Source of the DNA: Thermococcus piezophilus
GTDB lineage: Archaea; Methanobacteriota_B; Thermococci; Thermococcales; Thermococcaceae
Assembly: GCF_001647085.1 (NCBI RefSeq)
Contig: NZ_CP015520.1
Span: forward strand, 1,570,219-1,634,218
Length of the DNA stretch: 64,000 nucleotides
Direction: 5' to 3'
Shown: positions 1-64,000 of the stretch, piece by piece
How positions within the stretch are numbered: position 1 is the stretch's first letter
Layout: every line of letters starts with the position of its first letter
Program-made: the position numbers and the translations under genes
The notes under the pieces: model-generated
Told to the model about the DNA's origin: nothing
Databases searched by the model: none
What the model saw: the letters and a program-made list of their open reading frames with translations, nothing else

Positions 1-924
1 TATGGCAACGGGATGGAGGAAAACCACAGTGTTGTCGGGGAACGTGACCACATACTTTTCAAGGAGAGTAAAAATGAGGTTTTCCCCGAATGCTATACCG
101 CCTTCCATTGATTGTATCTGGTCGGCGGGTATTGGAATGGAGAGCCTTAACCCGATTATACTCACCGGTATGGCAACTAAGAATCCTGTGATGGGACCGC
201 TGACACCAAGGTCTATGGCGGCGTCCCTCGTGGGAAGAGGTGACTTTACCCGGATAACGGCCCCAAGGGTACCTAACATACTCGGAAATGGGATGAAGTA
301 CGGCATGGTTGCCTTGACACCATGACAGGCCGCCGCTATTTTGTGCCCCAGCTCGTGAGTTCCAAGGATGGTCATAACGCTTATCGAAAACGCAACGGCG
401 TGAATGTATGGATTCCGGATGCCTGGTAGGTTATAGTAGTTCAGTATTGCGATGTAACCTGTTGAGAGATAATATCCCGCCAGCAGAGTTGTGAATATGG
501 TTGCGATGAGGAATATCCAAGGGAGCCACTTATTATTTTTCTTTACCTCTTGGGCGGGGAAAACAAACAGTATCACCTTACCCTCACGCTTTTTGAGCGC
601 CCCCCAGTAGCCAAATTCTTCCAGTTCCCTCAGCACTCGCTCAAAGTTGTCCTCATGTATCTCACGAACCTCAAAAACGAAGACACTTCCCTCTACCCCC
701 TTTAGTTCGAGCTCGTAGAAGGTTTTCAGCTTTGCTTCGAGGTCTTCTGGAAGGATTGGCCTCTCGATCTGAACTCCAAAAGGTGCACCCTCTTTGTCCT
801 CTTGAAATCCAACGTGGAGCATGTCTCCGCCGCACTTCGGGCAGGCATTTTCAATGAAGGGCTTAGACGAGTCAAGAGCCTCCCTGTGGCCACAGTCAAT
901 ACATTCGTAGATACCCTTCGGCAT
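1..924 (-). CDS. Site-2-type membrane metalloprotease (M50 family), C-terminus outside window
   Basis: This is an intramembrane zinc protease, partial because the reading frame runs off the left edge after 308 codons. Residues about 8-34 hold two Cys pairs (CIDC and CPKC), a zinc-ribbon-like N-terminal domain. Hydrophobic segments begin near residue 133, and the zinc-binding motif HELGH lies at about 190-194 inside a membrane segment, which places it in peptidase family M50. The ATG at 924 is preceded by AGGGAGTG. The substrate is unknown; family members cleave membrane-anchored proteins. It is followed upstream by the phosphomevalonate dehydratase genes on the same strand. Confidence 0.85.
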   Translation of the reverse strand, partial: MPKGIYECIDCGHREALDSSKPFIENACPKCGGDMLHVGFQEDKEGAPFGVQIERPILPEDLEAKLKTFYELELKGVEGSVFVFEVREIHEDNFERVLRELEEFGYWGALKKREGKVILFVFPAQEVKKNNKWLPWIFLIATIFTTLLAGYYLSTGYIAILNYYNLPGIRNPYIHAVAFSISVMTILGTHELGHKIAAACHGVKATMPYFIPFPSMLGTLGAVIRVKSPLPTRDAAIDLGVSGPITGFLVAIPVSIIGLRLSIPIPADQIQSMEGGIAFGENLIFTLLEKYVVTFPDNTVVFLHPVAI

Positions 925-968
925 TTTCTGCACTCCCTAAAAATGGATTGAGGAGCACCTTAAAAAGG

Positions 969-1361
969 CTACTCCTCAACTTCGATCAGTCCCTCCTCGG
1001 CTTTGACCCTGACCCTCTGTCCGCTCTTGAGCTTGGAGACGTCTATGCCATCAACCATAGGAATACCCGCTATTATAGCTCCTGTTGCCACTATTGTCTC
1101 GGCCTCACCGACGATTATTGCCTTTGGCGCCTTTCCGTTCTTTTTAAGGGCATAGATAACGTAAGAGCCAACGGTTGAGCCCTTACCACGTGGAAATGCC
1201 AGGATTTTTCCTGCTATGCTCTGGCCCCTTATATCGCTCTCGGCGTCGGTAACTATTCCTGTCTCGGGATCAACGCCGCCGAGGAAGGAAAGGGGCTTCT
1301 GAGAGACTATCAGTTCCCCCTTAGCCTCGCCACCGACTATCTTCCTGCCCTTGAGTTTCAT
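969..1361 (-). CDS. Phosphomevalonate dehydratase small subunit (DUF126, aconitase X swivel)
   Basis: This 130-residue protein is the swivelling small subunit of an aconitase X-type enzyme. It contains the family hallmarks KGRKIVGGEA near the start, GxxIAGKILAFPRGKGSTVGSYV in the middle, and GIPMVDGID near the end. In archaea the AcnX pair dehydrates (R)-5-phosphomevalonate to trans-anhydromevalonate 5-phosphate in the modified mevalonate pathway to isoprenoid lipids. It starts at an ATG with AGGTGAG upstream, 9 bases after the stop of the large subunit gene, so the two form an operon. The assignment rests on family membership and on the adjacent partner. Confidence 0.9.
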   Translation of the reverse strand: MKLKGRKIVGGEAKGELIVSQKPLSFLGGVDPETGIVTDAESDIRGQSIAGKILAFPRGKGSTVGSYVIYALKKNGKAPKAIIVGEAETIVATGAIIAGIPMVDGIDVSKLKSGQRVRVKAEEGLIEVEE

Positions 1362-1370
1362 TTTCTCACC

Positions 1371-2531
1371 TCAAGGTGCCTCATTTATGAGGTTCTCCTC
1401 ATCGTCGAGCCTAACCTTGAAGCCGAAGGACCGGAAGTAGAAGGCTGATTTTCCGCTGTTGGTGGCCACTCCTTTGTACCAGCCCTTTATCGGTGAGACT
1501 ACGAAGCATATGTCTGGAATAATCCTACCGTTGTAGCGCTCTATGATCTCAGTGTAGCCTAGAGAATCTGCCAATGCCTTGACCGCTCTGCTCGCCGTGA
1601 TGAAGAGCGGTATCTTCAGCGGCCTCCCGCGCATGCTCAGTAGCTCGGCGATTTCCTTAACTTCCGCTAGGGAAGTATGGGGGCAGCCAATCAAAATCAT
1701 GTCGATCTCGCTCCAGTCATCGGCGAACTGCTCCTTAACGGCTCTGATATCAGAATTTTCGATGGTTATCGTTTCGAGCTTCTCAGTTATAGCACCTCTA
1801 TATTCAGGGGTCTCACCTTCCACATGATACAGAGCTATAGAGCCGCTCGCGGCTATAGCGGCACCCATCTCTTTGAGATACTCAGTCATCTCGGGCTTCA
1901 GGCCTTTGATGTATGGCACATCGTTGCCGAGGGTTTTTCCAAGGTGATAACCCAAGGCCGCGTAGTCCACGAAAGTCCTGACATTTGCCTCAACGCTGAT
2001 TATGACGGTTGCTTTCCTGTTTTCGTCTAGATGCAGGCCGTAGTTAGGAGTTTTACCGACTATGGCAGCTGCCAGACTCGAAGGCCCTCCTTCGCGGTTT
2101 GTCCTCGCACCTAAAATCGAGTTGGCGAAGCTTACCGCTGAGCTTTCGCTCCAGGCCAAGTGATCGCCGAACTTTGGAAGATTTGCCCCGTAGTATGGGG
2201 TGCATGTGGAGGTGGCTTCTATACCCATCTTCCTGTAAAGCTCCAGAACTTTCATCTGCTTTTCCATGAACTCGTCGTCGCCTATTCCCGCTGGGTTAAG
2301 GGTTGTGTAGACGCTTACCTTTGCCCCAGCGTTGGCAAAATCTCTTAGAAACTCAATTCCAGCGTCACCGATGTTTTTGTATGAAACACCAGCAATCTGG
2401 GCACTTTTAATGGGGATGAGTCTGTCGGCGCCATAGATCTCACCGAGGGCAACGAGTATCTCCATGGCCTTCTGAAGGGCGTAGCCGTATTCGCCGGCCA
2501 GGATGAGCTCTTCCTCCTTCGTCAGGTACAT
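1371..2531 (-). CDS. Phosphomevalonate dehydratase large subunit (aconitase X catalytic)
   Basis: This is the catalytic partner of the DUF126 protein downstream, expected to carry an Fe-S cluster and to act on 5-phosphomevalonate. Features include the TCTPYYGANLP stretch with a Cys, the AWSESSAVSFANS segment, GARTNREGGPSS, and a CPH motif (IGCPHTSL) near residue 280, all typical of AcnX/DUF521. The frame is open upstream to 2597, but the ATG at 2531 has GGTGGT five bases before it and removes an atypical 22-residue N-extension, giving 386 residues. Expression is probably coupled to the small subunit. Confidence 0.9.
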   Translation of the reverse strand: MYLTKEEELILAGEYGYALQKAMEILVALGEIYGADRLIPIKSAQIAGVSYKNIGDAGIEFLRDFANAGAKVSVYTTLNPAGIGDDEFMEKQMKVLELYRKMGIEATSTCTPYYGANLPKFGDHLAWSESSAVSFANSILGARTNREGGPSSLAAAIVGKTPNYGLHLDENRKATVIISVEANVRTFVDYAALGYHLGKTLGNDVPYIKGLKPEMTEYLKEMGAAIAASGSIALYHVEGETPEYRGAITEKLETITIENSDIRAVKEQFADDWSEIDMILIGCPHTSLAEVKEIAELLSMRGRPLKIPLFITASRAVKALADSLGYTEIIERYNGRIIPDICFVVSPIKGWYKGVATNSGKSAFYFRSFGFKVRLDDEENLINEAP

Positions 2532-2758
2532 TCTACCACCGGAGAAATTAGAGAGGGGAAGGTTATAAACCCTTCTCGGTTCGTCGATTATCAACACTTG
2601 ATAACCGTAAGGATTTTATACTTTAAAATTATAGATTGTTGTGACAACTACTTGAGAGTATCTGTCTTGACATCCCTGGCAAGAAAAGTCGAGGTTGGTT
2701 CTCGACTAATTGCTTCGTGGCATTATGTAAATGTCGGTGATTGGTAAGGGGGAGAGTC

Positions 2759-3457
2759 ATGAAAAAGTTGCTTTTGTTTGTTATTACGATATTCCTTGGA
2801 GGTATCATCGGAACGGCATATGCCCTTGTTGAGCCTCCCTCTAAGGATATTCTAGTCGCCTCTGCAAGAACTCTGACCACTTACAATTTCACCAGGGAGG
2901 TTGAGTTCAACCAGTATTATGTGCATGTTACTGAACAAAATAGGGCCAGAGAAGTCAGAAAAGATTTCGCTTATGTTGGTAAAGTCATTACAAGAGGTCA
3001 CGTTGATATGGGGATAAGGATAGTGAAAGCAGTTGAGGAGTTTTACGTCAATAGAACTCTCTTGACACGTGCTTATGTGACAGTGGACTTAAACACAGGG
3101 GAAATTACAGGAAAGTAGCGTTAAACAATAGGAATGGATTTAACAGAATTCTGGAGAGAATATTATGGCATTGAAAAATATGAGGCTCTCACTATGTTCA
3201 AGAACAATCTTCCGATGTTAGCATTTAGGCTTCTTGTGCTTAACTCGACGGAGATTTCAAGTGTTCAGTTGCAACTCTCTACAACAGACAGGATTCTAAT
3301 GGGCCTAGGGCTGAAAGAGAAACTCTTTGCCTACAGGTTTACATCTCGGTCAGGAAAAGAATTGATAGTGTTGGTAAATTCGAAAGGCATTCCTGTACAG
3401 TTTGAATCTCAAGATAAAGACTTGAAAGTGAGGGTTGCTATACAACCTTCTGGCTGA
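2759..3457 (+). pseudogene. Secreted protein of unknown function, interrupted by in-frame stops near 3116-3130
   Basis: The ATG at 2759 follows GGGGGAG. The first part (119 codons to 3118) begins MKKLLLFVITIFLGG, a clear signal peptide, and ends with RAYVTVDLNTGEITGK. Two stops (TAG 3116, TAA 3122) interrupt the frame. It then reopens in the same phase at an ATG at 3134, with no good ribosome site, for 107 more codons starting MDLTEFWREYYGIEK. The second part looks like the continuation of one exported protein, not a separate gene. I do not recognise the family. The region is clearly AT-richer than its neighbours. Alternatives are two small genes, or compensating sequence errors near 3116. 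Confidence 0.5.
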
Positions 3458-3507
3458 CCTTGTTGTCTCACACTTTTCTTTTTGGTTACCTTGATACCGC
3501 TCCCGTA

Positions 3508-3518
3508 AAATTTATAAA
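3508..3518 (+). promoter_or_regulatory. TATA box of the initiator tRNA gene
   Basis: An A/T stretch containing TTTATAAA (3511-3518) lies about 35 bases before the mature 5' end of the tRNA. A transcription start about 25 bases downstream would give a short 5' leader for RNase P processing. Confidence 0.6.
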
Positions 3519-3550
3519 CCCTCCCTGGTTCAGTAACTACGAGGTTGAGC

Positions 3551-3628
3551 AGCGGGGTGGGGCAGCTAGGAGTGCCCGCCGGGCTCATAACCCGGAGGTC
3601 GGAGGTTCAAATCCTCCCCCCGCTACCA
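3551..3628 (+). tRNA. Initiator tRNA-Met (CAU)
   Basis: A complete cloverleaf. The acceptor stem AGCGGGG (3551-3557) pairs with CCCCGCT (3618-3624), then a discriminator A and an encoded CCA (3626-3628). The anticodon loop CTCATAA carries CAT. The anticodon stem has three consecutive G:C pairs (GGG/CCC) next to the loop and the acceptor ends in A1:U72; both are established marks of archaeal initiator tRNA and distinguish it from elongator tRNA-Met. The T arm contains GGTTCAAATCC. Confidence 0.97.
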
Positions 3629-3795
3629 CATTCTGGGCTGTGGTGGTATTTTTGAGTTGTATAATATGCTTGAAGAAGCGTTCAAGCTTTTCCTGTTCCC
3701 GCTTGATTGTGAATCCTATCTCCTTGGCAAACTTTGCAACACGGACTTACCGGTGGGAGATGTTGGAGGCAGGATACAGTTCTCGTGAGAACCGT
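3585..3795 (-). pseudogene. Decayed gene remnant converging on the tRNA (possibly LAGLIDADG-type endonuclease C-terminus)
   Basis: Reading the minus strand from about 3740 gives VAKFAKEIGFTIKREQEKLE followed by RFFKHIIQLKN. This has the composition of a real protein C-terminus and resembles, from memory, C-termini of archaeal LAGLIDADG-like endonucleases. A stop at 3749-3747 interrupts the frame, which then continues upstream as LYPASNISHR. Downstream the frame runs into the antisense of the tRNA before stopping at 3585. There is no start codon or ribosome site. The family assignment is uncertain; that this is a protein remnant is more likely than not. Confidence 0.35.
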
Positions 3796-4019
3796 TATAA
3801 CAAAAGCAACCAATAGAGGAGACGGTTTCAATGGTATCCTTTTAAAGCAGGAATTTGAATCCGGCTTTGGACTGTTCCATAGTAGAGGTCTAGAGCCCAA
3901 CATAGCCCCCCTATGAAGTGAGAAAACATCACCGCCTTGCTGTGGAGAGCATCATAGTTTGAAATAGATGCCGCTGAAACGATGATATCCTACTAAACTT
4001 TTATTTGCTTTCGTTAATA

Positions 4020-4303
4020 AGCAACGGGACGTCTGAAAAAGACGAAGACCTAAGCGGATGGAAGCTGGTAGATGAAAAAAGCACACATATTCTTTCCCAG
4101 ACGGCTTCATCTTGAAGGCCGGAAAAACGGTGACTGTACATACTGGCTCGGGAACTGATACTGACACAGACTTATACTGGGGCAGAAAGTGGGCTGTCTG
4201 GAACAATGACGGCGATACTGCCTACCTCTACGACGCAAGTGGGAATCTCGTGGACAGTTGCAGCTGGACCGGAGAAGAATGGGGAGCCGTCAGCTGTCAC
4301 TGA
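4020..4303 (+). pseudogene. Lamin-tail-like domain remnant, frameshifted
   Basis: Two frames together encode a domain resembling the lamin-tail fold of secreted archaeal and bacterial proteins. NGTSEKDEDLSGWKLVDEK is read up to an A run at 4075-4080. HTYSFPDGFILKAGKTVTV then follows in the next frame, continuing through WAVWNNDGDTAYLYD and SCSWTGEEWG to the stop at 4303. Adding one A to the run restores a single frame. No start codon, signal peptide or ribosome site is visible upstream, so it is either a fragment of a larger lost gene or a broken one. The region 3796-4019 between this and the tRNA-flanking remnant holds nothing I can support. Confidence 0.55.
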
Positions 4304-4308
4304 CGGCA

Positions 4309-4322
4309 AACTTTTTAAACTC
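4309..4322 (+). promoter_or_regulatory. Putative TATA element of rps15-gan operon
   Basis: AACTTTTTAAAC lies about 65-75 bases before the rps15 start, leaving a GC-rich leader of about 40 bases that ends in GGGAGGTG. Spacing is plausible for an archaeal promoter. Confidence 0.45.
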
Positions 4323-4386
4323 CTTCTTTTAGGCTGATGCGAAGGGGCGGCTGGCGTGAGCTGGTCGTCACCGGGAGGTGTATGAT

Positions 4387-4842
4387 ATGGCAAGGATACA
4401 CGCGAGAAAGAGGGGTAAGTCTGGTTCTAAGAGGCCACCGAGGACCGCTCCGCCGACCTGGGTTGAGTACACGGCGGAGGAAGTCGAGGGGCTCGTTATC
4501 AAGCTCAGGAAGGAAGGCTACAGCGCTGCCATGATAGGAACCATCCTCAGGGACCAGTACGGCATTCCGAGCGTCAAGCTCATCACCGGTAAGAAGATAA
4601 CCAAGATCCTCGAGGAGAACGGCCTCGCCCCTGAGATTCCAGAGGACCTCATGGCCCTCATCAGGAAGGCCGTCAAGCTCAGGAAGCACCTCGAGCAGCA
4701 CCCCAAGGACAAGCACTCCAGGCGCGGTCTCCAGCTCACCGAGAGCAAGATAAGGAGGCTCGTCAAGTACTACCGCAGGACTGGCAAGCTGCCGGCCAAG
4801 TGGAGGTACGACCCAGAACAGGCCAAGCTCTTAGTCCGCTGA
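4387..4842 (+). CDS. rps15: 30S ribosomal protein S15 (S13e/uS15)
   Basis: A 151-residue archaeal/eukaryotic-type uS15 that binds the central domain of 16S rRNA. It begins [14 protein letters not shown], the typical N-terminal extension, and contains [26 protein letters not shown]-like and [20 protein letters not shown] segments of the core helical domain. The ATG at 4387 is chosen because GGGAGGTG precedes it and the sequence matches the family start. It is followed after 29 bases by gan, a neighbourhood seen in Thermococcus genomes. Confidence 0.97.
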
Positions 4843-4871
4843 TTTCCCTTTCCTTCTTATAAGGTGATATG

Positions 4872-6302
4872 ATGGACAAGGGCGCTTTCTTGGAGAAGGC
4901 TCGCGAAGGGGCAGAGCTAATTAAGATGCACATCGAGCTAGGGCACACCATAAGGATAATCTCCCACCGCGATGCAGATGGCATAACTGCCGGTGCAATT
5001 CTCGCCAAGGCAATAGCAAGGGAAGGCGGAAGCTTCCAGCTCAGTATAGTCAAGCAGCTCAGTGGGGAATTGATTCAAGAGCTGGCCAAGGAGAAGCACC
5101 ATATCTACGTCTTCAGCGACCTGGGAAGCGGTTCGATGGAGCTAATTGAAAGATATCTCACGAACGCGACGGTGGTGGTGTCTGACCACCACCCGTCCGA
5201 GAAGGACGAGTTCTCCACCGATTCCCACCTCCTGGTGAATCCCGTCTCCTTAGGTGCTAACAGCGTTAGAGACCTGAGTGGCTCTGGCGTTGCTTACTTC
5301 GTCGCTAGGGAGATGAACGATAAGAACAGAGACTTGAGCTATATCGCGCTCGTTGGGTCAGTTGGGGACATGCAGGAAATAGACGGAACCTTCCATGGGA
5401 TGAACCTGGACATCATCGAGGACGGGAAAAAGCTCGGCATTCTCGAGATAAGGAAGGAGCTCCGTCTCTTCGGCAGAGAGAGCAGGACTCTCGCCCAGAT
5501 GCTCACCTACGCGACCAACCCTGAGATTCCAGAAATAACTGGTGACGAAAGGAAGGCCATAGAGTGGCTTAGAGCTAAAGGCTTTGATCCAGACATGAAA
5601 TACTGGCAGCTTCGCGAAGAGGAGAAGAGGAAGCTTCACGATGCTTTGATAATCCACATGATAAAGCACGATGTCCCCAAGGAAACCATAGACAGACTTA
5701 TCGGTGACGTGGTCATAAGCCCGCTCTACCCTGAAGGCGATCCGCGGCACGAGGCGAGGGAATTCGCGACACTCTTAAACGCCACCGGCAGGCTCAACGC
5801 TGGAACTCTTGGTGCCGCGATATGCTTGGGAGACGAGGAAGCCTACAAAAGGGCAAGGAAAATGCTCGACGACTACAAAAGGGAGCAGATAGAGGCGAGG
5901 AAGTTTATAATCCAGAACTGGAACATGGCCGACGAGGGCGAGCATGCCTATGTCTTCTACGTGGGCAGAAACATCAGGGATACTCTGGTCGGCATAGCGG
6001 CCAACATAGCCATCAACGCCGGCTTGGTGGACCCAGAAAAGCCCGTCGTTGTACTCGCGGACAGCGATGAGGATCCAAACCTCGTGAAGGGCTCGGCAAG
6101 GACGACGGAGAAGGCCCTGGCGAAGGGCTACCACCTCGGCAAGGCCCTCAAGGAAGTTGCAGAGAAGCTTGGTGGAGAGGGTGGTGGGCACGCCATAGCC
6201 GCTGGAATACGCTTCCCAAAAAGCAGGATAGACGAGTTCATCAAGTACTTCAACGAGGCACTGGCAAAGCAGGTTACAGGAGGTAGCGGCAGTGGAGATT
6301 AA
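4872..6302 (+). CDS. gan: GINS-associated nuclease GAN (archaeal RecJ-like DHH exonuclease)
   Basis: A 476-residue DHH-family phosphoesterase. Motif I is SHRDADG (about residues 36-42), the DHH motif is SDHHPS (about 111-116), further metal-binding acidic motifs follow, and the C-terminal DHHA1 segment ends [12 protein letters not shown] near residue 440. Thermococcus kodakarensis GAN is a single-strand-specific 5'-3' exonuclease that binds the GINS complex in the replisome, and the same gene sits beside rps15 there. Of two adjacent ATGs (4869 and 4872) the second has better spacing from AAGGTGAT. The end overlaps pcc1 by 11 bases. Confidence 0.9.
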
Positions 6303-6543
6303 AGCAAAGGTCGAAATCGTCTGGCGCTACGAAAACGAAGAGAGGGCCAAAGCTATAGCCCAGGCGCTCGAGGTGGACAACACGGGCCTTCCGGCGAGCC
6401 TAAAGAAAAGTTTAAATGTGAAAACCCGATGGGATGATGGGAACGTCATAACAAAGGTTAAATACTCGGGTGAGATTGAAACACTCATCAAAGCGCTGGA
6501 CGATTTGGTGTTTTCAATCAAAATCGCCGAAGATGTCACGTGA
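6292..6543 (+). CDS. pcc1: KEOPS complex subunit Pcc1
   Basis: An 83-residue protein matching the small dimerising subunit of KEOPS, which with Kae1, Bud32 and Cgi121 makes N6-threonylcarbamoyladenosine (t6A) at position 37 of ANN-decoding tRNAs. Recognisable parts are [20 protein letters not shown] and the closing [11 protein letters not shown] helix. It starts at GTG 6292 inside the end of gan (11-base overlap), so translation is probably coupled. A ribosomal protein gene follows in the same direction. Confidence 0.85.
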
Positions 6544-6561
6544 AAGGTTGGAGGTGTTAAG

Positions 6562-7164
6562 ATGGCAAAGGCTAACCCAAGGAAGAGGGCTGCTGCAACC
6601 AAGGATAAGTGGAAGATGAAAGAGTGGTTCGTGGTTTACGCTCCAGACTTTTTCGGCAACAAGGAGATAGGCTTAACTCCAGCCGACGACCCCGAGAAGG
6701 TCATCGGAAGGGTCATCGAGACCACCCTCAAGGACCTCACCGGCGACTTCACCAAGGGCCAGGTCAAGCTCTACTTCCAGGTTTACGACGTCAAGGGCCA
6801 GAACGCCTACACTAAGTTCAAGGGCCACACCCTCGCGAGGAGCTACATCAGGAGCCTTGTTAGGAGGAGAACCACGAGAATTGACGGCATATTCAACATC
6901 ACCACCAAGGACGGCTACAAGCTCCGCGTTATGGGTATGGTCATCGCCTACAGGCGCATACAGACCAGTCAGGAGAGGGCCATCAGGGAGATAATGAGGG
7001 ACATAATCTACAAGAAGGCCGAGGAGCTCAACTACAAGGATTTTATCCTTGAGGCCGTCACTGGAAAGATGGCCACCGAGATAGCCAAGGAAGCCAGGAG
7101 GATCTACCCGATCAAGAGGGCCGAGATTAGGAAGATAAAGGTTCTCGCAGAGCCGGAGGCCTGA
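6562..7164 (+). CDS. rps3ae: 30S ribosomal protein S3Ae (eS1)
   Basis: A 200-residue protein of the eS1 family. It begins [20 protein letters not shown] and includes [18 protein letters not shown] and [11 protein letters not shown], which identify the family. The ATG is preceded by GGAGGTG. It is the fourth gene of the rps15-gan-pcc1-rps3ae cluster. Confidence 0.97.
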
Positions 7165-7253
7165 AGGCCTCTCAACCCTCTTCTCTATACCTTCCAGTTC
7201 TCTTCTCGGCAGGCTTTTAAACACCCAAGCGTTCTCCCTCTGGAGGTGGGAGG

Positions 7254-8309
7254 GTGAAGTTTCTAGTCAAGACTCAGCGCGGAATGGAGAGTGTTACCGC
7301 TAACTACATCAGAGAGGCTCTTCCAGATGCAGAGGTGTGGGCATCTCCGATGGGCTACTCTGGCCTCGTCATAGTGGAGACTGACGATAGAAGTGCCGAG
7401 GAAAAGATATTGGAGATACCTGAGGTCGAGAGGGCTATAAAGGTCCTCTTCGAGGTTCCCGCCGAGCTTGAGGCTATCCTGAGCGTGGCTGAGGATGTTG
7501 CAAAGCTTATTAGGGAAAACGAGACTTTTGCCGTTAAGACCAAGCGCCGCGGGAAGCACGACTTCTCGAGCCTCGACGTTAACGCCCAGCTCGGTGCGAA
7601 AATCAAGGAACTCACCAACGCCGATGTTAACCTAAGCTGGCCTGACAAGGTGGTTCAGGTCGAGATAATAGGCGATAAAGCTTATATCTCCCTCCTTCCT
7701 GGGGAGGAGTACAGGAAGTTTACCCCCGATAAAATCAACGCGAGGAAGCTCTTCCGCAAGGTTACGCTCGTCCAGATGCCCTACTGGGGCGACTACAAGG
7801 CCTGTAGGAGCTTTGGTGAGAAGATTGGAAGGGCTGCCCAGGCCTTTGAGGTGAGGGAGCTTATAATAGCCCCCAAGGAGAAGATGGATGCCTTCGAGCT
7901 AATGGAGTTTATTAAGGGGGTGAGGGTCGGCCAGGAAAGCAGATACCAGATACAGCGCGAGGCTTATCCCTGGAAAGTCGAGAAAGTTCCAGTCAGCGTA
8001 TGGGATCTCTACCAGGTCGTTCGCGATAAGCGGAGGAACAAGAGGCTCCTTATAATCACTGATCCCAAGGGGCCATCACTGGCTGAGGTGAAGGATAAGC
8101 TCGCTAGGGATATGTACTACGCGAAGGAAGTCGTTATCTTCGTCGGCTCCCGTGAGGGCATACCACGCGGCCTCTTCCGCTTCGCCGACTATGTCGTGGA
8201 TCTGGCTCCATACATGACCTTCGCAACTGAACACGGTATCCCTGCAGCCCTTGTGTCCATGTGGGAGATTTACGAAGAATACTCTAGAACGAGGGAAGGG
8301 GAAGAGTGA
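7254..8309 (+). CDS. THUMP-domain SPOUT-like RNA methyltransferase, predicted
   Basis: A 351-residue protein with an N-terminal THUMP-type RNA-binding region (about residues 1-160; it opens MKFLVKTQRGMESVTANYI and contains FAVKTKRRGKHDFSS). The C-terminal half has features of a SPOUT-like methyltransferase (LLIITDPKGPSLAEV, IFVGSREGIPRGLF, APYMTFATEHGIPAAL). The function is inferred: SAM-dependent modification of tRNA or rRNA; the substrate cannot be told from sequence. It starts at GTG 7254 after GGAGGTGGG, with a TTTTAAA element near 7214. A T-rich run follows the stop. Confidence 0.75.
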   Translation: MKFLVKTQRGMESVTANYIREALPDAEVWASPMGYSGLVIVETDDRSAEEKILEIPEVERAIKVLFEVPAELEAILSVAEDVAKLIRENETFAVKTKRRGKHDFSSLDVNAQLGAKIKELTNADVNLSWPDKVVQVEIIGDKAYISLLPGEEYRKFTPDKINARKLFRKVTLVQMPYWGDYKACRSFGEKIGRAAQAFEVRELIIAPKEKMDAFELMEFIKGVRVGQESRYQIQREAYPWKVEKVPVSVWDLYQVVRDKRRNKRLLIITDPKGPSLAEVKDKLARDMYYAKEVVIFVGSREGIPRGLFRFADYVVDLAPYMTFATEHGIPAALVSMWEIYEEYSRTREGEE

Positions 8310-8311
8310 GC

Positions 8312-8329
8312 TTTTACTTTTTTTATCTA
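8312..8329 (+). terminator. Poly-T terminator after the THUMP gene
   Basis: CTTTTACTTTTTTTATCT follows the stop codon directly and contains runs of four and seven T, the usual archaeal intrinsic terminator. Confidence 0.6.
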
Positions 8330-8364
8330 ATTCCAGAATTCAATAATTATTGGCGAGTAAACGG

Positions 8365-8420
8365 CGTCAGACCCTAAGGTCTTCCTCACCGCTCAGGAAT
8401 CCGCCGTAGTCATCATCCGC
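8365..8420 (-). ncRNA. C/D-box guide RNA (sR), minus strand
   Basis: On the minus strand: C box ATGATGA (8416-8410), a 13-base guide, D' box CTGA (8396-8393), a 3-base spacer, C' box GTGAGGA (8389-8383), a 12-base guide AGACCTTAGGGT, and D box CTGA (8370-8367). This is the compact archaeal C/D architecture with near-ideal inter-box spacing. A TATA-like GTTTAAAAG at about 8447-8439 sits about 25-28 bases before the C box, as expected for an independent transcript. By the D+5 rule the predicted 2'-O-methyl sites are the C in GAAUC*CGCCG and the U in ACCCU*AAGGUCU. The RNA target is not identified. Confidence 0.82.
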
Positions 8421-8453
8421 CAAATCGGGCTTTTTCGCAGTCTCTTTTAAACT

Positions 8454-9167
8454 TCACGCAAGGACGTAGAAAAGGAGCGCACCGGCGAAGCCGCCGAGAA
8501 GTGAAGCCAGGAAGTTGGTAGAGTTGTTGTTTGTTATTCCCTCGTTCTCAAGGGTTGCCCCGATGAGGCTGTCGAGGTTAACCCCTATGAACCCCCCGAG
8601 GGTAACCGCCAGAAGCATGAGGGCTTTTTGAGTCGTGAGCGGAAGGGCGAAGAGCGCTATGATAAACGAGCCGATAAGCGCAAAGAGCTCTCCAGGCAGT
8701 GAAACGGCCCCGTTGACGCCAGGTTTAGCTGGCTTGAGACTGGTTATAAGCCGGGGTCGTTTTCCGAAAACTTTTCCCAGCTCACTTGCGAGGGTGTCGC
8801 CATTAGCGGTCGCTATGGATGCAAAAGTGGCGGCCCAGAAAACGTCCATGTTGGAGAAGTATTCAAAGGCTAAGAAAATCACCGCTGCGAGTCCGTTGCC
8901 AAGAACATTGCCCCAGCTTCTTACCCCGTTCCTGCTCTGAGCGAGGCCTAGTTTTGCTTTCTCTCTGAACTTGTACTTTGTTGCCAGAACACCAAGGATT
9001 ACAAAGGTTATCATAGCCAAAAGTGGATATGTTCCACCGAGCTCAACAACAGCCAGACCTATAGCCGCGGCTGCAAGAGCACCTTTGGTATCGAGCGCCT
9101 TTATCTTGTAGGAGCCTACGCTCAATCCTGCCATCACTGCAACGTCTACTGCTAGTCTTTCGAGCAT
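8454..9167 (-). CDS. DUF92 family integral membrane protein
   Basis: A 237-residue polytopic membrane protein of the DUF92/TMEM19 family. Plant VTE6, a phytyl-phosphate kinase, belongs to the same family, so a role in isoprenoid phosphate or lipid metabolism is possible but unproven. Family marks are LDTKGALAAAAIG near the N-terminus, TANGDTLASELG, and GFIGVNLDSLIGATLEN. The ATG at 9167 is chosen because AAGGTGAC precedes it; the upstream extension is hydrophilic and atypical. The reading frame stays open after the stop, but that stretch is explained by the C/D RNA promoter and gene. Confidence 0.8.
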   Translation of the reverse strand: MLERLAVDVAVMAGLSVGSYKIKALDTKGALAAAAIGLAVVELGGTYPLLAMITFVILGVLATKYKFREKAKLGLAQSRNGVRSWGNVLGNGLAAVIFLAFEYFSNMDVFWAATFASIATANGDTLASELGKVFGKRPRLITSLKPAKPGVNGAVSLPGELFALIGSFIIALFALPLTTQKALMLLAVTLGGFIGVNLDSLIGATLENEGITNNNSTNFLASLLGGFAGALLFYVLA

Positions 9168-9245
9168 CACTGTCACCTTGGAGAACTCGCTTATCGATGC
9201 TTTATTATTCTTTCTCTCGTTCATTGACGAAGGAAGTAAATGAAA

Positions 9246-9695
9246 TCAAAGGACCTCGAACTTCACAATCTCCGTAACGAAAGTTATATCGAGCTTGTCG
9301 ATGCCAGGTATTTTCCTGGAGACATTAGAAATTATCTTTTCCATTTCCTTCATGTCCTTAGGGCCAACAATGTGCACCACCAGATTGTGGGAGCCCAATG
9401 CCCTTTCGATTACTTTGACGTTCTCATCTTCTTTGAGAAGTTCAATAACTTTATCTATGTCAACAGATGGCCTGATGGTTATCCCCAGAATGACATGGAT
9501 GTAACCGAGAGCATCGTAGTCCGGAATTATTGTGTACTTCTTGATTATGCCGTTCCTCTCGAGACGGTCCATTCTCCTGGAAATCCTCTGCCTGGTGGTT
9601 CCCAAAATCTCTGCAAGCTCTTTGTATGTCAAACGGGCGTTCTTGGCGAGAAGTTTTAGAATCTTCACATCAATTCCAGTTATTTTATCCGCCAT
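9246..9695 (-). CDS. Lrp/AsnC family transcriptional regulator
   Basis: A 149-residue protein with an N-terminal winged helix-turn-helix (about residues 5-55, LKLLAKNARLTYKELAEILG then TTRQRISRRMDRLE) and a C-terminal RAM-type ligand-binding domain. It therefore binds DNA as a dimer or higher oligomer and probably responds to an amino acid. The ATG at 9695 has GGGGTGA six to eight bases upstream. A TATA-like TTTTTATAAG lies near 9737-9746. Whether it controls its neighbours is not visible. Confidence 0.9.
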   Translation of the reverse strand: MADKITGIDVKILKLLAKNARLTYKELAEILGTTRQRISRRMDRLERNGIIKKYTIIPDYDALGYIHVILGITIRPSVDIDKVIELLKEDENVKVIERALGSHNLVVHIVGPKDMKEMEKIISNVSRKIPGIDKLDITFVTEIVKFEVL

Positions 9696-9734
9696 TGCAT
9701 TCACCCCACCTAACTATGGCAGAAATTGTGTAAA

Positions 9735-9747
9735 CTCTTATAAAAAT
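9735..9747 (-). promoter_or_regulatory. TATA box of the Lrp-family gene
   Basis: On the minus strand TTTTTATAAG lies about 45 bases before the start codon, in an AT-rich gap (9696-9869) that shows no other feature. Confidence 0.5.
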
Positions 9748-9869
9748 CTTTCGATAATTTGGAATGTTTCCAACCAGTAGGTTATCTTAAATGCTACTAC
9801 TTTCTCAAAACAGGATTATATGATGGGACACTATGTTACATCCAAAAATTGATAAAAGAAAGTTCATTT

Positions 9870-10166
9870 TTAGGGGTTTTTCCAACGTTCCGCGTCGCGC
9901 TCTCCGTACTTCCGTATGCTCTCATCGAGTGCCTCCAGAAGGTCCACTTGATAGTAATTGGCAATACACGAGAGGGCAAACATCACATCCCCTAGCTCTT
10001 CTCTCAATTTCTTTTGGCTCCCTGCTCCCTTAACTCCCTCCAGTTTTAGGAGTTCATCGGAGAGCTCTCCAATCTCCTCCACTAAAGCTGCCAGCATCTC
10101 AAATGGCTTCCAGTAACCCCCGAATTCCCTGACGAGTTTATCAACTCTTTGTTGATATTCATTCAT
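9870..10166 (-). CDS. MazG-type nucleotide pyrophosphohydrolase
   Basis: A 98-residue single-domain, all-alpha NTP pyrophosphohydrolase. The metal-binding EEIGELSDELLK helix (about residues 30-41) and the EELGDVMFAL segment (about 55-64) supply the ExxE...ExxD residues that bind Mg. Such proteins hydrolyse dNTPs or non-canonical NTPs to the monophosphate and pyrophosphate. It starts at an ATG preceded by AGGTGTC and lies 8 bases after the ArsR-type gene, so the two are probably co-transcribed. Confidence 0.88.
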   Translation of the reverse strand: MNEYQQRVDKLVREFGGYWKPFEMLAALVEEIGELSDELLKLEGVKGAGSQKKLREELGDVMFALSCIANYYQVDLLEALDESIRKYGERDAERWKNP

Positions 10167-10174
10167 AGAGACAC

Positions 10175-10552
10175 CTACACTAGTTCAGTTCTAACCTGTG
10201 ATAAGTATCTCTCCAGGGTCTCCGTATTTGTTTTATAGAAGTGCATTTTGCCCTCCTTCCTCTCGAGTATTAGACCGAGGGCTCTTAGAGTACGAAGGTG
10301 GTGGCTGATTAGGGTCTGATCCTGCCCGAGTATTTTGGATATCAGGCACACACACAGCCAATTGTCTTTCAGAATTTTGAGTATCTGAAGCCTCAGTGGG
10401 TTTGATATTGCCTTAAGGAATTTTACAATGTCCTTATTCACAGAGGACTCAATGTCCTTTTCGAGATTTGGAATTCCGCAGGTTTCTGCACATTGAATGA
10501 CAGTCTTCCGCTGCTTCTCGTCCAGTTCTCCTAGTACATCTTTAACCCTCAT
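10175..10552 (-). CDS. ArsR family winged-helix regulator
   Basis: A 125-residue protein. Residues about 40-110 form an ArsR-type winged helix (FLKAISNPLRLQILKILKDN, then LGQDQTLISHHLRTLRALG). Its recognition helix is preceded by a CVCLIS element, similar in position to the metal-binding ELCVCDL box of ArsR/SmtB sensors. Two further Cys lie in the N-terminal region (ETCGIP). It may sense metal or redox state. GGTGTTGC precedes the ATG at 10552. It is the first gene of a pair with the MazG gene. Confidence 0.85.
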   Translation of the reverse strand: MRVKDVLGELDEKQRKTVIQCAETCGIPNLEKDIESSVNKDIVKFLKAISNPLRLQILKILKDNWLCVCLISKILGQDQTLISHHLRTLRALGLILERKEGKMHFYKTNTETLERYLSQVRTELV

Positions 10553-10609
10553 AGTGCAACACCAGTTAGTAAATTGGACAGTCCCCTTTTAAGAATTTTC
10601 ACATGAAAA

Positions 10610-10981
10610 TTAGTCAACAACCTCAAGTCTCAATCGGGTTCCATCGTTTTTGTAAGCCCTCACGCTCTCCTCTGTAAATGGGTAGGCGATTATTAGATGA
10701 ATCCCTCCAAACTTGGAGAAAAATTCTAAATCTGCCTGGGAGGGCCACGGATTGGGGCTCGGATGGGAATGAACCGTCCCCTTTATGGTCTCGTCATATG
10801 GTAGCATCCAAGTGTTGAAAAACGCCGAATTGCGACCGAAGTGTCCTGCTGGGGCGATGAGAACCTCCTCAAAAATCCCCTCTCTCTCCCTCAAAAAGCC
10901 GGCGAATTCGTTGGGATAGAACTCCCTAGCCAATTCGAGGAGATATTCGAGTAGTTCTCTGCGGATTTTGACTGTTTCCAT
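10610..10981 (-). CDS. JAMM/MPN+ zinc isopeptidase family protein
   Basis: A 123-residue single-domain JAMM protein. The catalytic zinc motif HSHPSPNPWPSQAD (HxHPxxxxxPSxxD, about residues 69-82) is complete, with a glutamate (NEFAGFL) in the usual upstream position. Archaeal relatives such as Pyrococcus JAMM1 remove ubiquitin-like SAMP modifiers, so a desampylase-type activity is inferred. The ATG at 10981 follows GGTGGTTGATA; the upstream frame extension is rejected. It lies 23 bases after ridA in the same direction. Confidence 0.85.
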   Translation of the reverse strand: METVKIRRELLEYLLELAREFYPNEFAGFLREREGIFEEVLIAPAGHFGRNSAFFNTWMLPYDETIKGTVHSHPSPNPWPSQADLEFFSKFGGIHLIIAYPFTEESVRAYKNDGTRLRLEVVD

Positions 10982-11004
10982 TATCAACCACCAAAAAATG
11001 AAAG

Positions 11005-11391
11005 TCAAAGGGCGACGATGGCATCAATCTCAACCTTGACTCCTTTTGGCAGGTTTGAAACCTCGACGACTGCCCTAGCCGGTTTGGACCCAGAGAAATA
11101 CTTGGCATAGACCTCGTTGAACTTGGCATATTCCGCCATGTCTGTTATGTAGACGGTAACTTTGACGACGTTGTCAGCGCTTCCGCCGGTGGCCCTCACA
11201 ACTGCTAAGAGGTTCTCAAGGGCTTGCTTTGCCTGCTCTTCGATTGGGCCATCTATCAGTTCCCCTGTCTCTGGATTTATCGGTATCTGGCCGGAAACGA
11301 AAAGCCACCTCTTGGCTTCCACAATTACCCCTTGGCTGTAGGGCCCGATTGGCTTTGGGGCATCTTCCGTGAAAACCACTTCCTTCTTCAT
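11005..11391 (-). CDS. ridA: RidA family 2-iminobutanoate/2-iminopropanoate deaminase
   Basis: A 128-residue trimeric YjgF/RidA protein that hydrolyses reactive enamine/imine intermediates of amino acid metabolism to keto acids and ammonia. Family signatures are [10 protein letters not shown] at the N-terminus, [13 protein letters not shown], and near the end the substrate-binding Arg in [10 protein letters not shown] followed by [13 protein letters not shown]. The ATG at 11391 has GGAGGTGAAAGA upstream. The longer frame from 11418 would cover the C/D RNA and is rejected. Confidence 0.95.
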
Positions 11392-11417
11392 TCTTTCACC
11401 TCCAAACAGGGAAGACA

Positions 11418-11474
11418 TCAGCGAAGCGAAGATTCCTCATTGCTCCAGCTCGGGTGTCCTCGGCTTCATCATTT
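11418..11474 (-). ncRNA. C/D-box guide RNA overlapping a stop codon, minus strand
   Basis: On the minus strand: C box ATGATGA (11472-11466), 12-base guide AGCCGAGGACAC, D'-like CCGA (11453-11450), C' box ATGAGGA (11440-11434), 12-base guide ATCTTCGCTTCG, and D box CTGA (11421-11418). The C box contains the TGA stop of the upstream DUF2666 gene, an arrangement known for archaeal sRNAs. The D' box differs from CTGA by one base. Predicted methylation sites are the C in GUGUC*CUCGGCU and the G in CGAAG*CGAAGAU. The RNA would be released from the DUF2666-ridA transcript or transcribed on its own; no clear TATA is visible. Confidence 0.68.
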
Positions 11475-12257
11475 CTTCTCCAGGTACTTCTCTAGGTTCT
11501 TTGCCGGGACGTCGAGCGGGAGGCTTATCTTCTCCAGGGCCTTCCTAAGGGCATAAACCTCTGCGTGTTTCTCAAAGCCACTCGGTGCGTAATTCTCGGC
11601 CGGGAAGTGCTTGTACTTCTCAACTACAGCGGGAATCTCGGCCTTTTTAACTTTCTTGAATTCCCCGAACCAAGCATCTATACCATCCAGGTCTATCCCA
11701 GCGTAGATTGGAAGTTTGAGCGTTATCGTCTCGTTTATGCTCGCCAGGATTCTGGCGACATCCGCCATAGGAGTCTTATCGTCTATCATGAGCCTCTTCA
11801 CGACTATCCACCTGCCGTGCTTGGCCGTGAAGTTGATGTGGTCTTCGTTGAAGGGGAGGACGATTTTGACTTCCTTCAGGGGCTCTTCGGGGTAGTCGAT
11901 GGAAACCTTCTTGGCCAGAGCCGCTCTAACGAGAATTGCCTTGGCTACCTCAACTAGGTGCTTCTTCAGCTTCTTATCTTCCTCGAAGACAAGGGTGCCA
12001 AGCTTTCTTGCCGTTCCTGAGGACTTAAGGGCCATTATAGTATCATTCAGGTCCTTTTTGGCTATCTCCTCGGCGAGGCTCATTATTCCCGCGATGTTCA
12101 TGACTTCCGTTAGATACTCGGCTATCTTGAAGTTCACGGTGTTGGCAATGCTCGCGAGAAAGTGGGCAATACTCTCGTTGTCCATATCGAGGAGTCGGTC
12201 TCCTACCTTCCAGCTTCCGTGACGAGCCGTAAAGATAATCTGATCCTCAACTTTCAT
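11469..12257 (-). CDS. DUF2666 domain protein (Thermococcales family)
   Basis: A 262-residue protein with two internally related halves. Each half contains a FTARHGSW/FTAKHGRW motif (near residues 9 and 145), followed by a helix with LASIANTV or LASINETI. This duplicated layout is that of DUF2666, whose function is not known. There is no signal peptide or membrane segment. The ATG at 12257 has GGTGAGAGCA upstream. Its stop codon is embedded in the C box of the guide RNA that follows. Confidence 0.75.
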   Translation of the reverse strand: MKVEDQIIFTARHGSWKVGDRLLDMDNESIAHFLASIANTVNFKIAEYLTEVMNIAGIMSLAEEIAKKDLNDTIMALKSSGTARKLGTLVFEEDKKLKKHLVEVAKAILVRAALAKKVSIDYPEEPLKEVKIVLPFNEDHINFTAKHGRWIVVKRLMIDDKTPMADVARILASINETITLKLPIYAGIDLDGIDAWFGEFKKVKKAEIPAVVEKYKHFPAENYAPSGFEKHAEVYALRKALEKISLPLDVPAKNLEKYLEKK

Positions 12258-12315
12258 TGCTCTCACCAATCTCTATGGGTGCCAAGGCCTATTTTAGCTT
12301 TTTCTTTACATCCTC

Positions 12316-12331
12316 AAAAAAGTTATAAATC
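12316..12331 (+). promoter_or_regulatory. TATA box of lonB
   Basis: AAAAAGTTATAAATCG lies about 45-55 bases before the lonB start codon and matches the archaeal TATA consensus. Confidence 0.6.
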
Positions 12332-12374
12332 GCTCTGAGCATTCGAGTTTGAGAGGGTGCAAGAGGGAAGGAAA

Positions 12375-14282
12375 ATGGGGGACGACGAGAACGTTAAGAA
12401 GGAAGTCCTGACCCCCAAAGAGTACGGGGAGCGCTTAGAACTTGGCATTGAGTTCAATACCACTGAGGAACTCAAGGTTCCGGAAAGGCTCATCGATCAG
12501 GTTATTGGTCAGGAACATGCAGTAGAGGTCATTAAAACTGCAGCCACTCAGAAGAGGCACGTCCTTCTCATAGGCGAGCCTGGAACTGGAAAGTCCATGC
12601 TCGGCCAGGCGATGGCTGAGCTCCTCCCAACCGAGAGCCTTGAGGATATCCTAGTTTTCCCCAACCCCGAAGACGAGAACATGCCTAAAATTAAAACCGT
12701 CCCTGCCTGTCAGGGCAGGCGCATCGTTGAGAGGTACCGTGAGAAGGCCAAGAGTCAGGAGAATATAAAGTCCTACCTTCTACTACTTGTCATATTCACC
12801 GTTATGATGGCGTTATTTATTCAGTTTAGCGCCACCACTCTCCTCATGGGCCTGTTCGTCATAGTAATCACCATAATGGCCCTCTCCAACATGCGCCTCA
12901 AAAGCTCGGTTCTTGTTCCAAAGCTCCTTGTGGATAACTGTGGAAGAACCAAGGCACCGTTCATCGACGCAACGGGTGCACACGCCGGAGCGCTACTTGG
13001 TGATGTTCGTCACGACCCCTTCCAGAGCGGTGGTCTCGGAACGCCGGCTCACGAGCGCGTTGAGCCGGGAATGATACACCGCGCCCACAAGGGAGTGCTC
13101 TTCATAGACGAGATCGCCACCCTGAGCCTCAAGATGCAGCAGAGCCTGCTCACAGCAATGCAGGAAAAGAAGTTCCCCATTACCGGCCAGAGTGAGATGT
13201 CGAGCGGTGCAATGGTCAGAACCGAGCCAGTTCCATGTGACTTTGTTCTTGTGGCCGCTGGAAACCTCGATACTGTGGACAAGATGCACCCAGCGCTCCG
13301 CTCGAGGATCAGGGGTTACGGTTACGAGGTCTACATGAGGACAACTATGCCGGACACTCTGGAGAACAGGAAGAAGCTTGTCCAGTTCGTGGCCCAGGAG
13401 GTAATTAGGGACGGTAAGATCCCGCACTTCATGAGGGATGCCGTCGAAGAGATAGTAAGGGAGGCCCAGAAGAGGGCCGGAAGGAAGGGCCACTTAACGC
13501 TCCGCCTCAGAGACCTCGGCGGTATTGTCAGGGCCGCTGGTGACATAGCGGTCAAGAAGGGTAAGAAGTACGTCGAGAAGGAGGACGTTTTAGAGGCCAT
13601 AAAGATGGCGAAGCCCCTCGAGAAGCAGCTGGCAGACTGGTACATCGAGCGCAAGAAGGAGTATCAGGTCATCAAGACTGAGGGCAGCGAGATAGGAAGG
13701 GTGAACGGATTAGCAGTCATAGGTGAGCAGAGCGGTATCGTCCTACCGATTGAAGCTGTTGTTGCCCCAGCAGCGAGCAAGGAGGAGGGTAAGATTATTG
13801 TCACTGGAAAACTTGGCGAGATAGCGAAAGAAGCAGTCCAGAACGTCTCGGCGATAATCAAGCGCTACAAGGGTGAGGATATTAGCCGCTACGATATCCA
13901 CGTCCAGTTTCTCCAGACCTACGAAGGGGTTGAGGGTGACTCCGCCAGCATAAGCGTTGCTACTGCGGTCATCTCGGCCCTTGAGGAGATTCCTATAAGG
14001 CAGGACGTGGCAATGACTGGCTCGCTCAGCGTTCGCGGCGAGGTGCTCCCGATAGGCGGTGCAACGCCGAAGATCGAAGCCGCTATCGAGGCGGGTATAA
14101 AGACCGTGATAATCCCCAAGAGCAACGAGAAGGATGTATTTCTCAGCAAGGACAAAGCCGAGACGATAAACATCATTCCAGTGGAGACAATCGACGAGGT
14201 TCTCGAGATAGCACTTGAGGGAAGCGAGAAGAAGAGGGAGCTTCTCAGGAGGATTAGGGAGACCCTACCGCTCTCCCGCTGA
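12375..14282 (+). CDS. lonB: Membrane-anchored ATP-dependent protease LonB
   Basis: A 635-residue archaeal LonB. Walker A GEPGTGKS is at about 67-74. Two membrane segments (about 134-155 and 156-173) are inserted in the AAA+ domain. The Walker B LFIDEI is followed by a sensor segment. The C-terminal proteolytic domain has the Ser-Lys dyad, with the Ser in GDSASISVA and the Lys in ATPKIEAAI. It degrades abnormal proteins at the membrane. No intein is present, although some Pyrococcus Lon genes carry one. The ATG at 12375 follows GGGAAGG; an in-frame start at 12357 is possible but weaker. The gene probably stands alone. Confidence 0.95.
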
Positions 14283-14396
14283 GTTTACCTTGTTTTTAAT
14301 CTATTTTGCGGAAGGACGTTCTTTCCATGATCTTCTACATCTTTGGCCAGAAATACTTAAAAAATGGCCAATCGAGGTAACCTAGGAGGTGGGAGA

Positions 14397-15143
14397 GTGC
14401 TCAAAGTAGAGAACCTCAGAGTCACTGTCGGAGATAGGGAGATTCTCAAGGGTGTGAACATTTCCGTGGATAATGAGGGCTTTCATGTCATCATGGGCCC
14501 CAACGGTTCTGGAAAATCCACCCTCGCGCTGACCATTGCTGGTCATCCGAGGTATGAGGTCAGGGAGGGTAGGATACTCTTCAATGGCAAGGACATAACC
14601 GATATGCCTCCCTATAAAAGGGCCAGAATGGGCATAATGCTCGCATTCCAGCATCCGGAAGAGATTGAAGGAGTCAAAATAATAGATTTCCTTCAGCAGG
14701 TTCTCGCGGAAGTCAAGGGAATTGACCTTGCTGAAGCTTATGATATGATAGTGGAAACCGCCAGGGAACTGTGGTTCAAAGAAGATGACCTCATGAGATA
14801 CGTTAATGCCGGCTTCTCTGGTGGTGAGAGAAAGCGGTTTGAAATCCTCCAGGCACTGCTTCTCGAGCCGAAGCTCCTAATTCTCGACGAGCCTGACAGT
14901 GGCGTTGATGTGGATTCGCTCAGTGTGATAAGCAGAAAGATCGAGGAGCTCCACAAAAAAGGGACGGCGATACTACTGATAACCCACTATGGAAGAATCC
15001 TCCAGCACCTCGACCCAAGCACGTTCAGTGTTCACGTAATGAAGGACGGCAGGGTAGTGCTAGAAAAGGGAGGCGAGTTCGTGAAGGAGATTGAAGAGAA
15101 AGGCTTCCAGAGACTTTTCGAGGAGTGTGGTTGCGATGAGTGA
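14397..15143 (+). CDS. sufC: Fe-S assembly ATPase SufC
   Basis: A 248-residue ABC-type ATPase. Walker A GPNGSGKST, signature FSGGERKR, and Walker B LLILDEPDSGVD are all intact. SufC partners SufB/SufD to build and transfer Fe-S clusters in the cytoplasm. It starts at GTG 14397 after GGAGGTGG; an upstream ATG frame lacks a ribosome site. It overlaps the sufB/D gene by 8 bases, so the two are translationally coupled. It presumably serves the many Fe-S proteins of this organism, including those nearby. Confidence 0.95.
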   Translation: MLKVENLRVTVGDREILKGVNISVDNEGFHVIMGPNGSGKSTLALTIAGHPRYEVREGRILFNGKDITDMPPYKRARMGIMLAFQHPEEIEGVKIIDFLQQVLAEVKGIDLAEAYDMIVETARELWFKEDDLMRYVNAGFSGGERKRFEILQALLLEPKLLILDEPDSGVDVDSLSVISRKIEELHKKGTAILLITHYGRILQHLDPSTFSVHVMKDGRVVLEKGGEFVKEIEEKGFQRLFEECGCDE

Positions 15144-16473
15144 GGTAACCCTTCATGAAGCCAAGGAGATCATAGCGCAGGAGATAGAGAACCTCGCTAG
15201 GAGGAACAAAGAGCCGGAATGGATGACGCGCATAAGGTACAAAGGCTTGGAAGCCTTCGAGAAGGCCCCTCACAATGACCCTGTCATTAGCAAGGACGAA
15301 CTGCTGAGGTTCATAGCCAAGCCAGAGATAGAGGGCTTCCCCGAGCACATAGAGAGCCTCGATGACCTCCCTCCAGAGATGAAGGCCCTGCTCGACAGGC
15401 TAGGCATAAGCGAGGTCGAGCAGAAGTATATTGCCGGTTTAGCCGTTCAGACAGACACTGGAATAATTTACAACCAGTTCCTCCAGGAGTGGGCGAAGAA
15501 GGGCCTCATAGTTCTTCCAATGGAGGAGGCAGTGAAGAAGTACCCAGATGTCATGAAGAGGCACTTCCTCCAGATGTTCAGCCCCAACGAGAGCAAGCTG
15601 GCAGCCTATCACACGGCAGTGTGGAACGGTGGTATCTTCCTCTACGTCAAGGAAGGCTTAAAGGTTCCCTTCCCGCTCCACCTGTTCTTCCTCATACAGG
15701 AGAGCGCATTAGCCCAGGCCCCGCACATAATAATCATCGCCGAACCCAACACGGAGTTCCACCTCATTGAGGGCTGTACAGCACCCGTTTTAGTTAAGCA
15801 CTCCCTTCACCTCGACATGACGGAGGCGTATATACGCGACGGCGCAAGGGTCCAGCTCACGGTTCTCCAGAACTGGCCTGAGTACGTTCACACTAGGCCA
15901 ATGACGAGAGCTAGAATAGGAAAGAACGCCCGTTTCATCAACACCACCGTCGGTCTCGGAACGGGGAGGAGCAACATAGCCAATCCCAAGTACTGGGTTG
16001 AGGAGAACGGCTACGTTGAATTGAACGGAATCATCCTCGGCCAGAAGGACTGGTACGTTGACCTTGGCGGCGAGATGTACCTCCAGGGAAGGGAAGCCGC
16101 GGGTATAAACGCCAGCAAGGCCGTGATAATGGACGAGAGCACTGTCATAACTAGGGGCAAGATAGTGGCCGAAGCGCCAAGAACCAAGGGACACATAAGC
16201 TGCGATGCCCTGGTGATGAGCGACAAAGCAGTGATGGAGACATATCCAGGTCTGGTTAGCAGGGTTGACGATGCCGAGCTGAGCCACGAAGCCGCTATAG
16301 GCAAAATCCACGAAGAGGAGCTCTTCTACCTTATGAGCCGCGGCCTGAGCGAGGAGAAGGCGACTCAGTTGATAGTCAAGGGCTTCCTCGAGCCGATGCT
16401 CAAGGACATCCCAATGGAATTCCTCATCGAGATAAGGAAAATAATCGAGATGGCAGTGAGCGGTGGAATGTGA
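15136..16473 (+). CDS. sufB: SufB/SufD family Fe-S cluster scaffold
   Basis: A 445-residue SufBD beta-helix protein. The N-terminal helical region (about residues 1-130) is followed by the long repetitive beta-helix (IIIAEPNTEFHLIEGCTAP, AEAPRTKGHISCDALVMSD, SHEAAIGKIHEEELFYLMSRG). The conserved Cys of the SCDALVMSD motif and the His of SHEAAIG match SufB/SufD core residues. With SufC it forms the archaeal minimal SUF system, in which one SufBD protein may act as a homodimer. The start overlaps the sufC stop. A T-rich terminator-like stretch follows. Confidence 0.92.
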   Translation: MSEVTLHEAKEIIAQEIENLARRNKEPEWMTRIRYKGLEAFEKAPHNDPVISKDELLRFIAKPEIEGFPEHIESLDDLPPEMKALLDRLGISEVEQKYIAGLAVQTDTGIIYNQFLQEWAKKGLIVLPMEEAVKKYPDVMKRHFLQMFSPNESKLAAYHTAVWNGGIFLYVKEGLKVPFPLHLFFLIQESALAQAPHIIIIAEPNTEFHLIEGCTAPVLVKHSLHLDMTEAYIRDGARVQLTVLQNWPEYVHTRPMTRARIGKNARFINTTVGLGTGRSNIANPKYWVEENGYVELNGIILGQKDWYVDLGGEMYLQGREAAGINASKAVIMDESTVITRGKIVAEAPRTKGHISCDALVMSDKAVMETYPGLVSRVDDAELSHEAAIGKIHEEELFYLMSRGLSEEKATQLIVKGFLEPMLKDIPMEFLIEIRKIIEMAVSGGM

Positions 16474-16584
16474 CTGAAGATTTTTCTCTTTGTTTCTTAT
16501 ATCCACTAATTTTAGTCGTTTTTTTCCCTGTGAATCCGAACTAAGAATTTTAAATGGCTCTTCGTCTCTTTTGTGGGTGATAAT

Positions 16585-16878
16585 ATGGATCTAATGGCTA
16601 AAGCGTTTGAAGAGGCAAAGAACAACCCAAAAATTAGGAAGAAGCTGAAGATAAAGGCCGCCTTCTCGCTGCTTCTGTTCGTAATGTTCCTTGGTGTGAT
16701 ATTCATAACCGTCGGGACAATAATCGCCAGCAAAGCCGGGAGCTTCTTAGGAATGACCCAGCTGGATTTTCTCAAGCTCAGGTCCCAGTACGGCATAATA
16801 ATGATGTTCCTAATTATAATCCACCTCGCGATGAACAGAAGCATAATGAAGAAGGAGCTTGAGCTCCTCTTCGGCTGA
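16585..16878 (+). CDS. Small two-helix membrane protein, function unknown
   Basis: A 97-residue protein with a charged N-terminus (about residues 1-28, rich in Lys and Glu) and two membrane helices (about 29-50 and 72-88, the second ending FLIIIHLAMN). The ATG at 16585 has GGTGATA upstream. I do not recognise a family. It converges on the hydrogenase protease gene with an 8-base gap. Confidence 0.65.
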   Translation: MDLMAKAFEEAKNNPKIRKKLKIKAAFSLLLFVMFLGVIFITVGTIIASKAGSFLGMTQLDFLKLRSQYGIIMMFLIIIHLAMNRSIMKKELELLFG

Positions 16879-16886
16879 CTTCATTT

Positions 16887-17348
16887 TTAACTGTGGAATT
16901 CATTTTTGGCCAGTTCTTCAACAAGCTCAGCAGCCTTCGGAAGGGCCTTCTTTACTTCCTCGCTCAGCTCCATGCCAAGGTCAATTTCCTTCGCAACGAC
17001 CCCAATGAAGTGGATTTCAACGTTGGCGAGCCTCTCGTCGAGTGCCATGAGGAGTTTGAGCCCTTCTATTGCCCCCATGAAGTGCGCGCTCCTGATTTCA
17101 GCTTTCAGCTTCTCGAAGACCTCATCGCCGCTCACGTGGATTATTTCTCCCGCCTTAAACCTTTCACTAAGTATGGCGTCGATGATTATGAGCCTCTCCT
17201 CTCCATTGTAATGGCTCTGGAGCCTGAATATGTCAGTGCCAACTTCGATAACGTTGTAACCTTTTTCCGCCAGAAGCCTGCCGACCTTTAAGCCCACTCC
17301 ATCATCCTTCATCAGCTCGTTTCCTAGAGCTAAGATGAGCGTGCTCAT
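16887..17348 (-). CDS. NiFe hydrogenase maturation protease (HycI/HyaD family)
   Basis: A 153-residue endopeptidase that trims the C-terminus of a NiFe hydrogenase large subunit after nickel insertion. It has the family opening ALGNELMKDDGVGLKV with the nickel-sensing Glu and Asp residues, the IIDAILSERFKAG segment with the middle Asp, and a His in VEIHFIGVVAKEID. It lies 132 bases downstream of hydA on the same strand, so its substrate is probably HydA. Confidence 0.92.
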   Translation of the reverse strand: MSTLILALGNELMKDDGVGLKVGRLLAEKGYNVIEVGTDIFRLQSHYNGEERLIIIDAILSERFKAGEIIHVSGDEVFEKLKAEIRSAHFMGAIEGLKLLMALDERLANVEIHFIGVVAKEIDLGMELSEEVKKALPKAAELVEELAKNEFHS

Positions 17349-17480
17349 AGATTTCCCTCCTTGTCTACTTTTTAGATGATAACGCTTCCAGCGTCTTTTG
17401 GTGGCCTTTCAGTGTTATGTTTTTTCGAACCCGGTTATAATAATCACGCTTCGAGTGCCAAGACAAAAAAGAGGAAAAGC

Positions 17481-18764
17481 TCAAAGCCTCGCCACGTGCA
17501 CTGAACAGGAGATGCACGGGTCGTAGGCCCTGACAACCATCTCCGCGAGGAGCTTGAGCTGCTCCGGCTCATCGTTAGAGTGCTTCTCAGCCATCATCCT
17601 GACGTGGTGCTCCATCATGGCCAGGTTCATCGCTGTTGGGGTTATTATATCAGCGTAAGCCACCCTACCGTCCTTGATCTCGAGCGTGTAGACGAGCAGT
17701 CCCCTCGGTGCCTCGGTGAAGCTTACTCCCCTTCCGTCCCTTATCCCCACCTCGTCTTTCGGCCGTATCGGCCACTTAGCGAGAGTTTCATCGATTAGGT
17801 CTATGGCCCTTTCTATGAAGTAGACGAGCTCAAGTGCCTGGGCGAGGTTGTTGGTGAAGGGGTTGGTTGGCTGTAGAAGATCTCTATACTGCGAGTAGAG
17901 CTCTTTGGCCCTGCCGTAGAGCAGCTCTGCGTTATTGGCTATCCTTGAAATTGCACTGACCATGAATGGCCTTTCGCCGTTGTAAAAGCTGTGATTGGCG
18001 AAGCTGTGCTCCACAACCCTCTCAACTATGTGCTTCTTGTACTCTTCAACTGGGAATTTGAAACCGTCGCTCACCTTGATGTAATCTCCGTAGATGCCGT
18101 AGACGTCTCCCCTCGGCTTAACTGCCATGTGGATTATCGGACCCTCCACCTCTTTGTACTGCTTCATCTTTGCAAAGAGCTCGAAGGTGTATTCTGCCAG
18201 CGGAAGTGCCTCCTTGAGCTTCTCCTTCATCTCCTCTAGTGTGGTTTTATCGGGGAGCTTTCCGAAGCCACCCAAGATAGCATTTTCTTGGTGGATCGCC
18301 CTGCTTCCAAGAACGTCCATCATCCACGAGCCGAGGTTCTTGAGCTTTAGGGCTATCTCGATTTCCTTCTTGTATTCATCTATCATGCTGAGTGGATTGG
18401 AGTAGCCGAGATAGTCCGGCAGGACGAGGAGGTAGAGGTGAAGTGCGTGGCTCTCTATCATGTCGCCTATGTAGAGGACCTCCCTCAGGGCCTGAATCTC
18501 TTCCCTAGGGGTGAAGCCTACCGCTTTCTCAGCAGCCTCCAGGGCGGTGAGCTTGTGAGCTGCTGAACAGAAGGAGCAAATTCTTGGATAAACGGCCAAG
18601 GCTTCTTCAAGCTTCTTGCCTATGGTTATCGCCTCAAAGAACCTTGGACCCTCGATGATATTGAGCTTGACCTCCGTAACGCCTTCGTCGCCCATGACTA
18701 TCTCGATTCCACCTTTTCCCTCTACACGCGCAATGTGATCAACAGTAATTGGTATGTACATCAT
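17481..18764 (-). CDS. hydA: Sulfhydrogenase alpha subunit (NiFe hydrogenase large subunit)
   Basis: A 427-residue catalytic subunit of the soluble NADP-dependent NiFe hydrogenase. The two pairs of nickel-binding Cys are [10 protein letters not shown] (about residues 60-69) and DPCISCSVH near the C-terminus. A short tail VARL after the His is the peptide removed by the maturation protease encoded next door. It starts at the ATG at 18764, which overlaps the hydD stop by four bases (ATGA), after GGAGGGAGA; a second ATG follows directly. It is the last gene of hydBGDA. Confidence 0.96.
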
Positions 18765-19549
18765 TCTCCCTCCTCAAAAATTTTGTTAACCATCTCCTCA
18801 AGCTTTGGATTGTGTGCGTTGAAAATCTTCATTCTTTCGAGGATTTCTTCCTTAGTGAGGCCCTTCTCCTTGAATGTCATGGCCAGTGAGTCGAACCATG
18901 CAACATCGTAACTTATAGCACCTCTACACCCTATGCACGCTATTCCGTAGCTCGGACACCTTGCGTCGCAACCAGCTACAGTCACTGGTCCAAGGCATGG
19001 CTCGCCCTTTTCTATGAGTATGCATGGGTTGCCCTTCAGCCTGCACTCGAGGCAGACGGGATAGTCTATGTCCTCCGGCCACGAGCCGACGAGGAAGGTT
19101 CCAAGGGCGTAGAGAAAGTCCTTCTTCTCCGGCGGGCAGCCGTAGATTTTGTAATCAACCTTGATGTACTTCTCAACAGGCTCAGCCATCTTCGGCTGGA
19201 ACTTTACTTTGGCATCGCCGTAAACAGTCTTCCAAAGCTCTTCGAGCTTCTTGTCATTGGCCCAGCTCTGCACTCCTCCGTGAACAGCGCAGGAGCCAAC
19301 CGCGATGACTATTTTTGCCTTCTCCCTAACTTTCTTTACAAGCTCGACTTCCTCCTCTGTTGAAACGCTGCCCTCGATGAAGGCTATATCAACGTCTCTA
19401 TCTTCGTCGCTGTCTCTGTCTATCATAAACCAGCACTCGATATTGGCCTTATTGAGGAGCTGAATTATTTCATCCATCATGGCGAACTGAAGCTGACAGC
19501 CGTAGCATGAGGTGAGAGCGTAAAACCCGATCCTAATTTTCCCTGCCAT
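18761..19549 (-). CDS. hydD: Sulfhydrogenase delta subunit (NiFe hydrogenase small subunit)
   Basis: A 262-residue small subunit that carries the Fe-S relay to the NiFe centre. The proximal cluster ligands appear in [16 protein letters not shown] and YGCPPEK. A Cys-rich C-terminal part ([31 protein letters not shown]) supplies the medial and distal clusters. The ATG at 19549 after GAGGTGG is preferred to an upstream in-frame Met at 19567, which would overlap hydG. It ends in a four-base overlap with hydA. Confidence 0.95.
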
Positions 19550-19559
19550 TTCTACCACC

Positions 19560-20435
19560 TCAATCAAGCAGTCCTGGGGTTGAGACTATGTCAAAGTACG
19601 TAAAGACGGGGCCATCTTTACACACGTATTTCCATGAGGTACTCGTTCCGACGTTGCAGTGACCACACTTACCTATTCCGCACTTCATCTTTCTTTCCAG
19701 AGTCACGTAGATGTTCTCCGGGCGGTATCCGTAGTTTATGAGCGCTTCAAAGACTGCCTTATACATTCTCGGCGGGCCGCATATGGCTATGGCGGTGTTC
19801 TTTGGGTTGGTGTTGGCTTCAACTATGAAGTTCTGAGGCCTCCCATGCAGGCCTGGCCAGTCTGGGTCGCGCGTAACGCTCTGGATTATCTTGACATTTT
19901 CGGCTTCGGCAAGGTCTTTCATGGCCTCAAGCTCCTTGTAGAAGAGGAGGTCCTTTCCATAACGGGCTGTGTTGATAAAGGTTATGTTTCCGTACTTCCA
20001 GCGGTTGTCCATAGCGTAGAGGAAGACACTCCTGAGCGGGGCAGTTCCGAGGCCAGCAGCGATTAGGAGTAAGTCCATGCCCTTCCACTCGTCCACTGGG
20101 AAGCCGTTTCCGTAGGGTCCCCTCACTAAGACGGTGTCGCCAGGCTGGAGCCTGTGGACAACGGTTGTAACTCTTCCTGCTTTCCTTATGCATAGCTCAA
20201 AGAATCCCTTCCTCATAGGTGATGAACAGATGCTTATTGGGACCTCTCCAACACCCTGAATGGTGAGCTGGACGAACTGTCCTGGCTTGAAGGTCCAGTT
20301 CTCGGCTATCTCTGGATCCTCAAACCTGAACAGGAAAAGCTTCTCCTTCTCAGTCAGTGAGTACACCCTGAGAACTTTGACCTTGTCAAGGGCGTACGGA
20401 TTGTCATGGCAGAGGCAGACGTTGGACTCGCTCAT
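19560..20435 (-). CDS. hydG: Sulfhydrogenase gamma subunit (FAD/NAD(P)-binding)
   Basis: A 291-residue ferredoxin-NADP reductase-like subunit. The FAD-binding barrel ([15 protein letters not shown] near residue 72) and the nucleotide-binding GPYGNGFP and [11 protein letters not shown] segments are clear. A C-terminal Cys cluster ([12 protein letters not shown], then a later Cys) binds a 2Fe-2S centre. It connects NADP(H) to the hydrogenase half. ATG 20435 overlaps the hydB stop by four bases after GGGTGAGG. Confidence 0.95.
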
Positions 20436-21535
20436 ATGTCCTCACCCTTCACATTGTTGGCGTATGCAAAACCTTTCTTCGGGATTTCTTCGCTTAACTC
20501 AGACGGGCAGGCTGGGTCCTCCAATCCAGCTATAATTCTGAGGTTCTTCACGAAATCAATGCCAGCCGGACAGAAGGTGGTACACCTTCCACAGCCGACA
20601 CAGAAGTTGATTCCAAGCGTCCAGTGAAAGGACATCTTACAGAGATAGCGATTTATGAAGCGGTCCTTTTTGGTAGGCCTGAAGTTGTGACCGCCAGCCA
20701 CGAGCGCGTGGCTCCTAAACTTACACGAATCCCAGCGCCTTTCCCTGTAGCCTGTGTCGCCATCAATATTCACGACGTCCCTAACCTCATAGCACCTGCA
20801 GGTTGGACAGACGGTGTTGCAGTTGCCACAGGCAAAGCATTTATCTGCCTCTTTTTCCCAGAGTGGGTGCTCCATCTCGAGCTCCAGCAGATAGTGGATG
20901 TTGTCCCACTCTTCGTGATACTTAAATGCCTTGGCACGCTTCCTTTCAAATTCCCTGAAGGCGCAGATGTCCTCGGATGTGACTTTGGTAAACAGCTTGA
21001 TGTTCTTGTCAACTATCCTGTGGCCCGTGGGAGTTCCGATCCTCACCAGCCAGCCATCGGGAAGCTCGTGGAAAAACAGGTCAAAGCCGTCATGCTCAAA
21101 GTCAGTTCTTAGCAGGTTGCAGAAGCAGTACTCATCTGGCATGCAGCTTATACCGATGATTATTCCTTTTTCACGCCTGACCTTGTAGTACTTGTCAGGG
21201 TACTCATCCAGGTATATGCTGTCGAGTATCTTCAGACCGTAGATGTCGCAGGCGTGGAGACCGAAGATGACGAAGGGCTCGATTTCGGGGATTACTTCCC
21301 TGTACTCTGCTTTTGAGATGCTGAACTCGAACATCTTCTCCCTTGGTGGGAAGAAGAACTTCTTCGGCGGCATCAGAGTTCTCGTGTAGTTGAATTCAAT
21401 CTTTCTGACGTCGTCAATTTTTCTAAAATCATAGAACTGATCGGAAATTTTCACTGGGGCGTACAGCTTTCCGAGGTTTTTTAGTCTTTCTAAAAATTCA
21501 TATGTATTTTCTTTTGGAAGCTTGACGTATCTCAT
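20432..21535 (-). CDS. hydB: Sulfhydrogenase beta subunit (Fe-S, sulfur-reductase-like)
   Basis: A 367-residue subunit with two 4Fe-4S motifs near its C-terminal end: [16 protein letters not shown] (about 235-250) and [14 protein letters not shown] (about 325-338). The N-terminal domain resembles anaerobic sulfite reductase subunit A. It is the first gene of hydBGDA, starting at an ATG preceded by GGGGGATGG. A 14-codon leader reading frame overlaps this start. The promoter lies in the divergent gap shared with the formate transporter. Confidence 0.94.
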
Positions 21536-21576
21536 ATTACCATCCCCCCAATGGACATAAACTTACGCGTGCTCAT
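21532..21576 (-). other. Possible 14-codon leader ORF overlapping the hydB start
   Basis: An ATG at 21576 preceded by GAGGGGACAAAC opens a frame reading [14 protein letters not shown]. It ends at a TGA (21534-21532) that overlaps the hydB ATG. The peptide has no recognised function; the arrangement would couple hydB translation to the leader. A TATA-like TTTTTATC at about 21606-21613 places the transcript start just before it. Confidence 0.35.
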
Positions 21577-21610
21577 GTTTGTCCCCTCAGTCTTGGCTTG
21601 GTAGATAGAT

Positions 21611-21629
21611 AAAAAAGCGTTTTTAAACC
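21611..21629. promoter_or_regulatory. Near-palindromic element, copy 1, hyd side
   Basis: AAAAAAGCGTTTTTAAACC, almost identical to a second copy at 21834-21851 on the transporter side of the same divergent gap. Each copy contains an AAAAA(N)CGTTTTT core, and this one overlaps the hyd TATA region. It could be a shared operator. Confidence 0.4.
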
Positions 21630-21833
21630 TGGAAATTGTAAACCAAAGGTTAAAACTCTTTTGTTTAGTTTAGAATTTTAGAGATAACAAAAATTTTAGA
21701 CGTGATGGTGTCCCTTTTAGCGGTTCCGAGAACAATATAAACCATTATAACTTATTCCACGCCACTATAGTCGTATAAAGTTCCTAATCAACTAATGAAA
21801 CAGTGTTGAACCTTTAGTTTGGAAAAGGCCGTT

Positions 21834-21851
21834 AAAAAAACGTTTTTAAGC
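21834..21851. promoter_or_regulatory. Near-palindromic element, copy 2, formate transporter side
   Basis: AAAAAAACGTTTTTAAGC, the partner of the element at 21611-21629. It lies just upstream of the perfect inverted repeat and the formate transporter promoter. Confidence 0.4.
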
Positions 21852-21854
21852 AAA

Positions 21855-21875
21855 TTCATTTAACACCTAAATGAA
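21855..21875. promoter_or_regulatory. Perfect 8-bp inverted repeat upstream of the formate transporter
   Basis: TTCATTTA, a 5-base spacer ACACC, then TAAATGAA. It sits about 10 bases before a TATA-like CATTTAAT (21886-21893), a position suited to a transcriptional activator dimer. Confidence 0.5.
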
Positions 21876-21928
21876 CATCTTAGGACATTTAATGCAGGGT
21901 GGCGGGGATGGCATAGAATAATTCACTC

Positions 21929-22897
21929 GTGCTGTATGATGTTCATGAGACCGTGGATGTATGCTCAAACGTTGGCTGTGTTAAGACCAAGGCCACTCCA
22001 TCAAGGCTGCTCTTTGCGGGTTTCATGGCTGGTGCATACATAGCCTTTGGATTCATTTTTGCCATCGTCGCTAGTGCAAGCTTCCATCCAAAGCTGGGCA
22101 CTTTCCCAAACCTATCTCTCTTCAAGCTGCTTCTGGGTGCAGTTTTCCCAGTCGGTCTCATAGCCGTCCTTCTTGGCGGTGCGGATCTCTGGACGGGCAA
22201 CGCCCATATAGTAACACTTTCGAAAATGACGGGCAGGGCGAGCATTAAGGATGTGCTCTACAACTGGATCGGCAGCTACACGGGCAATTTCGTAGGCTCG
22301 GTCTTCGTGGCATTCTTGGCAGTTTACGGAACGGGGCTCATGGCAGGTGGTTTGTTCAAGGACGTTCTGATAGGCATTGGCAACTACAAAGTGGCGCTCA
22401 CCCCATGGAAGGCCCTCTGGCTGGGAATAGGTTGTAACTGGCTTGTGAACGTGGTGATATGGCTCTACATTCGCGCCAAAGACACTGCCGGGAAGGTAAT
22501 CGTAACCTGGTTCCCGATCTTCGCCTTCGTTGCCATAGGTTTTGAGCACAGCATAGCCAATATGTGGGCCATAAGCGCCAGCATATTTGCCTCGGACGGT
22601 GCGATAAGCTGGGTCCAGTTCTTCCACAACATAATCCCAGTCACGATAGGAAATGCCATTGGGGGCTTCCTCTTTGTGGGCTTCTACCACTGGTACCTCG
22701 CTGACGGTAGAAATGCCATTAAAGAGCTGATTGACTTCGTCGAGGTGCTGGCACTCTTCGTCTTTATCATAGTGCCTATCCCAGCGGGAATAGCCTACGC
22801 CCTCAGCGGTCTCGGAAACATTGCCACATGGCTTGTGCCACTCATCATAAGTGTCTATGGAGTTGTGATGACATATTTAGTAAGGAGAGCGCTGTGA
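21929..22897 (+). CDS. Formate/nitrite transporter (FNT) family, probable formate channel
   Basis: A 322-residue pentameric-type FNT channel with six membrane helices. Recognisable parts are GFMAGAYIAFGF in helix 1, LGGADLWTGNA, the GCNWLVNVVIWLY segment, GFEHSIANMW with its conserved His, and HNIIPVTIGNAIGGF. Because formate dehydrogenase follows directly, the substrate is inferred to be formate. The frame allows a GTG start at 21929. No ribosome site is seen, but a TATA-like element at 21886-21893 would give a nearly leaderless message. The stop is four bases from a possible fdhA start. Confidence 0.92.
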   Translation: MLYDVHETVDVCSNVGCVKTKATPSRLLFAGFMAGAYIAFGFIFAIVASASFHPKLGTFPNLSLFKLLLGAVFPVGLIAVLLGGADLWTGNAHIVTLSKMTGRASIKDVLYNWIGSYTGNFVGSVFVAFLAVYGTGLMAGGLFKDVLIGIGNYKVALTPWKALWLGIGCNWLVNVVIWLYIRAKDTAGKVIVTWFPIFAFVAIGFEHSIANMWAISASIFASDGAISWVQFFHNIIPVTIGNAIGGFLFVGFYHWYLADGRNAIKELIDFVEVLALFVFIIVPIPAGIAYALSGLGNIATWLVPLIISVYGVVMTYLVRRAL

Positions 22898-22929
22898 AGG
22901 TTCAAAATGAAGATGGGGCGGTGGTGCGG

Positions 22930-24972
22930 ATGGAGGAGTTTAAGATTGGCCTGTGCCCATACTGTGGGATGGGGTGCAGGTTTTACATAAAGACTCTTAA
23001 CGGGCAGCCCATAGGAATAGAGCCGTATCCTGGTGGTGTTAATGAAGGAAAGCTCTGTCCAAAGGGTGTCGCCGCCGTTGACTTCCTCAGACACAAAGAT
23101 AGGCTGAAAAAGCCGCTCAAGAGAACTGAAAACGGCTTAGTCGAGATAAACTGGGAACAGGCGATAAAGGAGATTGCTGAAAAGCTTCTGGAGATACGCG
23201 AGAAGTACGGGCCGGATACGTTAGGCTTCTTCTCAAGTGCCCGTTGTTCCAACGAGGAGAACTACCTCCTGCAGAAAATAGCCCGCCTTCTGGGCACCAA
23301 CAACGTCGACCACTGCGCGAGGCTCTGTCACGCCTCAACGGTTGTCGGTCTTGCTCAGACGGTTGGCGCTGCCGCTCAGAGCGGCTCCTACACAGACATA
23401 CCCAAGGCTAAGGTACTCTTGATATGGGGATACAACCCGTCAGAAACCCACCCGGTTCTCATGCGCTACATCCTCCGCGCGAGGGACAACGGAGCCAAGA
23501 TAATCGTCGTAGATCCGAGGAAGACGGGGACTGTCTGGTTCGCCGATATGCACCTCCAGCTTAAGCCTGGAACGGACATAGTCCTAGCCAACGCTATGAT
23601 GCACGTCATCATTGAAGAAAGGCTCTATGACAGGGAGTTCATCATGAACCGGACGAAGGGCTTTGAGAAGCTCATAGCAGTTGTCCAGAAGTACACGCCA
23701 GAATACGCCGAGGAAATAACCGGTGTCCCCGCCAAGCTTATCAGAGAATCCGCTATAACCTTTGCCACTGCCGGACGGGGCATCGTGATGTGGGCAATGG
23801 GACTGACGCAGCACGTCACTGGGGCGGCCAATGTTAAGGTCCTCGCTGATCTGGCTCTGATCTGTGGCTACGTCGGAAGAGAAGGAACAGGTCTCTTCCC
23901 GATGCGCGGTCAGAACAATGTTCAGGGAGCATGTGACATGGCAGCCTTGCCAAACGTCTTTCCAGGCTATCAGAAGGTAACTGACGACGAAAAGAGGAAG
24001 TACATGGCAGAAATTTGGGGCGTTGAAGATCTCTCATCGAAGCCGGGCCTTACCATTCCAGAGATGATTGATGCGGCTGCTAAAGGCGAGTTGAAGGCAC
24101 TCTACATAATGGGCGAGAATCCGGTCATGAGCGATCCGAACACAAAGCACGTTATCGAGGCTCTCAAGAACCTCGAACTTCTTGTTGTTCAGGATATATT
24201 CCTCACCGAAACGGCCGAGCTGGCTCACTACGTGCTCCCAGCAGCCGCATATGCCGAGAAGGAAGGATCATTTACCGCAAGCGAGAGGCGCGTCCAGTGG
24301 AACTTCAAGGCTATTGAGCCGCCGGGAGAAGCCAAACCGGACTGGGAGATACTGACGATGCTTGGAAAGGCTCTCGGCCTGCCAAAGTTCGACTACTCAG
24401 ACGTTGAAGATATTACGAGGGAGATAACCCTCGTTGCTCCGCAGTACCGTGGGATAACCCCTGATAGGCTCAAGCGAGAGGTTATGGGTGTGCAGTGGCC
24501 GTGCCCGAGCGAGGATCATTCTGGAACGCCGAGGCTGCATGTCGAGCGCTTCGCCACCCCCGACGGAAAGGCCAACATAATCCCCGTAGAGTTCAAGCCA
24601 CCTGCAGAAGAGCCCGATGAGGAGTACCCATTCATACTGACGACATTCCGCATCGTCGGCCAGTACCACACACTTACGATGAGCAACAGGAGTGAGAGCC
24701 TGAAGAAGCGCTGGTCCAGCCCGTACGCCCAGATAAGTCCGAAAGATGCAGAGAAGCTGGGTATACAGGATGGTGAAGTGATAAGGATAGTTACGAGACG
24801 TGGAAGCTACACCTGCAGGGCGGTCGTTACTGAAGATGTCTCGGAAGGAGTGATCGCAGTTCCATGGCACTGGGGGGCCAATATACTCACGAACGATGTC
24901 CTCGATCCAGAGGCGAAGATTCCTGAGCTGAAGGTGGCCGCCTGTAGGGTGGAGAAGATCGGGGGGTGCTGA
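22930..24972 (+). CDS. fdhA: Formate dehydrogenase alpha subunit (molybdopterin, 4Fe-4S)
   Basis: A 680-residue molybdo- or tungstopterin enzyme that oxidises formate to CO2. The N-terminal cluster motif CPYCGMGC is at about residues 9-16, followed by KLCPKG. DHCARLCHASTV holds the Cys ligand of the metal. NNVQGACDM, MGENPVMSDP and the C-terminal molybdopterin-dinucleotide domain (about 560-680) match formate dehydrogenases. ATG 22930 follows GGTGGTG. GTG 22894, with AAGGAGAG upstream and overlapping the transporter stop, is an equally plausible start that adds 12 residues. Confidence 0.93.
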   Translation: MEEFKIGLCPYCGMGCRFYIKTLNGQPIGIEPYPGGVNEGKLCPKGVAAVDFLRHKDRLKKPLKRTENGLVEINWEQAIKEIAEKLLEIREKYGPDTLGFFSSARCSNEENYLLQKIARLLGTNNVDHCARLCHASTVVGLAQTVGAAAQSGSYTDIPKAKVLLIWGYNPSETHPVLMRYILRARDNGAKIIVVDPRKTGTVWFADMHLQLKPGTDIVLANAMMHVIIEERLYDREFIMNRTKGFEKLIAVVQKYTPEYAEEITGVPAKLIRESAITFATAGRGIVMWAMGLTQHVTGAANVKVLADLALICGYVGREGTGLFPMRGQNNVQGACDMAALPNVFPGYQKVTDDEKRKYMAEIWGVEDLSSKPGLTIPEMIDAAAKGELKALYIMGENPVMSDPNTKHVIEALKNLELLVVQDIFLTETAELAHYVLPAAAYAEKEGSFTASERRVQWNFKAIEPPGEAKPDWEILTMLGKALGLPKFDYSDVEDITREITLVAPQYRGITPDRLKREVMGVQWPCPSEDHSGTPRLHVERFATPDGKANIIPVEFKPPAEEPDEEYPFILTTFRIVGQYHTLTMSNRSESLKKRWSSPYAQISPKDAEKLGIQDGEVIRIVTRRGSYTCRAVVTEDVSEGVIAVPWHWGANILTNDVLDPEAKIPELKVAACRVEKIGGC

Positions 24973-24974
24973 AG

Positions 24975-25466
24975 ATGGAGAAAAAGCTGTTCATAAACCT
25001 CGGGCGTTGCATTGCCTGCCGCGCCTGCGAGGTGGCCTGTGAGAAAGAGCATGGAATTTCATTCATCACGGTCTATGAGTTCAGGGACATAGCGGTTCCC
25101 CTCAACTGCCGCCACTGTGAGAAGGCTCCGTGTATCGAAGTCTGCCCGACGAAGGCCATCTATCGCGACGAAGATGGCGCAGTTGTGATAGACAGGTCTA
25201 AGTGTATCGGCTGCTACATGTGTTCAGCTGTCTGCCCTTACGCGATTCCTATAGTTGACCCGATAAAAGAGCTGGCTGTGAAGTGCGACCTATGTGCCGA
25301 AAGAAGGAAGGAGGGCAAAGGTCCGTTCTGCGCTGCGGTCTGCCCAACTGATGCGATAATCTACGCCGACCTCAACGAGCTGATGGAGGAGAAGAGGAAG
25401 CGCAAGGCTGAGCGCATCGTCGAAGCCCAGAGGAAAGCGGTTGAAACGCTCGCCTACTTCGGGTGA
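24975..25466 (+). CDS. 4Fe-4S electron-transfer protein of the formate dehydrogenase module
   Basis: A 163-residue HydN/FdhB-like protein with four Cys-rich motifs (CIACRACEVAC, CRHCEKAPCIEVC, CIGCYMCSAVC, CDLCAERRKEGKGPFC), enough for four 4Fe-4S clusters. It probably takes electrons from FdhA. ATG 24975 follows GGGGTGCTGA, directly after the fdhA stop. It is paralogous to the protein at 26919-27424. Confidence 0.92.
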   Translation: MEKKLFINLGRCIACRACEVACEKEHGISFITVYEFRDIAVPLNCRHCEKAPCIEVCPTKAIYRDEDGAVVIDRSKCIGCYMCSAVCPYAIPIVDPIKELAVKCDLCAERRKEGKGPFCAAVCPTDAIIYADLNELMEEKRKRKAERIVEAQRKAVETLAYFG

Positions 25467-25471
25467 TGGCG

Positions 25472-25849
25472 GTGCTGAAAGTGGGGCTCTGTGTGGGGTG
25501 CGGGGTCTGTGCAAAGGCCTGCCCCCACTCGGCCATTTCAGTTTTTGAAGATGGTGTGAGGAGGATAGTCTTCGACTCGAAGAAATGCGAAGAATGCTCC
25601 TTTGAGTGTAACGAAGCCTGTCCAATGGGGGCGCTGGAAGGGAAGCCGGACAAAGTGGGACTGGTCTTTGAGTTTGCCTACTGTGTCATCTGCGGGAAAA
25701 GGCTCAACGTCGTGAAGGAGGAAGCCGAGTATCTTGCAAAAAAGCTGATTGAGCTGGGTGAAAACCCAGAGATTGCCTTTCTCTGTGATAACTGCAAGAG
25801 GAAAAGGCTGTTTGGTGTTGCCAACAAATATGAGGCTTACCTGGGGTGA
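25472..25849 (+). CDS. Ferredoxin-like 2x4Fe-4S protein with Cys-rich tail
   Basis: A 125-residue protein. The N-terminal CVGCGVCAKACPHSA and CEECSFECNEACPMGA are 4Fe-4S motifs; the second is unusual in spacing. The C-terminal part has CVICG and CDNCKRKR, a possible further metal site. I prefer GTG 25472 (MLKVGLCVGCG) because GGTGAT ends four bases upstream; GTG 25463 and ATG 25466 are also possible. It probably shuttles electrons between the formate dehydrogenase and the flavoprotein next to it. Confidence 0.8.
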   Translation: MLKVGLCVGCGVCAKACPHSAISVFEDGVRRIVFDSKKCEECSFECNEACPMGALEGKPDKVGLVFEFAYCVICGKRLNVVKEEAEYLAKKLIELGENPEIAFLCDNCKRKRLFGVANKYEAYLG

Positions 25850-25854
25850 TGAGT

Positions 25855-26913
25855 ATGAGCGGGATGAGGTTTGCGTTCCTGTGTAGGGAAAGACCAGAAC
25901 CAACTGGGAAGAAAATAGCCATTATCGGAGCCGGACCGGCAGGTTTGGCGGCAACTGGCTACCTTGTCTGCCAAGGTCATGAGGTTCATGTTTACGACAA
26001 GTTGCCGGAGCCTGGAGGATTAATGCTATTTGGCATACCAGAGTTAAGGATTCCAATATACCGCGTTAGAGAAGGCTATGAAGAATTAGAAAGGGTCTAC
26101 AATGTCAAGTTCTTCACCAGAACCAAAGTGTACTTTGGGAATCTGGAAGGAGAATCAGGAGACGAGTTCGTTGAGAACAGGGTAGACTTCAAGGAACTCG
26201 TGGAGAAGTACGATGCTGTACTAATAGCAACAGGAACATGGAAGTGCTGGATTCCAAACATGGAGGGAGAGGAGCTTGAGGGTGTCTTCCCGGCCCTCGA
26301 GTACCTCTTTAGGATAAAGAGCGCCAAGCTCGGCCACATGGATTGGGGCAAGGTCGCACTAGTAGAGGGTAAGAAAGTGCTGGTCGTTGGTGCTGGTCAC
26401 ACAGCCGTCGATGCTGCATTGGAGAGCGTTCTCCTCGGAGCGGATACGGTGTACCTCAGTTACCGCAGGACGATAAGGGAGGCTCCTGCGGGGGCCTATG
26501 AGATTAACCTCCTCCAGCAGAGGGGTGTGAAGTGGCTGGAGAGAACGATGCCGGTCAGGATAATAGGTGAGAACGGAAAGGTCAGAGCTGTGGAGCTGGT
26601 GAAGACCAAGCTCAGTGAACCCGACGAGAGCGGCAGGAGGAGGCCTGTTCCAGTAGAAGGTTCGAACTTCCAGATAGACGTGGATTATGTCATCTTCGCC
26701 GTCGGTCAGAGCCCCACTCCACCCTTCGCAGAAGAGATCGATATAGCCGTCGATAAGAAGGGCAGGATCGTAGTTGATAATAGGCACATGACGAGCAGGG
26801 AAGGTGTTTTTGCCGCAGGAGACGTTGTTTTAGGCCCGTCAACGGTTGGTAAGGCTGTTAAGGATGGCTTGTATGCTGCTGAGGCCATGCACATGTGGCT
26901 GATGGGGAGGTGA
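25855..26913 (+). CDS. GltD-like FAD/NAD(P) oxidoreductase
   Basis: A 352-residue flavoprotein of the glutamate synthase small-subunit type. The FAD-binding AIIGAGPAGLAATGYL is near residue 20 and the NAD(P)-binding VVGAGHTAVDAA is near 175. A closing FAAGDVVLGPSTVGKAV segment contacts FAD. In this setting it most likely passes electrons between Fe-S carriers and NAD(P)H and does not make glutamate, since no large subunit is present. ATG 25855 follows GGGGTGATG, which overlaps the stop of the preceding gene. Confidence 0.9.
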   Translation: MSGMRFAFLCRERPEPTGKKIAIIGAGPAGLAATGYLVCQGHEVHVYDKLPEPGGLMLFGIPELRIPIYRVREGYEELERVYNVKFFTRTKVYFGNLEGESGDEFVENRVDFKELVEKYDAVLIATGTWKCWIPNMEGEELEGVFPALEYLFRIKSAKLGHMDWGKVALVEGKKVLVVGAGHTAVDAALESVLLGADTVYLSYRRTIREAPAGAYEINLLQQRGVKWLERTMPVRIIGENGKVRAVELVKTKLSEPDESGRRRPVPVEGSNFQIDVDYVIFAVGQSPTPPFAEEIDIAVDKKGRIVVDNRHMTSREGVFAAGDVVLGPSTVGKAVKDGLYAAEAMHMWLMGR

Positions 26914-26918
26914 TGGGA

Positions 26919-27424
26919 ATGACGAAGAGAATCCTTCACGTTGATTACAGCCTTTGTATTGGCGGTGAGACGTGTGAGGCAGTCTGTGACTTCCTCATGG
27001 TGGCAAGCCCAACATAAGGATTTACTACACTGTCACCGGACTTCCGATTCCAATAAACTGCCGCCACTGCGAGAGGGCACCCTGTATAGACGTCTGTCCT
27101 GCAGGTGCAATTTACCGCGACAGCGACGGAGCCATCATAATAAACCCTGACAGGTGCATAGGCTGCTACATGTGTCTTGCCGTCTGTCCGTTTGGCGTGC
27201 CGAGCTTTGACGTCAAGACTAAGGCAGTCACGAAGTGCGATATGTGTGCCGACAGGAGAAGGCTTGGCATGGAACCTGCCTGTGCCGAGATGTGTCCCGC
27301 AGAGGCAATATTCTTTGGAAAGCCCGAAGAGGTCGAGGACAGGATAAGACGCAGGACTGCCGAGAGGATAGCACGCGAGATGATAGCTGCCGTAGACATG
27401 GAAGGTGTTGGGAGGATGCTTTAA
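26919..27424 (+). CDS. 4Fe-4S electron-transfer protein, frameshifted near 26994
   Basis: Starts at ATG 26919 after GGAGGTGATGG and reads MTKRILHVDYSLCIGGETC. It loses frame at about 26993-26996 and continues in another frame as HGGKPNIRIYYTVTGLPIP. CRHCERAPCIDVC, CIGCYMCLAVC and CDMCADRRRLGMEPAC follow to the stop at 27424. One missing base explains the break; restored, the protein has 168 residues. It is a paralogue of 24975-25466. The first cluster motif reads CIGGETC where CIGCxTC is expected, so one Cys ligand is absent unless this too is an error. Confidence 0.75.
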
Positions 27425-27438
27425 TTACTCATCTGTTT

Positions 27439-27460
27439 TGACCTTTTTATTGTTTTGTTA
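27439..27460 (+). terminator. T-rich terminator of the formate operon
   Basis: GACCTTTTTATTGTTTTGTT just downstream of the last Fe-S gene holds runs of five and four T. A six-base inverted repeat (CACAGG 27466-27471 with CCTGTG 27486-27491) follows. Confidence 0.5.
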
Positions 27461-27708
27461 GAACCCACAGGTATGACCTGAAAGTCCTGTGTGTTAAATT
27501 TAAGCGTTTTAGTTTATTCAAAAAAGAAAACAAGTCTATGTAATATAATTTCCGTAATAGTTTTATGCTTTTGTTTGTCATTTTAGTTAAAAAAACTAGA
27601 TTTTATTAGATATTTTGTTAAAAACTATTGGTTATGCATTTCTTGTTGTAGAAAGGTTTTTATCCTACCCGAAATAACTACAAATGAACACATTTGGAGG
27701 GATGTACA

Positions 27709-28928
27709 ATGTTGTGGGAGTCCCAGATCCCCATAAATCAGGTGTTCGAACTTCGCTGCAGATCCATGACATACTTTGGTGTTGGAGCTATTAACAAGTT
27801 TCACGATATAGCTAAGGACCTCAAGGAAAACCGCGGCATAAGCAGGGTCATCCTCGTCACTGGAAAGAGCTCATACAAGAAGTGTGGCGCTTGGGACGTT
27901 GTCAAGCCCGCCCTTGAGGAGTACGGCATTGAGTACGTTCACTACGACAAGGTCGGCCCGAACCCGACCGTTGATATGGTCGATGAGGCCACTCAGCTCG
28001 GTAAAGAGTTCGGAGCCCAGGCCGTTATTAGCATTGGTGGCGGAAGTCCAATAGACAGCGCCAAGAGCGTTGCGATTCTGCTGGATTACACCGACAAGAC
28101 TGCCAGGGACCTTTACGAGCTTAAGTTCACCCCAACGAAGGCCAAGCCCATCATAGCCGTGAACACTACCCACGGAACCGGAACTGAGGTTGACAGGTTC
28201 GCGGTGGCTTCGATTCCTGAGAAGGAGTATAAGCCGGCCATAGCCTACGACTGTATCTACCCGCTCTACTCGATTGATGACCCCGCCCTCATGACCAAGC
28301 TTCCAGCCGACCAGACTCGCTACGTAACCATTGATGCGCTCAACCACATCACCGAGGCCGCCACCACCAAGGTCGCCAGCCCGTACTCGATACTCCTAGC
28401 CCAGGAGACCGCCAGGCTGATATTCGACTACCTCCCGGAGGCCCTGTCTCACCCGAACAACCTGCAGGCTAGGTACTACCTGCTCTACGCCTCCGCGATA
28501 GCGGGCATATCCTTCGACAACGGCCTGCTCCACTTCACACACGCCCTCGAGCACCCGCTCAGCGCCGTGAAGCCAGACCTTCCACATGGACTCGGCCTCG
28601 CCATGCTCCTGCCGGCGGTTATCAAGCACATCTACCCGGCCACCGCCAGGGTACTCGCCGAGGTCTACAGGCCGCTCGTCCCGGAGGCCAAGGGGGTCCC
28701 GGGAGAGGCTGAGCTCGTTGCAAAGAGGGTTGAAGAGTGGCTCTTCAACATCGGAATTACTCAGAAGCTCACCGACGTAGGATTCACCGAGGAGACGTTG
28801 ACAAGCTCACCGAACTCGCCATGACCACCCCGAGCCTCGACCTGTTGCTCTCGCTTGCCCCGATCGAGGCTACCAGGAAGACTGTCGCGGCCATCTACCG
28901 CGACTCACTCTATCCGCTTAGCAAGTGA
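27709..28928 (+). CDS. adh: Iron-containing alcohol dehydrogenase, frameshifted near 28793
   Basis: ATG 27709 follows GGAGGGATG. The protein has the group III signature GGGSPIDSAKS near residue 100 and the iron-ligand region: an Asp in VTIDALNH, then His in HFTHALEHPLS and in LPHGLGLAML. At 28791-28794 one base appears to be missing: GFTEE is followed in the next frame by DVDKLTELAMTTP through to the stop at 28928. Restored, it is 406 residues, the usual length of Thermococcus NADP-dependent alcohol dehydrogenases. It reduces aldehydes from fermentation. The gap 27461-27708 is AT-rich and presumably carries its promoter. Confidence 0.85.
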
Positions 28929-29190
28929 AGTATCTGCTTCACCTCCATCTTTTCAATTTTGAGTTCTCTTGGTCATTGTGGTCTTCCGTGTTCTCACAAA
29001 ACAATGATGCAGTTTTAGTTATTGGCAAGGTTTCTAAACCCCGAGCCGTGTATGAAAATCGCAAGCGCGAGCAATCATTATTCTTCCTCACGATTTTCTC
29101 TCCAGCCTACCAGGCCAAGGGCCCAATTTTGAGGTTACAGGGGGTTAATAGGACTTCTCAACGCGCTTTGCTCGTCAAGCGAAGGGCATC
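28929..29190. other. Intergenic stretch with no supported feature
   Basis: Between adh and the small membrane protein gene I see no coding frame with protein-like composition, no tRNA and no guide-RNA boxes. An ATGATGC near 29003 lacks the matching D boxes. Confidence 0.5.
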
Positions 29191-29364
29191 TCAGTCTCCC
29201 CTCGCCTTTGCATCAAAGCGGAGATAGATGAAAAGCATCACCATGAACAGGGTTATGTAATAGCTCATCTCGAAGGGAACCACTCCTATAAGTCCCAATG
29301 TGTATATGAACGTGAGGACAAGAACGACGGCAAGCAGCAAGCGATAAAACGTCTTTCTCTCCAT
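29191..29364 (-). CDS. Small membrane protein (57 aa), function unknown
   Basis: ATG 29364 is preceded by GGTGATACT. The protein begins MERKTFYRLLLAVVLVLTF and contains a second hydrophobic stretch (YYITLFMVMLFIYL), giving two membrane helices with a short charged tail RFDAKARGD. The good ribosome site and composition support a real gene. No family is recognised. It lies upstream of the adh 3' end on the opposite strand and 65 bases downstream of the BtuF-like gene on the same strand. Confidence 0.7.
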   Translation of the reverse strand: MERKTFYRLLLAVVLVLTFIYTLGLIGVVPFEMSYYITLFMVMLFIYLRFDAKARGD

Positions 29365-29429
29365 AGTATCACCGAAAAACGTTGGGGGGATGGTTTTTAA
29401 CCTTTGCCAAGAGAAAAAGAAGGAAAGGC

Positions 29430-30470
29430 TCAGCCAGATGCCGAAGAAGTTGCGTTGCAGACAAGTGGCTGTGGCTGGTAGTTGAAGAGCTCCGGGTGCA
29501 GGAACTCAGCAATTTCCTCTAATCCGTAGACTATCCTCGGTCCGGGCCTTGAGACGAGGTTGTCGTCGCTGACTGTGAAAACCATGCCGTTCTTGACTGC
29601 ATTGGTGTTCGCGAGCTCGGTGCTACAGAGCTCTTCCGCGGTGATGCCTGCGTGGGCGGATAGTATTATCACGTCGGGGTCTCTCTCTAGAACCTGCTCG
29701 ATGCTGACCTGCACCCAGCCACTCACATCAGCGAATATGTTTTCTCCTCCCGCAAGCTCTATGAGGTCGTTCTGGAAGGTGCCGTTGCCTGGAACATAGA
29801 GCGGGTTCCACCATGTAATAAAGAGCACCTTGGGCCTGCTCTGGTTGGCCACTATTGAGGTTATGTAGTTCACTTTAGCTTCCATGTCAGCAACGACGAG
29901 CTTGGCCTGCTCTTCACGGTTGGTTATCTTGCCAAGGAGCTCTATGCCCCTGTATATGTCTGTGAGATTCTTGGGGTCAATGATGACGACCGGTGCTATC
30001 TTTTCTAGGTCGTCCAGTATTACCATGGAGAAGCTGTCCGCGAGGATGAGGTCTGGATTAAGGGACGCTATGACTTCAATGTTGGCGTACTGACCGTAGC
30101 CCCCAACACTCGTGATGTTCTTGACCACGGGCGGGAAGTCGTCGTAGTCTGTAACTCCAATCACCTTATCACCGGCTCCGATGTAAAATAGGCTTTCTGT
30201 AATGCTCGGTGCGAGGGAGACTATTCTCTGGGGTTCTTTCTCAATGGTAACCGTCCTGTTGGCGAAGTCTGTTATTGTGATTGGATAATACTGTGTCTCG
30301 GTTGCAGTGGTAGTGGTTGTTGTCATTGTGCTCGTTGTAGTGGCGGGAGATTCGGTGCTTGGCGAGGTGGTACTTGAAGTTGTGGTGGTCTCAGTGGAGC
30401 TTATGCATCCCGATGCCACCACAGCTCCGAGCATCAGAACGAGGAACAAAATCACCGCGGTTCGCCTCAT
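29430..30470 (-). CDS. BtuF/FhuD-type substrate-binding lipoprotein
   Basis: A 346-residue surface lipoprotein. The signal sequence ends in a lipobox-like ASGC, then a Thr/Ser-rich linker of about 45 residues, then a periplasmic-binding fold of the vitamin B12/siderophore type (QRIVSLAPSITESLFYIGAGDKVIGVT, NPDLILAD, LFITWWNPLYVPG, DPDVIILSAH). No permease or ATPase gene is adjacent, so the transporter partner is elsewhere. ATG 30470 follows AGGTGATACC; the longer open frame is rejected. The substrate is a metal chelate, cobamide or similar, inferred only. Confidence 0.87.
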   Translation of the reverse strand: MRRTAVILFLVLMLGAVVASGCISSTETTTTSSTTSPSTESPATTTSTMTTTTTTATETQYYPITITDFANRTVTIEKEPQRIVSLAPSITESLFYIGAGDKVIGVTDYDDFPPVVKNITSVGGYGQYANIEVIASLNPDLILADSFSMVILDDLEKIAPVVIIDPKNLTDIYRGIELLGKITNREEQAKLVVADMEAKVNYITSIVANQSRPKVLFITWWNPLYVPGNGTFQNDLIELAGGENIFADVSGWVQVSIEQVLERDPDVIILSAHAGITAEELCSTELANTNAVKNGMVFTVSDDNLVSRPGPRIVYGLEEIAEFLHPELFNYQPQPLVCNATSSASG

Positions 30471-30577
30471 TGGTATCACCTGGATTATTTGTCCATGAGT
30501 GGTTGGGGTGGTGGTATATAAGCTTGTTGGATATTTTGGCCAGGTTGAGAAAAATGTGGGGAAGTAAAGAAGAACAG

Positions 30578-31771
30578 TCACCGCCTCTTCATCATGAGAA
30601 ACGCAAGGATAACGGCCCCCAGGAGTAGAACAACGACGAGGCCGATGCCCCACGCTGGGATTCCTCCGGAGTCTTCTGTTGTTGTGGTGGATGAAGTTGC
30701 ACCAACCATCGAAGTTGGAGTGATTGTGGATGTTGTTGTCGTTGTGGTTGTGGTACCTGTGGTCGCCGTGGTGCTTAGTGTAATCGTTTCTTCTTCTGGC
30801 TTCAGGTTTGAGGCCTGCAGGGTAGCCCAGCGGAGGAGATTTGTGACGAACTGCTGGCCGTCAAACAGGTAGGGACCATAGCGGTTCACCCAGATAGGCA
30901 CTGGGCTCCCGTAGGGACTCTCGACGCTGAGGATAAGAAGGCTCTCCCTTCCGTTCGGGAGCTTTACGAACTCCACGGCTAAAAGCGTGAAGAGGCCCTT
31001 TTCCCATGTCCTGTATGCCATTGGCTCGGGGGCGGAGTAGTCCTCTATCATGCCGTTGCCGCTCGTGGTGATTATTCTGTATACTCCCTCCGGGATTTCC
31101 CCGGCGATAAGGGGATGCCACTTGCCGTTCTCATCAACCCATGCCAGAACACCCGGTTCGTGGAACAGCACCTTGCCGACCTCGGAGTGGTAGCCCTGGT
31201 TGAGGATTGAAGCGTCTGGGGTGTGCAGGTCCACTCTGACGTAGCCGGCTACGTAAGTGCTTTTTCCTGCGTTGCTGAATGTGTCGGTGGCTGTCGCGTA
31301 GTCAAACCTGAGCCTGGCATTTGGAATTGCCGCGAGGAGCCGGTTTGCGTTGTCCTGGATGTAGGCACCGGTTTTGATGTCCGAATCCCCTGCCACCCAT
31401 AGGACTTTTCCACCCTCGGAGAACCACTTCACTATCGCGTCTATCTCTTCCTGGGAAAGCCCTTCCCCAAGCTGGCCGATTATCAGCATGTCCACGTCCT
31501 TCAGGGCGTCGTAGGTTATGGCATCTCCCAACCTCGTTACGCCTGCGTTTTCCAGTTCTGGCTCGTATCCGAAGTACGACCAGTCGTACCAGGAGAGGGT
31601 CGGAATAATCCCCTCCGCCACGATCTTACCCGTCGTTGGGTCAACTATCGAGGCAACCAGTGCAATCGTTCCTTCATCGTGCGATATATCAACGGCTATT
31701 GTGGTTGCCCCGACGCACTGGGAGAAGACCCCGATGAGGATTAGAACCATGGGAAATAACACCTTTTTCAC
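30578..31771 (-). CDS. Membrane-anchored cell-surface protein with GATase-like domain and Thr stalk
   Basis: About 397 residues with a signal peptide, an extracellular domain whose middle (DVDMLIIGQLGEGLSQEEIDAI and GGKVLWVAGDSDIK) resembles the type 1 glutamine-amidotransferase-like folds of surface proteins, a Thr-rich stalk (about 335-370), and a C-terminal membrane helix followed by KRR. It starts at GTG 31771 after GGGGGGACG; ATG 31786 is the alternative. The linker resembles that of the next gene, the BtuF-type lipoprotein, 107 bases downstream, so both sit at the cell surface and may act together. Confidence 0.7.
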   Translation of the reverse strand: MKKVLFPMVLILIGVFSQCVGATTIAVDISHDEGTIALVASIVDPTTGKIVAEGIIPTLSWYDWSYFGYEPELENAGVTRLGDAITYDALKDVDMLIIGQLGEGLSQEEIDAIVKWFSEGGKVLWVAGDSDIKTGAYIQDNANRLLAAIPNARLRFDYATATDTFSNAGKSTYVAGYVRVDLHTPDASILNQGYHSEVGKVLFHEPGVLAWVDENGKWHPLIAGEIPEGVYRIITTSGNGMIEDYSAPEPMAYRTWEKGLFTLLAVEFVKLPNGRESLLILSVESPYGSPVPIWVNRYGPYLFDGQQFVTNLLRWATLQASNLKPEEETITLSTTATTGTTTTTTTTSTITPTSMVGATSSTTTTEDSGGIPAWGIGLVVVLLLGAVILAFLMMKRR

Positions 31772-31931
31772 AATCCGTCCCCCCATTATGGGGCAACTAA
31801 TCTTGTAGATGTTTGTGTGTGGACGATAAAAACATTTTCATGCAGACGCCTTCAAAAGTCTAAAAACGTAAAAAGTTGGGAAAGAATATACTCCCATTGA
31901 AGAGGCTTTTCAAAAATGTGGTGATATCACG

Positions 31932-31976
31932 ATGCTGGGGGAGCTTTTCCAAAAACTCGGGCAAAAAGAGAGATGA
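31932..31976 (+). other. Micro-ORF with good ribosome site
   Basis: ATG 31932 after GGTGATATCACG reads MLGELFQKLGQKER and stops. GTGATATCAC (31921-31930) is a perfect 10-base palindrome. A TATA-like AATATACT lies near 31886. It may be a truncated gene start or a tiny peptide; evidence is thin. Confidence 0.2.
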
Positions 31977-31979
31977 AGA

Positions 31980-32552
31980 CTACTCTTTTTCTTTCCCAAT
32001 CCTGAATATGTCAACCCTCGCGATTATCCCCGTCATTCTTCCCTCCTTGTCCTGGACGAGAACGGCCGGGTGTTCCTCTAAGAGATACTTCACGACCTCT
32101 AGGTCTTCGTCCTCGCTGACTATCGGGAAGGGCTCCTCCATAACCTCCATAACCTTCCTGTCGTAGATGTCCTCGTACTCCAGGCTCTGCCTGATGAGGG
32201 TTCGCTCTGTAACCGAGCCAACGACCTTGTTGCCAGCTATCACCGGAATCTGAGAAATGTTGTGCTCGTTCATTATCTTTATGACGTTTTCCACACTCTC
32301 ATAAGGCTTGACGGAGATGACCGGGGAGGACATAACATCTTTAGCCCTAAGCTGGGCCTTTTTGCACTCGAGAAGGGCCTGAAGAATTCGATTAAACGTG
32401 GACAGCCGGGGGTCGACCTTTCCCGCCTCAAGCTTAGCTATGTAAGCCTGTGTCACTCCTGCCCTTTCGGCGAGCTCCTCCTGGGTTATTCCTAATTCCT
32501 TTCGAATTCGCCTTATCTCTCGGGGGTCTATGGGGCGGGGTATTATCACCAT
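31980..32552 (-). CDS. HTH-CBS domain transcriptional regulator
   Basis: A 190-residue protein. An Xre-type helix-turn-helix covers about residues 10-62 (IRRIRKELGITQEELAERAG, VTQAYIAKLEAG). Two CBS repeats follow (DVMSSPVISVKPYESVENV and KVMEVMEEPFPIVSEDEDL). CBS pairs usually bind adenine nucleotides, so this is probably a DNA-binding sensor of energy or SAM state. ATG 32552 follows GGTGGTTATTT. A TATA-like CTTATAAC near 32590 serves it. Its targets are unknown. Confidence 0.88.
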   Translation of the reverse strand: MVIIPRPIDPREIRRIRKELGITQEELAERAGVTQAYIAKLEAGKVDPRLSTFNRILQALLECKKAQLRAKDVMSSPVISVKPYESVENVIKIMNEHNISQIPVIAGNKVVGSVTERTLIRQSLEYEDIYDRKVMEVMEEPFPIVSEDEDLEVVKYLLEEHPAVLVQDKEGRMTGIIARVDIFRIGKEKE

Positions 32553-32633
32553 AAATAACCACCAGTTATTGACTGTAGTCTTCTGGGTTATAAGTTTTGT
32601 CCAGAGCACCGTTTTACGGTTTAGAAGAGGGTG

Positions 32634-32801
32634 GAAAAGCTGTGGGCCGGCGACAGAGGCCCGCGTTCATTCGCTCGCGCGGGTGGATGCACCGGCCTTG
32701 TGGGCTCGGCGTGAGCACAGCCCCCTCACCCAACCCGACGCGTTGGGGGTGCGGGTTCGTCCGAGCCCCACGAGGGTACGATTGTACCCTCGCTGTCGGC
32801 A
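32634..32801 (-). ncRNA. H/ACA-type guide RNA, two hairpins with ACA boxes, minus strand
   Basis: A GC-rich stretch in an AT-rich gap. On the minus strand, GGGCTCGG...CCGAGCCC closes a long hairpin followed at once by ACA (32701-32699). Then GGCCGG...CCGGCC closes a second hairpin, again followed by an ACA box (32643-32641) and a TTTT run. The second hairpin has an inner CCCGCG/CGCGGG stem with a loop holding GA and TGA, as expected for the kink-turn that binds L7Ae, and an internal loop suited to be a pseudouridylation pocket. A further 9-bp stem (GAGGGTAC core) lies at the 5' end. TTTTTAAGG at about 32822-32830 gives a promoter at the right distance. Confidence 0.7.
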
Positions 32802-32840
32802 GTATTCTCTATATTCAAAAGCCTTAAAAAGGTTAGCGAA

Positions 32841-33710
32841 TCATGCGGTGGAAATCAGGATGACCCCAAGAACGGCCAGAACGAGACCTTCTATTATCCT
32901 TTTGTTTGGAGGCTCCTTCAGGAGCAGGATTGCAAGGGCCGAGGCTATGATTGGGTTTATGGCGGAAACTGGCGCCGCTATCTGGGAGCCGACGAGATTG
33001 ACGGAGTAGACGAAGAGGTACTGCCCGAGCATCAGCCCGCTGATTGCGGCACCTATGAGGAGCGTCGCCTCGCGCTTCGTTATCTCTCTCAGCTCGGAAC
33101 CGTATCTCGGTAGAAACAGCGAAACTCCGATGGCCGCGAACATCATCCTGATTCCAGCTAAAGTAAGAACGTCCATACTCCCGGTGAGCCAGTCCATAGT
33201 GAGTATGGCGAAGCTCCAGGAGAGCGGTGCGAGGAGGGCGAAGACGAAGCCTTTGGGGTTCAGGTGCTCCTCTTCCTCGGCCTTTCTGACGACTATTATT
33301 GCCGCAACTACGAATATCGCTCCAAGTAACACCTGGGGGCTGATGTTCCTTCCAAGGAACAGGAACGTCCACAGTATCGTCCAGAGGGGATAGGTCGAGG
33401 TTATCGGCACTGTTCTAGAGACACCCATGAGATTGAGGGCGTTGAAGTAGAAGTAGTCCCCTATGACAAAGCCGAACTGGGCGGAAAAGAACGCTACCAG
33501 AAGAAGCTTCCAGGAAAGGGATTCTATTTGCGATAACGTGCCGTTGAACAGGAATATGACCGCGAACATTACGGAAACGATGTAGAGGCGGAATATATTG
33601 ACGGCCACTGGGCTTTTGTTCCTCATGCCTGCCTTTATCAGTATCGTTGAGGCTGCCCAGGAGAACGCCGAGGTAAGCGCCGCGAGAACGCCGAGGATTA
33701 AGGTGTTCAT
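32841..33710 (-). CDS. EamA/DMT family transporter
   Basis: A 289-residue integral membrane protein with ten predicted helices in two EamA repeats, the first about 4-140 and the second about 150-289. Characteristic parts are VPITSTYPLWTILWTFLFLGR at the end of repeat 1 and PVSAINPIIASALAILLLKEPP at the end of repeat 2. It is a drug/metabolite superfamily exporter or importer; the substrate cannot be inferred. It starts at an ATG (33710) and stands alone between two guide RNA genes. Confidence 0.88.
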   Translation of the reverse strand: MNTLILGVLAALTSAFSWAASTILIKAGMRNKSPVAVNIFRLYIVSVMFAVIFLFNGTLSQIESLSWKLLLVAFFSAQFGFVIGDYFYFNALNLMGVSRTVPITSTYPLWTILWTFLFLGRNISPQVLLGAIFVVAAIIVVRKAEEEEHLNPKGFVFALLAPLSWSFAILTMDWLTGSMDVLTLAGIRMMFAAIGVSLFLPRYGSELREITKREATLLIGAAISGLMLGQYLFVYSVNLVGSQIAAPVSAINPIIASALAILLLKEPPNKRIIEGLVLAVLGVILISTA

Positions 33711-33804
33711 GTATCCATCGGGAAACTTTCAGCTTAAAAACTTAACGTTTCGATGACGGACTAAAAGTCAGCGGGGTCAATGTTATAAGGGGGCCCAGCC
33801 ATGG

Positions 33805-33868
33805 TAACATAGATGATGACCTCGGCAGAACTGACGTCAGGATGATGACGATCTTGAGTGCTGAAAAA
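33805..33868 (+). ncRNA. C/D-box guide RNA, plus strand
   Basis: C box ATGATGA (33813-33819), 11-base guide CCTCGGCAGAA, D' box CTGA (33831-33834), C' box ATGATGA (33842-33848), 12-base guide CGATCTTGAGTG, D box CTGA (33861-33864). All four boxes are perfect and the spacing is canonical for archaeal sRNAs. A TATA-like GTTATAAGG (33782-33790) lies about 26 bases upstream. Predicted 2'-O-methyl sites by the D+5 rule are the G in UUCUG*CCGAGG and the C in CACUC*AAGAUCG. It ends just before the convergent DUF2226 gene. Confidence 0.9.
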
Positions 33869-33879
33869 GATTGAAATAA

Positions 33880-35598
33880 TCAGTGGATAATAACGTTGAG
33901 CTTCCGAAGGACCATTCCGATTCCATGCTCCCTTGAGACTTCTTTTATAACCCTGTTTATAGTTTCCGCAACGTCCCTGCGTATCCTATCGTCGGAGACC
34001 CCAGAGAATGAGCCGAAGAGTCCCCCAACGCTCTCTCTCAGGAAGCTAGCCTCGATGTCAACGTAGACAGTCGAGCCCCTGACCTCGTGGTTCATCTTGA
34101 GCCACTTAAAGGTGACCCTCGGAACGAGCTTGAGCTCAGCGTGTATCCTGCTCTTGAGGGTTTCTACAGCAGGTTCTATGCGGCTCTTGAGCATTGCTTC
34201 TTCAGCTTCCTTCTTTTTCTCTTCCGTGAGTGCTGAGAGCTCTTCTATCCCCGCCTGCTTGAGGAGCTGTTCAACTTCTTTCTCAAGGAGTGCCTTTTTG
34301 GCAAGGATTTCGGCGGTTTTGCTTGAAGTGCCGACTGTGGCAGCGTGGGTAGTGGAAGATGCCGTAACTTCGGGAGTGATAATTTCGATCTCGATGTTGT
34401 GAACTGTTATATACCTCTTTATGCTCCTGCTGAGCTCCCTTGCGTGTCTGCTGAGAACATCCTTCACGATTCTCCTGACTTCGTCTTTTGACATTCTCGT
34501 TTCCGCCGCCATAGAGAGGTTTATTTCAAATTCCCTACGTCCCTTTACGTCGAAGTGGGCCTTCTTGATCCTTATCTCGGCGCTCTCTATTTCGGTGATG
34601 ACAGTCCTGGCGTAGGCACTGAAGTACGGCCAGACATCTTCAAGAACTGAGAGGGTTATCCTCCCGTCCTTCGTAACGTTGCCAGTCTTCTTTTTGTCCC
34701 TGTCAACTATCTCCTGAGGTTTGAACTCCTCACCGTCAATGACAATACTGACGTCCCTGATTATTGGCTTAATCTCCGCTTCTCTAAGGAGAACTAGAGC
34801 ATACTTGCTGACCGCGTGGAGCATTCTCTTCTCCGCTATCTCGATATCCCTTGCGCTTCCGTCCGAGGAACCTTGGATGTGAACGTTGAGGTAAACGACA
34901 CCCTCACCAATGTTGGCATCGAACTCAATCCTGTGGATTCTGAGACCTTTTATTTTCTTGGCCTCCTTTAGGAGGTCCTCTGCATATATCTGGAACGCGT
35001 TCTCGGGAATGGTCCCTCCCGTTAAGTTAATGATAACCTCGGGCTTCGTTACTGGGGCGGGTTTTGGCCCTTCCTTTGCAACCTCTCGAAGTTTCTCCTT
35101 AACTTTTTTCTCCATAACTTCCTCGATGGGGGTTGGCTTTGGTATCACAGGGGCAGCCTCGGCTGCAGCTATGGCCGCTACTTCCTCCCTCTTTGTTGGT
35201 TTCTCAGGGGGAGCTTTCACCTTAAACAGCTCGTCTAGTGGAATCTTCGGGGTCTGGACGTATACATCAACGTTATCCGCTATCGACAGCTTTATTTCCA
35301 GATCATCGAGGGCATAAACATCAACGACCAAGGGTTTACCAATGAATGACTTCAACAGTCTAATTACTTCTTCCCCGACCAGATTCTCCTTTTTGTCCAC
35401 CAGCAGACATTCTGCAGCCAAGATCTTGGATCTGTCAAAGAGAACAGTAACGTAGTACTTTCCGCTCGCGTCCTTGGCGAATATCTTAAGAAACGCTCCG
35501 CTTCCCTCAGAGAGAGCTTTTTGTATGGGGCCTCCCAGTTCCCCTACCGAAGTTACTACAACGTTCTCCATGAGTGGTTGCTTGTTTGGCAGCTGCAT
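33880..35598 (-). CDS. DUF2226 family protein, coiled-coil, Thermococcales-type
   Basis: A 572-residue soluble protein. The N-terminal ~115 residues resemble DUF2226 (ENVVVTSVGELGGPIQKAL, GAFLKIFAKDASGKYYVTVLF). A Pro/Ala/Lys-rich linker (about 130-195) follows, then a long mixed alpha/beta region with a coiled-coil stretch near residues 435-475 (LAKKALLEKEVEQLLKQAG). The function is unknown. ATG 35598 follows GGTGATGAGG. There is no signal peptide or membrane segment. Confidence 0.7.
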   Translation of the reverse strand: MQLPNKQPLMENVVVTSVGELGGPIQKALSEGSGAFLKIFAKDASGKYYVTVLFDRSKILAAECLLVDKKENLVGEEVIRLLKSFIGKPLVVDVYALDDLEIKLSIADNVDVYVQTPKIPLDELFKVKAPPEKPTKREEVAAIAAAEAAPVIPKPTPIEEVMEKKVKEKLREVAKEGPKPAPVTKPEVIINLTGGTIPENAFQIYAEDLLKEAKKIKGLRIHRIEFDANIGEGVVYLNVHIQGSSDGSARDIEIAEKRMLHAVSKYALVLLREAEIKPIIRDVSIVIDGEEFKPQEIVDRDKKKTGNVTKDGRITLSVLEDVWPYFSAYARTVITEIESAEIRIKKAHFDVKGRREFEINLSMAAETRMSKDEVRRIVKDVLSRHARELSRSIKRYITVHNIEIEIITPEVTASSTTHAATVGTSSKTAEILAKKALLEKEVEQLLKQAGIEELSALTEEKKKEAEEAMLKSRIEPAVETLKSRIHAELKLVPRVTFKWLKMNHEVRGSTVYVDIEASFLRESVGGLFGSFSGVSDDRIRRDVAETINRVIKEVSREHGIGMVLRKLNVIIH

Positions 35599-35710
35599 CC
35601 TCATCACCATTAGCTATATATATCCTTCTATCAAAGAAATCCCAAGGGGATTCACCGTCTTAGTATATTAGCGCTTATATTTAAACATTATCGTGCAAAA
35701 GGTGAGAAAC

Positions 35711-37173
35711 ATGAGGGTGCTGATACTCGGGGGTGGCGCAATCGGCCGCTCAATAGCTGAGTCTCTCAAGGGGGAATTTGAGATTATAATCATTGAAAAA
35801 GACGAGCTTCGGGCTAAGGCCCTTGAAGAGAGCGGTTTTCAGGTAATTCAAGGTGATTTCTCATACACAGCTACACTCCTGAAAGCTGGAATTGAGAGAG
35901 CCGAGATGGCTATAATCACGACGATGAACGTCGATACAATCAAAAAAACCGTCTACGTCATACATACAAACAACAAAGAAATTCCTATTCTGACTGTCTT
36001 ACCTGACGAAATAAGCCTTGATGAACTCATCTCTCAGATAAATGAGGAGTTTGAGGCAGAGGTCAAAGTGGACTATGCGATCTCTCCAAGGGCTGCACTC
36101 AAAGATGCAATGGTAAGGACAGTTGGGATGCTCGGAGAAAAGAAAAACGCCAACCTTCTCGTCAAGAAGCTCAAGGAGCTTCGGAACGAGGGGGATTCCA
36201 TTCTCATTGTCATACACGACAACCCTGACCCAGACGCGATAGCAAGCGCCACAGCCCTGAGCGTCATAGCTCGGACACTCGGATTCAAGACCCAGATAGT
36301 CTACGGTGGCGAGATAACCCACCACGAGAACAGGGCCTTTGTGAACCTCCTCGGAGTAGAGCTCAGGAAAATATCCCGCGGCTCCTATGAGCTGAGGCGC
36401 TACCCCTTCATAGCCCTCGTTGACTGTCAGCCCAATGGAAACCTGACGATACTCGACCAGAGTGACTACGAAAAGATAAAAGTTCTCATCGACCATCATC
36501 AAATCCTCCAGCACCTTCAGGAGCTTCTTCCCGAGGATGCCTTCCTTGACATAAGGCCCGAGGTCTATTCCTCCTCCGCAATACTGGCAGAATATCTGAG
36601 GATGCTCAACATCTCGGTTAACCACATCCTCGGGACGGCTCTGTTCTATGGCGTATATATCGACACCAAAAAGTTCTCCAAACTCAGTCATGTCGATTTG
36701 AAGGCCATTGAGTTCTTAGCCGAGAAGGTGGACTATGAGCTCCTCGATAAGATAGAGCACCCGGACATATCCACTGAGACTGCGAGATACTCGCAAAGGC
36801 CATAATGAACAGGCGCATCTACAAGAACGTGGTTATTTCCAACGTTGGGTTCATCACCAACCGCGACGCCATAGCAGAATCGGCGGACTTCCTGCTGAGG
36901 CTGGAGGGAATAACGACGGTTCTCGTCTTCGGCATCGTTGACGACAGGATTGAGATTTCAGCCAGAACGCGCGACGTCAGGGTCAATATCGGGGCAGTTC
37001 TCAGGGAAGCCTTTGGCGACATCGGAAGTGGCGGTGGCCATGCCCAGTCCGGTGGTGCGAGGATTCCCCTCGGGATTTTCAAGCTAGCCAAGGACAAGAG
37101 CTCTCTTCTAAGGCTGGCAGAAGAGGCAATAACGGAAAAGTTCCTTGAGGCATTAAAAGTTAAAGAGGCTTAG
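35711..37173 (+). CDS. RCK/TrkA_N-DHH phosphoesterase, frameshifted near 36783
   Basis: ATG 35711 follows AGGTGAG. Residues about 1-120 form an RCK nucleotide-binding domain (MRVLILGGGAIGRSIAESL). A DHH domain follows (HDNPDPDAIASATAL, DHHQ at about 260), then a DHHA1 domain with GSGGGHAQSGGARIP. Reading continuity breaks at 36781-36784: STETA should continue EILAKAIMNRRIYKN, and one missing G explains it. Restored length is 487 residues. DHH-DHHA1 proteins degrade nano-RNAs, pAp or cyclic dinucleotides; the RCK domain suggests nucleotide-gated activity. Confidence 0.82.
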
Positions 37174-37175
37174 CC

Positions 37176-37385
37176 TCACTCTTCTTTTGACCTTACGAGG
37201 ATTATGTCGCCTATCGCCGTGACCCTATCGTAGGGAACGCCGACTTTCTCGCCAGGCAGTCCGAGGGCAAGGATTTTCCCGCGTCCTTTGTCTATCTCAA
37301 TGAGGACCTCGTCGACGTAGCCGACATAGTAGCCCCTGGTGTTGTAAATCTGCTTTCCGTAGAGCCTCGAGAGGCGCATCACCAT
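37176..37385 (-). CDS. PRC-barrel domain protein
   Basis: A 69-residue single-domain PRC-barrel protein. It contains RLYGKQIYNTRGYYVGYVDEV and GLPGEKVGVPYDRVTAIGDIILV, the folding core of this small beta-barrel, which is found in RimM and photosynthetic reaction centre proteins and as stand-alone archaeal proteins. ATG 37385 is favoured by GGTGGTTAG; ATG 37379 is the alternative. It converges on the RCK-DHH gene with a two-base gap. Confidence 0.8.
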   Translation of the reverse strand: MVMRLSRLYGKQIYNTRGYYVGYVDEVLIEIDKGRGKILALGLPGEKVGVPYDRVTAIGDIILVRSKEE

Positions 37386-37426
37386 TCTAACCACCAGAGT
37401 AGGTTACTGGCGAACATATTTAAACG

Positions 37427-37951
37427 TTACCTCAGTGGGATCTTCTTCGCTTTTGTAAAGGCCCACCTCGCGAAGACCGCAAAGAATGCTAAGATCGCCC
37501 CCATCACACCAACCACAAAGAGGCTTACAACGGCACCTTCCATCTCCTGGAGCGGCTGGTAGCCCTTAAAGGCCAGCATAGCCACGGTAAAGCCCCCGAA
37601 GTATGTTATAGGTACGAGGAACATGTCTAAAAGACCCTCGGATTTTATGAAGAGCATTATAGTCATCACTGCGGCCAGGAACAGGTAGACCTCGGTCGGC
37701 TTTACGTCCCTTACCATCCAGATGCCAGCTAGGATAACAGTGACCGCAAAACCAAAGGGAAAGGAATAGGCGGAGGCGTTGACCTTAATCCTGTACCTAA
37801 TGCCGAGGAGTGCACCGATGAGCATGCCCACGTATATCAAGTATACCGAACCATCGTTGTTGAGGGTGGAGTAAAGTGCCACTGCCACGATGAATCCAAG
37901 AAACGACCCGATTCCCGCTCCTGTTAGGATGGACTTCCATTCCTCCATCAT
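37427..37951 (-). CDS. Integral membrane protein, function unknown
   Basis: A 174-residue protein with five to six hydrophobic segments (for example [50 protein letters not shown]). It starts with ATG ATG at 37951, four bases overlapping the ribK stop, so the genes are coupled. The family is not recognised. A link with riboflavin kinase is suggested only by the operon. Confidence 0.65.
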
Positions 37952-38586
37952 CCTTTCACGACCCTTAGAGTTATTCTCGACCCGTCCTTAAGGTTTAGTG
38001 CTTCTCTCAAATAGACGGGAGCTATTATTTCAGCTATTCTGGGCGGATGGACGGTTCTCGAGGGTACCACTATCGCACCCTCTATGTCGTTGATCCTAAT
38101 GCGGTAGGCCTTGACGTCCCCAAAGGTTCTGCCATCCTTGGTGAAGCCCGGGAGTACAACAGGCCTGACACCACAGAGGGCGTCGAAAACTGTCTTCGGG
38201 AAGAGAACCCTGATGTTGAGCGTTCCGAGATATGGATCGAAACCGAGGTACTCCCTTATTAAGTGGGCGTACTGCTTAACGTAATAGGCCCCTTCTCCGA
38301 TTCCTGAGATTACCTCTCCTATTATTACCCCGTTGTAGAGCGCCTCGGAGATGGCATCGCAGAGGCTTTCGAGGAACGCTAGTCCCTCATGGTCTATCTC
38401 GACGTAGGTTTTCCTGCCTAGGACCTCTTTGGAGACTAGGCCTTCCTTCTCCATCTCGTCTAGCAGTCTGAGAACCGATTGGGGAGATATTCCTAGCTCA
38501 TCGGCGAGCTCCCTGAGAGTTATCTTGACTTTTTCACCTATTGCACCCTTTTTTGCGAGCGTGACTAGCAGTTTGAGCCTTTTCAT
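37948..38586 (-). CDS. ribK: CTP-dependent riboflavin kinase with HTH domain (RbkR type)
   Basis: A 212-residue two-domain protein. The N-terminal winged helix (about 1-80, [23 protein letters not shown]) is followed by the archaeal CTP-dependent riboflavin kinase domain ([61 protein letters not shown]). It converts riboflavin to FMN with CTP. Proteins with this domain pairing (RbkR) also repress or activate riboflavin genes. It overlaps the endonuclease V gene by four bases. Confidence 0.92.
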
Positions 38587-39152
38587 AGGATTCCCCTCTT
38601 TGAGAGCCTATCAGCGAGTTTTAGCGGCTTTGGATAGCCTCGCTCTAGTAGAGCTTCAACTATTCTCACAGCAGAGTTCAAATCGATTAGATGTCCGACG
38701 CTTACATAAACTTTTCCCACCCTCACGAAGGATTCCTCAGGAACGCCGCGCAGGGGCCTTTTGGCGACGCCTATGGTTGGTTTATGGAGTAGGAGACCTA
38801 TATGGGAGGCCAGTCCGTAGCCCCTTGGGTGTGCTCTTCCGTGGCCCTCGACGAGCAGGACCTCGAACTCTTCACCGCGAAGGGCCAAGAGAACTGACCT
38901 TGTCTCCCTGAGGAAAAAGAACGTCGAAACGTAAGGAAAGCTAACTTCGGTTTCCATAACCTTGGATTTCAGAACTTTGCAGGAAGGAAAAGAGCACAGG
39001 ATGAAAGCGCTCCTTGCGAGGCTTCCCCTGTAGGAAACATCAACTGCCCCAACTGTTTCGATGTCCTCCAGTTTGAGCGGCCTCTCGACTACCCTGGCGG
39101 CGAGCTTCCACTGAACTTCTGCAATCCTCTCGAGTTTTTTGTTTAATTCTAT
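38583..39152 (-). CDS. nfi: Endonuclease V, unusual start codon
   Basis: Recognises deaminated bases, chiefly inosine, and nicks 3' of them. The full-length family signature is present in one open frame: [10 protein letters not shown] near residue 45 with the catalytic Asp, [16 protein letters not shown]-like, [21 protein letters not shown] with the second Asp/Glu/His set, GVAKRPL and SVGHLIDL. The first ATG (38957) would cut off the first 65 residues including a catalytic Asp. The frame opens just after a TAA, and the likely start is ATA 39152 (or ATT 39155), 7-10 bases after AGGTGAT. A start-codon error in the sequence is equally possible. Confidence 0.8.
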
Positions 39153-39182
39153 AATAACTTAATCACCTAATTATGTAATTAG

Positions 39183-39800
39183 CTAATCCTTTAGAGTTTT
39201 TTCGAGCTTCTCCTCTAGGCTCTTGCTCAGCTTCGCCCTCGTCAAATCTTCGAGAGTTCTCTCGAGGATGTGTCTTGCCTGATCCTGCTTTTGGCGAATG
39301 TTTACAAGACCTTTTGGATATTCGAGCGTCATGAGCTCCTCGTAGGCATCTTCCATGAATCTGTAAACTTCCTCAGCCTTACCCAGTTTGCCCTCAAGGA
39401 GCAACCGCAGGAAATGTCTCCTCAGCTCGCCAATGAAGTCTCCTATACCCAGGGCATAGTCCGCCGCTGGAACTCCGAGTTCTCCCGGGGACGGGAAGTC
39501 CCTCCCAGCGATGTAGCTGTAGAAGAGCGTCGCCTCAACGAACTCCTGGTGGGCGCTCTGGACATAGCCGCTGAAGTAGAGGTCCGGGTGGTCGGCCAGT
39601 CTCTTCCTCAGCTGTGCAACTTTCTCGCGTGCCAGTTTGAGTCTCTCCTCGGCTTTCCCAATTTCTCCCCTGTGGAGGGCCTTTATAGTGTCCCCGCCCA
39701 GTCTTACGATCTCTCTCGTGAGTTTCAATGCTTCTTCCCTGAGGGCGTCCTTTTCGTCGAGAACGGCTCTAATCTCAGAGACTATTTTCTTCAGTCCCAT
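39183..39800 (-). CDS. Translin family RNA/ssDNA-binding protein
   Basis: A 205-residue all-helical protein. Diagnostic stretches are [42 protein letters not shown], and [22 protein letters not shown] with the acidic residues that in TRAX-like members form the RNase site (E in QEFVEA, D in [10 protein letters not shown]-rich helix). Archaeal translin proteins form octameric barrels. ATG 39800 follows TGGTGAAAGC. It is the first of the translin-nfi-ribK-membrane protein cluster. Confidence 0.88.
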
Positions 39801-39835
39801 GCTTTCACCAGAAAAAGTTGGGGGAAGTCCTTAAA

Positions 39836-39998
39836 AATGTGGGCTTGGCTGATCCCCCGCCTTCATTGAAAGCCGGAAGGCGGTCTCGAGCGGTCCGGAG
39901 GCCAAGCCCTGTTCGCTCGGCCGTCCACCGTGCTCACAGCATCCCCTCGGGAAGCTCCCACGGCCGGGCTGCCGAGCGGCGTCGGATGCTTACTCGTT
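39836..39998 (-). ncRNA. H/ACA-type guide RNA, two hairpins with ACA boxes, minus strand
   Basis: On the minus strand, CGCTCGGC...GCCGAGCG (8 bp) closes hairpin I, followed by A and an ACA box (about 39912-39910). Hairpin I has an inner CCGTG/CACGG stem and, above it, GGA opposite TGTGA, a good kink-turn for L7Ae. Hairpin II is closed by GGGCTTGGC...GCCAAGCCC (9 bp), followed directly by ACA (39840-39838) and TTTTT. It contains a CCGCCTTC/GAAGGCGG inner stem and an internal loop. A TATA-like CTTAAAATT centred near 40022, with CCGAAAC upstream, lies about 26 bases before the start. This explains the GC-rich gap between translin and mat. Confidence 0.8.
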
Positions 39999-40074
39999 AT
40001 GGAGAATTTTCGAGGAGAATTTTAAGGGTTTCGGATTTCATAACTGTGAAGAATATTAGTCTCCCTAATTCATG

Positions 40075-40089
40075 CCGAAAATTATATAA
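40075..40089 (+). promoter_or_regulatory. BRE/TATA promoter of mat
   Basis: CCGAAAATTATATAAG: a BRE-like CCGAAA followed by ATTATATAA, about 47 bases before the start codon. It gives a leader of about 28 bases that contains GAGGTGA. Confidence 0.7.
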
Positions 40090-40135
40090 GCTGATGAACA
40101 GACCCGTCCAAGACAACAAAGTTGAGGTGACGCTC

Positions 40136-41353
40136 ATGGCCGGAAAAGTTAGGAACATAGTGGTTGAGGAGCTCGTGAGGACTCCTGTGGAGATGCAGAA
40201 GGTCGAGCTCGTCGAAAGAAAGGGGATAGGCCACCCAGACAGTATAGCCGACGGTATAGCCGAGGCCGTTAGCAGGGCTCTCAGCAGAGAGTACCTAAAG
40301 AGATATGGAATTATTCTCCACCACAACACCGACCAGGTCGAGGTCGTTGGCGGTAAGGCCTACCCGCGCTTCGGTGGCGGTGAGGTCATCAAGCCAATTT
40401 ACATTCTCCTCTCCGGTAGGGCTGTCGAGATAGTCGATAGGGAGATGTTCCCCGTTCACGAGGTCGCAATAAAGGCTGCCAGGGAGTACCTGAAGAATGC
40501 CGTCAGGCACCTTGATCTCGACTACCACATCGTTATCGACTCCCGCGTAGGCCAGGGAAGCGTTGACCTCGTTGGAGTCTTCAACAAGGCCAAGGAAACT
40601 CCGATTCCGCTTGCCAACGACACCTCCTTCGGCGTCGGCTACGCTCCACTTAGCGAAACCGAGAGGATAGTCCTTGAGACCGAAAAGCTGCTCAACAGCG
40701 ACGAGTTCAAGAAGAAGTGGCCGGCTGTTGGTGAGGACATAAAGGTCATGGGCCTCAGGAGGGGCGATGAAATAGACATAACTATAGCCGCCGCCATAGT
40801 CGACAGCGAGGTTCAGAACCCTGGAGAGTACTTTGCCGTCAAGCAGGCTATCTACGAGGCCGCTAAGGGCGTCGCCGAGGCCCACACCGAGAGGAAGGTC
40901 AACATCTACGTCAACACCGCCGACGACACGGAGAAGGGCATCTACTACATCACCGTCACCGGAACTTCAGCCGAGGCCGGCGACGACGGTTCCGTTGGTA
41001 GAGGCAACCGTGTTAACGGCCTCATCACTCCAAACAGGCACATGAGCATGGAGGCCGCCGCTGGAAAGAACCCGGTCAGCCACGTTGGAAAGATTTACAA
41101 CCTCCTCTCGATGCTCATCGCCAACGACATAGCGGAGCAGGTCGAGGGCGTCGAGGAGGTCTACGTCAGGATACTCAGCCAGATAGGCAAGCCGATTGAC
41201 GAGCCGCTTGTTGCCAGCATCCAGGTGATACCTAAGAAGGGCTACAGCATCGATGCCATACAGAAGCCCGCCTACGAGATAGCCGACGCTTGGCTCGCCG
41301 ACATAACCAAGATTCAGAAGATGATTCTTGAGGACAAGCTCACCGTCTTCTGA
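40136..41353 (+). CDS. mat: S-adenosylmethionine synthetase, archaeal type
   Basis: A 405-residue archaeal MAT (distinct from bacterial MetK) that makes SAM from methionine and ATP. Motifs include [20 protein letters not shown] near the N-terminus, [45 protein letters not shown] and [19 protein letters not shown] 40136 follows GAGGTGACGCTC. It has a strong promoter and stands alone. Its product feeds the SAM-dependent RNA-modification enzymes. Confidence 0.97.
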
Positions 41354-41393
41354 GCGTTTCCCCTTTCTTTAAAAGTTTTTAAAGTTGAGGGAG

Positions 41394-41615
41394 TCAGACG
41401 GCCGGGTAGCCGCTCTGCTTAAGGGTTCTTATGAGCCTTGCTTCTTCCATCAAGACCTGGAATTTCTCCTTCCTAACCTTGGAAAGAACCTCCGCAGCTA
41501 TTTTCTTCTGGCGGGAAAGTCTAACCAGCCTGGCCTCCTCGAGGAGGAGCATCTTTTTCCTTTCCCTTACTAGCTGAAGCCTCTTCTGAAGTAGAGTGGA
41601 TTTCAGCCGCTTCAT
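41394..41615 (-). CDS. Small basic helical protein, function unknown
   Basis: A 73-residue highly charged protein starting at ATG 41615 after AGGTGAGTAGT. It is built of Arg/Lys/Leu-rich helix (MKRLKSTLLQKRLQLVRERK, LEEARLVRLSRQKKIAAEVL), with a duplicated LMEEARLIRTL/LLEEARLVRL motif, and probably forms a coiled coil or binds nucleic acid. The family is not recognised. It lies between mat (convergent) and the AK6 gene (divergent). Confidence 0.65.
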   Translation of the reverse strand: MKRLKSTLLQKRLQLVRERKKMLLLEEARLVRLSRQKKIAAEVLSKVRKEKFQVLMEEARLIRTLKQSGYPAV

Positions 41616-41750
41616 ACTACTCACCTTGCCATAATTGGAGGCCCCAAACCTTATAAGTCTTTCGTTTTCTACTAAAGTCGAAATCGACAAGTGTCGAAGC
41701 GAGACCATAGGTTTAAAAACCTACTTGTGGTTATTAAAACTGGTGAGGGC

Positions 41751-42281
41751 ATGAGGATAGCAATAACAGGAACGCCCGGAGTTGGGAAGACAACAGTCTC
41801 AAAACTGCTCGCCGGGAGGCTGGGCTACGAGTACACAAGTGTAAAAGACTTCGCGGTCGAACACGGGATAGGCAAGAGGGTTGGCGATGAAATCGAGATA
41901 GACGTTGATGAGCTCGCCGAGATCATGGACGAGACCATTGGGAAGAACGTGGTCATAGACGGTCATCTGAGCCATTACGTTCCGGTGGATTTCGTGATAG
42001 TCCTGAGGGCAGACCCCAAAATTGTGGCGCAACGTTTAATTGAGAGGGACTACCTAAAGAAAAAGGTAGGGGAGAATGTGGAGGCCGAGCTCATAGACGA
42101 GATACTGGTTGAGGCTCTGGAAGAGAACGAGAACGTGATTGAAGTGGATACAACTGGAAAAACTCCCGAAGAAATCGTGGAGGAAATAGTACACCTCTTG
42201 GAGGGGGGAGTTAAAAGGCGCGTTGGAATTGTAGACTGGAGTGACAGGTTTGACGATATAGTAGAATATCTGAGGAGGTGA
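41751..42281 (+). CDS. AK6/Fap7-type adenylate kinase
   Basis: A 176-residue P-loop kinase. Walker A is GTPGVGKTT near the N-terminus, the NMP-binding part includes [10 protein letters not shown], the [12 protein letters not shown] segment follows, and the [11 protein letters not shown] lid is short. These are features of AK6/Fap7, which in archaea and eukaryotes acts with uS11 in small ribosomal subunit maturation as well as having adenylate kinase/ATPase activity. ATG 41751 follows GGTGAGGGC. htpX follows after four bases. Confidence 0.88.
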
Positions 42282-42285
42282 TAGA

Positions 42286-43158
42286 ATGGGACTTGGGCTC
42301 TGGTTGAGAACAAGCCTGCTCATGGGTTTCCTCACTGGCCTGTTGATGGCCATCGGCTACGTCATAGGCGGCCAAGACGCGGCCTTCCTGATGTTCCTCT
42401 TCGCGCTGGCGATAAACTTCTTCTCCTACTGGTACAGCGACAAAATAGTGCTAGCTTGGTATAGGGCAAGGATAGTGGACGAGAGCGAGGCTCCAGAGCT
42501 CTACGCTATAGTCAGAAAGCTCGCCGAAAGGGCGGGCATTCCCACGCCAAGGATTGCGATAATTCCCAGCGAGACGCCAAACGCCTTCGCAACTGGCAGG
42601 GATCCTAAGCACGCGGTAGTGGCGGTTACCCAGGGCCTCCTTAGGATTCTCGACAGGGACGAGCTCGAAGGAGTCATAGCTCACGAGCTGGGCCACGTAA
42701 AGAACAGGGACATACTCATAAGCACAATAGCGGCAGCCCTGGCTGGGGCCATAATTAACCTCGCCTACTGGGCGAGGTGGATAGCCATCTTCGGCGGCTT
42801 TGGCAGGGACGACAGGGACGGAAGCAACGTGATCACTGCTATCCTCATAGCCATCCTCGCCCCGATAGTGGCGATGATGATACAGATGGCAATAAGCCGC
42901 TCAAGGGAGTACCTGGCGGACGAAACTGGGGCCAGAATAAGCGGCAAGCCGTGGGCCCTCGCGAGGGCACTCGAAAAGATTGAAGCCGCGGTAAGATACA
43001 GGCCTATGAGCGAAGGCAACCCAGCCACCGCTCACATGTTCATAGTGAACCCCTTCAGGGGGATGAGTGTTGCCGAGTTGTTCTCCACCCACCCGCCAAC
43101 GGAGAAGAGGATAGCGCGCCTCAGGAAGATAGCCGAGGAGATGGGCATGTACTTCTGA
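42286..43158 (+). CDS. htpX: HtpX family membrane metalloprotease (M48)
   Basis: A 290-residue membrane zinc protease for quality control of membrane proteins. Two N-terminal membrane helices (about 8-50) are followed by [20 protein letters not shown], the zinc site [10 protein letters not shown] (about residues 129-138), two more helices, and the third ligand in [11 protein letters not shown]. The active site faces the cytoplasm. ATG 42286 follows GAGGTGATAGA. It is co-directional with AK6. Confidence 0.93.
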
Positions 43159-43192
43159 GTCTTTCATCATTTTTTGTTCTGGAGTGGTAGCA

Positions 43193-43837
43193 ATGAGGCT
43201 TGTCGCTATAACTGACCTCCATGGAAACCTCGAAATGGTCGAGAAGTTCTCCAGAAGGCTCTCTGCGGAGGACTTCGATGCCCTGCTCATTGCAGGGGAC
43301 GTAACCAACTTCAGCGGTGCTGAAACGGCCAGGAGGATTCTGAGGCATCTCTTGGAGCTCGGCAAGCCAATCATAGCTGTCCACGGCAACTGCGACGGCA
43401 GGGACGTGCCAGAGCTTTTGGAAGAACTTGGAATCTCTGTCCACAACAAGCGGGTTGAGCTCAACGGACTGGGCGTCGTTGGAGTCGGTGGCTCAAACAT
43501 CACCCCTTTCAACACAATATGGGAGCTAACCGAAGAAGAAATCCACGGGATTCTTGAGAGGAACTACCAAAAGGGAGACGTGATACTCTCCCACGCTCCA
43601 CCCTACAACACAGTAACTGACAAAGTTCGCTCCGGACTTCACGTCGGCAGTAAGGCGTTGAGGAGTTTCATCGAGGAGAGGCAGCCCCCCTTGGTCATCT
43701 GCGGCCACATCCACGAGGCGAGGGGCGTCGACAGAATTGGAGAAACCCCGGTAATAAACCCCGGGCCGCTCTTCAAAGGCTACTACGCGATCATAGAAAT
43801 TGGAGAAGAGATAAACGCCAGGTTGGAGCGTCTATGA
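43193..43837 (+). CDS. Calcineurin-like metallophosphoesterase
   Basis: A 214-residue single-domain phosphoesterase with all the metal ligands: TDLHGN (N-terminus), AGDVTN, HGNCDG, HAPPYN and GHIHEARG. Such archaeal proteins hydrolyse phosphodiesters or phosphomonoesters; the substrate is unknown. ATG 43193 follows GGAGTGGTAGC. It follows htpX after 34 bases. Confidence 0.88.
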   Translation: MRLVAITDLHGNLEMVEKFSRRLSAEDFDALLIAGDVTNFSGAETARRILRHLLELGKPIIAVHGNCDGRDVPELLEELGISVHNKRVELNGLGVVGVGGSNITPFNTIWELTEEEIHGILERNYQKGDVILSHAPPYNTVTDKVRSGLHVGSKALRSFIEERQPPLVICGHIHEARGVDRIGETPVINPGPLFKGYYAIIEIGEEINARLERL

Positions 43838-43859
43838 GGTCAAATGGAAAAAGGAAACC

Positions 43860-45029
43860 TCAGACCAGCTTTTTCTCTTTTAACACATTCTCCATTCTGT
43901 CCATTGCTTCTTCAAGCTGCTCGTAGGCAGTGGCGTAGCTTATCCTGACGTAGCCCTCTCCGGCCTCTCCGAAGGCGCTGCCGGGAACGACCGCGACCTT
44001 CGCCTTGAGGAGCATCAGTTCGCTGAACTCTTTGCTCTTCAGCCCAGTGTCCTTTATGCGCGGTAGTATGTAGAACGCTCCCTTGGGTTTTACCGTTGGC
44101 AGGCCCATCTCGTTTAGCCTCTTCCAGACGAGGTTTCTCCTCCTTTCGTACTCCCTGCGCATCTCCTCGACGGCCTTCCAGCTCCTCTCGTCCCTCAAAG
44201 CTTTTGAAGCCGCGTACTGGACGAAGGTTACGGGACAGGTGGCGTTGTACATCTGGAAGCGGGTCATCTTTTCGATTATCCACTCCGGCGCGGCGACGAA
44301 GCCGAGGCGCCAGCCCGTCATGGCGAAAGTCTTGGAGAAGCCGTTTATCGTTATCGTTCTCTCGAACATGCCGTCGAGAGCCGCTATGCTGTGGTTTCTG
44401 ACGCCGTCGTAAACGAAGTGCTCGTAAACCTCGTCGCTGAAAACTATCAGGTCGTGCTCGACGGCAAAATCGGCTATCTCCTCGAGATCCTTCTTGGTCA
44501 AAACGGCTCCCGTTGGGTTGTTCGGACTGTTTATTATGAGGGCTCTCGTCTTCTCGGTGACGTATTTCTCGAGGTCATCAACGCTCAGGCGGAACTCGTT
44601 CTCTTCATAGGTCGGGACTTCAACTGGTTTTCCTCCTGCGAGGATTACCGCTGGGGCATAGCTCACGAACATTGGGCTTGGGATCAGAACCTCCTCATTA
44701 TCCCTGAGAAACGCTGCGAGCCCCATAATGAACGCCTGGTTGGCCCCGACGGTTATCATTACCTGGCTCTTGGGGTCAACCTCAATGCCGTTCTGCTCCT
44801 TTAGCTTCCATGCAACGGCCTCGCGGAGCATCATGATTCCGGCGTTGGGGCTATAATGTGTCATCCCCTTGTCTAGGGCCTCTTTCGCGTACTCTTTGAT
44901 ATGCTCTGGGTTGTCAAAGTCAGGTTCTCCGATTCCGAGTGAGATGAGGCCCTCGACACCCTGAGCGAGGTCGAAGAGCTTTCTAATCTCAGAAGGGTTA
45001 ACGAGGTCTAATCTGTCGCTCAGCGCCAT
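43860..45029 (-). CDS. Aromatic aminotransferase (class I PLP enzyme)
   Basis: A 389-residue class I aminotransferase, close in sequence by recall to the aromatic aminotransferase of Pyrococcus horikoshii. It begins MALSDRLDLV and has VNGxNPTGAVL-like NSPNNPTGAVL, the PLP lysine in NGFSKTFAMTGWRLG, and VAVVPGSAFG near the C-terminus. It transfers amino groups between aromatic amino acids and 2-oxoglutarate, producing keto acids for the ferredoxin oxidoreductases. ATG 45029 follows GGTGATTCTC. Confidence 0.88.
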   Translation of the reverse strand: MALSDRLDLVNPSEIRKLFDLAQGVEGLISLGIGEPDFDNPEHIKEYAKEALDKGMTHYSPNAGIMMLREAVAWKLKEQNGIEVDPKSQVMITVGANQAFIMGLAAFLRDNEEVLIPSPMFVSYAPAVILAGGKPVEVPTYEENEFRLSVDDLEKYVTEKTRALIINSPNNPTGAVLTKKDLEEIADFAVEHDLIVFSDEVYEHFVYDGVRNHSIAALDGMFERTITINGFSKTFAMTGWRLGFVAAPEWIIEKMTRFQMYNATCPVTFVQYAASKALRDERSWKAVEEMRREYERRRNLVWKRLNEMGLPTVKPKGAFYILPRIKDTGLKSKEFSELMLLKAKVAVVPGSAFGEAGEGYVRISYATAYEQLEEAMDRMENVLKEKKLV

Positions 45030-45108
45030 GAGAATCACCAGATGCCCTTCGGTCCAATGTTTATAACTTTATCTCAGAGGAAAGATGGACATCGAAGAAT
45101 AGTAAAGT

Positions 45109-46713
45109 TCACTGATGAACGACAAATCCCTCAAGAACCAGCACGTCCAGCCCCGCCTTTCTGAAGCTCTCGAGAGCATCCCTCGGCGAGCAAACTATTG
45201 GTTCGCCGTGCATGTTGAAGCTCGTGTTCAGCACAGCGCCAAGGCCAGTTCTCTTCTCGAACTTCTTTATCAGGCGGTAGTAGGCCAGATTGATTTCCTC
45301 AACCACGCTCTGCGGTCTCGTTGTTCCGTCCACGTGGACAACCGCTGGGGTTTCCCTTCTAAACTCGTCGCTCGCGGTGTAGCTCATTGTCATGAACCTG
45401 TTGGGCTCGCCGTTGAGGTCTACCAGATATTCTTCTGCCCGCTCTTCGAGCATCGAAGGTGCGAAGGGCTGGAAGACGTCTCTCCGCAGGGCCACGTTAA
45501 GCCTCTCCTTAACTCCCTCGCCCCGTGGGTCTGCTAAAATAGAGCGGTTGCCCAAGGCTCTCGGCCCAAACTCCATTCTCCCCTGGAAGAAGGCGACGAT
45601 TTTTCCATCGGTCAGTGCATCCGCAACGAAGGATGGAACGTCGCTTACTTCCTCGTAGGCGATGCCCTCTTCCTTAAGGAACTCCTCAACTTCTCCCCTT
45701 GAGTAGCCAGGGCCAAGGTAAACGTGCTCAAGCTTGAAGGGTCTCCACCTTCCGTCGAGCCTTTCCATCTGGGCCTTAACGAAGACCGCTGCTCCAAACG
45801 CCAGCCCTCCATCGTCCATCGCGGGGAAGACCCACAAGCTTGGGAAGAGCTTTCTCAAAATGGCATTGGCCTTGACGTTCTGGGCAACTCCGCCGGCGTA
45901 GGCGAGCGGAAGATTATATTCCTTCAGCTTAAGCCCTAGCTCGTCAATGAGCTTTTCGAGGTGCGCCTGAGCGCTGGCCGCTATCTCTATTGCCCTTCTC
46001 TGGAGTTCGCCGTCGAGCTTCCCGCGCTTCATCTGCCCTGCGATTTCTTTAGCCCTGCTCAAGGGATAGCTGAATAGCTCGGCCAGCTTCCTCGTAGCTT
46101 CAACGCCTATGAGTTTGAGGTGGTTGTCAAAGGTTAGGCCGTTGAGCTCTATGATATTGCTCAAATCATAGGTGGGCCTTCCGTATGCTGCCAGGCTCAT
46201 CACCTTGCCCTCGTGGCGCATTGGCTTAAAGCCAAGGAGCTCCGTAACAGATGCGTAGAAGTCGCCGAGGGAGTCTAGATAGGTGCTCTGGGCGATTTTA
46301 ATCATCTCTCCATCTCTCGCGATATAGATTGATGAGCTCAACCCATCTCCAGCGGCGTCTATGCTCAGGGCTATAGCATCCTTCCAGCCGCTCGTGTAGT
46401 AGGCACTCGCCGAATGGGCGAGGTGGTGCTCGACGAAAAGAACCTTTCGCTTGAAGTCTGGCCCAAAGATGTCCTTGAGATGGGCCTCAAGCTCCAGAAG
46501 CCTCTTCTGCTTCCTGAAAATGCCAGCTACCGCTATAACCTCGACGTCTTCTATTGAATCGTCCGCCATCTCAAGGACTTTCCTAACGCTCAGCCTCGGA
46601 AAGCCGCGGTACTTCTTAACCCGGTTCAGCCTCTCTTCGTTAACCGCGAAGATACTCTCGCCGTTTATCAACACAGCTCCCGCATCGTGGCCGTCGTGGA
46701 TTCCCAAAATCAT
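45109..46713 (-). CDS. NodU/CmcH family carbamoyltransferase
   Basis: A 534-residue enzyme of the NodU family. The N-terminal Kae1-like ASKHA domain starts MILGIHDGHDAGAVLI and has VEHHLAHSASAYYTSGW with metal-binding His residues. The C-terminal half has FFQGRMEFGPRALGNRSILADPR, which binds carbamoyl phosphate or carbamoyl-adenylate, and LNTSFNMHGEPIV. It transfers a carbamoyl group to an unidentified acceptor. No YrdC domain is fused. It is a single gene with no clear partner. Confidence 0.88.
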   Translation of the reverse strand: MILGIHDGHDAGAVLINGESIFAVNEERLNRVKKYRGFPRLSVRKVLEMADDSIEDVEVIAVAGIFRKQKRLLELEAHLKDIFGPDFKRKVLFVEHHLAHSASAYYTSGWKDAIALSIDAAGDGLSSSIYIARDGEMIKIAQSTYLDSLGDFYASVTELLGFKPMRHEGKVMSLAAYGRPTYDLSNIIELNGLTFDNHLKLIGVEATRKLAELFSYPLSRAKEIAGQMKRGKLDGELQRRAIEIAASAQAHLEKLIDELGLKLKEYNLPLAYAGGVAQNVKANAILRKLFPSLWVFPAMDDGGLAFGAAVFVKAQMERLDGRWRPFKLEHVYLGPGYSRGEVEEFLKEEGIAYEEVSDVPSFVADALTDGKIVAFFQGRMEFGPRALGNRSILADPRGEGVKERLNVALRRDVFQPFAPSMLEERAEEYLVDLNGEPNRFMTMSYTASDEFRRETPAVVHVDGTTRPQSVVEEINLAYYRLIKKFEKRTGLGAVLNTSFNMHGEPIVCSPRDALESFRKAGLDVLVLEGFVVHQ

Positions 46714-46804
46714 AGTACTTCATTTGATGTTCATTTTTTAAATGTTAGGAGAGAAAAAAATTTAAAGGTACTCACGGATGAATGCATTTGGAGGAGGTGG
46801 AACC

Positions 46805-47191
46805 ATGAAGAGGGCCGTTGCACTCCTCGTGGTTTTGACGGTAGCACTTGTCCCATTCGCGGGAGCCGCCGGTGCCACCGCTTGGAGCTATGAGAACTTC
46901 ATCAAGCAGTCCATCGCTTGGTACTACCTCTACCAGAGCGATGAGGAGAAGTTCAACGAGCTCTACAACCTCAGCGTCCAGGCCAACGTCAGCAACGAGA
47001 CGCTCCAGCTTGTGATGGAGCTCTACACCAACGCCACCGCCGAATTCGAGAAGGCGCTGATGTACGGCATCCCAGACGAGGGAAGGACCCTGCGCTGGGT
47101 TGTCTTCAGCGTCCACATCAGGAAGGCCTACCTCTACATCAATCAGGCCGTCGAGCTCCTTGAAGCCGTCATCGAGAACGAGAGTGCTTGA
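46805..47191 (+). CDS. Small secreted helical protein, function unknown
   Basis: A 128-residue protein with a typical signal peptide (MKRAVALLVVLTVALVPFAGA) and a mature part of about 105 residues rich in helix-forming residues and aromatic residues (SIAWYYLYQSDEEKFNELYN, YINQAVELLEAVIENE). ATG 46805 follows GGAGGAGGTGG, a strong ribosome site. No family is recognised. It is convergent with proS. Confidence 0.75.
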   Translation: MKRAVALLVVLTVALVPFAGAAGATAWSYENFIKQSIAWYYLYQSDEEKFNELYNLSVQANVSNETLQLVMELYTNATAEFEKALMYGIPDEGRTLRWVVFSVHIRKAYLYINQAVELLEAVIENESA

Positions 47192-47267
47192 TTTTCCCTA
47201 TTCCCTTTTCTCGACTGTTTTCTAACTGTGCCCCAAAAGTGGAGTGTGGGAGAATAGAAAGGAAAGC

Positions 47268-48716
47268 TCAGTATGTTCTGGCAAACCTGGCGATGAACTT
47301 GGCTCCCCTTCCGCAGATTGGGCACTTCTTGCCCTCGATGCCCTCCTTGGCCTTCTCCTCGGGATAGGGCGTTCCGAGCATCTTAGCGTCGAGTTCCTCT
47401 TCCATTTTCAGACCGCACTCCTCCTCGCCGCACCAGGGAATCTCGACTACTCCGCGCCTGTCCTCAAAGACGGCCTTGGCCTCCTCGATGGTGTCAACGC
47501 GTTTTATGTGGCTCCTGAGGAACTCCTCTGCCCTCGTGTAGAGGTTCGCGTGGATTTCGTCGAGGGTCTTCCTGATGACCTCGACTAGTCCCTCCCTCTC
47601 AACGGTCTCCTTCATGAGCGTGTCACGTCTCGCCAGAACTGCTTTCCTTCCTTCGACGTCTCTTGGGCCGACCTCTATTCTAAGCGGCACGCCCTTGAGC
47701 TCCCAGTCGTAGAACTTCCTGCCCGGCCTTATGTCGCGCTCGTCTACGTGAACCCTGATTCCTGCGGCTTTAAGCTCATCCGCTATCTCCCTCGCGTAGG
47801 CAAACACATCAGCCTCGGCGTCTTTCTTCGGAATCGGTACTATGACTACCTGGATCGGCGCTATCGTCGGTGGCAGGACCATTCCCCTGTCGTCGCCGTG
47901 AATGGCTATAACAGCAGCCAGAAGCCTCTCGCTCATTCCGAAAGTCGTCTGGTGGACGTACTCATGGTTGCCATCCTCGGTCTCGTAGAGTATCTCGTAG
48001 GCCTTGGCAAAGTTCTGCCTGTAGTTGTGCATCGTTCCTATCTGGAGCGTTCTCCCGTCGGGCATCATGACCTCGGCGCCGAGGGAGTAGTATGCACCCG
48101 GGAACTTGTCCCATTCGGGCCTCTTGGAGACGATGTATGGAATCGCAAGGAACTTGGCGAGGTTGTTGAATATCTCAAGATCCTCCTTTATCTGCCTCTC
48201 GGCGTCTTCAAAGCTGTCATGGGCTGTGTGAGCTTCAAAAAACCTGCTAATCTCCCTGACACGGATGAGCGGCCTCGTGTGCTTGGTCTCGTAGCGGTAA
48301 GTGTTAACTATCTGGTAGATCTTGAATGGAAGGTCTGCATGTGAGCGAATCCAGAGAGCGAACATTGAGTACATTGCAGTCTCGCTCGTCGGCCTGAGGA
48401 TGAGCTTGATGTCGAGGGGATCGTGACCGGCGTGAGTGACCCAGAAAACCTCACCCTCAAAGCCCGCTATGTGTTCTGCCTCCTTCTGGAACTCGGTTTC
48501 AGGGATGAGTGCCGGGAAAAGAACCTCACCATGGCCGGTTCTTTCCATCTCGGCATGTATGAACCTCTCAATGTTGCGCATTATTTTAAGCCCGTACGGG
48601 AGCCAGATGTTCATTCCCTTGACCGGGTAACGCTTGTCCTGTATCCCGGCAGTTTCAATCAGCTCGTTGTACCACTCGCTGAACTCCTCGCTCCACTTCT
48701 TGCGCTCAACCTTCAT
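47268..48716 (-). CDS. proS: Prolyl-tRNA synthetase (archaeal/eukaryotic type)
   Basis: A 482-residue class II synthetase. Motif 2 is in [22 protein letters not shown], motif 3 in [22 protein letters not shown], then the anticodon-binding domain ([15 protein letters not shown]). The C-terminal zinc-type extension ([31 protein letters not shown]) is typical of archaeal enzymes. ATG 48716 follows GGTGGTGTCG. It charges tRNA-Pro. Confidence 0.96.
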
Positions 48717-48816
48717 CGACACCACCTAAAGTGAGAGGCCAGAAAAACTTTTTAAGCTTTCCCGGGAGGCGGAAAACTTATTAGCCCGTTTCGATAATCA
48801 TCGTAAGGTGGGAAAC

Positions 48817-49818
48817 ATGAGACCAAAGGTGGGCGTTCTTTTTAAAATGAAAAGCAATCCTTTAGAGGAACTCAAAAAGCACGCAGACGTTGAGCTGCTC
48901 CTATATCCAAGTGTGGAGGAGCTCAAGGAGAAAATTGGGGAATTCGACGGGATAATTGTTTCCCCCTTAAACCCAATCCCGCTTGAAGTCATCGAGAGGG
49001 CCGAAAGGCTCAAAGTTATAAGCTGCCACTCCGCCGGCTACGACCACGTCGACGTGAAGGCCGCCACTGAGAGGGGAATATATGTCACAAAGGTTAGCGG
49101 TGTTCTAAGCGAGGCAGTCGCCGAGTTCGCCGTCGGGCTTATGATAGCCCTCCTCAGGAAGATAGCCTACACCGACAGGTTCATACGCGCTGGAAAGTGG
49201 GAGTCTCACACAGTAATATGGAGTGGCTTCAAGGACATTGAGACCGTTTACGGCAAAACCGTCGGGATACTCGGCATGGGGGCGATAGGGAAGGCCATAG
49301 CGAGGCGAGTCAAGGCGCTCGGCACGGAAGTGGTGTACTGGTCGCGCTCGAGGAAGAAAGACATCGAAGAAGAGGTTAACGCGAAGTACCTCCCGCTCGA
49401 GGAGGTTCTTAAGAGCGCTGACATCGTTGTTTTGGCCCTCCCTGCAACGCTGGAAACCTACAACATTATCAATGAGGAACGCCTAAAGCTCATGGAAGGG
49501 AAATACCTCGTCAACATCGGCCGCGGAAGCCTCGTGGATGAGGAGGCCCTCGTGAAGGTACTGAAAGATGGAAAGCTGAAGGGCTACGCCACGGACGTCT
49601 TTGAGAGGGAGCCCGTTACCGAGCACGAGCTCTTCGGTATGGAGTGGGAGACGGTTCTAACGCCGCACCACGCTGGTCTGAGCAGGGAGGCAATGGAGGA
49701 CATGGGTTTTCGGGCTGTGGAGAACCTTCTCACCGTTCTCCGCGGTGAGATTCCAGGAGACCTAGTTAATCGGGAGATTCTAAAGGTCAGGCCGATTGAG
49801 GAGGTAAAGATGCTCTGA
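48817..49818 (+). CDS. D-isomer-specific 2-hydroxyacid dehydrogenase
   Basis: A 333-residue NAD(P)-dependent dehydrogenase of the phosphoglycerate/glyoxylate reductase family. The Rossmann motif GILGMGAIGKAIARR is near residue 150. Catalytic Arg (NIGRGSLVDE), Glu (TDVFEREPV) and His (LTPHHAG) are all present. The substrate, glyoxylate or another 2-keto acid, is not determined. ATG 48817 follows AAGGTGGGAAAC. It is in line with the M42 peptidase gene. Confidence 0.88.
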   Translation: MRPKVGVLFKMKSNPLEELKKHADVELLLYPSVEELKEKIGEFDGIIVSPLNPIPLEVIERAERLKVISCHSAGYDHVDVKAATERGIYVTKVSGVLSEAVAEFAVGLMIALLRKIAYTDRFIRAGKWESHTVIWSGFKDIETVYGKTVGILGMGAIGKAIARRVKALGTEVVYWSRSRKKDIEEEVNAKYLPLEEVLKSADIVVLALPATLETYNIINEERLKLMEGKYLVNIGRGSLVDEEALVKVLKDGKLKGYATDVFEREPVTEHELFGMEWETVLTPHHAGLSREAMEDMGFRAVENLLTVLRGEIPGDLVNREILKVRPIEEVKML

Positions 49819-49828
49819 GGTGATAAAA

Positions 49829-50824
49829 ATGCTCGTTGAAGAGCTGAGGGAGATCACCGCCATACCCGGTATTTCCGGCTACGAGGAGAAGGTTAGGGAG
49901 AAGCTCATGGAATGGCTTGAGCCCTACATGGACTGCACCGTGGACACTATCGGAAACCTCATCGTAGAGCTGGGCGAGGGTGAGCTCAAGGCCATCTTCA
50001 TGGCCCACATGGACGAGATTGGGCTTCTGATTACGGGCATAACCCCCGATGGAAAGCTCCGCTTTAGAAAAATCGGTGGAATAGACGACCGCCTCCTCTA
50101 CGGCAGGCACGTGGATGTAATCACCGAGAGCGGGAAGCTCGACGGTGTTATAGGGGATTTACCAGTCCACCTGAACATTGAGAGGAAGTTCGATACGGTC
50201 CCATGGAACAGGCTCACCATTGACATCGGAGCGGAGAGCAAGGAGGAAGCCCTCGACATGGAAGTCAAGGTTCTGGACTATGCAGTCTTCAAGAAGCACT
50301 TCGCAGTGCTCAACAACCGCTACGTCTCGACCCGCTCCTTGGACGACCGCTTCGGTGTGGTTGCCCTCGTTGAGGCTGTTAAGGACCTGGTCGATCACGA
50401 CCTGAACGGCCGCTTCATCTTTGCCTTCACCGTCCAGGAGGAGATAGGCCTTAAGGGGGCCAAGTTCCTCGCGGAGCACTACTCTCCAAAGTACGCATTC
50501 GCCATCGATTCCTTCGCCTGCTGCTCCGAGCTGACTGGAGATGTGAAGCTCGGTGGCGGAGCACTCATAAGGGCCGTGGACAACTCAGCGATTTACACTC
50601 GCAGGCTCGCTAGGAAGGTCTGGGAAATAGCGGAGAAGAACGATATACCTATTCAGATAGGTGTAACGGGCGGAGGAACGGACGCCTCTGTTTTCCAGAG
50701 CAAGAGCGAGGTTTTGGCCCTGAGCGTGCCCATAAAGTACCTCCACAGCGAGGTCGAGACGCTCCACTTGGGCGACCTTGAGGCACTGATAAAGCTCATA
50801 GAGGCGATAGCCTTCGAGCTGTAA
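49829..50824 (+). CDS. M42 family (TET-type) aminopeptidase
   Basis: A 331-residue co-catalytic metallopeptidase. Metal ligands appear in MAHMDEIG, SLDDRFG, VQEEIGLKG, AIDSF and the final LHSEVETL, with catalytic Glu in QEE. Archaeal members form tetrahedral dodecamers that digest peptides from the proteasome. ATG 49829 follows GAGGTGATAAAA. The stretch DSFACCSELTGD differs from the usual DVTxAxDxPG loop, suggesting a divergent substrate pocket. Confidence 0.88.
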   Translation: MLVEELREITAIPGISGYEEKVREKLMEWLEPYMDCTVDTIGNLIVELGEGELKAIFMAHMDEIGLLITGITPDGKLRFRKIGGIDDRLLYGRHVDVITESGKLDGVIGDLPVHLNIERKFDTVPWNRLTIDIGAESKEEALDMEVKVLDYAVFKKHFAVLNNRYVSTRSLDDRFGVVALVEAVKDLVDHDLNGRFIFAFTVQEEIGLKGAKFLAEHYSPKYAFAIDSFACCSELTGDVKLGGGALIRAVDNSAIYTRRLARKVWEIAEKNDIPIQIGVTGGGTDASVFQSKSEVLALSVPIKYLHSEVETLHLGDLEALIKLIEAIAFEL

Positions 50825-50837
50825 CGGAGGTGATTGA

Positions 50838-51602
50838 TTGCTCAAATACCTTAGCTATTTCGTGGTTGGCGTGTTCATTGGAATCCTCGCGGCCCTCTTC
50901 GGCCTCGGTGGGGGCTTTCTGATAGTGCCGACGCTTAACCTGCTTGGGGTTGAGATACACCATGCAGTGGGAACTTCCTCCGCCGCGGTTGTTTTTACCT
51001 CACTGAGCTCTGCCCTCGCATACTCGAGGCAGAAGAGGATACACTACAAGATTGGCCTTCTGCTCGCTAGCACCGCAGTGATTGGAGCATACATCGGGGC
51101 CGGGATGACGAGCTTCATAAGCGCTGGAACGCTTAAGATCATCTTTGGAGCAACGCTCATCATAGTCGCAATCAGGATTTACCGCAAGAAAACGGCGGAG
51201 CCAACGGAAATAAGGCTCGAGGATGTTAAAGTTGACTACAGGCTCGTCCCAATCGGCGGCTTTTTCGCTGGAATAGCGAGTGGCCTGCTCGGCGTCGGCG
51301 GAGGGATAATCAACGTGCCCTTTCTGACGTGGCTCGGTCTCCCGATACACTACGCGGTGGCCACTTCCAGCTTCGCCATAGTCTTCACCGCCACGGCTGG
51401 TGCCATAAAGCACTACACCCTCGGAAACGTTGAGCTCCACTGGCTCGTTCTCCTCATTCCTGGCTTGATAGTCGGCGCCCAGCTCGGGGCAAGGATTGCC
51501 AAGAGAACCAAGGCGAAGAACCTGAAGAACGCCTTCGCGGTCGTCATGGCTCTGCTTGCCCTGAGGATGATTCTGAAGGGGCTGGGTTATCCTGTGCCGT
51601 GA
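50838..51602 (+). CDS. TauE/SafE (TSUP) family permease
   Basis: A 254-residue membrane protein with about eight helices in two related halves. Each begins with a Gly-rich motif: LFGLGGGFLIVPTL near residue 20 and GLLGVGGGIINVPFL near residue 155, each followed by HHAVGTSSAA or HYAVATSSFA. It exports sulfite or organosulfonates, or related anions. It starts at TTG 50838 after GGAGGTGA. Its 3' end overlaps the convergent gene by 59 bases. Confidence 0.9.
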   Translation: MLKYLSYFVVGVFIGILAALFGLGGGFLIVPTLNLLGVEIHHAVGTSSAAVVFTSLSSALAYSRQKRIHYKIGLLLASTAVIGAYIGAGMTSFISAGTLKIIFGATLIIVAIRIYRKKTAEPTEIRLEDVKVDYRLVPIGGFFAGIASGLLGVGGGIINVPFLTWLGLPIHYAVATSSFAIVFTATAGAIKHYTLGNVELHWLVLLIPGLIVGAQLGARIAKRTKAKNLKNAFAVVMALLALRMILKGLGYPVP

Positions 51603-51975
51603 GGTCTCTCTTCTCTTTCTCCTCTGATTTTCTGTAGAGCAGATAGATAGTCACAGCAATGGCCGTCAGAACGGCCTCTGCTATAATCAGTGGCCTGTCG
51701 TGTGAGTAGTAAGCTTTTCCCGTGAGAACCCACGGAAGGCTCGGTAAGAAGAGGTAAAGGACCATCGACGCCATCAGGAAGGAAACCACAATGAAATCAA
51801 AGAAGCTGAAATTCGGATTGACCTCATCGAGTGCCAGCACATTTGCCCGATAGCCTACCACTGCGATAGAAATCAGAAGGAGTGCGTGGAGGGTCAAGCT
51901 GATGCTCCCTATCTTTTCTCTCCTCAAAAGGCCATACAAGAAAACGAAAACCGAGACTCCAAAGGCTGCTTCCAT
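51544..51975 (-). CDS. Membrane protein, function unknown (143 aa)
   Basis: A protein with four hydrophobic segments (FGVSVFVFLYGLL, SLTLHALLLISIAVVGY, FDFIVVSFLMASMVLYLFL, IAEAVLTAIAVTIYLLY) and a charged, Ser-rich cytoplasmic tail. It starts at ATG 51975 directly after the stop of the 70-residue gene, so both form an operon. Its last 59 bases lie within the TSUP gene on the other strand; the true end may be uncertain, but the overlap is read directly. No family is recognised. Confidence 0.6.
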   Translation of the reverse strand: MEAAFGVSVFVFLYGLLRREKIGSISLTLHALLLISIAVVGYRANVLALDEVNPNFSFFDFIVVSFLMASMVLYLFLPSLPWVLTGKAYYSHDRPLIIAEAVLTAIAVTIYLLYRKSEEKEKRDLTAQDNPAPSESSSGQAEP

Positions 51976-52188
51976 CTACGCGCCTAAATCCATGTAGAAG
52001 CAGTAGAGAGCGTCCCAGTTGGCCACACCTATCGCTCCCGGCTGAGTAACTATCAGAACGAGAACAGCAATGAGCCAGAATCTGAGAACCTCACGTTTCA
52101 ATGCCCGCCACCAAAAATAATTTGCATATAAATCATTAAAGCGTTTTTCAAGAGACTGGGGCTCAGGTTTATTGGTCAGGCCCTCCAT
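51976..52188 (-). CDS. Small membrane protein, function unknown (70 aa)
   Basis: A hydrophilic N-terminal half (NKPEPQSLEKRFNDLYANYF) followed by one membrane helix (FWLIAVLVLIVTQPGAIGV). It starts at ATG 52188. The downstream gene begins at the base after its stop. The family is not recognised. Confidence 0.55.
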   Translation of the reverse strand: MEGLTNKPEPQSLEKRFNDLYANYFWWRALKREVLRFWLIAVLVLIVTQPGAIGVANWDALYCFYMDLGA

Positions 52189-52197
52189 ATTAGACTG

Positions 52198-52436
52198 GTG
52201 GGAAAAAGAAAGGGCTCTTCGAGAAGGTAAAGGCTGAATACGGTGTTGAAATCCACGACGAGAGTGATATGACCAATGCTTGGAAGCTCATAGAGACACT
52301 TGAGGAGAAGGGCTGGGTGATTTACAGCATAACATGTAGGGGACGGAAGCTGTATTACTGCTCTGTATATAAGAAAGCTCGAGAAGAATGGAACGGTGTG
52401 AAAAGCGCTTTTCATAGAGTTCCTAAAATAGGTTGA
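52198..52436 (+). CDS. Small protein of unknown function, frameshifted at its 5' end
   Basis: A clear protein-like frame runs from about 52208 to the stop at 52434-52436: KKGLFEKVKAEYGVEIHDES, then WKLIETLEEKGWVIYSITC and YYCSVYKKAREEWN. It has no ATG at its head and a stop just upstream. Adding one A to the run at 52203-52207 links it to GTG 52198 and gives 79 residues. No ribosome site is obvious. The family is not recognised; composition suggests a small alpha/beta, possibly nucleic-acid-binding protein. Confidence 0.5.
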
Positions 52437-52462
52437 GCTCGCATTAACGAGTGGTGATGCCC

Positions 52463-53682
52463 ATGGCAGGCACGAAGTGGGGAGCACTTGCCCTCGTCCT
52501 GCTGTTGCTTGGAAGCGTCATTCCACTGAGCATGGCCGAAGACAACGCTACTGCAAGCGATGCAACCCTTCTGAACAACGGCACCAGTGAGATGTGATAG
52601 CGGAGCAGCTCATCAACCAGCTTGCGGAGGATAGGATGGAACCTATTAAGGACAAGCTGCCTGAGAATTCCAGCATATTGGCCAACTACGAAACCGCAGA
52701 GGAATATAAGGACAGGGATATCAGTGAATACGAGGCTGGCGATTACTCCAACTCAATCATGGACAGTCTGATGGCGATGCATTACTACAAGCTCGCCCTC
52801 TCGAGGCTTCAGGAAGCGGCAGATAGGGTTCAGGATTTCAGGGAGCGCATCAGGATCGAGACTGAGATGATGGAATACTTCCAGATGGTCGAGAAGACCA
52901 TCAGGTTCGCCCAGAACCAGGGGGTCGACGTGAGAAACCTAACTCAGCTTTACAACGAGACCAAAGAGGCGTACAAACTCGTTCTCGATGATCTGAAGGC
53001 CGGGGACATAGAAAGGGCCAAGGCTGACTACGAAGTTGCGCTGGAGAAGAAGGCCCTACTCAATGAGGAACTGGGGAAGGTTCGCGAGGAGCTCGCCTAT
53101 GCTAACGCAGATAAGATAGTTCAGGAGTTCCTCATCAAGGGCGAGAAAGGAATAGAAATTGCCCAGCAGGCAATTGAGAAGGCCCAGAAGAACGGCTACG
53201 ACACCACTGAACTCCAGGAGAGACTCAACGTTTTCCTTGCCGTGTACGACGAAGTGAAGGCCCTTACCGACGAGGGCAGGTGGGAGGAGGCCCTCAAAGT
53301 AATGGACGAAAACAAGGAGACCATCAGAGAATTCCAAAAAGCTGCTGAGTTCATCAGAATGAAGGTCTACGAAAGGGAGCTCGAGGAGAAGCTCAAGGAC
53401 GTGAGAGCGTCCCTTATGGAGATGGAGAACAGGATTGAAAAGGATGCCAAGGCGCTGGCCGAGCTCATGAGGGAGGGCGTGGACACCACCTCTGCGGAGA
53501 TTCAGCTGAAAGTCGTGGTGCAGGAGCTTAGGATCGGCGTTGAACTCCTTAAGGACAGGAAGCCGCTCCAGGCCAAGGCTCATTTCGCAATAGCCCTGAA
53601 TATGCTCCACAATGTCGACGAGTGTATCCTTGCCCATTCATATGACCCTTTCCCTTTTCATTTGATTTGGAAGGATGCTTAA
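52463..53682 (+). CDS. Secreted coiled-coil protein, frameshifted near 52593
   Basis: ATG 52463 after GTGGTGATG gives a signal peptide (WGALALVLLLLGSVIPLSMA) and a short Thr/Asn-rich stretch, then a TGA at 52594. One base is missing from ATG(G)TGATAGCG; the next frame continues IAEQLINQLAEDRM to 53682. Restored length is 406 residues. The mature protein is almost entirely helical with repeated heptad-like segments (for example LYNETKEAYKLVLDDLKAGD; EVALEKKALLNEELGKVREEL). The next gene starts at the base after its stop, so the two probably act together. Confidence 0.7.
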
Positions 53683-54638
53683 ATGGAGAGGAAGTCGCTC
53701 GTGATATTCATGATAACGGCTCTTATTCTCGTTCCGGTGGTTGGTGGAGAGTATACCGTCTCGTCTCTGGTTCTGACCGTCTACGAGGACGGCTACGTTA
53801 AGGTTGAATGCGAGCTCCTTCCCGCTGATTACGCCTCTCAAATTGAGGTTTCCTCTTCGGAGAGCATTATGAGAACCTCTTTGTAGAGAATGAGGACAGG
53901 AACCCCCTGAACTTCCGGCTAGATAACGGCAGCCTTTTGATGTACCCAGAGGATGCCCAGGTCGTCAGGGTCTCATATTACACCCCCGACTTAACATCCA
54001 AGGATGGCATTGTCTGGACGCTCAAGGTTTCGTCTGAGAGCCCTTTCACCGTGGTTCTCCCGGAGAACTACATAGTGGTTGACCTGAGCGACATCCCCCT
54101 CGAGATAAACGGCAACTCAATCGTCATGCCTGCGGGCAATCAGACGGTTTCCTATGTTCTGGAATATCTGCCAGTTGGGACAGAAACGGCCCAGACACAG
54201 ACTACCCAGTCCATCTCGGAAACATCTGCCTCTGAAAGTTTCGTTAACTCCACCGCACCCTCAACCACTGGCTCGTCAACTGAAACCCCCTCGGGTGGCT
54301 CCACCAGCTGGGCAACGATTGGAATACTCGCTCTCTTTGCCCTCTCCATAGGCGGCTTCATATACCTGAAGAGTGGTAAGGAAGAGAGCGGATTGGCACC
54401 AAGCATCAGCAGGGAGGACTTTGAAAAGAGGCTCACGGAGTACGACTTGACAAAGGATGAGGAAAAAGCACTGCTTTATCTTTTCGACAGAGGCGGAAAG
54501 GCAAGGCAGTCCGAGGTCAGGGAGACGCTCGGAATCCCAAAGACAACTGCCTGGAGAATGTTCCAGAGGCTCGAAAAGCAGGGCCTTGTGCGGGTCTACA
54601 AGAAGAAGAGGGAAAACTGGGTGGAGCTCAGGCTCTGA
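53683..54638 (+). CDS. Membrane-anchored winged-helix protein with extracellular domain, frameshifted near 53861
   Basis: ATG 53683 follows GGAAGGATGC. It has a signal or first membrane segment (LVIFMITALILVPVVGG), an extracellular beta-rich region, a Thr/Ser stalk, a membrane helix (TIGILALFALSIGGFIYL), and a cytoplasmic winged helix at the C-terminus (EEKALLYLFDRGGKARQSEV, GIPKTTAWRMFQRLEKQGLV). At 53860-53862 one G is missing: SSE is followed in the next frame by EHYENLFVENEDRN. Restored length is 318 residues. This topology fits a one-component sensor that sees the outside and binds DNA inside. Confidence 0.72.
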
Positions 54639-54645
54639 GCTCCCA

Positions 54646-56847
54646 TCACCTTATTCTTGCCCCGAGCTTTACCTCCTTGTCCGGCATAAGCAGGGCAACG
54701 TTCTCGCCGTCGTCCGCTGCCAGCAGCATTCCCTGGCTCTCTATTCCCCTGAGCTTCTTGGGCTCGAGGTTGGCTATGATAACGACGTAGCGGTTGAGGA
54801 GGTCGTCCTTGCTGTAGTACTTCTTGAGTCCAGCGACGAGCTGCCTGACCTCGTCACCAAGGTCAACCTTTACCACGTAGAGCTTGTCGGCGTTCGGGTG
54901 GTCCTGCACATCAACAATCTTTCCAACCCTCAAGTCGAGCTTCACAAAGTCCTCGAACTTGACGTACTCCACTTTTCCACCCTCCTTTTTCTTCTCCTTT
55001 TTGGCCTTTTTCTCAAGCCTCTCACCGTATATGTTCTTAAGGATTGCCATGACCTCATCTCTACGCTTCTCACCGAACCTCTCGAGGGCAACCTTGACGA
55101 CATCGTCCGTCCTGTAGTACTTGTCGAGGAGCAACCTTGCGCTCTCAGGATTGCCCCTGGCTATGTAGTTTACGATGAAGAATATTATGTCCTCATCGGT
55201 GACCTTCCTGAAGAGAATCTCGGCCTTTCTAACTCTGTGGCCAGCTGGAATCTCAGTGAACTCCCAGCGCTTGGTCTCCTCGAGGTTGAGAAGGTGCCAT
55301 ATCTTCTCGCTCGCATCCGGAAGGAACGGCTCCAGGAGTATTCCAAGGGTCTTGACGATCTGGAGCGAGACATTAACAGTTGTTGCCGTCCTCTCGCGGT
55401 CTTCCTTGGCAGTCTTCCATGGCTTCTGGTAGTCGAAGTAGCGGTTGCCGAAGATTGCCAGCCCCATTACGCGCCTGAGAGCATCTTTGAAGCGGTACTG
55501 ACTTATCAGCTCACCTGTTTCTCTGAAAGTAGCTTCAATCTCCTCGAAGGCCTGCCTGTCCAAATCATCAAGCTCGCCCCTTTCAGGAACGACCCCGTTG
55601 AAGTAGCGGTTGACGAAGGTCAAAGCCCTGTGCACAAAGTTTCCGAGGTTGTTCACCAGCTCCTCGTTAATCTTTGTCTTGAAGTCGGCGAAGCTGAAGT
55701 CGCTGTCCCTCGTCTCGGGCATTATGGCGGTGAGGTAATAGCGGAGGTAGTCAGCCGGGAAGGCGTCGAGGAACTCGTGCACCCAGATGGCCCAGTTCCT
55801 GCTCGTTGAGAACTTCTTGCCTTCCAGGTTGAGGTACTCATTGGCTGGGATGTCGTACGGAAGGAGCCACTCTGCCTCAGCCTCTTCGTCCTTATACCTG
55901 CCGTAGGCCATCAGGAAAGCCGGCCAGAATATCGCGTGGAAGGGTATGTTGTCCTTGCCGATAAAGTGGATGACCTTTGTTTGTCCGTCAAGGTTGAGCC
56001 AGAACTTCTTCCACTCATTCTCTCTGCCTTCCCTCTTAAGGTGCTCGACGGTTATGCTGATGTACCCTATCGGTGCTTCAAACCATACGTAGAGAACCTT
56101 GCCCTTGACGTCCTCATCGTCGAGCGGCACTGGAATGCCCCAGTTCAAGTCCCTCGTTATGGCCCTCTCCTCAAGGCCCTCCTCAATCCAGCCGAGGACG
56201 GTGTTTCTGACGTTCGGCTTCCAGTGCTCCTGGCTCTGCACCCACTCTTTCAGCTTTTCTGAGAAGTTCTGCATTTTTATGTAATAGTGAGCAGAGTCCT
56301 TGAAGGTTATTGGATTGCCACAGATGTTGCAGCGCGGGTTTATGAGCTCTTCCGGCGTGAGGGGGTGGCCGCAGACCTCACACTGGTCGCCCCTCTGGTT
56401 CTCGGCACCGCAGTGGGGGCACGTGCCGATAACGTACCTGTCCGGGAGAAACATCTTGTCGTGCTCACAGTAGGCCTGCTTGCTCACCTTTTTAACGAGG
56501 TGGCCGTTTTCGAGGGCCTTTAGGAAGAACTCCTGGCTTATACTGTAGTGGACTGGCAGTTCAGTTCTGCCAAAGTAGTCGAAGCTTATCTTGGCTCTCT
56601 CTAAGGTCGTCTTGATGTGCTCGTGGTAGTAGTCGACTATCTCCATCGGGCTTCTCCCCTCTTTGAGCGCTCGGAAGGTTATTGGTGTCCCGTGTTCATC
56701 GGTTCCGCTGATGAAAATCACTTCCTCACCCTTGAGCCTCAGATAGCGGACGAATATGTCCGCAGGCAGATATGCTCCAGCAAGGTGTCCAGCATGAATC
56801 GGCCCGTTGGCGTATGGAAGAGCGGAAGTCACCATGTACCTGACCAT
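54646..56847 (-). CDS. metG: Methionyl-tRNA synthetase with C-terminal tRNA-binding domain
   Basis: A 733-residue class I synthetase. The HIGH-type motif is HAGHLAGAYL near residue 15. Zinc-knuckle Cys pairs are CPHCGAENQRGDQCEVCGHP and CNICGNP, and the KMSKS-type motif is KKFSTSRN near residue 335. A linker of Lys/Glu (KKAKKEKKKEGG) joins the catalytic body to a C-terminal OB-fold tRNA-binding domain (LRVGKIVDVQDHPNADKLYV). ATG 56847 follows GGGGGTGGTTAA. It charges both tRNA-Met species. Confidence 0.96.
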   Translation of the reverse strand: MVRYMVTSALPYANGPIHAGHLAGAYLPADIFVRYLRLKGEEVIFISGTDEHGTPITFRALKEGRSPMEIVDYYHEHIKTTLERAKISFDYFGRTELPVHYSISQEFFLKALENGHLVKKVSKQAYCEHDKMFLPDRYVIGTCPHCGAENQRGDQCEVCGHPLTPEELINPRCNICGNPITFKDSAHYYIKMQNFSEKLKEWVQSQEHWKPNVRNTVLGWIEEGLEERAITRDLNWGIPVPLDDEDVKGKVLYVWFEAPIGYISITVEHLKREGRENEWKKFWLNLDGQTKVIHFIGKDNIPFHAIFWPAFLMAYGRYKDEEAEAEWLLPYDIPANEYLNLEGKKFSTSRNWAIWVHEFLDAFPADYLRYYLTAIMPETRDSDFSFADFKTKINEELVNNLGNFVHRALTFVNRYFNGVVPERGELDDLDRQAFEEIEATFRETGELISQYRFKDALRRVMGLAIFGNRYFDYQKPWKTAKEDRERTATTVNVSLQIVKTLGILLEPFLPDASEKIWHLLNLEETKRWEFTEIPAGHRVRKAEILFRKVTDEDIIFFIVNYIARGNPESARLLLDKYYRTDDVVKVALERFGEKRRDEVMAILKNIYGERLEKKAKKEKKKEGGKVEYVKFEDFVKLDLRVGKIVDVQDHPNADKLYVVKVDLGDEVRQLVAGLKKYYSKDDLLNRYVVIIANLEPKKLRGIESQGMLLAADDGENVALLMPDKEVKLGARIR

Positions 56848-57025
56848 TTTAACCACCCCCACACCGTCGTTTTAGCTCCTTATAAGACCTGCGGGTTTTA
56901 AGCATTACGATAGGTTATTTTTAAAGGCCAGAAATATGTTGAGTTATACATAAATCAATCCCAAAGGTTTTAGAGTATTGGCGCTAATTTGGGTTCCGGA
57001 TGGTACGAAAGTCAGGGTGAGCAAA

Positions 57026-57373
57026 ATGAAGTCCTGCATCGTCGAGCGTTTCAAATTTGAGGCGGCCCATGCCGTTATCATAGACGAAAAGCCCGAGGAG
57101 ATACACGGCCACACTTTCTGGCTTGAGGTTGCTGTTGAGGGCCCGCTGAGGAACGGCTACGTCACGGACTTCCTTGAGCTGAGAAGAACAGTCGGTGAAA
57201 TAATCGAGAGGCTTGACCACAGGAATCTCAATACCCTCTTTGAGAACCCGACGACTGAGAACGTCGCCCTCTGGATAGCGGAAGAGGTTAAAAAGAAGCT
57301 CCCCAAGGGCGTCAGGCTCCGGAGGATAGTCCTCTGGGAGGGAGAGGAGAATGGAGTGGAGCTCGAGTTTTAG
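57026..57373 (+). CDS. 6-pyruvoyltetrahydropterin synthase/QueD family protein
   Basis: A 115-residue protein with three zinc-ligand His (FEAAHAV and IHGHTF), [22 protein letters not shown] containing the conserved Asp-His pair, and a C-terminal WEGEENGVE segment. QueD/PTPS enzymes act on 7,8-dihydroneopterin triphosphate in pterin or deazaguanine synthesis. The usual catalytic Cys between the first His and the HGH motif is absent; a Glu-rich [10 protein letters not shown] stands there instead. ATG 57026 follows GGGTGAGCAAA. The window also holds an archaeosine radical SAM gene, which makes a 7-deazaguanine role attractive. Confidence 0.8.
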
Positions 57374-57840
57374 GCCTTTTTAGTTTTCAGTTTACTAACG
57401 CTCTCCGCCATAGTCACTCCGTTTGAACTCTCGAAGGAGAGCTTTTCCGGCAGGGAAATTTTGACTGGAATCGCTTTTTCTTTCTCCTCACTCAGGCTCC
57501 AGCTTATCAAGTCCCCTTCCCCAATCTCCAGGGTCCTTATCATCCCCACTGGACCTTCGATTATGTACTTGGCGGCCTTTTTGGGAGCATAGACTCGCCA
57601 CTTTCTGGCGGTCTTGAAATCCACCACCCGACAAGAAGAGTCGAGCCAGATTACGTCGATGTCGCTCAGCATGAAAAACATATGAATTGAAGCGTTTACC
57701 CGGGTTTCAGCGGGCAGGACGAAGACGAGAGCGTAATTGACGTTTCTAACCAGCATCAACCCCTTAAACCGCTTGAAGAACGTATCTGCTAGCTCTACCC
57801 TCCCGTGCCAGACCTTTCTTTTACTCTCGTTTACCAGCAT
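57370..57840 (-). CDS. DUF192 family protein
   Basis: A 156-residue protein. The DUF192 core lies at about residues 10-110: [54 protein letters not shown]. Function is unknown, although members with signal peptides occur at the cell surface; this one has none. ATG 57840 is weakly supported (GGAGAG upstream), but a longer frame is compositionally odd. It converges with the QueD gene and overlaps it by four bases. Confidence 0.8.
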
Positions 57841-57901
57841 AGACTCAACTCTCCGGCCGGATTGATAAGATTTTTGGGAAAATGTGGGAGAAAAGACGGG
57901 C

Positions 57902-58462
57902 TCAAAGCTTGCCTTTTTTAGCCTTCTCGCCGATCTCGACGCCCCTGCGGAATGCTTTGAGGTTGATTTCCTCTGTGCCCTTCGGAACCGCATCGAGAAC
58001 GGCCTTTTCTATAGCCTCCCTGCTCACGACGTCGGTCAAAGCGACCAGCAGGCCAAGGGTGAGAATGTTCATGGTAAGGCTGAGGCCGGTAGTTTCTTCG
58101 GCTATCTTAGTCAGTGGGCAGGCGTAAACCTTCAGCTTTTTCTCGAACTCTTCATCTCTGTGCGGCACGAGCTCGCTCTCGACTATTACAACGGCACCCT
58201 CCTTAACGGTTTTCAGGTACTTGTTGTAGGCCTCCTGGGAGAAGAAGACCGCGTAATCGGGGTGAAGCGTCTTTGGATAATCAATCGGCTCATCGCTTAT
58301 GACTACCTCAGCTTTGCTCGCGCCTCCCCGTGACTCCGGTCCATATGCCTGGGTCTGCACCGCATAGAGGTTCCCGTAAACGGCCGCGGCTCTTCCAAGG
58401 ATGACGCTGGCCAGTATGACACCCTGACCTCCAAACCCGCTGAAAAGGACTTCTGTCCTCAT
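57902..58462 (-). CDS. 2-oxoacid:ferredoxin oxidoreductase gamma subunit, second set
   Basis: A 186-residue gamma subunit ([63 protein letters not shown]). It forms the small domain of a coenzyme A-dependent oxidoreductase. ATG 58462 overlaps the beta stop by four bases. It is the last gene of the operon. Together with the two upstream genes it forms a second alpha-beta-gamma set that lacks its own delta gene. Confidence 0.9.
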
Positions 58463-59304
58463 TCTTCCCACCCCATCATTCTCTTGGCCCTCTTCTTGTA
58501 CTCCTCGTACTCCCTAATCAGACCAGGCCTATCCCTGTCCACGAACTCGCCGATGACTATCTTGCCTTCAAGCTCCTCTGGCGACATGTTCTTGGCCTTG
58601 CTTATTGGCACGGTTATCTTCTGGTACCATCTAAGCAATTCTGGGGCCGTCTTCATCCTGTTCCTCCTTCCGAAGCTTATCGGACACGGTGAGAGGAATT
58701 CCACCAGGGTGAAGCCCTCCTTCTTGAGTGCCTTCTTGATGCTGTTGATTCCCTGGAGGTAGTTGAAGACGCTCCACCGGGCCACGTAGTTGGCACCGGC
58801 TGAAACGGCGAGATCTGCTATATCAAAGGGGTTCTCAAACTGACCGTATGGCGCGGTGGTTCCGCGGAGGCCCTTCAGAGCAGTTGGAGCCACTTGACCG
58901 CCGGTCATCCCGTAGGTGAAGTTGTTGATTAGTATCACGGTGATGTCGAGGTTTCTCCTTATGGCGTGGATGAAGTGGTTTCCTCCGATAGCCGCCGCAT
59001 CGCCGTCTCCCATGAAGGCGATTATCTTGAGGTCGGGATTTGCGAGCTTTATACCTGTGGCAAAGGCTAAGGCCCTTCCATGGGTCGTGTGCAGGCCGTC
59101 GAAGTTGACAAAGCCAGGAACACGCGAAGAACAGCCTATGCCGCTCACCCAGACTATCTCGTCGGGGTTGAGGCCGAGGTCATCTATAGCCCTGAGCGTG
59201 TACTGTAAAGCCGAGCCTATTCCACAGCCCGGACAGAAGATGGTCGGCAGCATGTCCTTGCGCAGGTATTTATCGCGAATCTCGTAAGCGGACGTAAGGT
59301 ACAT
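58459..59304 (-). CDS. 2-oxoacid:ferredoxin oxidoreductase beta subunit, second set
   Basis: A 281-residue thiamine-diphosphate-binding beta subunit. CPGCGIGS near residue 24 and a later Cys bind a 4Fe-4S cluster; FMGDGDAAAIGGNHFIHAIRRN is the TPP-Mg motif. The PCPISFGRRNRM segment and C-terminal ELEGKIVIGEF match the first set at 60968-61822. It starts at the base preceding the alpha stop region and follows alpha without a gap. The keto acid used (2-oxoglutarate-like or branched-chain) cannot be told. Confidence 0.9.
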   Translation of the reverse strand: MYLTSAYEIRDKYLRKDMLPTIFCPGCGIGSALQYTLRAIDDLGLNPDEIVWVSGIGCSSRVPGFVNFDGLHTTHGRALAFATGIKLANPDLKIIAFMGDGDAAAIGGNHFIHAIRRNLDITVILINNFTYGMTGGQVAPTALKGLRGTTAPYGQFENPFDIADLAVSAGANYVARWSVFNYLQGINSIKKALKKEGFTLVEFLSPCPISFGRRNRMKTAPELLRWYQKITVPISKAKNMSPEELEGKIVIGEFVDRDRPGLIREYEEYKKRAKRMMGWEE

Positions 59305-60453
59305 TCAGCTCACCACCCTCTCAACTATCTCCATCGGCGTGTGAACCTCGCCGCCTATCTTGCTTATGAGCTTGACCTCGGCTTTCCCGTTGGCACCTTC
59401 CCTGACGAGGTGGTAAAGCTGTCCAAGGTTCATCTCCGGCACGTATATCTTCTCGACCCTCTCGGCGAGTTCTTCAATCATGTCGAAGTCGAAGGGCCAT
59501 ATTGTGTTGAGCTTGAGCATGCCGGCTTTGATGCCCCTCTCGCGCAGTATCTTGACGGCCCTAATCGCGGAACGGGCGACTATCCCGGTGGACACTATTG
59601 CTATCTCGGCGTCTTCCATGCCACGGGTCTCGTAGGAAACGATGTCGGCTTTGTTTCTCTCGAGCTTTTCAACGATCCTCTTGATGAGCCTCTCGTGCAC
59701 CTTGGCATCAACCGTCTTCGGCCTTCCGCGCTCGTCGTGGGTCAGGCCTGTAACGTAGGTGCGGTAGCCCTTTCCGAATACCGGCATCGGTGGAATGCCA
59801 TCGCCGTGAATGTCACCAAAAGGATACTTGGCCTCCTCCTCGTTGGCGGGAAGCTTTCTCTCAACGATCTCAATCTCCTCGGGTAGGGGAATGTAAACCC
59901 TCTCACGCATGTGGGCAATCTCGGCGTCGGTGAGAAGGACGACGGGCGTGCGGTACTTCTCGGCAAGGTTGAATGCCCTTATTGTCATGTCGAATGCTTC
60001 TTGAATCGTCGATGGACTGAGAACGATAAGGCTGTGGTCTCCGTGGGTGCCCCATATGGCCTGCATTATATCCCCCTGTGCAGCTAACGTCGGCTGCCCC
60101 GTGCTTGGCCCTCCCCTCTGGACGTCGACAACAACCACTGGGGTTTCAGTCATGATCGCGTATCCTATGTTCTCCTGCATGAGGCTGAATCCCGGACCAG
60201 AAGTTGCCGTCATGGCCTTGGCACCGGCCCATGAGGCCCCGATTATTGCCGCCATACTAGCCAGCTCGTCCTCCATCTGTATGGAAACGCCGTCAACGAG
60301 GGGCATGTATAATGCCATCGCCTCGAAAATCTCGCTCGCGGGAGTTATCGGGTAGCCAGCGTAAAAGCGACAGCCCGCCAAGATAGCCGCCCTTGCTATG
60401 GCTTCATCACCCTGGATGAAGTCGCTCTTGCCAACGGGAAAGGGGTATCTCAT
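59305..60453 (-). CDS. 2-oxoacid:ferredoxin oxidoreductase alpha subunit, second set
   Basis: A 382-residue alpha subunit with the pyrimidine-binding and hinge domains of the oxidoreductase (FIQGDEAIARAAILAGCRFYAGYPITPASE, QMEDELASMAAIIGASWAGAKAMTATSGPG, STGQPTLAAQGDIMQAIWGTHGDH). It is paralogous to the alpha at 61822-63012. ATG 60453 overlaps the upstream gamma stop by four bases. It is part of a compact minus-strand operon of seven genes. Confidence 0.92.
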   Translation of the reverse strand: MRYPFPVGKSDFIQGDEAIARAAILAGCRFYAGYPITPASEIFEAMALYMPLVDGVSIQMEDELASMAAIIGASWAGAKAMTATSGPGFSLMQENIGYAIMTETPVVVVDVQRGGPSTGQPTLAAQGDIMQAIWGTHGDHSLIVLSPSTIQEAFDMTIRAFNLAEKYRTPVVLLTDAEIAHMRERVYIPLPEEIEIVERKLPANEEEAKYPFGDIHGDGIPPMPVFGKGYRTYVTGLTHDERGRPKTVDAKVHERLIKRIVEKLERNKADIVSYETRGMEDAEIAIVSTGIVARSAIRAVKILRERGIKAGMLKLNTIWPFDFDMIEELAERVEKIYVPEMNLGQLYHLVREGANGKAEVKLISKIGGEVHTPMEIVERVVS

Positions 60454-60962
60454 TTCAATCCCTCCTCATAACCAACATTGAAGGCTCTGAGGTTTATCTC
60501 CTCGGTTCCCTTGGGAACGCGCCTTCTAATGGCTTCTTCAACGCTCTCCGTCTTAACCACTCCCGTCTTAGCAACCAGATAGCCCAAGGCCACCATATTG
60601 ACCGTCAAAGCTAGTCCTGTATTTTCCTCCGCCAGGCGGGTGAAGGGCGCGCCTGTGTACTCTCCATCGGGCTTCACAAGGTCAGTGTCGATTATCAGCA
60701 GGCCATCTTCCTTCAGTTCGTCTTTAACAGTGTCGTAGCCAAGCTGATGTAAAGCCACCAAAACATCCGCCTTGGTGACCACCAGGTCGTAAATCGGCTC
60801 CTTTGAGACTATGACATCCGCTATACTGTGGCCGCCTCTGCTTGCGGAGCTGTAGTCCTGGGTCTGCAAAACGTTAAGCCCCTCAATCGCCGCGGCCTCG
60901 CCGAGGATGACGCCGGCAAGGACCACTCCCTGGCCACCTATACCGGCGAAACGAATCTGCAT
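60450..60962 (-). CDS. korG: 2-oxoglutarate:ferredoxin oxidoreductase gamma subunit
   Basis: A 170-residue gamma subunit (MQIRFAGIGGQGVVLAGVIL, TQDYSSASRGGHSIADVIVSK, LALTVNMVALGYLVAKTGVV). ATG 60962 after GGAGTGAGAGC is preferred to GTG 60971. It completes the first delta-alpha-beta-gamma set, whose order and composition match the Pyrococcus 2-ketoglutarate ferredoxin oxidoreductase operon; the substrate is inferred from that. Confidence 0.9.
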   Translation of the reverse strand: MQIRFAGIGGQGVVLAGVILGEAAAIEGLNVLQTQDYSSASRGGHSIADVIVSKEPIYDLVVTKADVLVALHQLGYDTVKDELKEDGLLIIDTDLVKPDGEYTGAPFTRLAEENTGLALTVNMVALGYLVAKTGVVKTESVEEAIRRRVPKGTEEINLRAFNVGYEEGLK

Positions 60963-60967
60963 GGCTC

Positions 60968-61822
60968 TCACTCCTCCCTAAGGCCGAAATGTTCTTGGAC
61001 ATCATCAATCAGCTTGTTAAGCTCCTCCGTGAACTCTGGTCTCTCCCGATTCACGAGCTCCCCGATGACGAACTTGCCTTCAAGCTCCTCTGGAGACATG
61101 TTCCTGGCCTTACTTATCGGCACAGAGTCCTTGAGGAACCAGCGGAGCATGTCGGCCGGTTCCTTCATCCTGTTCCTTCTTCCGAACTGGACTGGACACT
61201 GGGAGATGACCTCCACGAGGGAGAAGCCCTTCACGGTCAGGGCCTTCTTGATGCTCTCGATGAGCTGGTAAACATGAGCGGTTGTCCACCTTGCCACATA
61301 GCTCGCTCCAGCCGCCGCTACCGTCTCGGAAATCTGGAGCGGGTGCTCTATGTTTCTGTATGGGGAAGTGGTAGTTCTCGCTCCAAAGGGCGTCGTCGGG
61401 GCAACTTGGCCGCCGGTCATTCCGTAGATGAAGTTGTTCACGAGGATGACCGTTATGTCGATATTCCTCCTCGCGGCATGGATGAGGTGGTTTCCCCCGA
61501 TGCTGGCTAGATCACCGTCGCCGCTTATGACGACGACCTTCTTGTCCGGCAGGCCGACCTTAACACCAGTTGCGAAGGCTATGGCCCTTCCGTGGGTGGT
61601 GTGAAGCGTGTCGGCCAAGAAATAGGGCGAGGCTATCCACGCAGAGCAGCCGATACCGCTCACAACCACCAAATCCCTGGGGTCTATCTTGAGCTGGTCA
61701 ACGGCATTGGCAAAAGCATTGAGAACCGTTCCACCACCGCAGCCGGGGCACAGTGCTGTGGGAAGCGCCTCCTTGCGGAGGTATTTAACCCTCGGATACA
61801 TGGAATAAATCTCCTTCGCCAT
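60968..61822 (-). CDS. korB: 2-oxoglutarate:ferredoxin oxidoreductase beta subunit
   Basis: A 284-residue TPP-binding subunit. CPGCGGGT near residue 24 (4Fe-4S ligand pair), ISGDGDLASIGGNHLIHAARRN (TPP-Mg site), GMTGGQVAPTTPFGA, and CPVQFGRRNRMKEP. ATG 61822 overlaps the alpha stop by one base (TGATG). The enzyme oxidatively decarboxylates the keto acid to an acyl-CoA and reduces ferredoxin. Confidence 0.92.
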   Translation of the reverse strand: MAKEIYSMYPRVKYLRKEALPTALCPGCGGGTVLNAFANAVDQLKIDPRDLVVVSGIGCSAWIASPYFLADTLHTTHGRAIAFATGVKVGLPDKKVVVISGDGDLASIGGNHLIHAARRNIDITVILVNNFIYGMTGGQVAPTTPFGARTTTSPYRNIEHPLQISETVAAAGASYVARWTTAHVYQLIESIKKALTVKGFSLVEVISQCPVQFGRRNRMKEPADMLRWFLKDSVPISKARNMSPEELEGKFVIGELVNRERPEFTEELNKLIDDVQEHFGLREE

Positions 61823-63012
61823 CAGGCAACACCCCTTATCTCGCGCAGGATTTCCTCAACGGTTAATGGAACGCCGCCAACCTTGTTCACGCCCTTGAGG
61901 AGAACGTCGTCGTTGACGAAGCGCTGGACTTCGAGAATGAGCTGTCCTAGGTTCATCTCTGGAACGAGTATTGCACGGGCCTTCTTGGAAAGTTCTCTCA
62001 CGCGCTCCCCCGGGAACGGGTGAACCGTCTTCGGCACGAAGAGGCCGACCTTTATTCCTTCTTCTCTGGCATTGAGAACCGCCCCGAGCGAGGGCCTGGC
62101 CGAGACGCCCCAGCTTATGACCAATATCTCAGCATCGTCGGTAAAGTGCTCATCGTACTTCTCATAAACGTGTTTATTCTGCTCTATCTTCCGGTGAATT
62201 CTTCTCACGAGTCTATCGTGAACTTCTGGGGTGTAGACATCCCTGAGGCCGTTCTCCTTGTGGGTTGAACCCGTAACATGGGTGAAGTGACCGTGGCCAA
62301 AGAGGGGCATGGGTGAGACGCCGTCGCCGTGCGGGTCTCCGAAGGGGAGCTTTGCTTCCTCCTCATTGGCCGGAAGCTTGCGGTAGGTTACTTCGACCTC
62401 TTCCGGATCGGGAATCCTTATCCGCTCCCTCGCGTGGGCACTAATGCCATCGAAGAGAACCACGACCGGTGTTCTTAGCTTCTCAGCTATGTTGAAGGCC
62501 CTGACCGTCTCCCAGAATGAATCTTCAACACTCGTCGGTGAGACGGCTATTATAGGATGGTCGCCGTGGGTTCCCCAGCGAGCCTGGAAAAAGTCCCCCT
62601 GAGCGCCCTTGGTGGCCTGGCCCGTTGATGGGCCGCTCCTCTGGACATCGACAAGAACGAGCGGAGTTTCTGTCATCACGGCATAGCCGAGGTTTTCCTG
62701 CATGAGGCTGAATCCGGGACCGGCTGTGGCGGTCATCACTTTGAATCCGGTCCACGAGGCGCCGACCATGGCGGCAATGCTCGCTATCTCGTCCTCCATC
62801 TGGAGGTAATATCCTCCCAGTTTCGGTAGTTCCTTCGCCATCGTTTCGGCTATCTCACTCGAAGGCGTGATTGGATAGCCCGCGTAGAAGCGACAGCCGG
62901 CAAAGAGGGCGCCGTAAGCGACAGCCTCATTGCCCTGCATGAAATAGTTGCCTTTTTTGTAAGGCTTTCTCAGGAGCCTGATTTGCTCAGGCTCATCACC
63001 GCGAATTATCAT
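61822..63012 (-). CDS. korA: 2-oxoglutarate:ferredoxin oxidoreductase alpha subunit
   Basis: A 396-residue alpha subunit (FMQGNEAVAYGALFAGCRFYAGYPITPSSE, QMEDEIASIAAMVGASWTGFKV, STGQATKGAQGDFFQARWGTHGDHPIIA). ATG 63012 follows GGTGATGACCT. It lies six bases after the delta gene. The pair of alpha genes in this operon implies an old tandem duplication of the alpha-beta-gamma set. Confidence 0.92.
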   Translation of the reverse strand: MIIRGDEPEQIRLLRKPYKKGNYFMQGNEAVAYGALFAGCRFYAGYPITPSSEIAETMAKELPKLGGYYLQMEDEIASIAAMVGASWTGFKVMTATAGPGFSLMQENLGYAVMTETPLVLVDVQRSGPSTGQATKGAQGDFFQARWGTHGDHPIIAVSPTSVEDSFWETVRAFNIAEKLRTPVVVLFDGISAHARERIRIPDPEEVEVTYRKLPANEEEAKLPFGDPHGDGVSPMPLFGHGHFTHVTGSTHKENGLRDVYTPEVHDRLVRRIHRKIEQNKHVYEKYDEHFTDDAEILVISWGVSARPSLGAVLNAREEGIKVGLFVPKTVHPFPGERVRELSKKARAILVPEMNLGQLILEVQRFVNDDVLLKGVNKVGGVPLTVEEILREIRGVA

Positions 63013-63018
63013 AGGTCA

Positions 63019-63273
63019 TCACCTTACTGATATAGCGAAGTCGGGACAGAGCAGCTCGCAGAGCTTGCATCTGACACATTTGTCAGCAGCGGCCGGAACG
63101 GGATAGTGCACGCCCTTTTCGCTCAACTCCTTACTCCACTCAAAGACCTTCCTTGGGCACATTTCAACACAGATCCCACAACCCTTGCACAGAAAAGTAT
63201 CAACATCAATTTCCACGGCGTCGGTCTTCCCGATCACGAGGTAGTTATCCCGGCTAATTTCGACATCCGCCAT
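63019..63273 (-). CDS. korD: 2-oxoglutarate:ferredoxin oxidoreductase delta subunit (2x4Fe-4S)
   Basis: An 84-residue ferredoxin-like subunit with CKGCGICVEMCPRKVFEW and CVRCKLCELLCPDFAI, each binding a 4Fe-4S cluster that passes electrons to external ferredoxin. ATG 63273 follows AGGTGATAATT; the longer frame from 63318 has no ribosome site. It is the first gene of the operon and the only delta gene, probably shared by both sets. Confidence 0.93.
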   Translation of the reverse strand: MADVEISRDNYLVIGKTDAVEIDVDTFLCKGCGICVEMCPRKVFEWSKELSEKGVHYPVPAAADKCVRCKLCELLCPDFAISVR

Positions 63274-63423
63274 AATTATCACCTGCGATTTGTTAAATCC
63301 GTTTACGTATGTAAACATTTAAAGCTTTCGTGGGTGTGCATTTCTGAACATCAAAGAAGCCCGGTGGATGTTAAAAGGCAGGCGAAAAGAAGGCGTGAAA
63401 CGAATTTCAAAAACGAAATCTCT

Positions 63424-64000
63424 TCACCACGTGAGGAGCTGCCAGTCGAGGAGCCCTTCCTCAACTATGTACCTCCACGCCTCCCTGCACACTGGTTCAA
63501 GCTTCTCGAGGTGGCCGATGTCCTGCGTTGCCGAGAACTTCTTTATCACCCTGCCAATTTTTCGGTCATGGTCGGTCAGGCAGTTGTGGGGGCCTCTCTT
63601 GGAGCCCGCTCCTACCGGGTCGCTGAGGATTCTCTTGTTGGGAAAATGCCTCTTTGCCCACAGAAGAACCTCCACGGCACTCCAGAGCCACGGCGGGCGG
63701 TATTCACTCTTCTCCCAGAGCCTCTCGTAGAGCGTGCCCTTCTGGATGTCGGTGATGTTTATCGAAAAGGTATCCGTGTAGGGCTCCGCCCGAATAATGC
63801 TCTCCTTCACGTCCTCAATCCCATCGCGCTCGCTCAGGAATATCGGCTTGAGCAGGAGGTAGGTCTTGACCTTGGCGCCAGCCTCGTGGGTTATCTCCGC
63901 CGCCCTCACGAAGTCATCGAAGGTGTTGCCCTTGTTTATGCTCACATCGGAGATATCGTCGTTTGCCGTTTCAAGGCCTATCGCTACCTCGAAGTGCTTG
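63424..64000 (-). CDS. Radical SAM archaeosine biosynthesis protein RaSEA, N-terminus outside window
   Basis: The last 191 codons of a radical SAM protein; the N-terminal part with the CxxxCxxC cluster lies beyond 64000. Visible are FEVAIGLETANDDISDVSINKG, VRAAEITHEAGAKVKTYLLLKP, SINITDIQKGTLYERLW and SDPVGAGSKRGPHNC, all matching the archaeal RaSEA/Elp3-like family. With ArcS it turns preQ0-lysine-tRNA into archaeosine at tRNA position 15. The frame is continuous to the right edge. Confidence 0.82.
   Translation of the reverse strand, partial: KHFEVAIGLETANDDISDVSINKGNTFDDFVRAAEITHEAGAKVKTYLLLKPIFLSERDGIEDVKESIIRAEPYTDTFSINITDIQKGTLYERLWEKSEYRPPWLWSAVEVLLWAKRHFPNKRILSDPVGAGSKRGPHNCLTDHDRKIGRVIKKFSATQDIGHLEKLEPVCREAWRYIVEEGLLDWQLLTW

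Follow-up and report, generated by a model that had tools for sequence, protein, structure and literature searches.

A conserved 5' arm of the archaeal H/ACA guide RNA HgcF is complementary to 23S rRNA beside Ψ2603: a candidate third rRNA-binding unit

Why should an H/ACA guide RNA with two productive guides begin with an extra 5' hairpin? The question is raised by a minus-strand locus of Thermococcus piezophilus, lying in a 64-kb stretch of its genome (the whole stretch analysed, hereafter the window; Table 1). The RNA itself is not new. By its sequence it is HgcF (Pab35), an already known archaeal H/ACA pseudouridylation guide; its full-length match to the Rfam family, which exceeds the gathering score of 70 bits, rules out a novel RNA, and the 5' hairpin and the two guides are likewise already known. 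The first-pass annotation had seen here an RNA of H/ACA type, with one more hairpin at its 5' end, that might be composite or less known. The description stands, but the RNA is not a less-known one, and the hairpin is already inside the Rfam model. The limits first drawn (32801-32634) were near correct, the start being most likely 32800 and the Rfam match extending to 32630. One orthologue, at contig positions 318231-318398, has the coordinates of P. abyssi Pab35 (PMC4652768), and pseudouridylation activity of the P. abyssi Pab35 RNP is reported in literature that the paper cites.

Table 1. Features of the HgcF locus and other RNA genes of the window (window positions; nt, position in HgcF)
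Feature	Positions	Strand	Remarks
HgcF (Pab35), whole RNA	32630..32800	-	Rfam RF00058, 118.5 bits, E 1.8e-26, model 1-168 of 168
TATA box TTTTTAA	32824..32830	-	T in 89/90 and A in 88/90 orthologues
5' arm GCCGACAGCGAGG, nt 1-13	32788..32800	-	antisense to 23S 2591-2603 (P. abyssi 2590-2602), 13/13 Watson-Crick
Toehold GCCGACA, nt 1-7	32794..32800	-	unpaired in free RNA; 99.5% mean conservation
5' hairpin, nt 8-17 with nt 22-31	32770..32793	-	tetraloop AAUC in this genome; 88/88 readable orthologues
Invariant ACA, nt 16-18	32783..32785	-	A 90/90, C 89/90, A 89/90
H/ACA hairpin H1	about 32702..32768	-	compensatory changes in lower stem
H1 3' guide GCUCACG, nt 85-91	32716-32710	-	target 23S U2673 = P. 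abyssi L2672
ACA box of H1	32699..32701	-	spacing 15 in 90/90 orthologues
H/ACA hairpin H2, putative GA...UGA kink-loop	about 32644..32697	-	compensatory changes in lower stem
H2 3' guide CUCUGU, nt 143-148	32658-32653	-	target 23S U2550 = P. abyssi L2549
ACA box of H2	32641..32643	-	spacing 15 in 87/89 orthologues, 14 in two
HgcE (Pab105), second H/ACA sRNA, 7 kb away	39821-39945	-	RF00060, 69.1 bits
C/D box sRNA sR45	11416-11476	-	RF01274, 69.1 bits
tRNA gene	3551-3625	+	63 bits; anticodon-loop CAU by eye

The T. piezophilus genome holds a single HgcF copy, which rules out an extra copy or a dual locus. Among the Thermococcales, HgcF was found in 91 of the 94 genomes searched and in 74/74 of the good assemblies, the three genomes without a match being 75-85% complete; none of the 21 other genomes of the phylum that were searched has it. 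Weak second RF00058 matches occur in three relatives about 7 kb off, where HgcE stands in this window; HgcE is probably the RNA that the first-pass annotation had counted as its first H/ACA RNA. The neighbours of HgcF, both on the same strand, are an EamA transporter gene upstream (retained in 70/90 loci) and an HTH-CBS gene downstream (65/90). Structure prediction and covariation, the checks proposed at the outset, both agree with a structured RNA. The predicted fold (−87.7 kcal/mol, against −73 ± 4.3 for shuffles; z −3.4) is better than those of all 200 shuffled sequences, and compensatory changes, whose lack had been named as grounds for abandoning the reading, occur in the stems across about 90 orthologues.

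The guides of the two classical hairpins match published targets. Both minus-strand stems that had been recognized as ending in ACA are present, with the ACA 14-15 nt from the pocket top as is the rule for archaeal H/ACA RNAs, and compensatory changes among 90 sequences fall in the lower stems at pairs 5 (T-A/C-G), 6 (C-G/T-A) and 7 (G-C/C-G) of H1 and at pairs 4 and 5 of H2. By sequence, both have putative kink elements: UGA is 99% conserved in H1, and the GA and TGA already noticed in one loop are those of H2. The bulged CCCCC/GGGGG helix of the first hairpin, which had seemed atypical, is this lineage's version of the normal H1 upper stem. Read directly from the organism's own 23S rRNA, CGTGAGC-U2673 lies opposite the H1 guide and ACAGAG-U2550 opposite the H2 guide; its numbering is that of P. 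abyssi plus one at both sites, where Pa35.1 and Pa35.2 have L2672 and L2549 as their published targets (PMC4652768). The methods of that paper give three motifs for Pab35 and two for Pab40; this is likely a slip, since the opposite assignment would agree with the total of 11 motifs stated there and with the name Pa40.3. Within H1, the 5' guide stretch AACCCG (32757-32752, minus strand) can pair with CGGGTT (32738-32733, minus strand) in its own apical loop, crossing the upper stem, and the Rfam model shows this pairing. It is possibly an alternative fold that blocks the H1 guide; orthologues with a short loop do not have it.

The 5' hairpin is present as first annotated, namely a perfect 9-bp stem (CGAGGGTAC/AATC/GTACCCTCG, 32792-32771 on the minus strand) that a G.U pair extends to 10 bp. 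What was overlooked is that the 5' strand of this hairpin, together with the 7 nt before it, is antisense to 23S rRNA, and that an ACA follows; the statement that the hairpin has no ACA box cannot be kept, since an invariant ACA lies inside it (32785-32783). Nothing else in HgcF matches rRNA as well as the antisense stretch, nt 1-13, which we call the arm; its target falls between the two known sites. On the P. abyssi 23S itself the target is 2590-2602, with L2549 41 nt before its start and L2672 70 nt beyond its end. The arm-rRNA score is 36, against a maximum of 33.5 in 200 shuffled rRNAs, and the 13-nt target was found 0 times in 3000 simulated rRNAs of the same dinucleotide make-up. Nevertheless, 13-nt stretches antisense to rRNA occur in 11 different places of the 64-kb window; the arm match alone therefore proves little, and it is the comparative data that carry the case. 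In HgcE and sR45, a search for similarly long antisense stretches gave only interrupted or wobble-rich matches. Matches to CCTCGATGTCGGCTC in six Thermococcales lie in protein-coding sequence, not in 23S. A C/D box guide was also rejected, as the orthologue alignment has no C (RUGAUGA) or D (CUGA) boxes around the antisense.

Among the 88 readable orthologues, 87 keep all 13 arm-23S pairs, G.U included: the pairing is Watson-Crick throughout in 46, includes one or two G.U pairs in 41 and has a terminal mismatch in one. On a tree made from the rest of HgcF and its flanks, which shares the locus and thus yields approximate counts, 25 of the 26 changes placed in nt 1-13 preserve pairing with 23S. 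Opposite a 23S G, C becomes T (nt 9); opposite U, A becomes G (nt 7 and 11). An arm G that faces a 23S C stays the same (nt 1 changes once), and the changes fall on its hairpin partner instead. At nt 8 there are 0 changes in the arm vs 10 in the hairpin partner, and T/G transversions are found at nt 15, outside the arm-23S helix. Double changes keep the hairpin itself at nt 9 (C-G/T-A) and nt 15 (T-A/G-C). The toehold, nt 1-7, has 0-2 changes per site, and its mean conservation (99.5%) compares with 99.2/99.4% for the 3' guides of H1/H2 and with 82% for the other strand of the hairpin. The conserved 5' block stops exactly at the ACA (nt 16-18), which is kept in Pyrococcus too, where it is only loop. 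Taken across the orthologues, the sequences make the arm-23S pairing well supported.

Some observations count against the model set out below. All the Thermococcales checked have the same 23S target, so that the arm changes face no changing partner. The target reads GCUG in Thermococcales and GAUG in the archaeal LSU consensus, and the arm has a G to match; since C is found in related classes too, this is not independent covariation. Position 2596 of the organism's own 23S is C where the archaeal consensus is A, and the C is common to other members of the class; we take 2596 to be the position of E. coli A2503. One MAG (locus L092, on contig 7 of genome G066) has H1 and H2 without the arm, the TATA box standing directly before H1; the arm can therefore be lost. 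An intact arm was not found elsewhere in that genome, which is 74% complete.

The arm target ends beside a known pseudouridine. The next base is U2604 here, which is U2603 in P. abyssi; Ψ2603 of P. abyssi equals Ψ2607 of T. kodakarensis, and Ψ2588 and the orphan Ψ2585 are nearby (PMC6138745). The spacing of 2585/2588/2603 agrees with uridines 2586/2589/2604 in the organism's own 23S. In vivo, Ψ2603 depends on Cbf5 and Gar1 and is independent of Nop10, and a deep search by the authors found no guide for it (PMC6138745). In vitro, Cbf5-Gar1 makes Ψ2603 on a 22-nt 23S fragment without guide RNA (PMC6138745), and the arm is thus not strictly needed for catalysis. In the Rfam archaeal LSU structure, H90 is formed by 2600-2610 and 2665-2675 of the organism's own numbering, with pairs U2604-A2670 and G2601-U2673, so that one strand of H90 is taken by the arm and the other by the H1 guides. 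In H1, in H2 and in the arm, the ACA is 15 nt away from the nucleotide that faces U-1. Since archaeal H/ACA RNAs have their ACA at 14-15 nt (PMC4652768), the arm-rRNA helix could replace the 3' guide and lower stem of a pocket. The arm thus combines an ACA at a spacing of 15 with a 3'-guide-like antisense stretch beside a known pseudouridine, U2604. It has no upper stem, kink-turn or two-sided pocket; all that is present is a hairpin of 7-11 bp, which overlaps with the antisense strand. As a 5' guide for the orphan Ψ2585 the arm was rejected, nt 14-16 being unpaired with 2590-2588; a search for a canonical Ψ2585 guide (GGTAG...AGCCTC...ACA) gave scattered, mostly unshared matches and no H/ACA-like gene.

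We lean, by a little, towards reading the 5' hairpin as a third rRNA-binding unit of toehold type, which opens H90, presents U2603 and is possibly a minimal half-guide as well. H1 and H2 guide Cbf5 to U2673 and U2550 of 23S. In the free RNA, nt 1-7 would be a single-stranded toehold, with nt 8-17, including most of the ACA, locked in the hairpin. Once the toehold had found 23S 2597-2603, exchange of strands along nt 8-13 (6 pairs) would open the hairpin and complete a 13-bp helix with 2591-2603. The predicted energies at 37 °C are −27.4 kcal/mol for the arm-23S duplex and −17.6 for the hairpin; at 85 °C they are −9.7 and −5.2, respectively. The arm helix would then occupy the 5' strand of H90 and thereby, we propose, free the H1 target in the other strand. 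The ACA at nt 16-18 would be left exposed, 15 nt from U2604, and the uridine might be presented either to Cbf5-Gar1 held by the ACA, as on the 3' strand of a pocket without an upper stem, or to free Cbf5-Gar1. Strand exchange, the opening of H90 and any role of the ACA are steps that we infer.

The scheme puts the RNA's 5' end at the first nucleotide of the arm. Besides the TATA box, the upstream region has TA at about −10/−9 (32811-32810), with A at −9 in 86/90 orthologues, and a pyrimidine at 32801 (T/C in 89/90) followed by a purine at 32800 (G in 87/90); the spacer between these elements is poorly conserved across the columns of the 90 orthologues. From these elements, transcription most likely starts at 32800. 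Against this, RNA-seq of P. abyssi puts the 5' end of HgcF 4 nt farther upstream than the promoter elements do (PMC4652768).

The closest alternative, to which we give somewhat less than an even chance, is that the arm docks without guiding any modification: it would hold 23S 2591-2603, keep HgcF near the catalytic centre and H90 open for H1 (and H2), the ACA-like triplet being otherwise used, for example in the loop. It agrees with the placing of arm and H1 on the two different strands of H90, with the closeness of the two known targets (within about 120 nt) and with the fact that Ψ2603 needs no RNA in vitro (PMC6138745). By itself, however, it explains neither the invariance of the ACA in Pyrococcus, a plain loop there, nor why the arm spacing equals that of H1 and H2.

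The spacing of 15 and a conserved block that stops exactly at the ACA speak for a further reading, in which arm and ACA together form a minimal guide for U2603 and stand in for the 3' guide and for the 3' strand of the lower stem. With no upper stem, such a guide would need neither Nop10 nor L7Ae, and in vivo Cbf5 and Gar1 are required and Nop10 is not (PMC6138745). The guide-free activity of Cbf5-Gar1 in vitro speaks against it, as does the lack of any precedent found for a guide without an upper stem, and we consider this version rather less likely than not. Equally doubtful, to our minds, is its corollary that the 'guide-independent' Ψ2603 is guide-assisted in the cell by an undescribed minimal guide in HgcF.

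Could the hairpin be a mere cap that protects or folds the RNA, the 23S match being coincidental? The hairpin is itself conserved and covarying, and chance 13-nt rRNA matches do occur in a window of such size. But a cap has no need for seven unpaired invariant bases ahead of it, and would explain neither why changes are confined to those keeping 23S pairing nor why the match ends beside a known pseudouridine; we consider it improbable. Least likely is a relic of a third classical H/ACA hairpin that lost its 5' half: the ACA is at the correct distance and HgcG carries three motifs in the same species (PMC4652768), yet every lineage has its inferred start at nt 1 and the 5' block has not decayed, whereas relics should drift.

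Having set out these alternatives, we would note why a toehold-type rRNA-binding unit matters. Ψ2603 is the cited rRNA case of archaeal Cbf5 acting without guide RNA, and Ψ2585, a few bases away, is still without a guide. A conserved arm ending flush at Ψ2603 makes the guide question testable by one small deletion. If the reading is true, a guide RNA would open a catalytic-centre helix by gripping both of its strands, and the definition of an H/ACA guide would be widened.

How does this compare with known systems? Family RF00058 is the same RNA, with the same two H/ACA hairpins and targets and with the hairpin in its structure. In the published descriptions consulted, however, HgcF/Pab35 has two productive guides, and neither the 23S complementarity nor an ACA in the 5' part is mentioned; prior notice elsewhere is possible. 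Eukaryotic snoRNAs, e.g. snR30, have extra rRNA base pairing and folding roles. HgcF resembles them as a guide RNA with an added antisense contact near its targets, but it is archaeal, and its arm is 5'-terminal and hidden in a hairpin with a free toehold. With the canonical archaeal pocket (the 10/5/9 and 10/6/9 families; PMC4652768) the arm shares the spacing of 15, but not the upper stem, kink-turn, 5' guide or lower-stem 5' strand, for which the rRNA would substitute. The Pyrobaculum H/ACA-like guides (PMC4652768) do without a full lower stem and have, like the arm, the ACA at the canonical distance; they keep the upper stem, and the HgcF arm is the reverse case. Finally, guide-independent action of Cbf5-Gar1 on U2603 (PMC6138745) involves the same uridine and the same proteins as the arm model. 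It relies on a T-arm-like 23S fold and no sRNA, whereas the pairing partner of the arm would be the 5' side of this fold.
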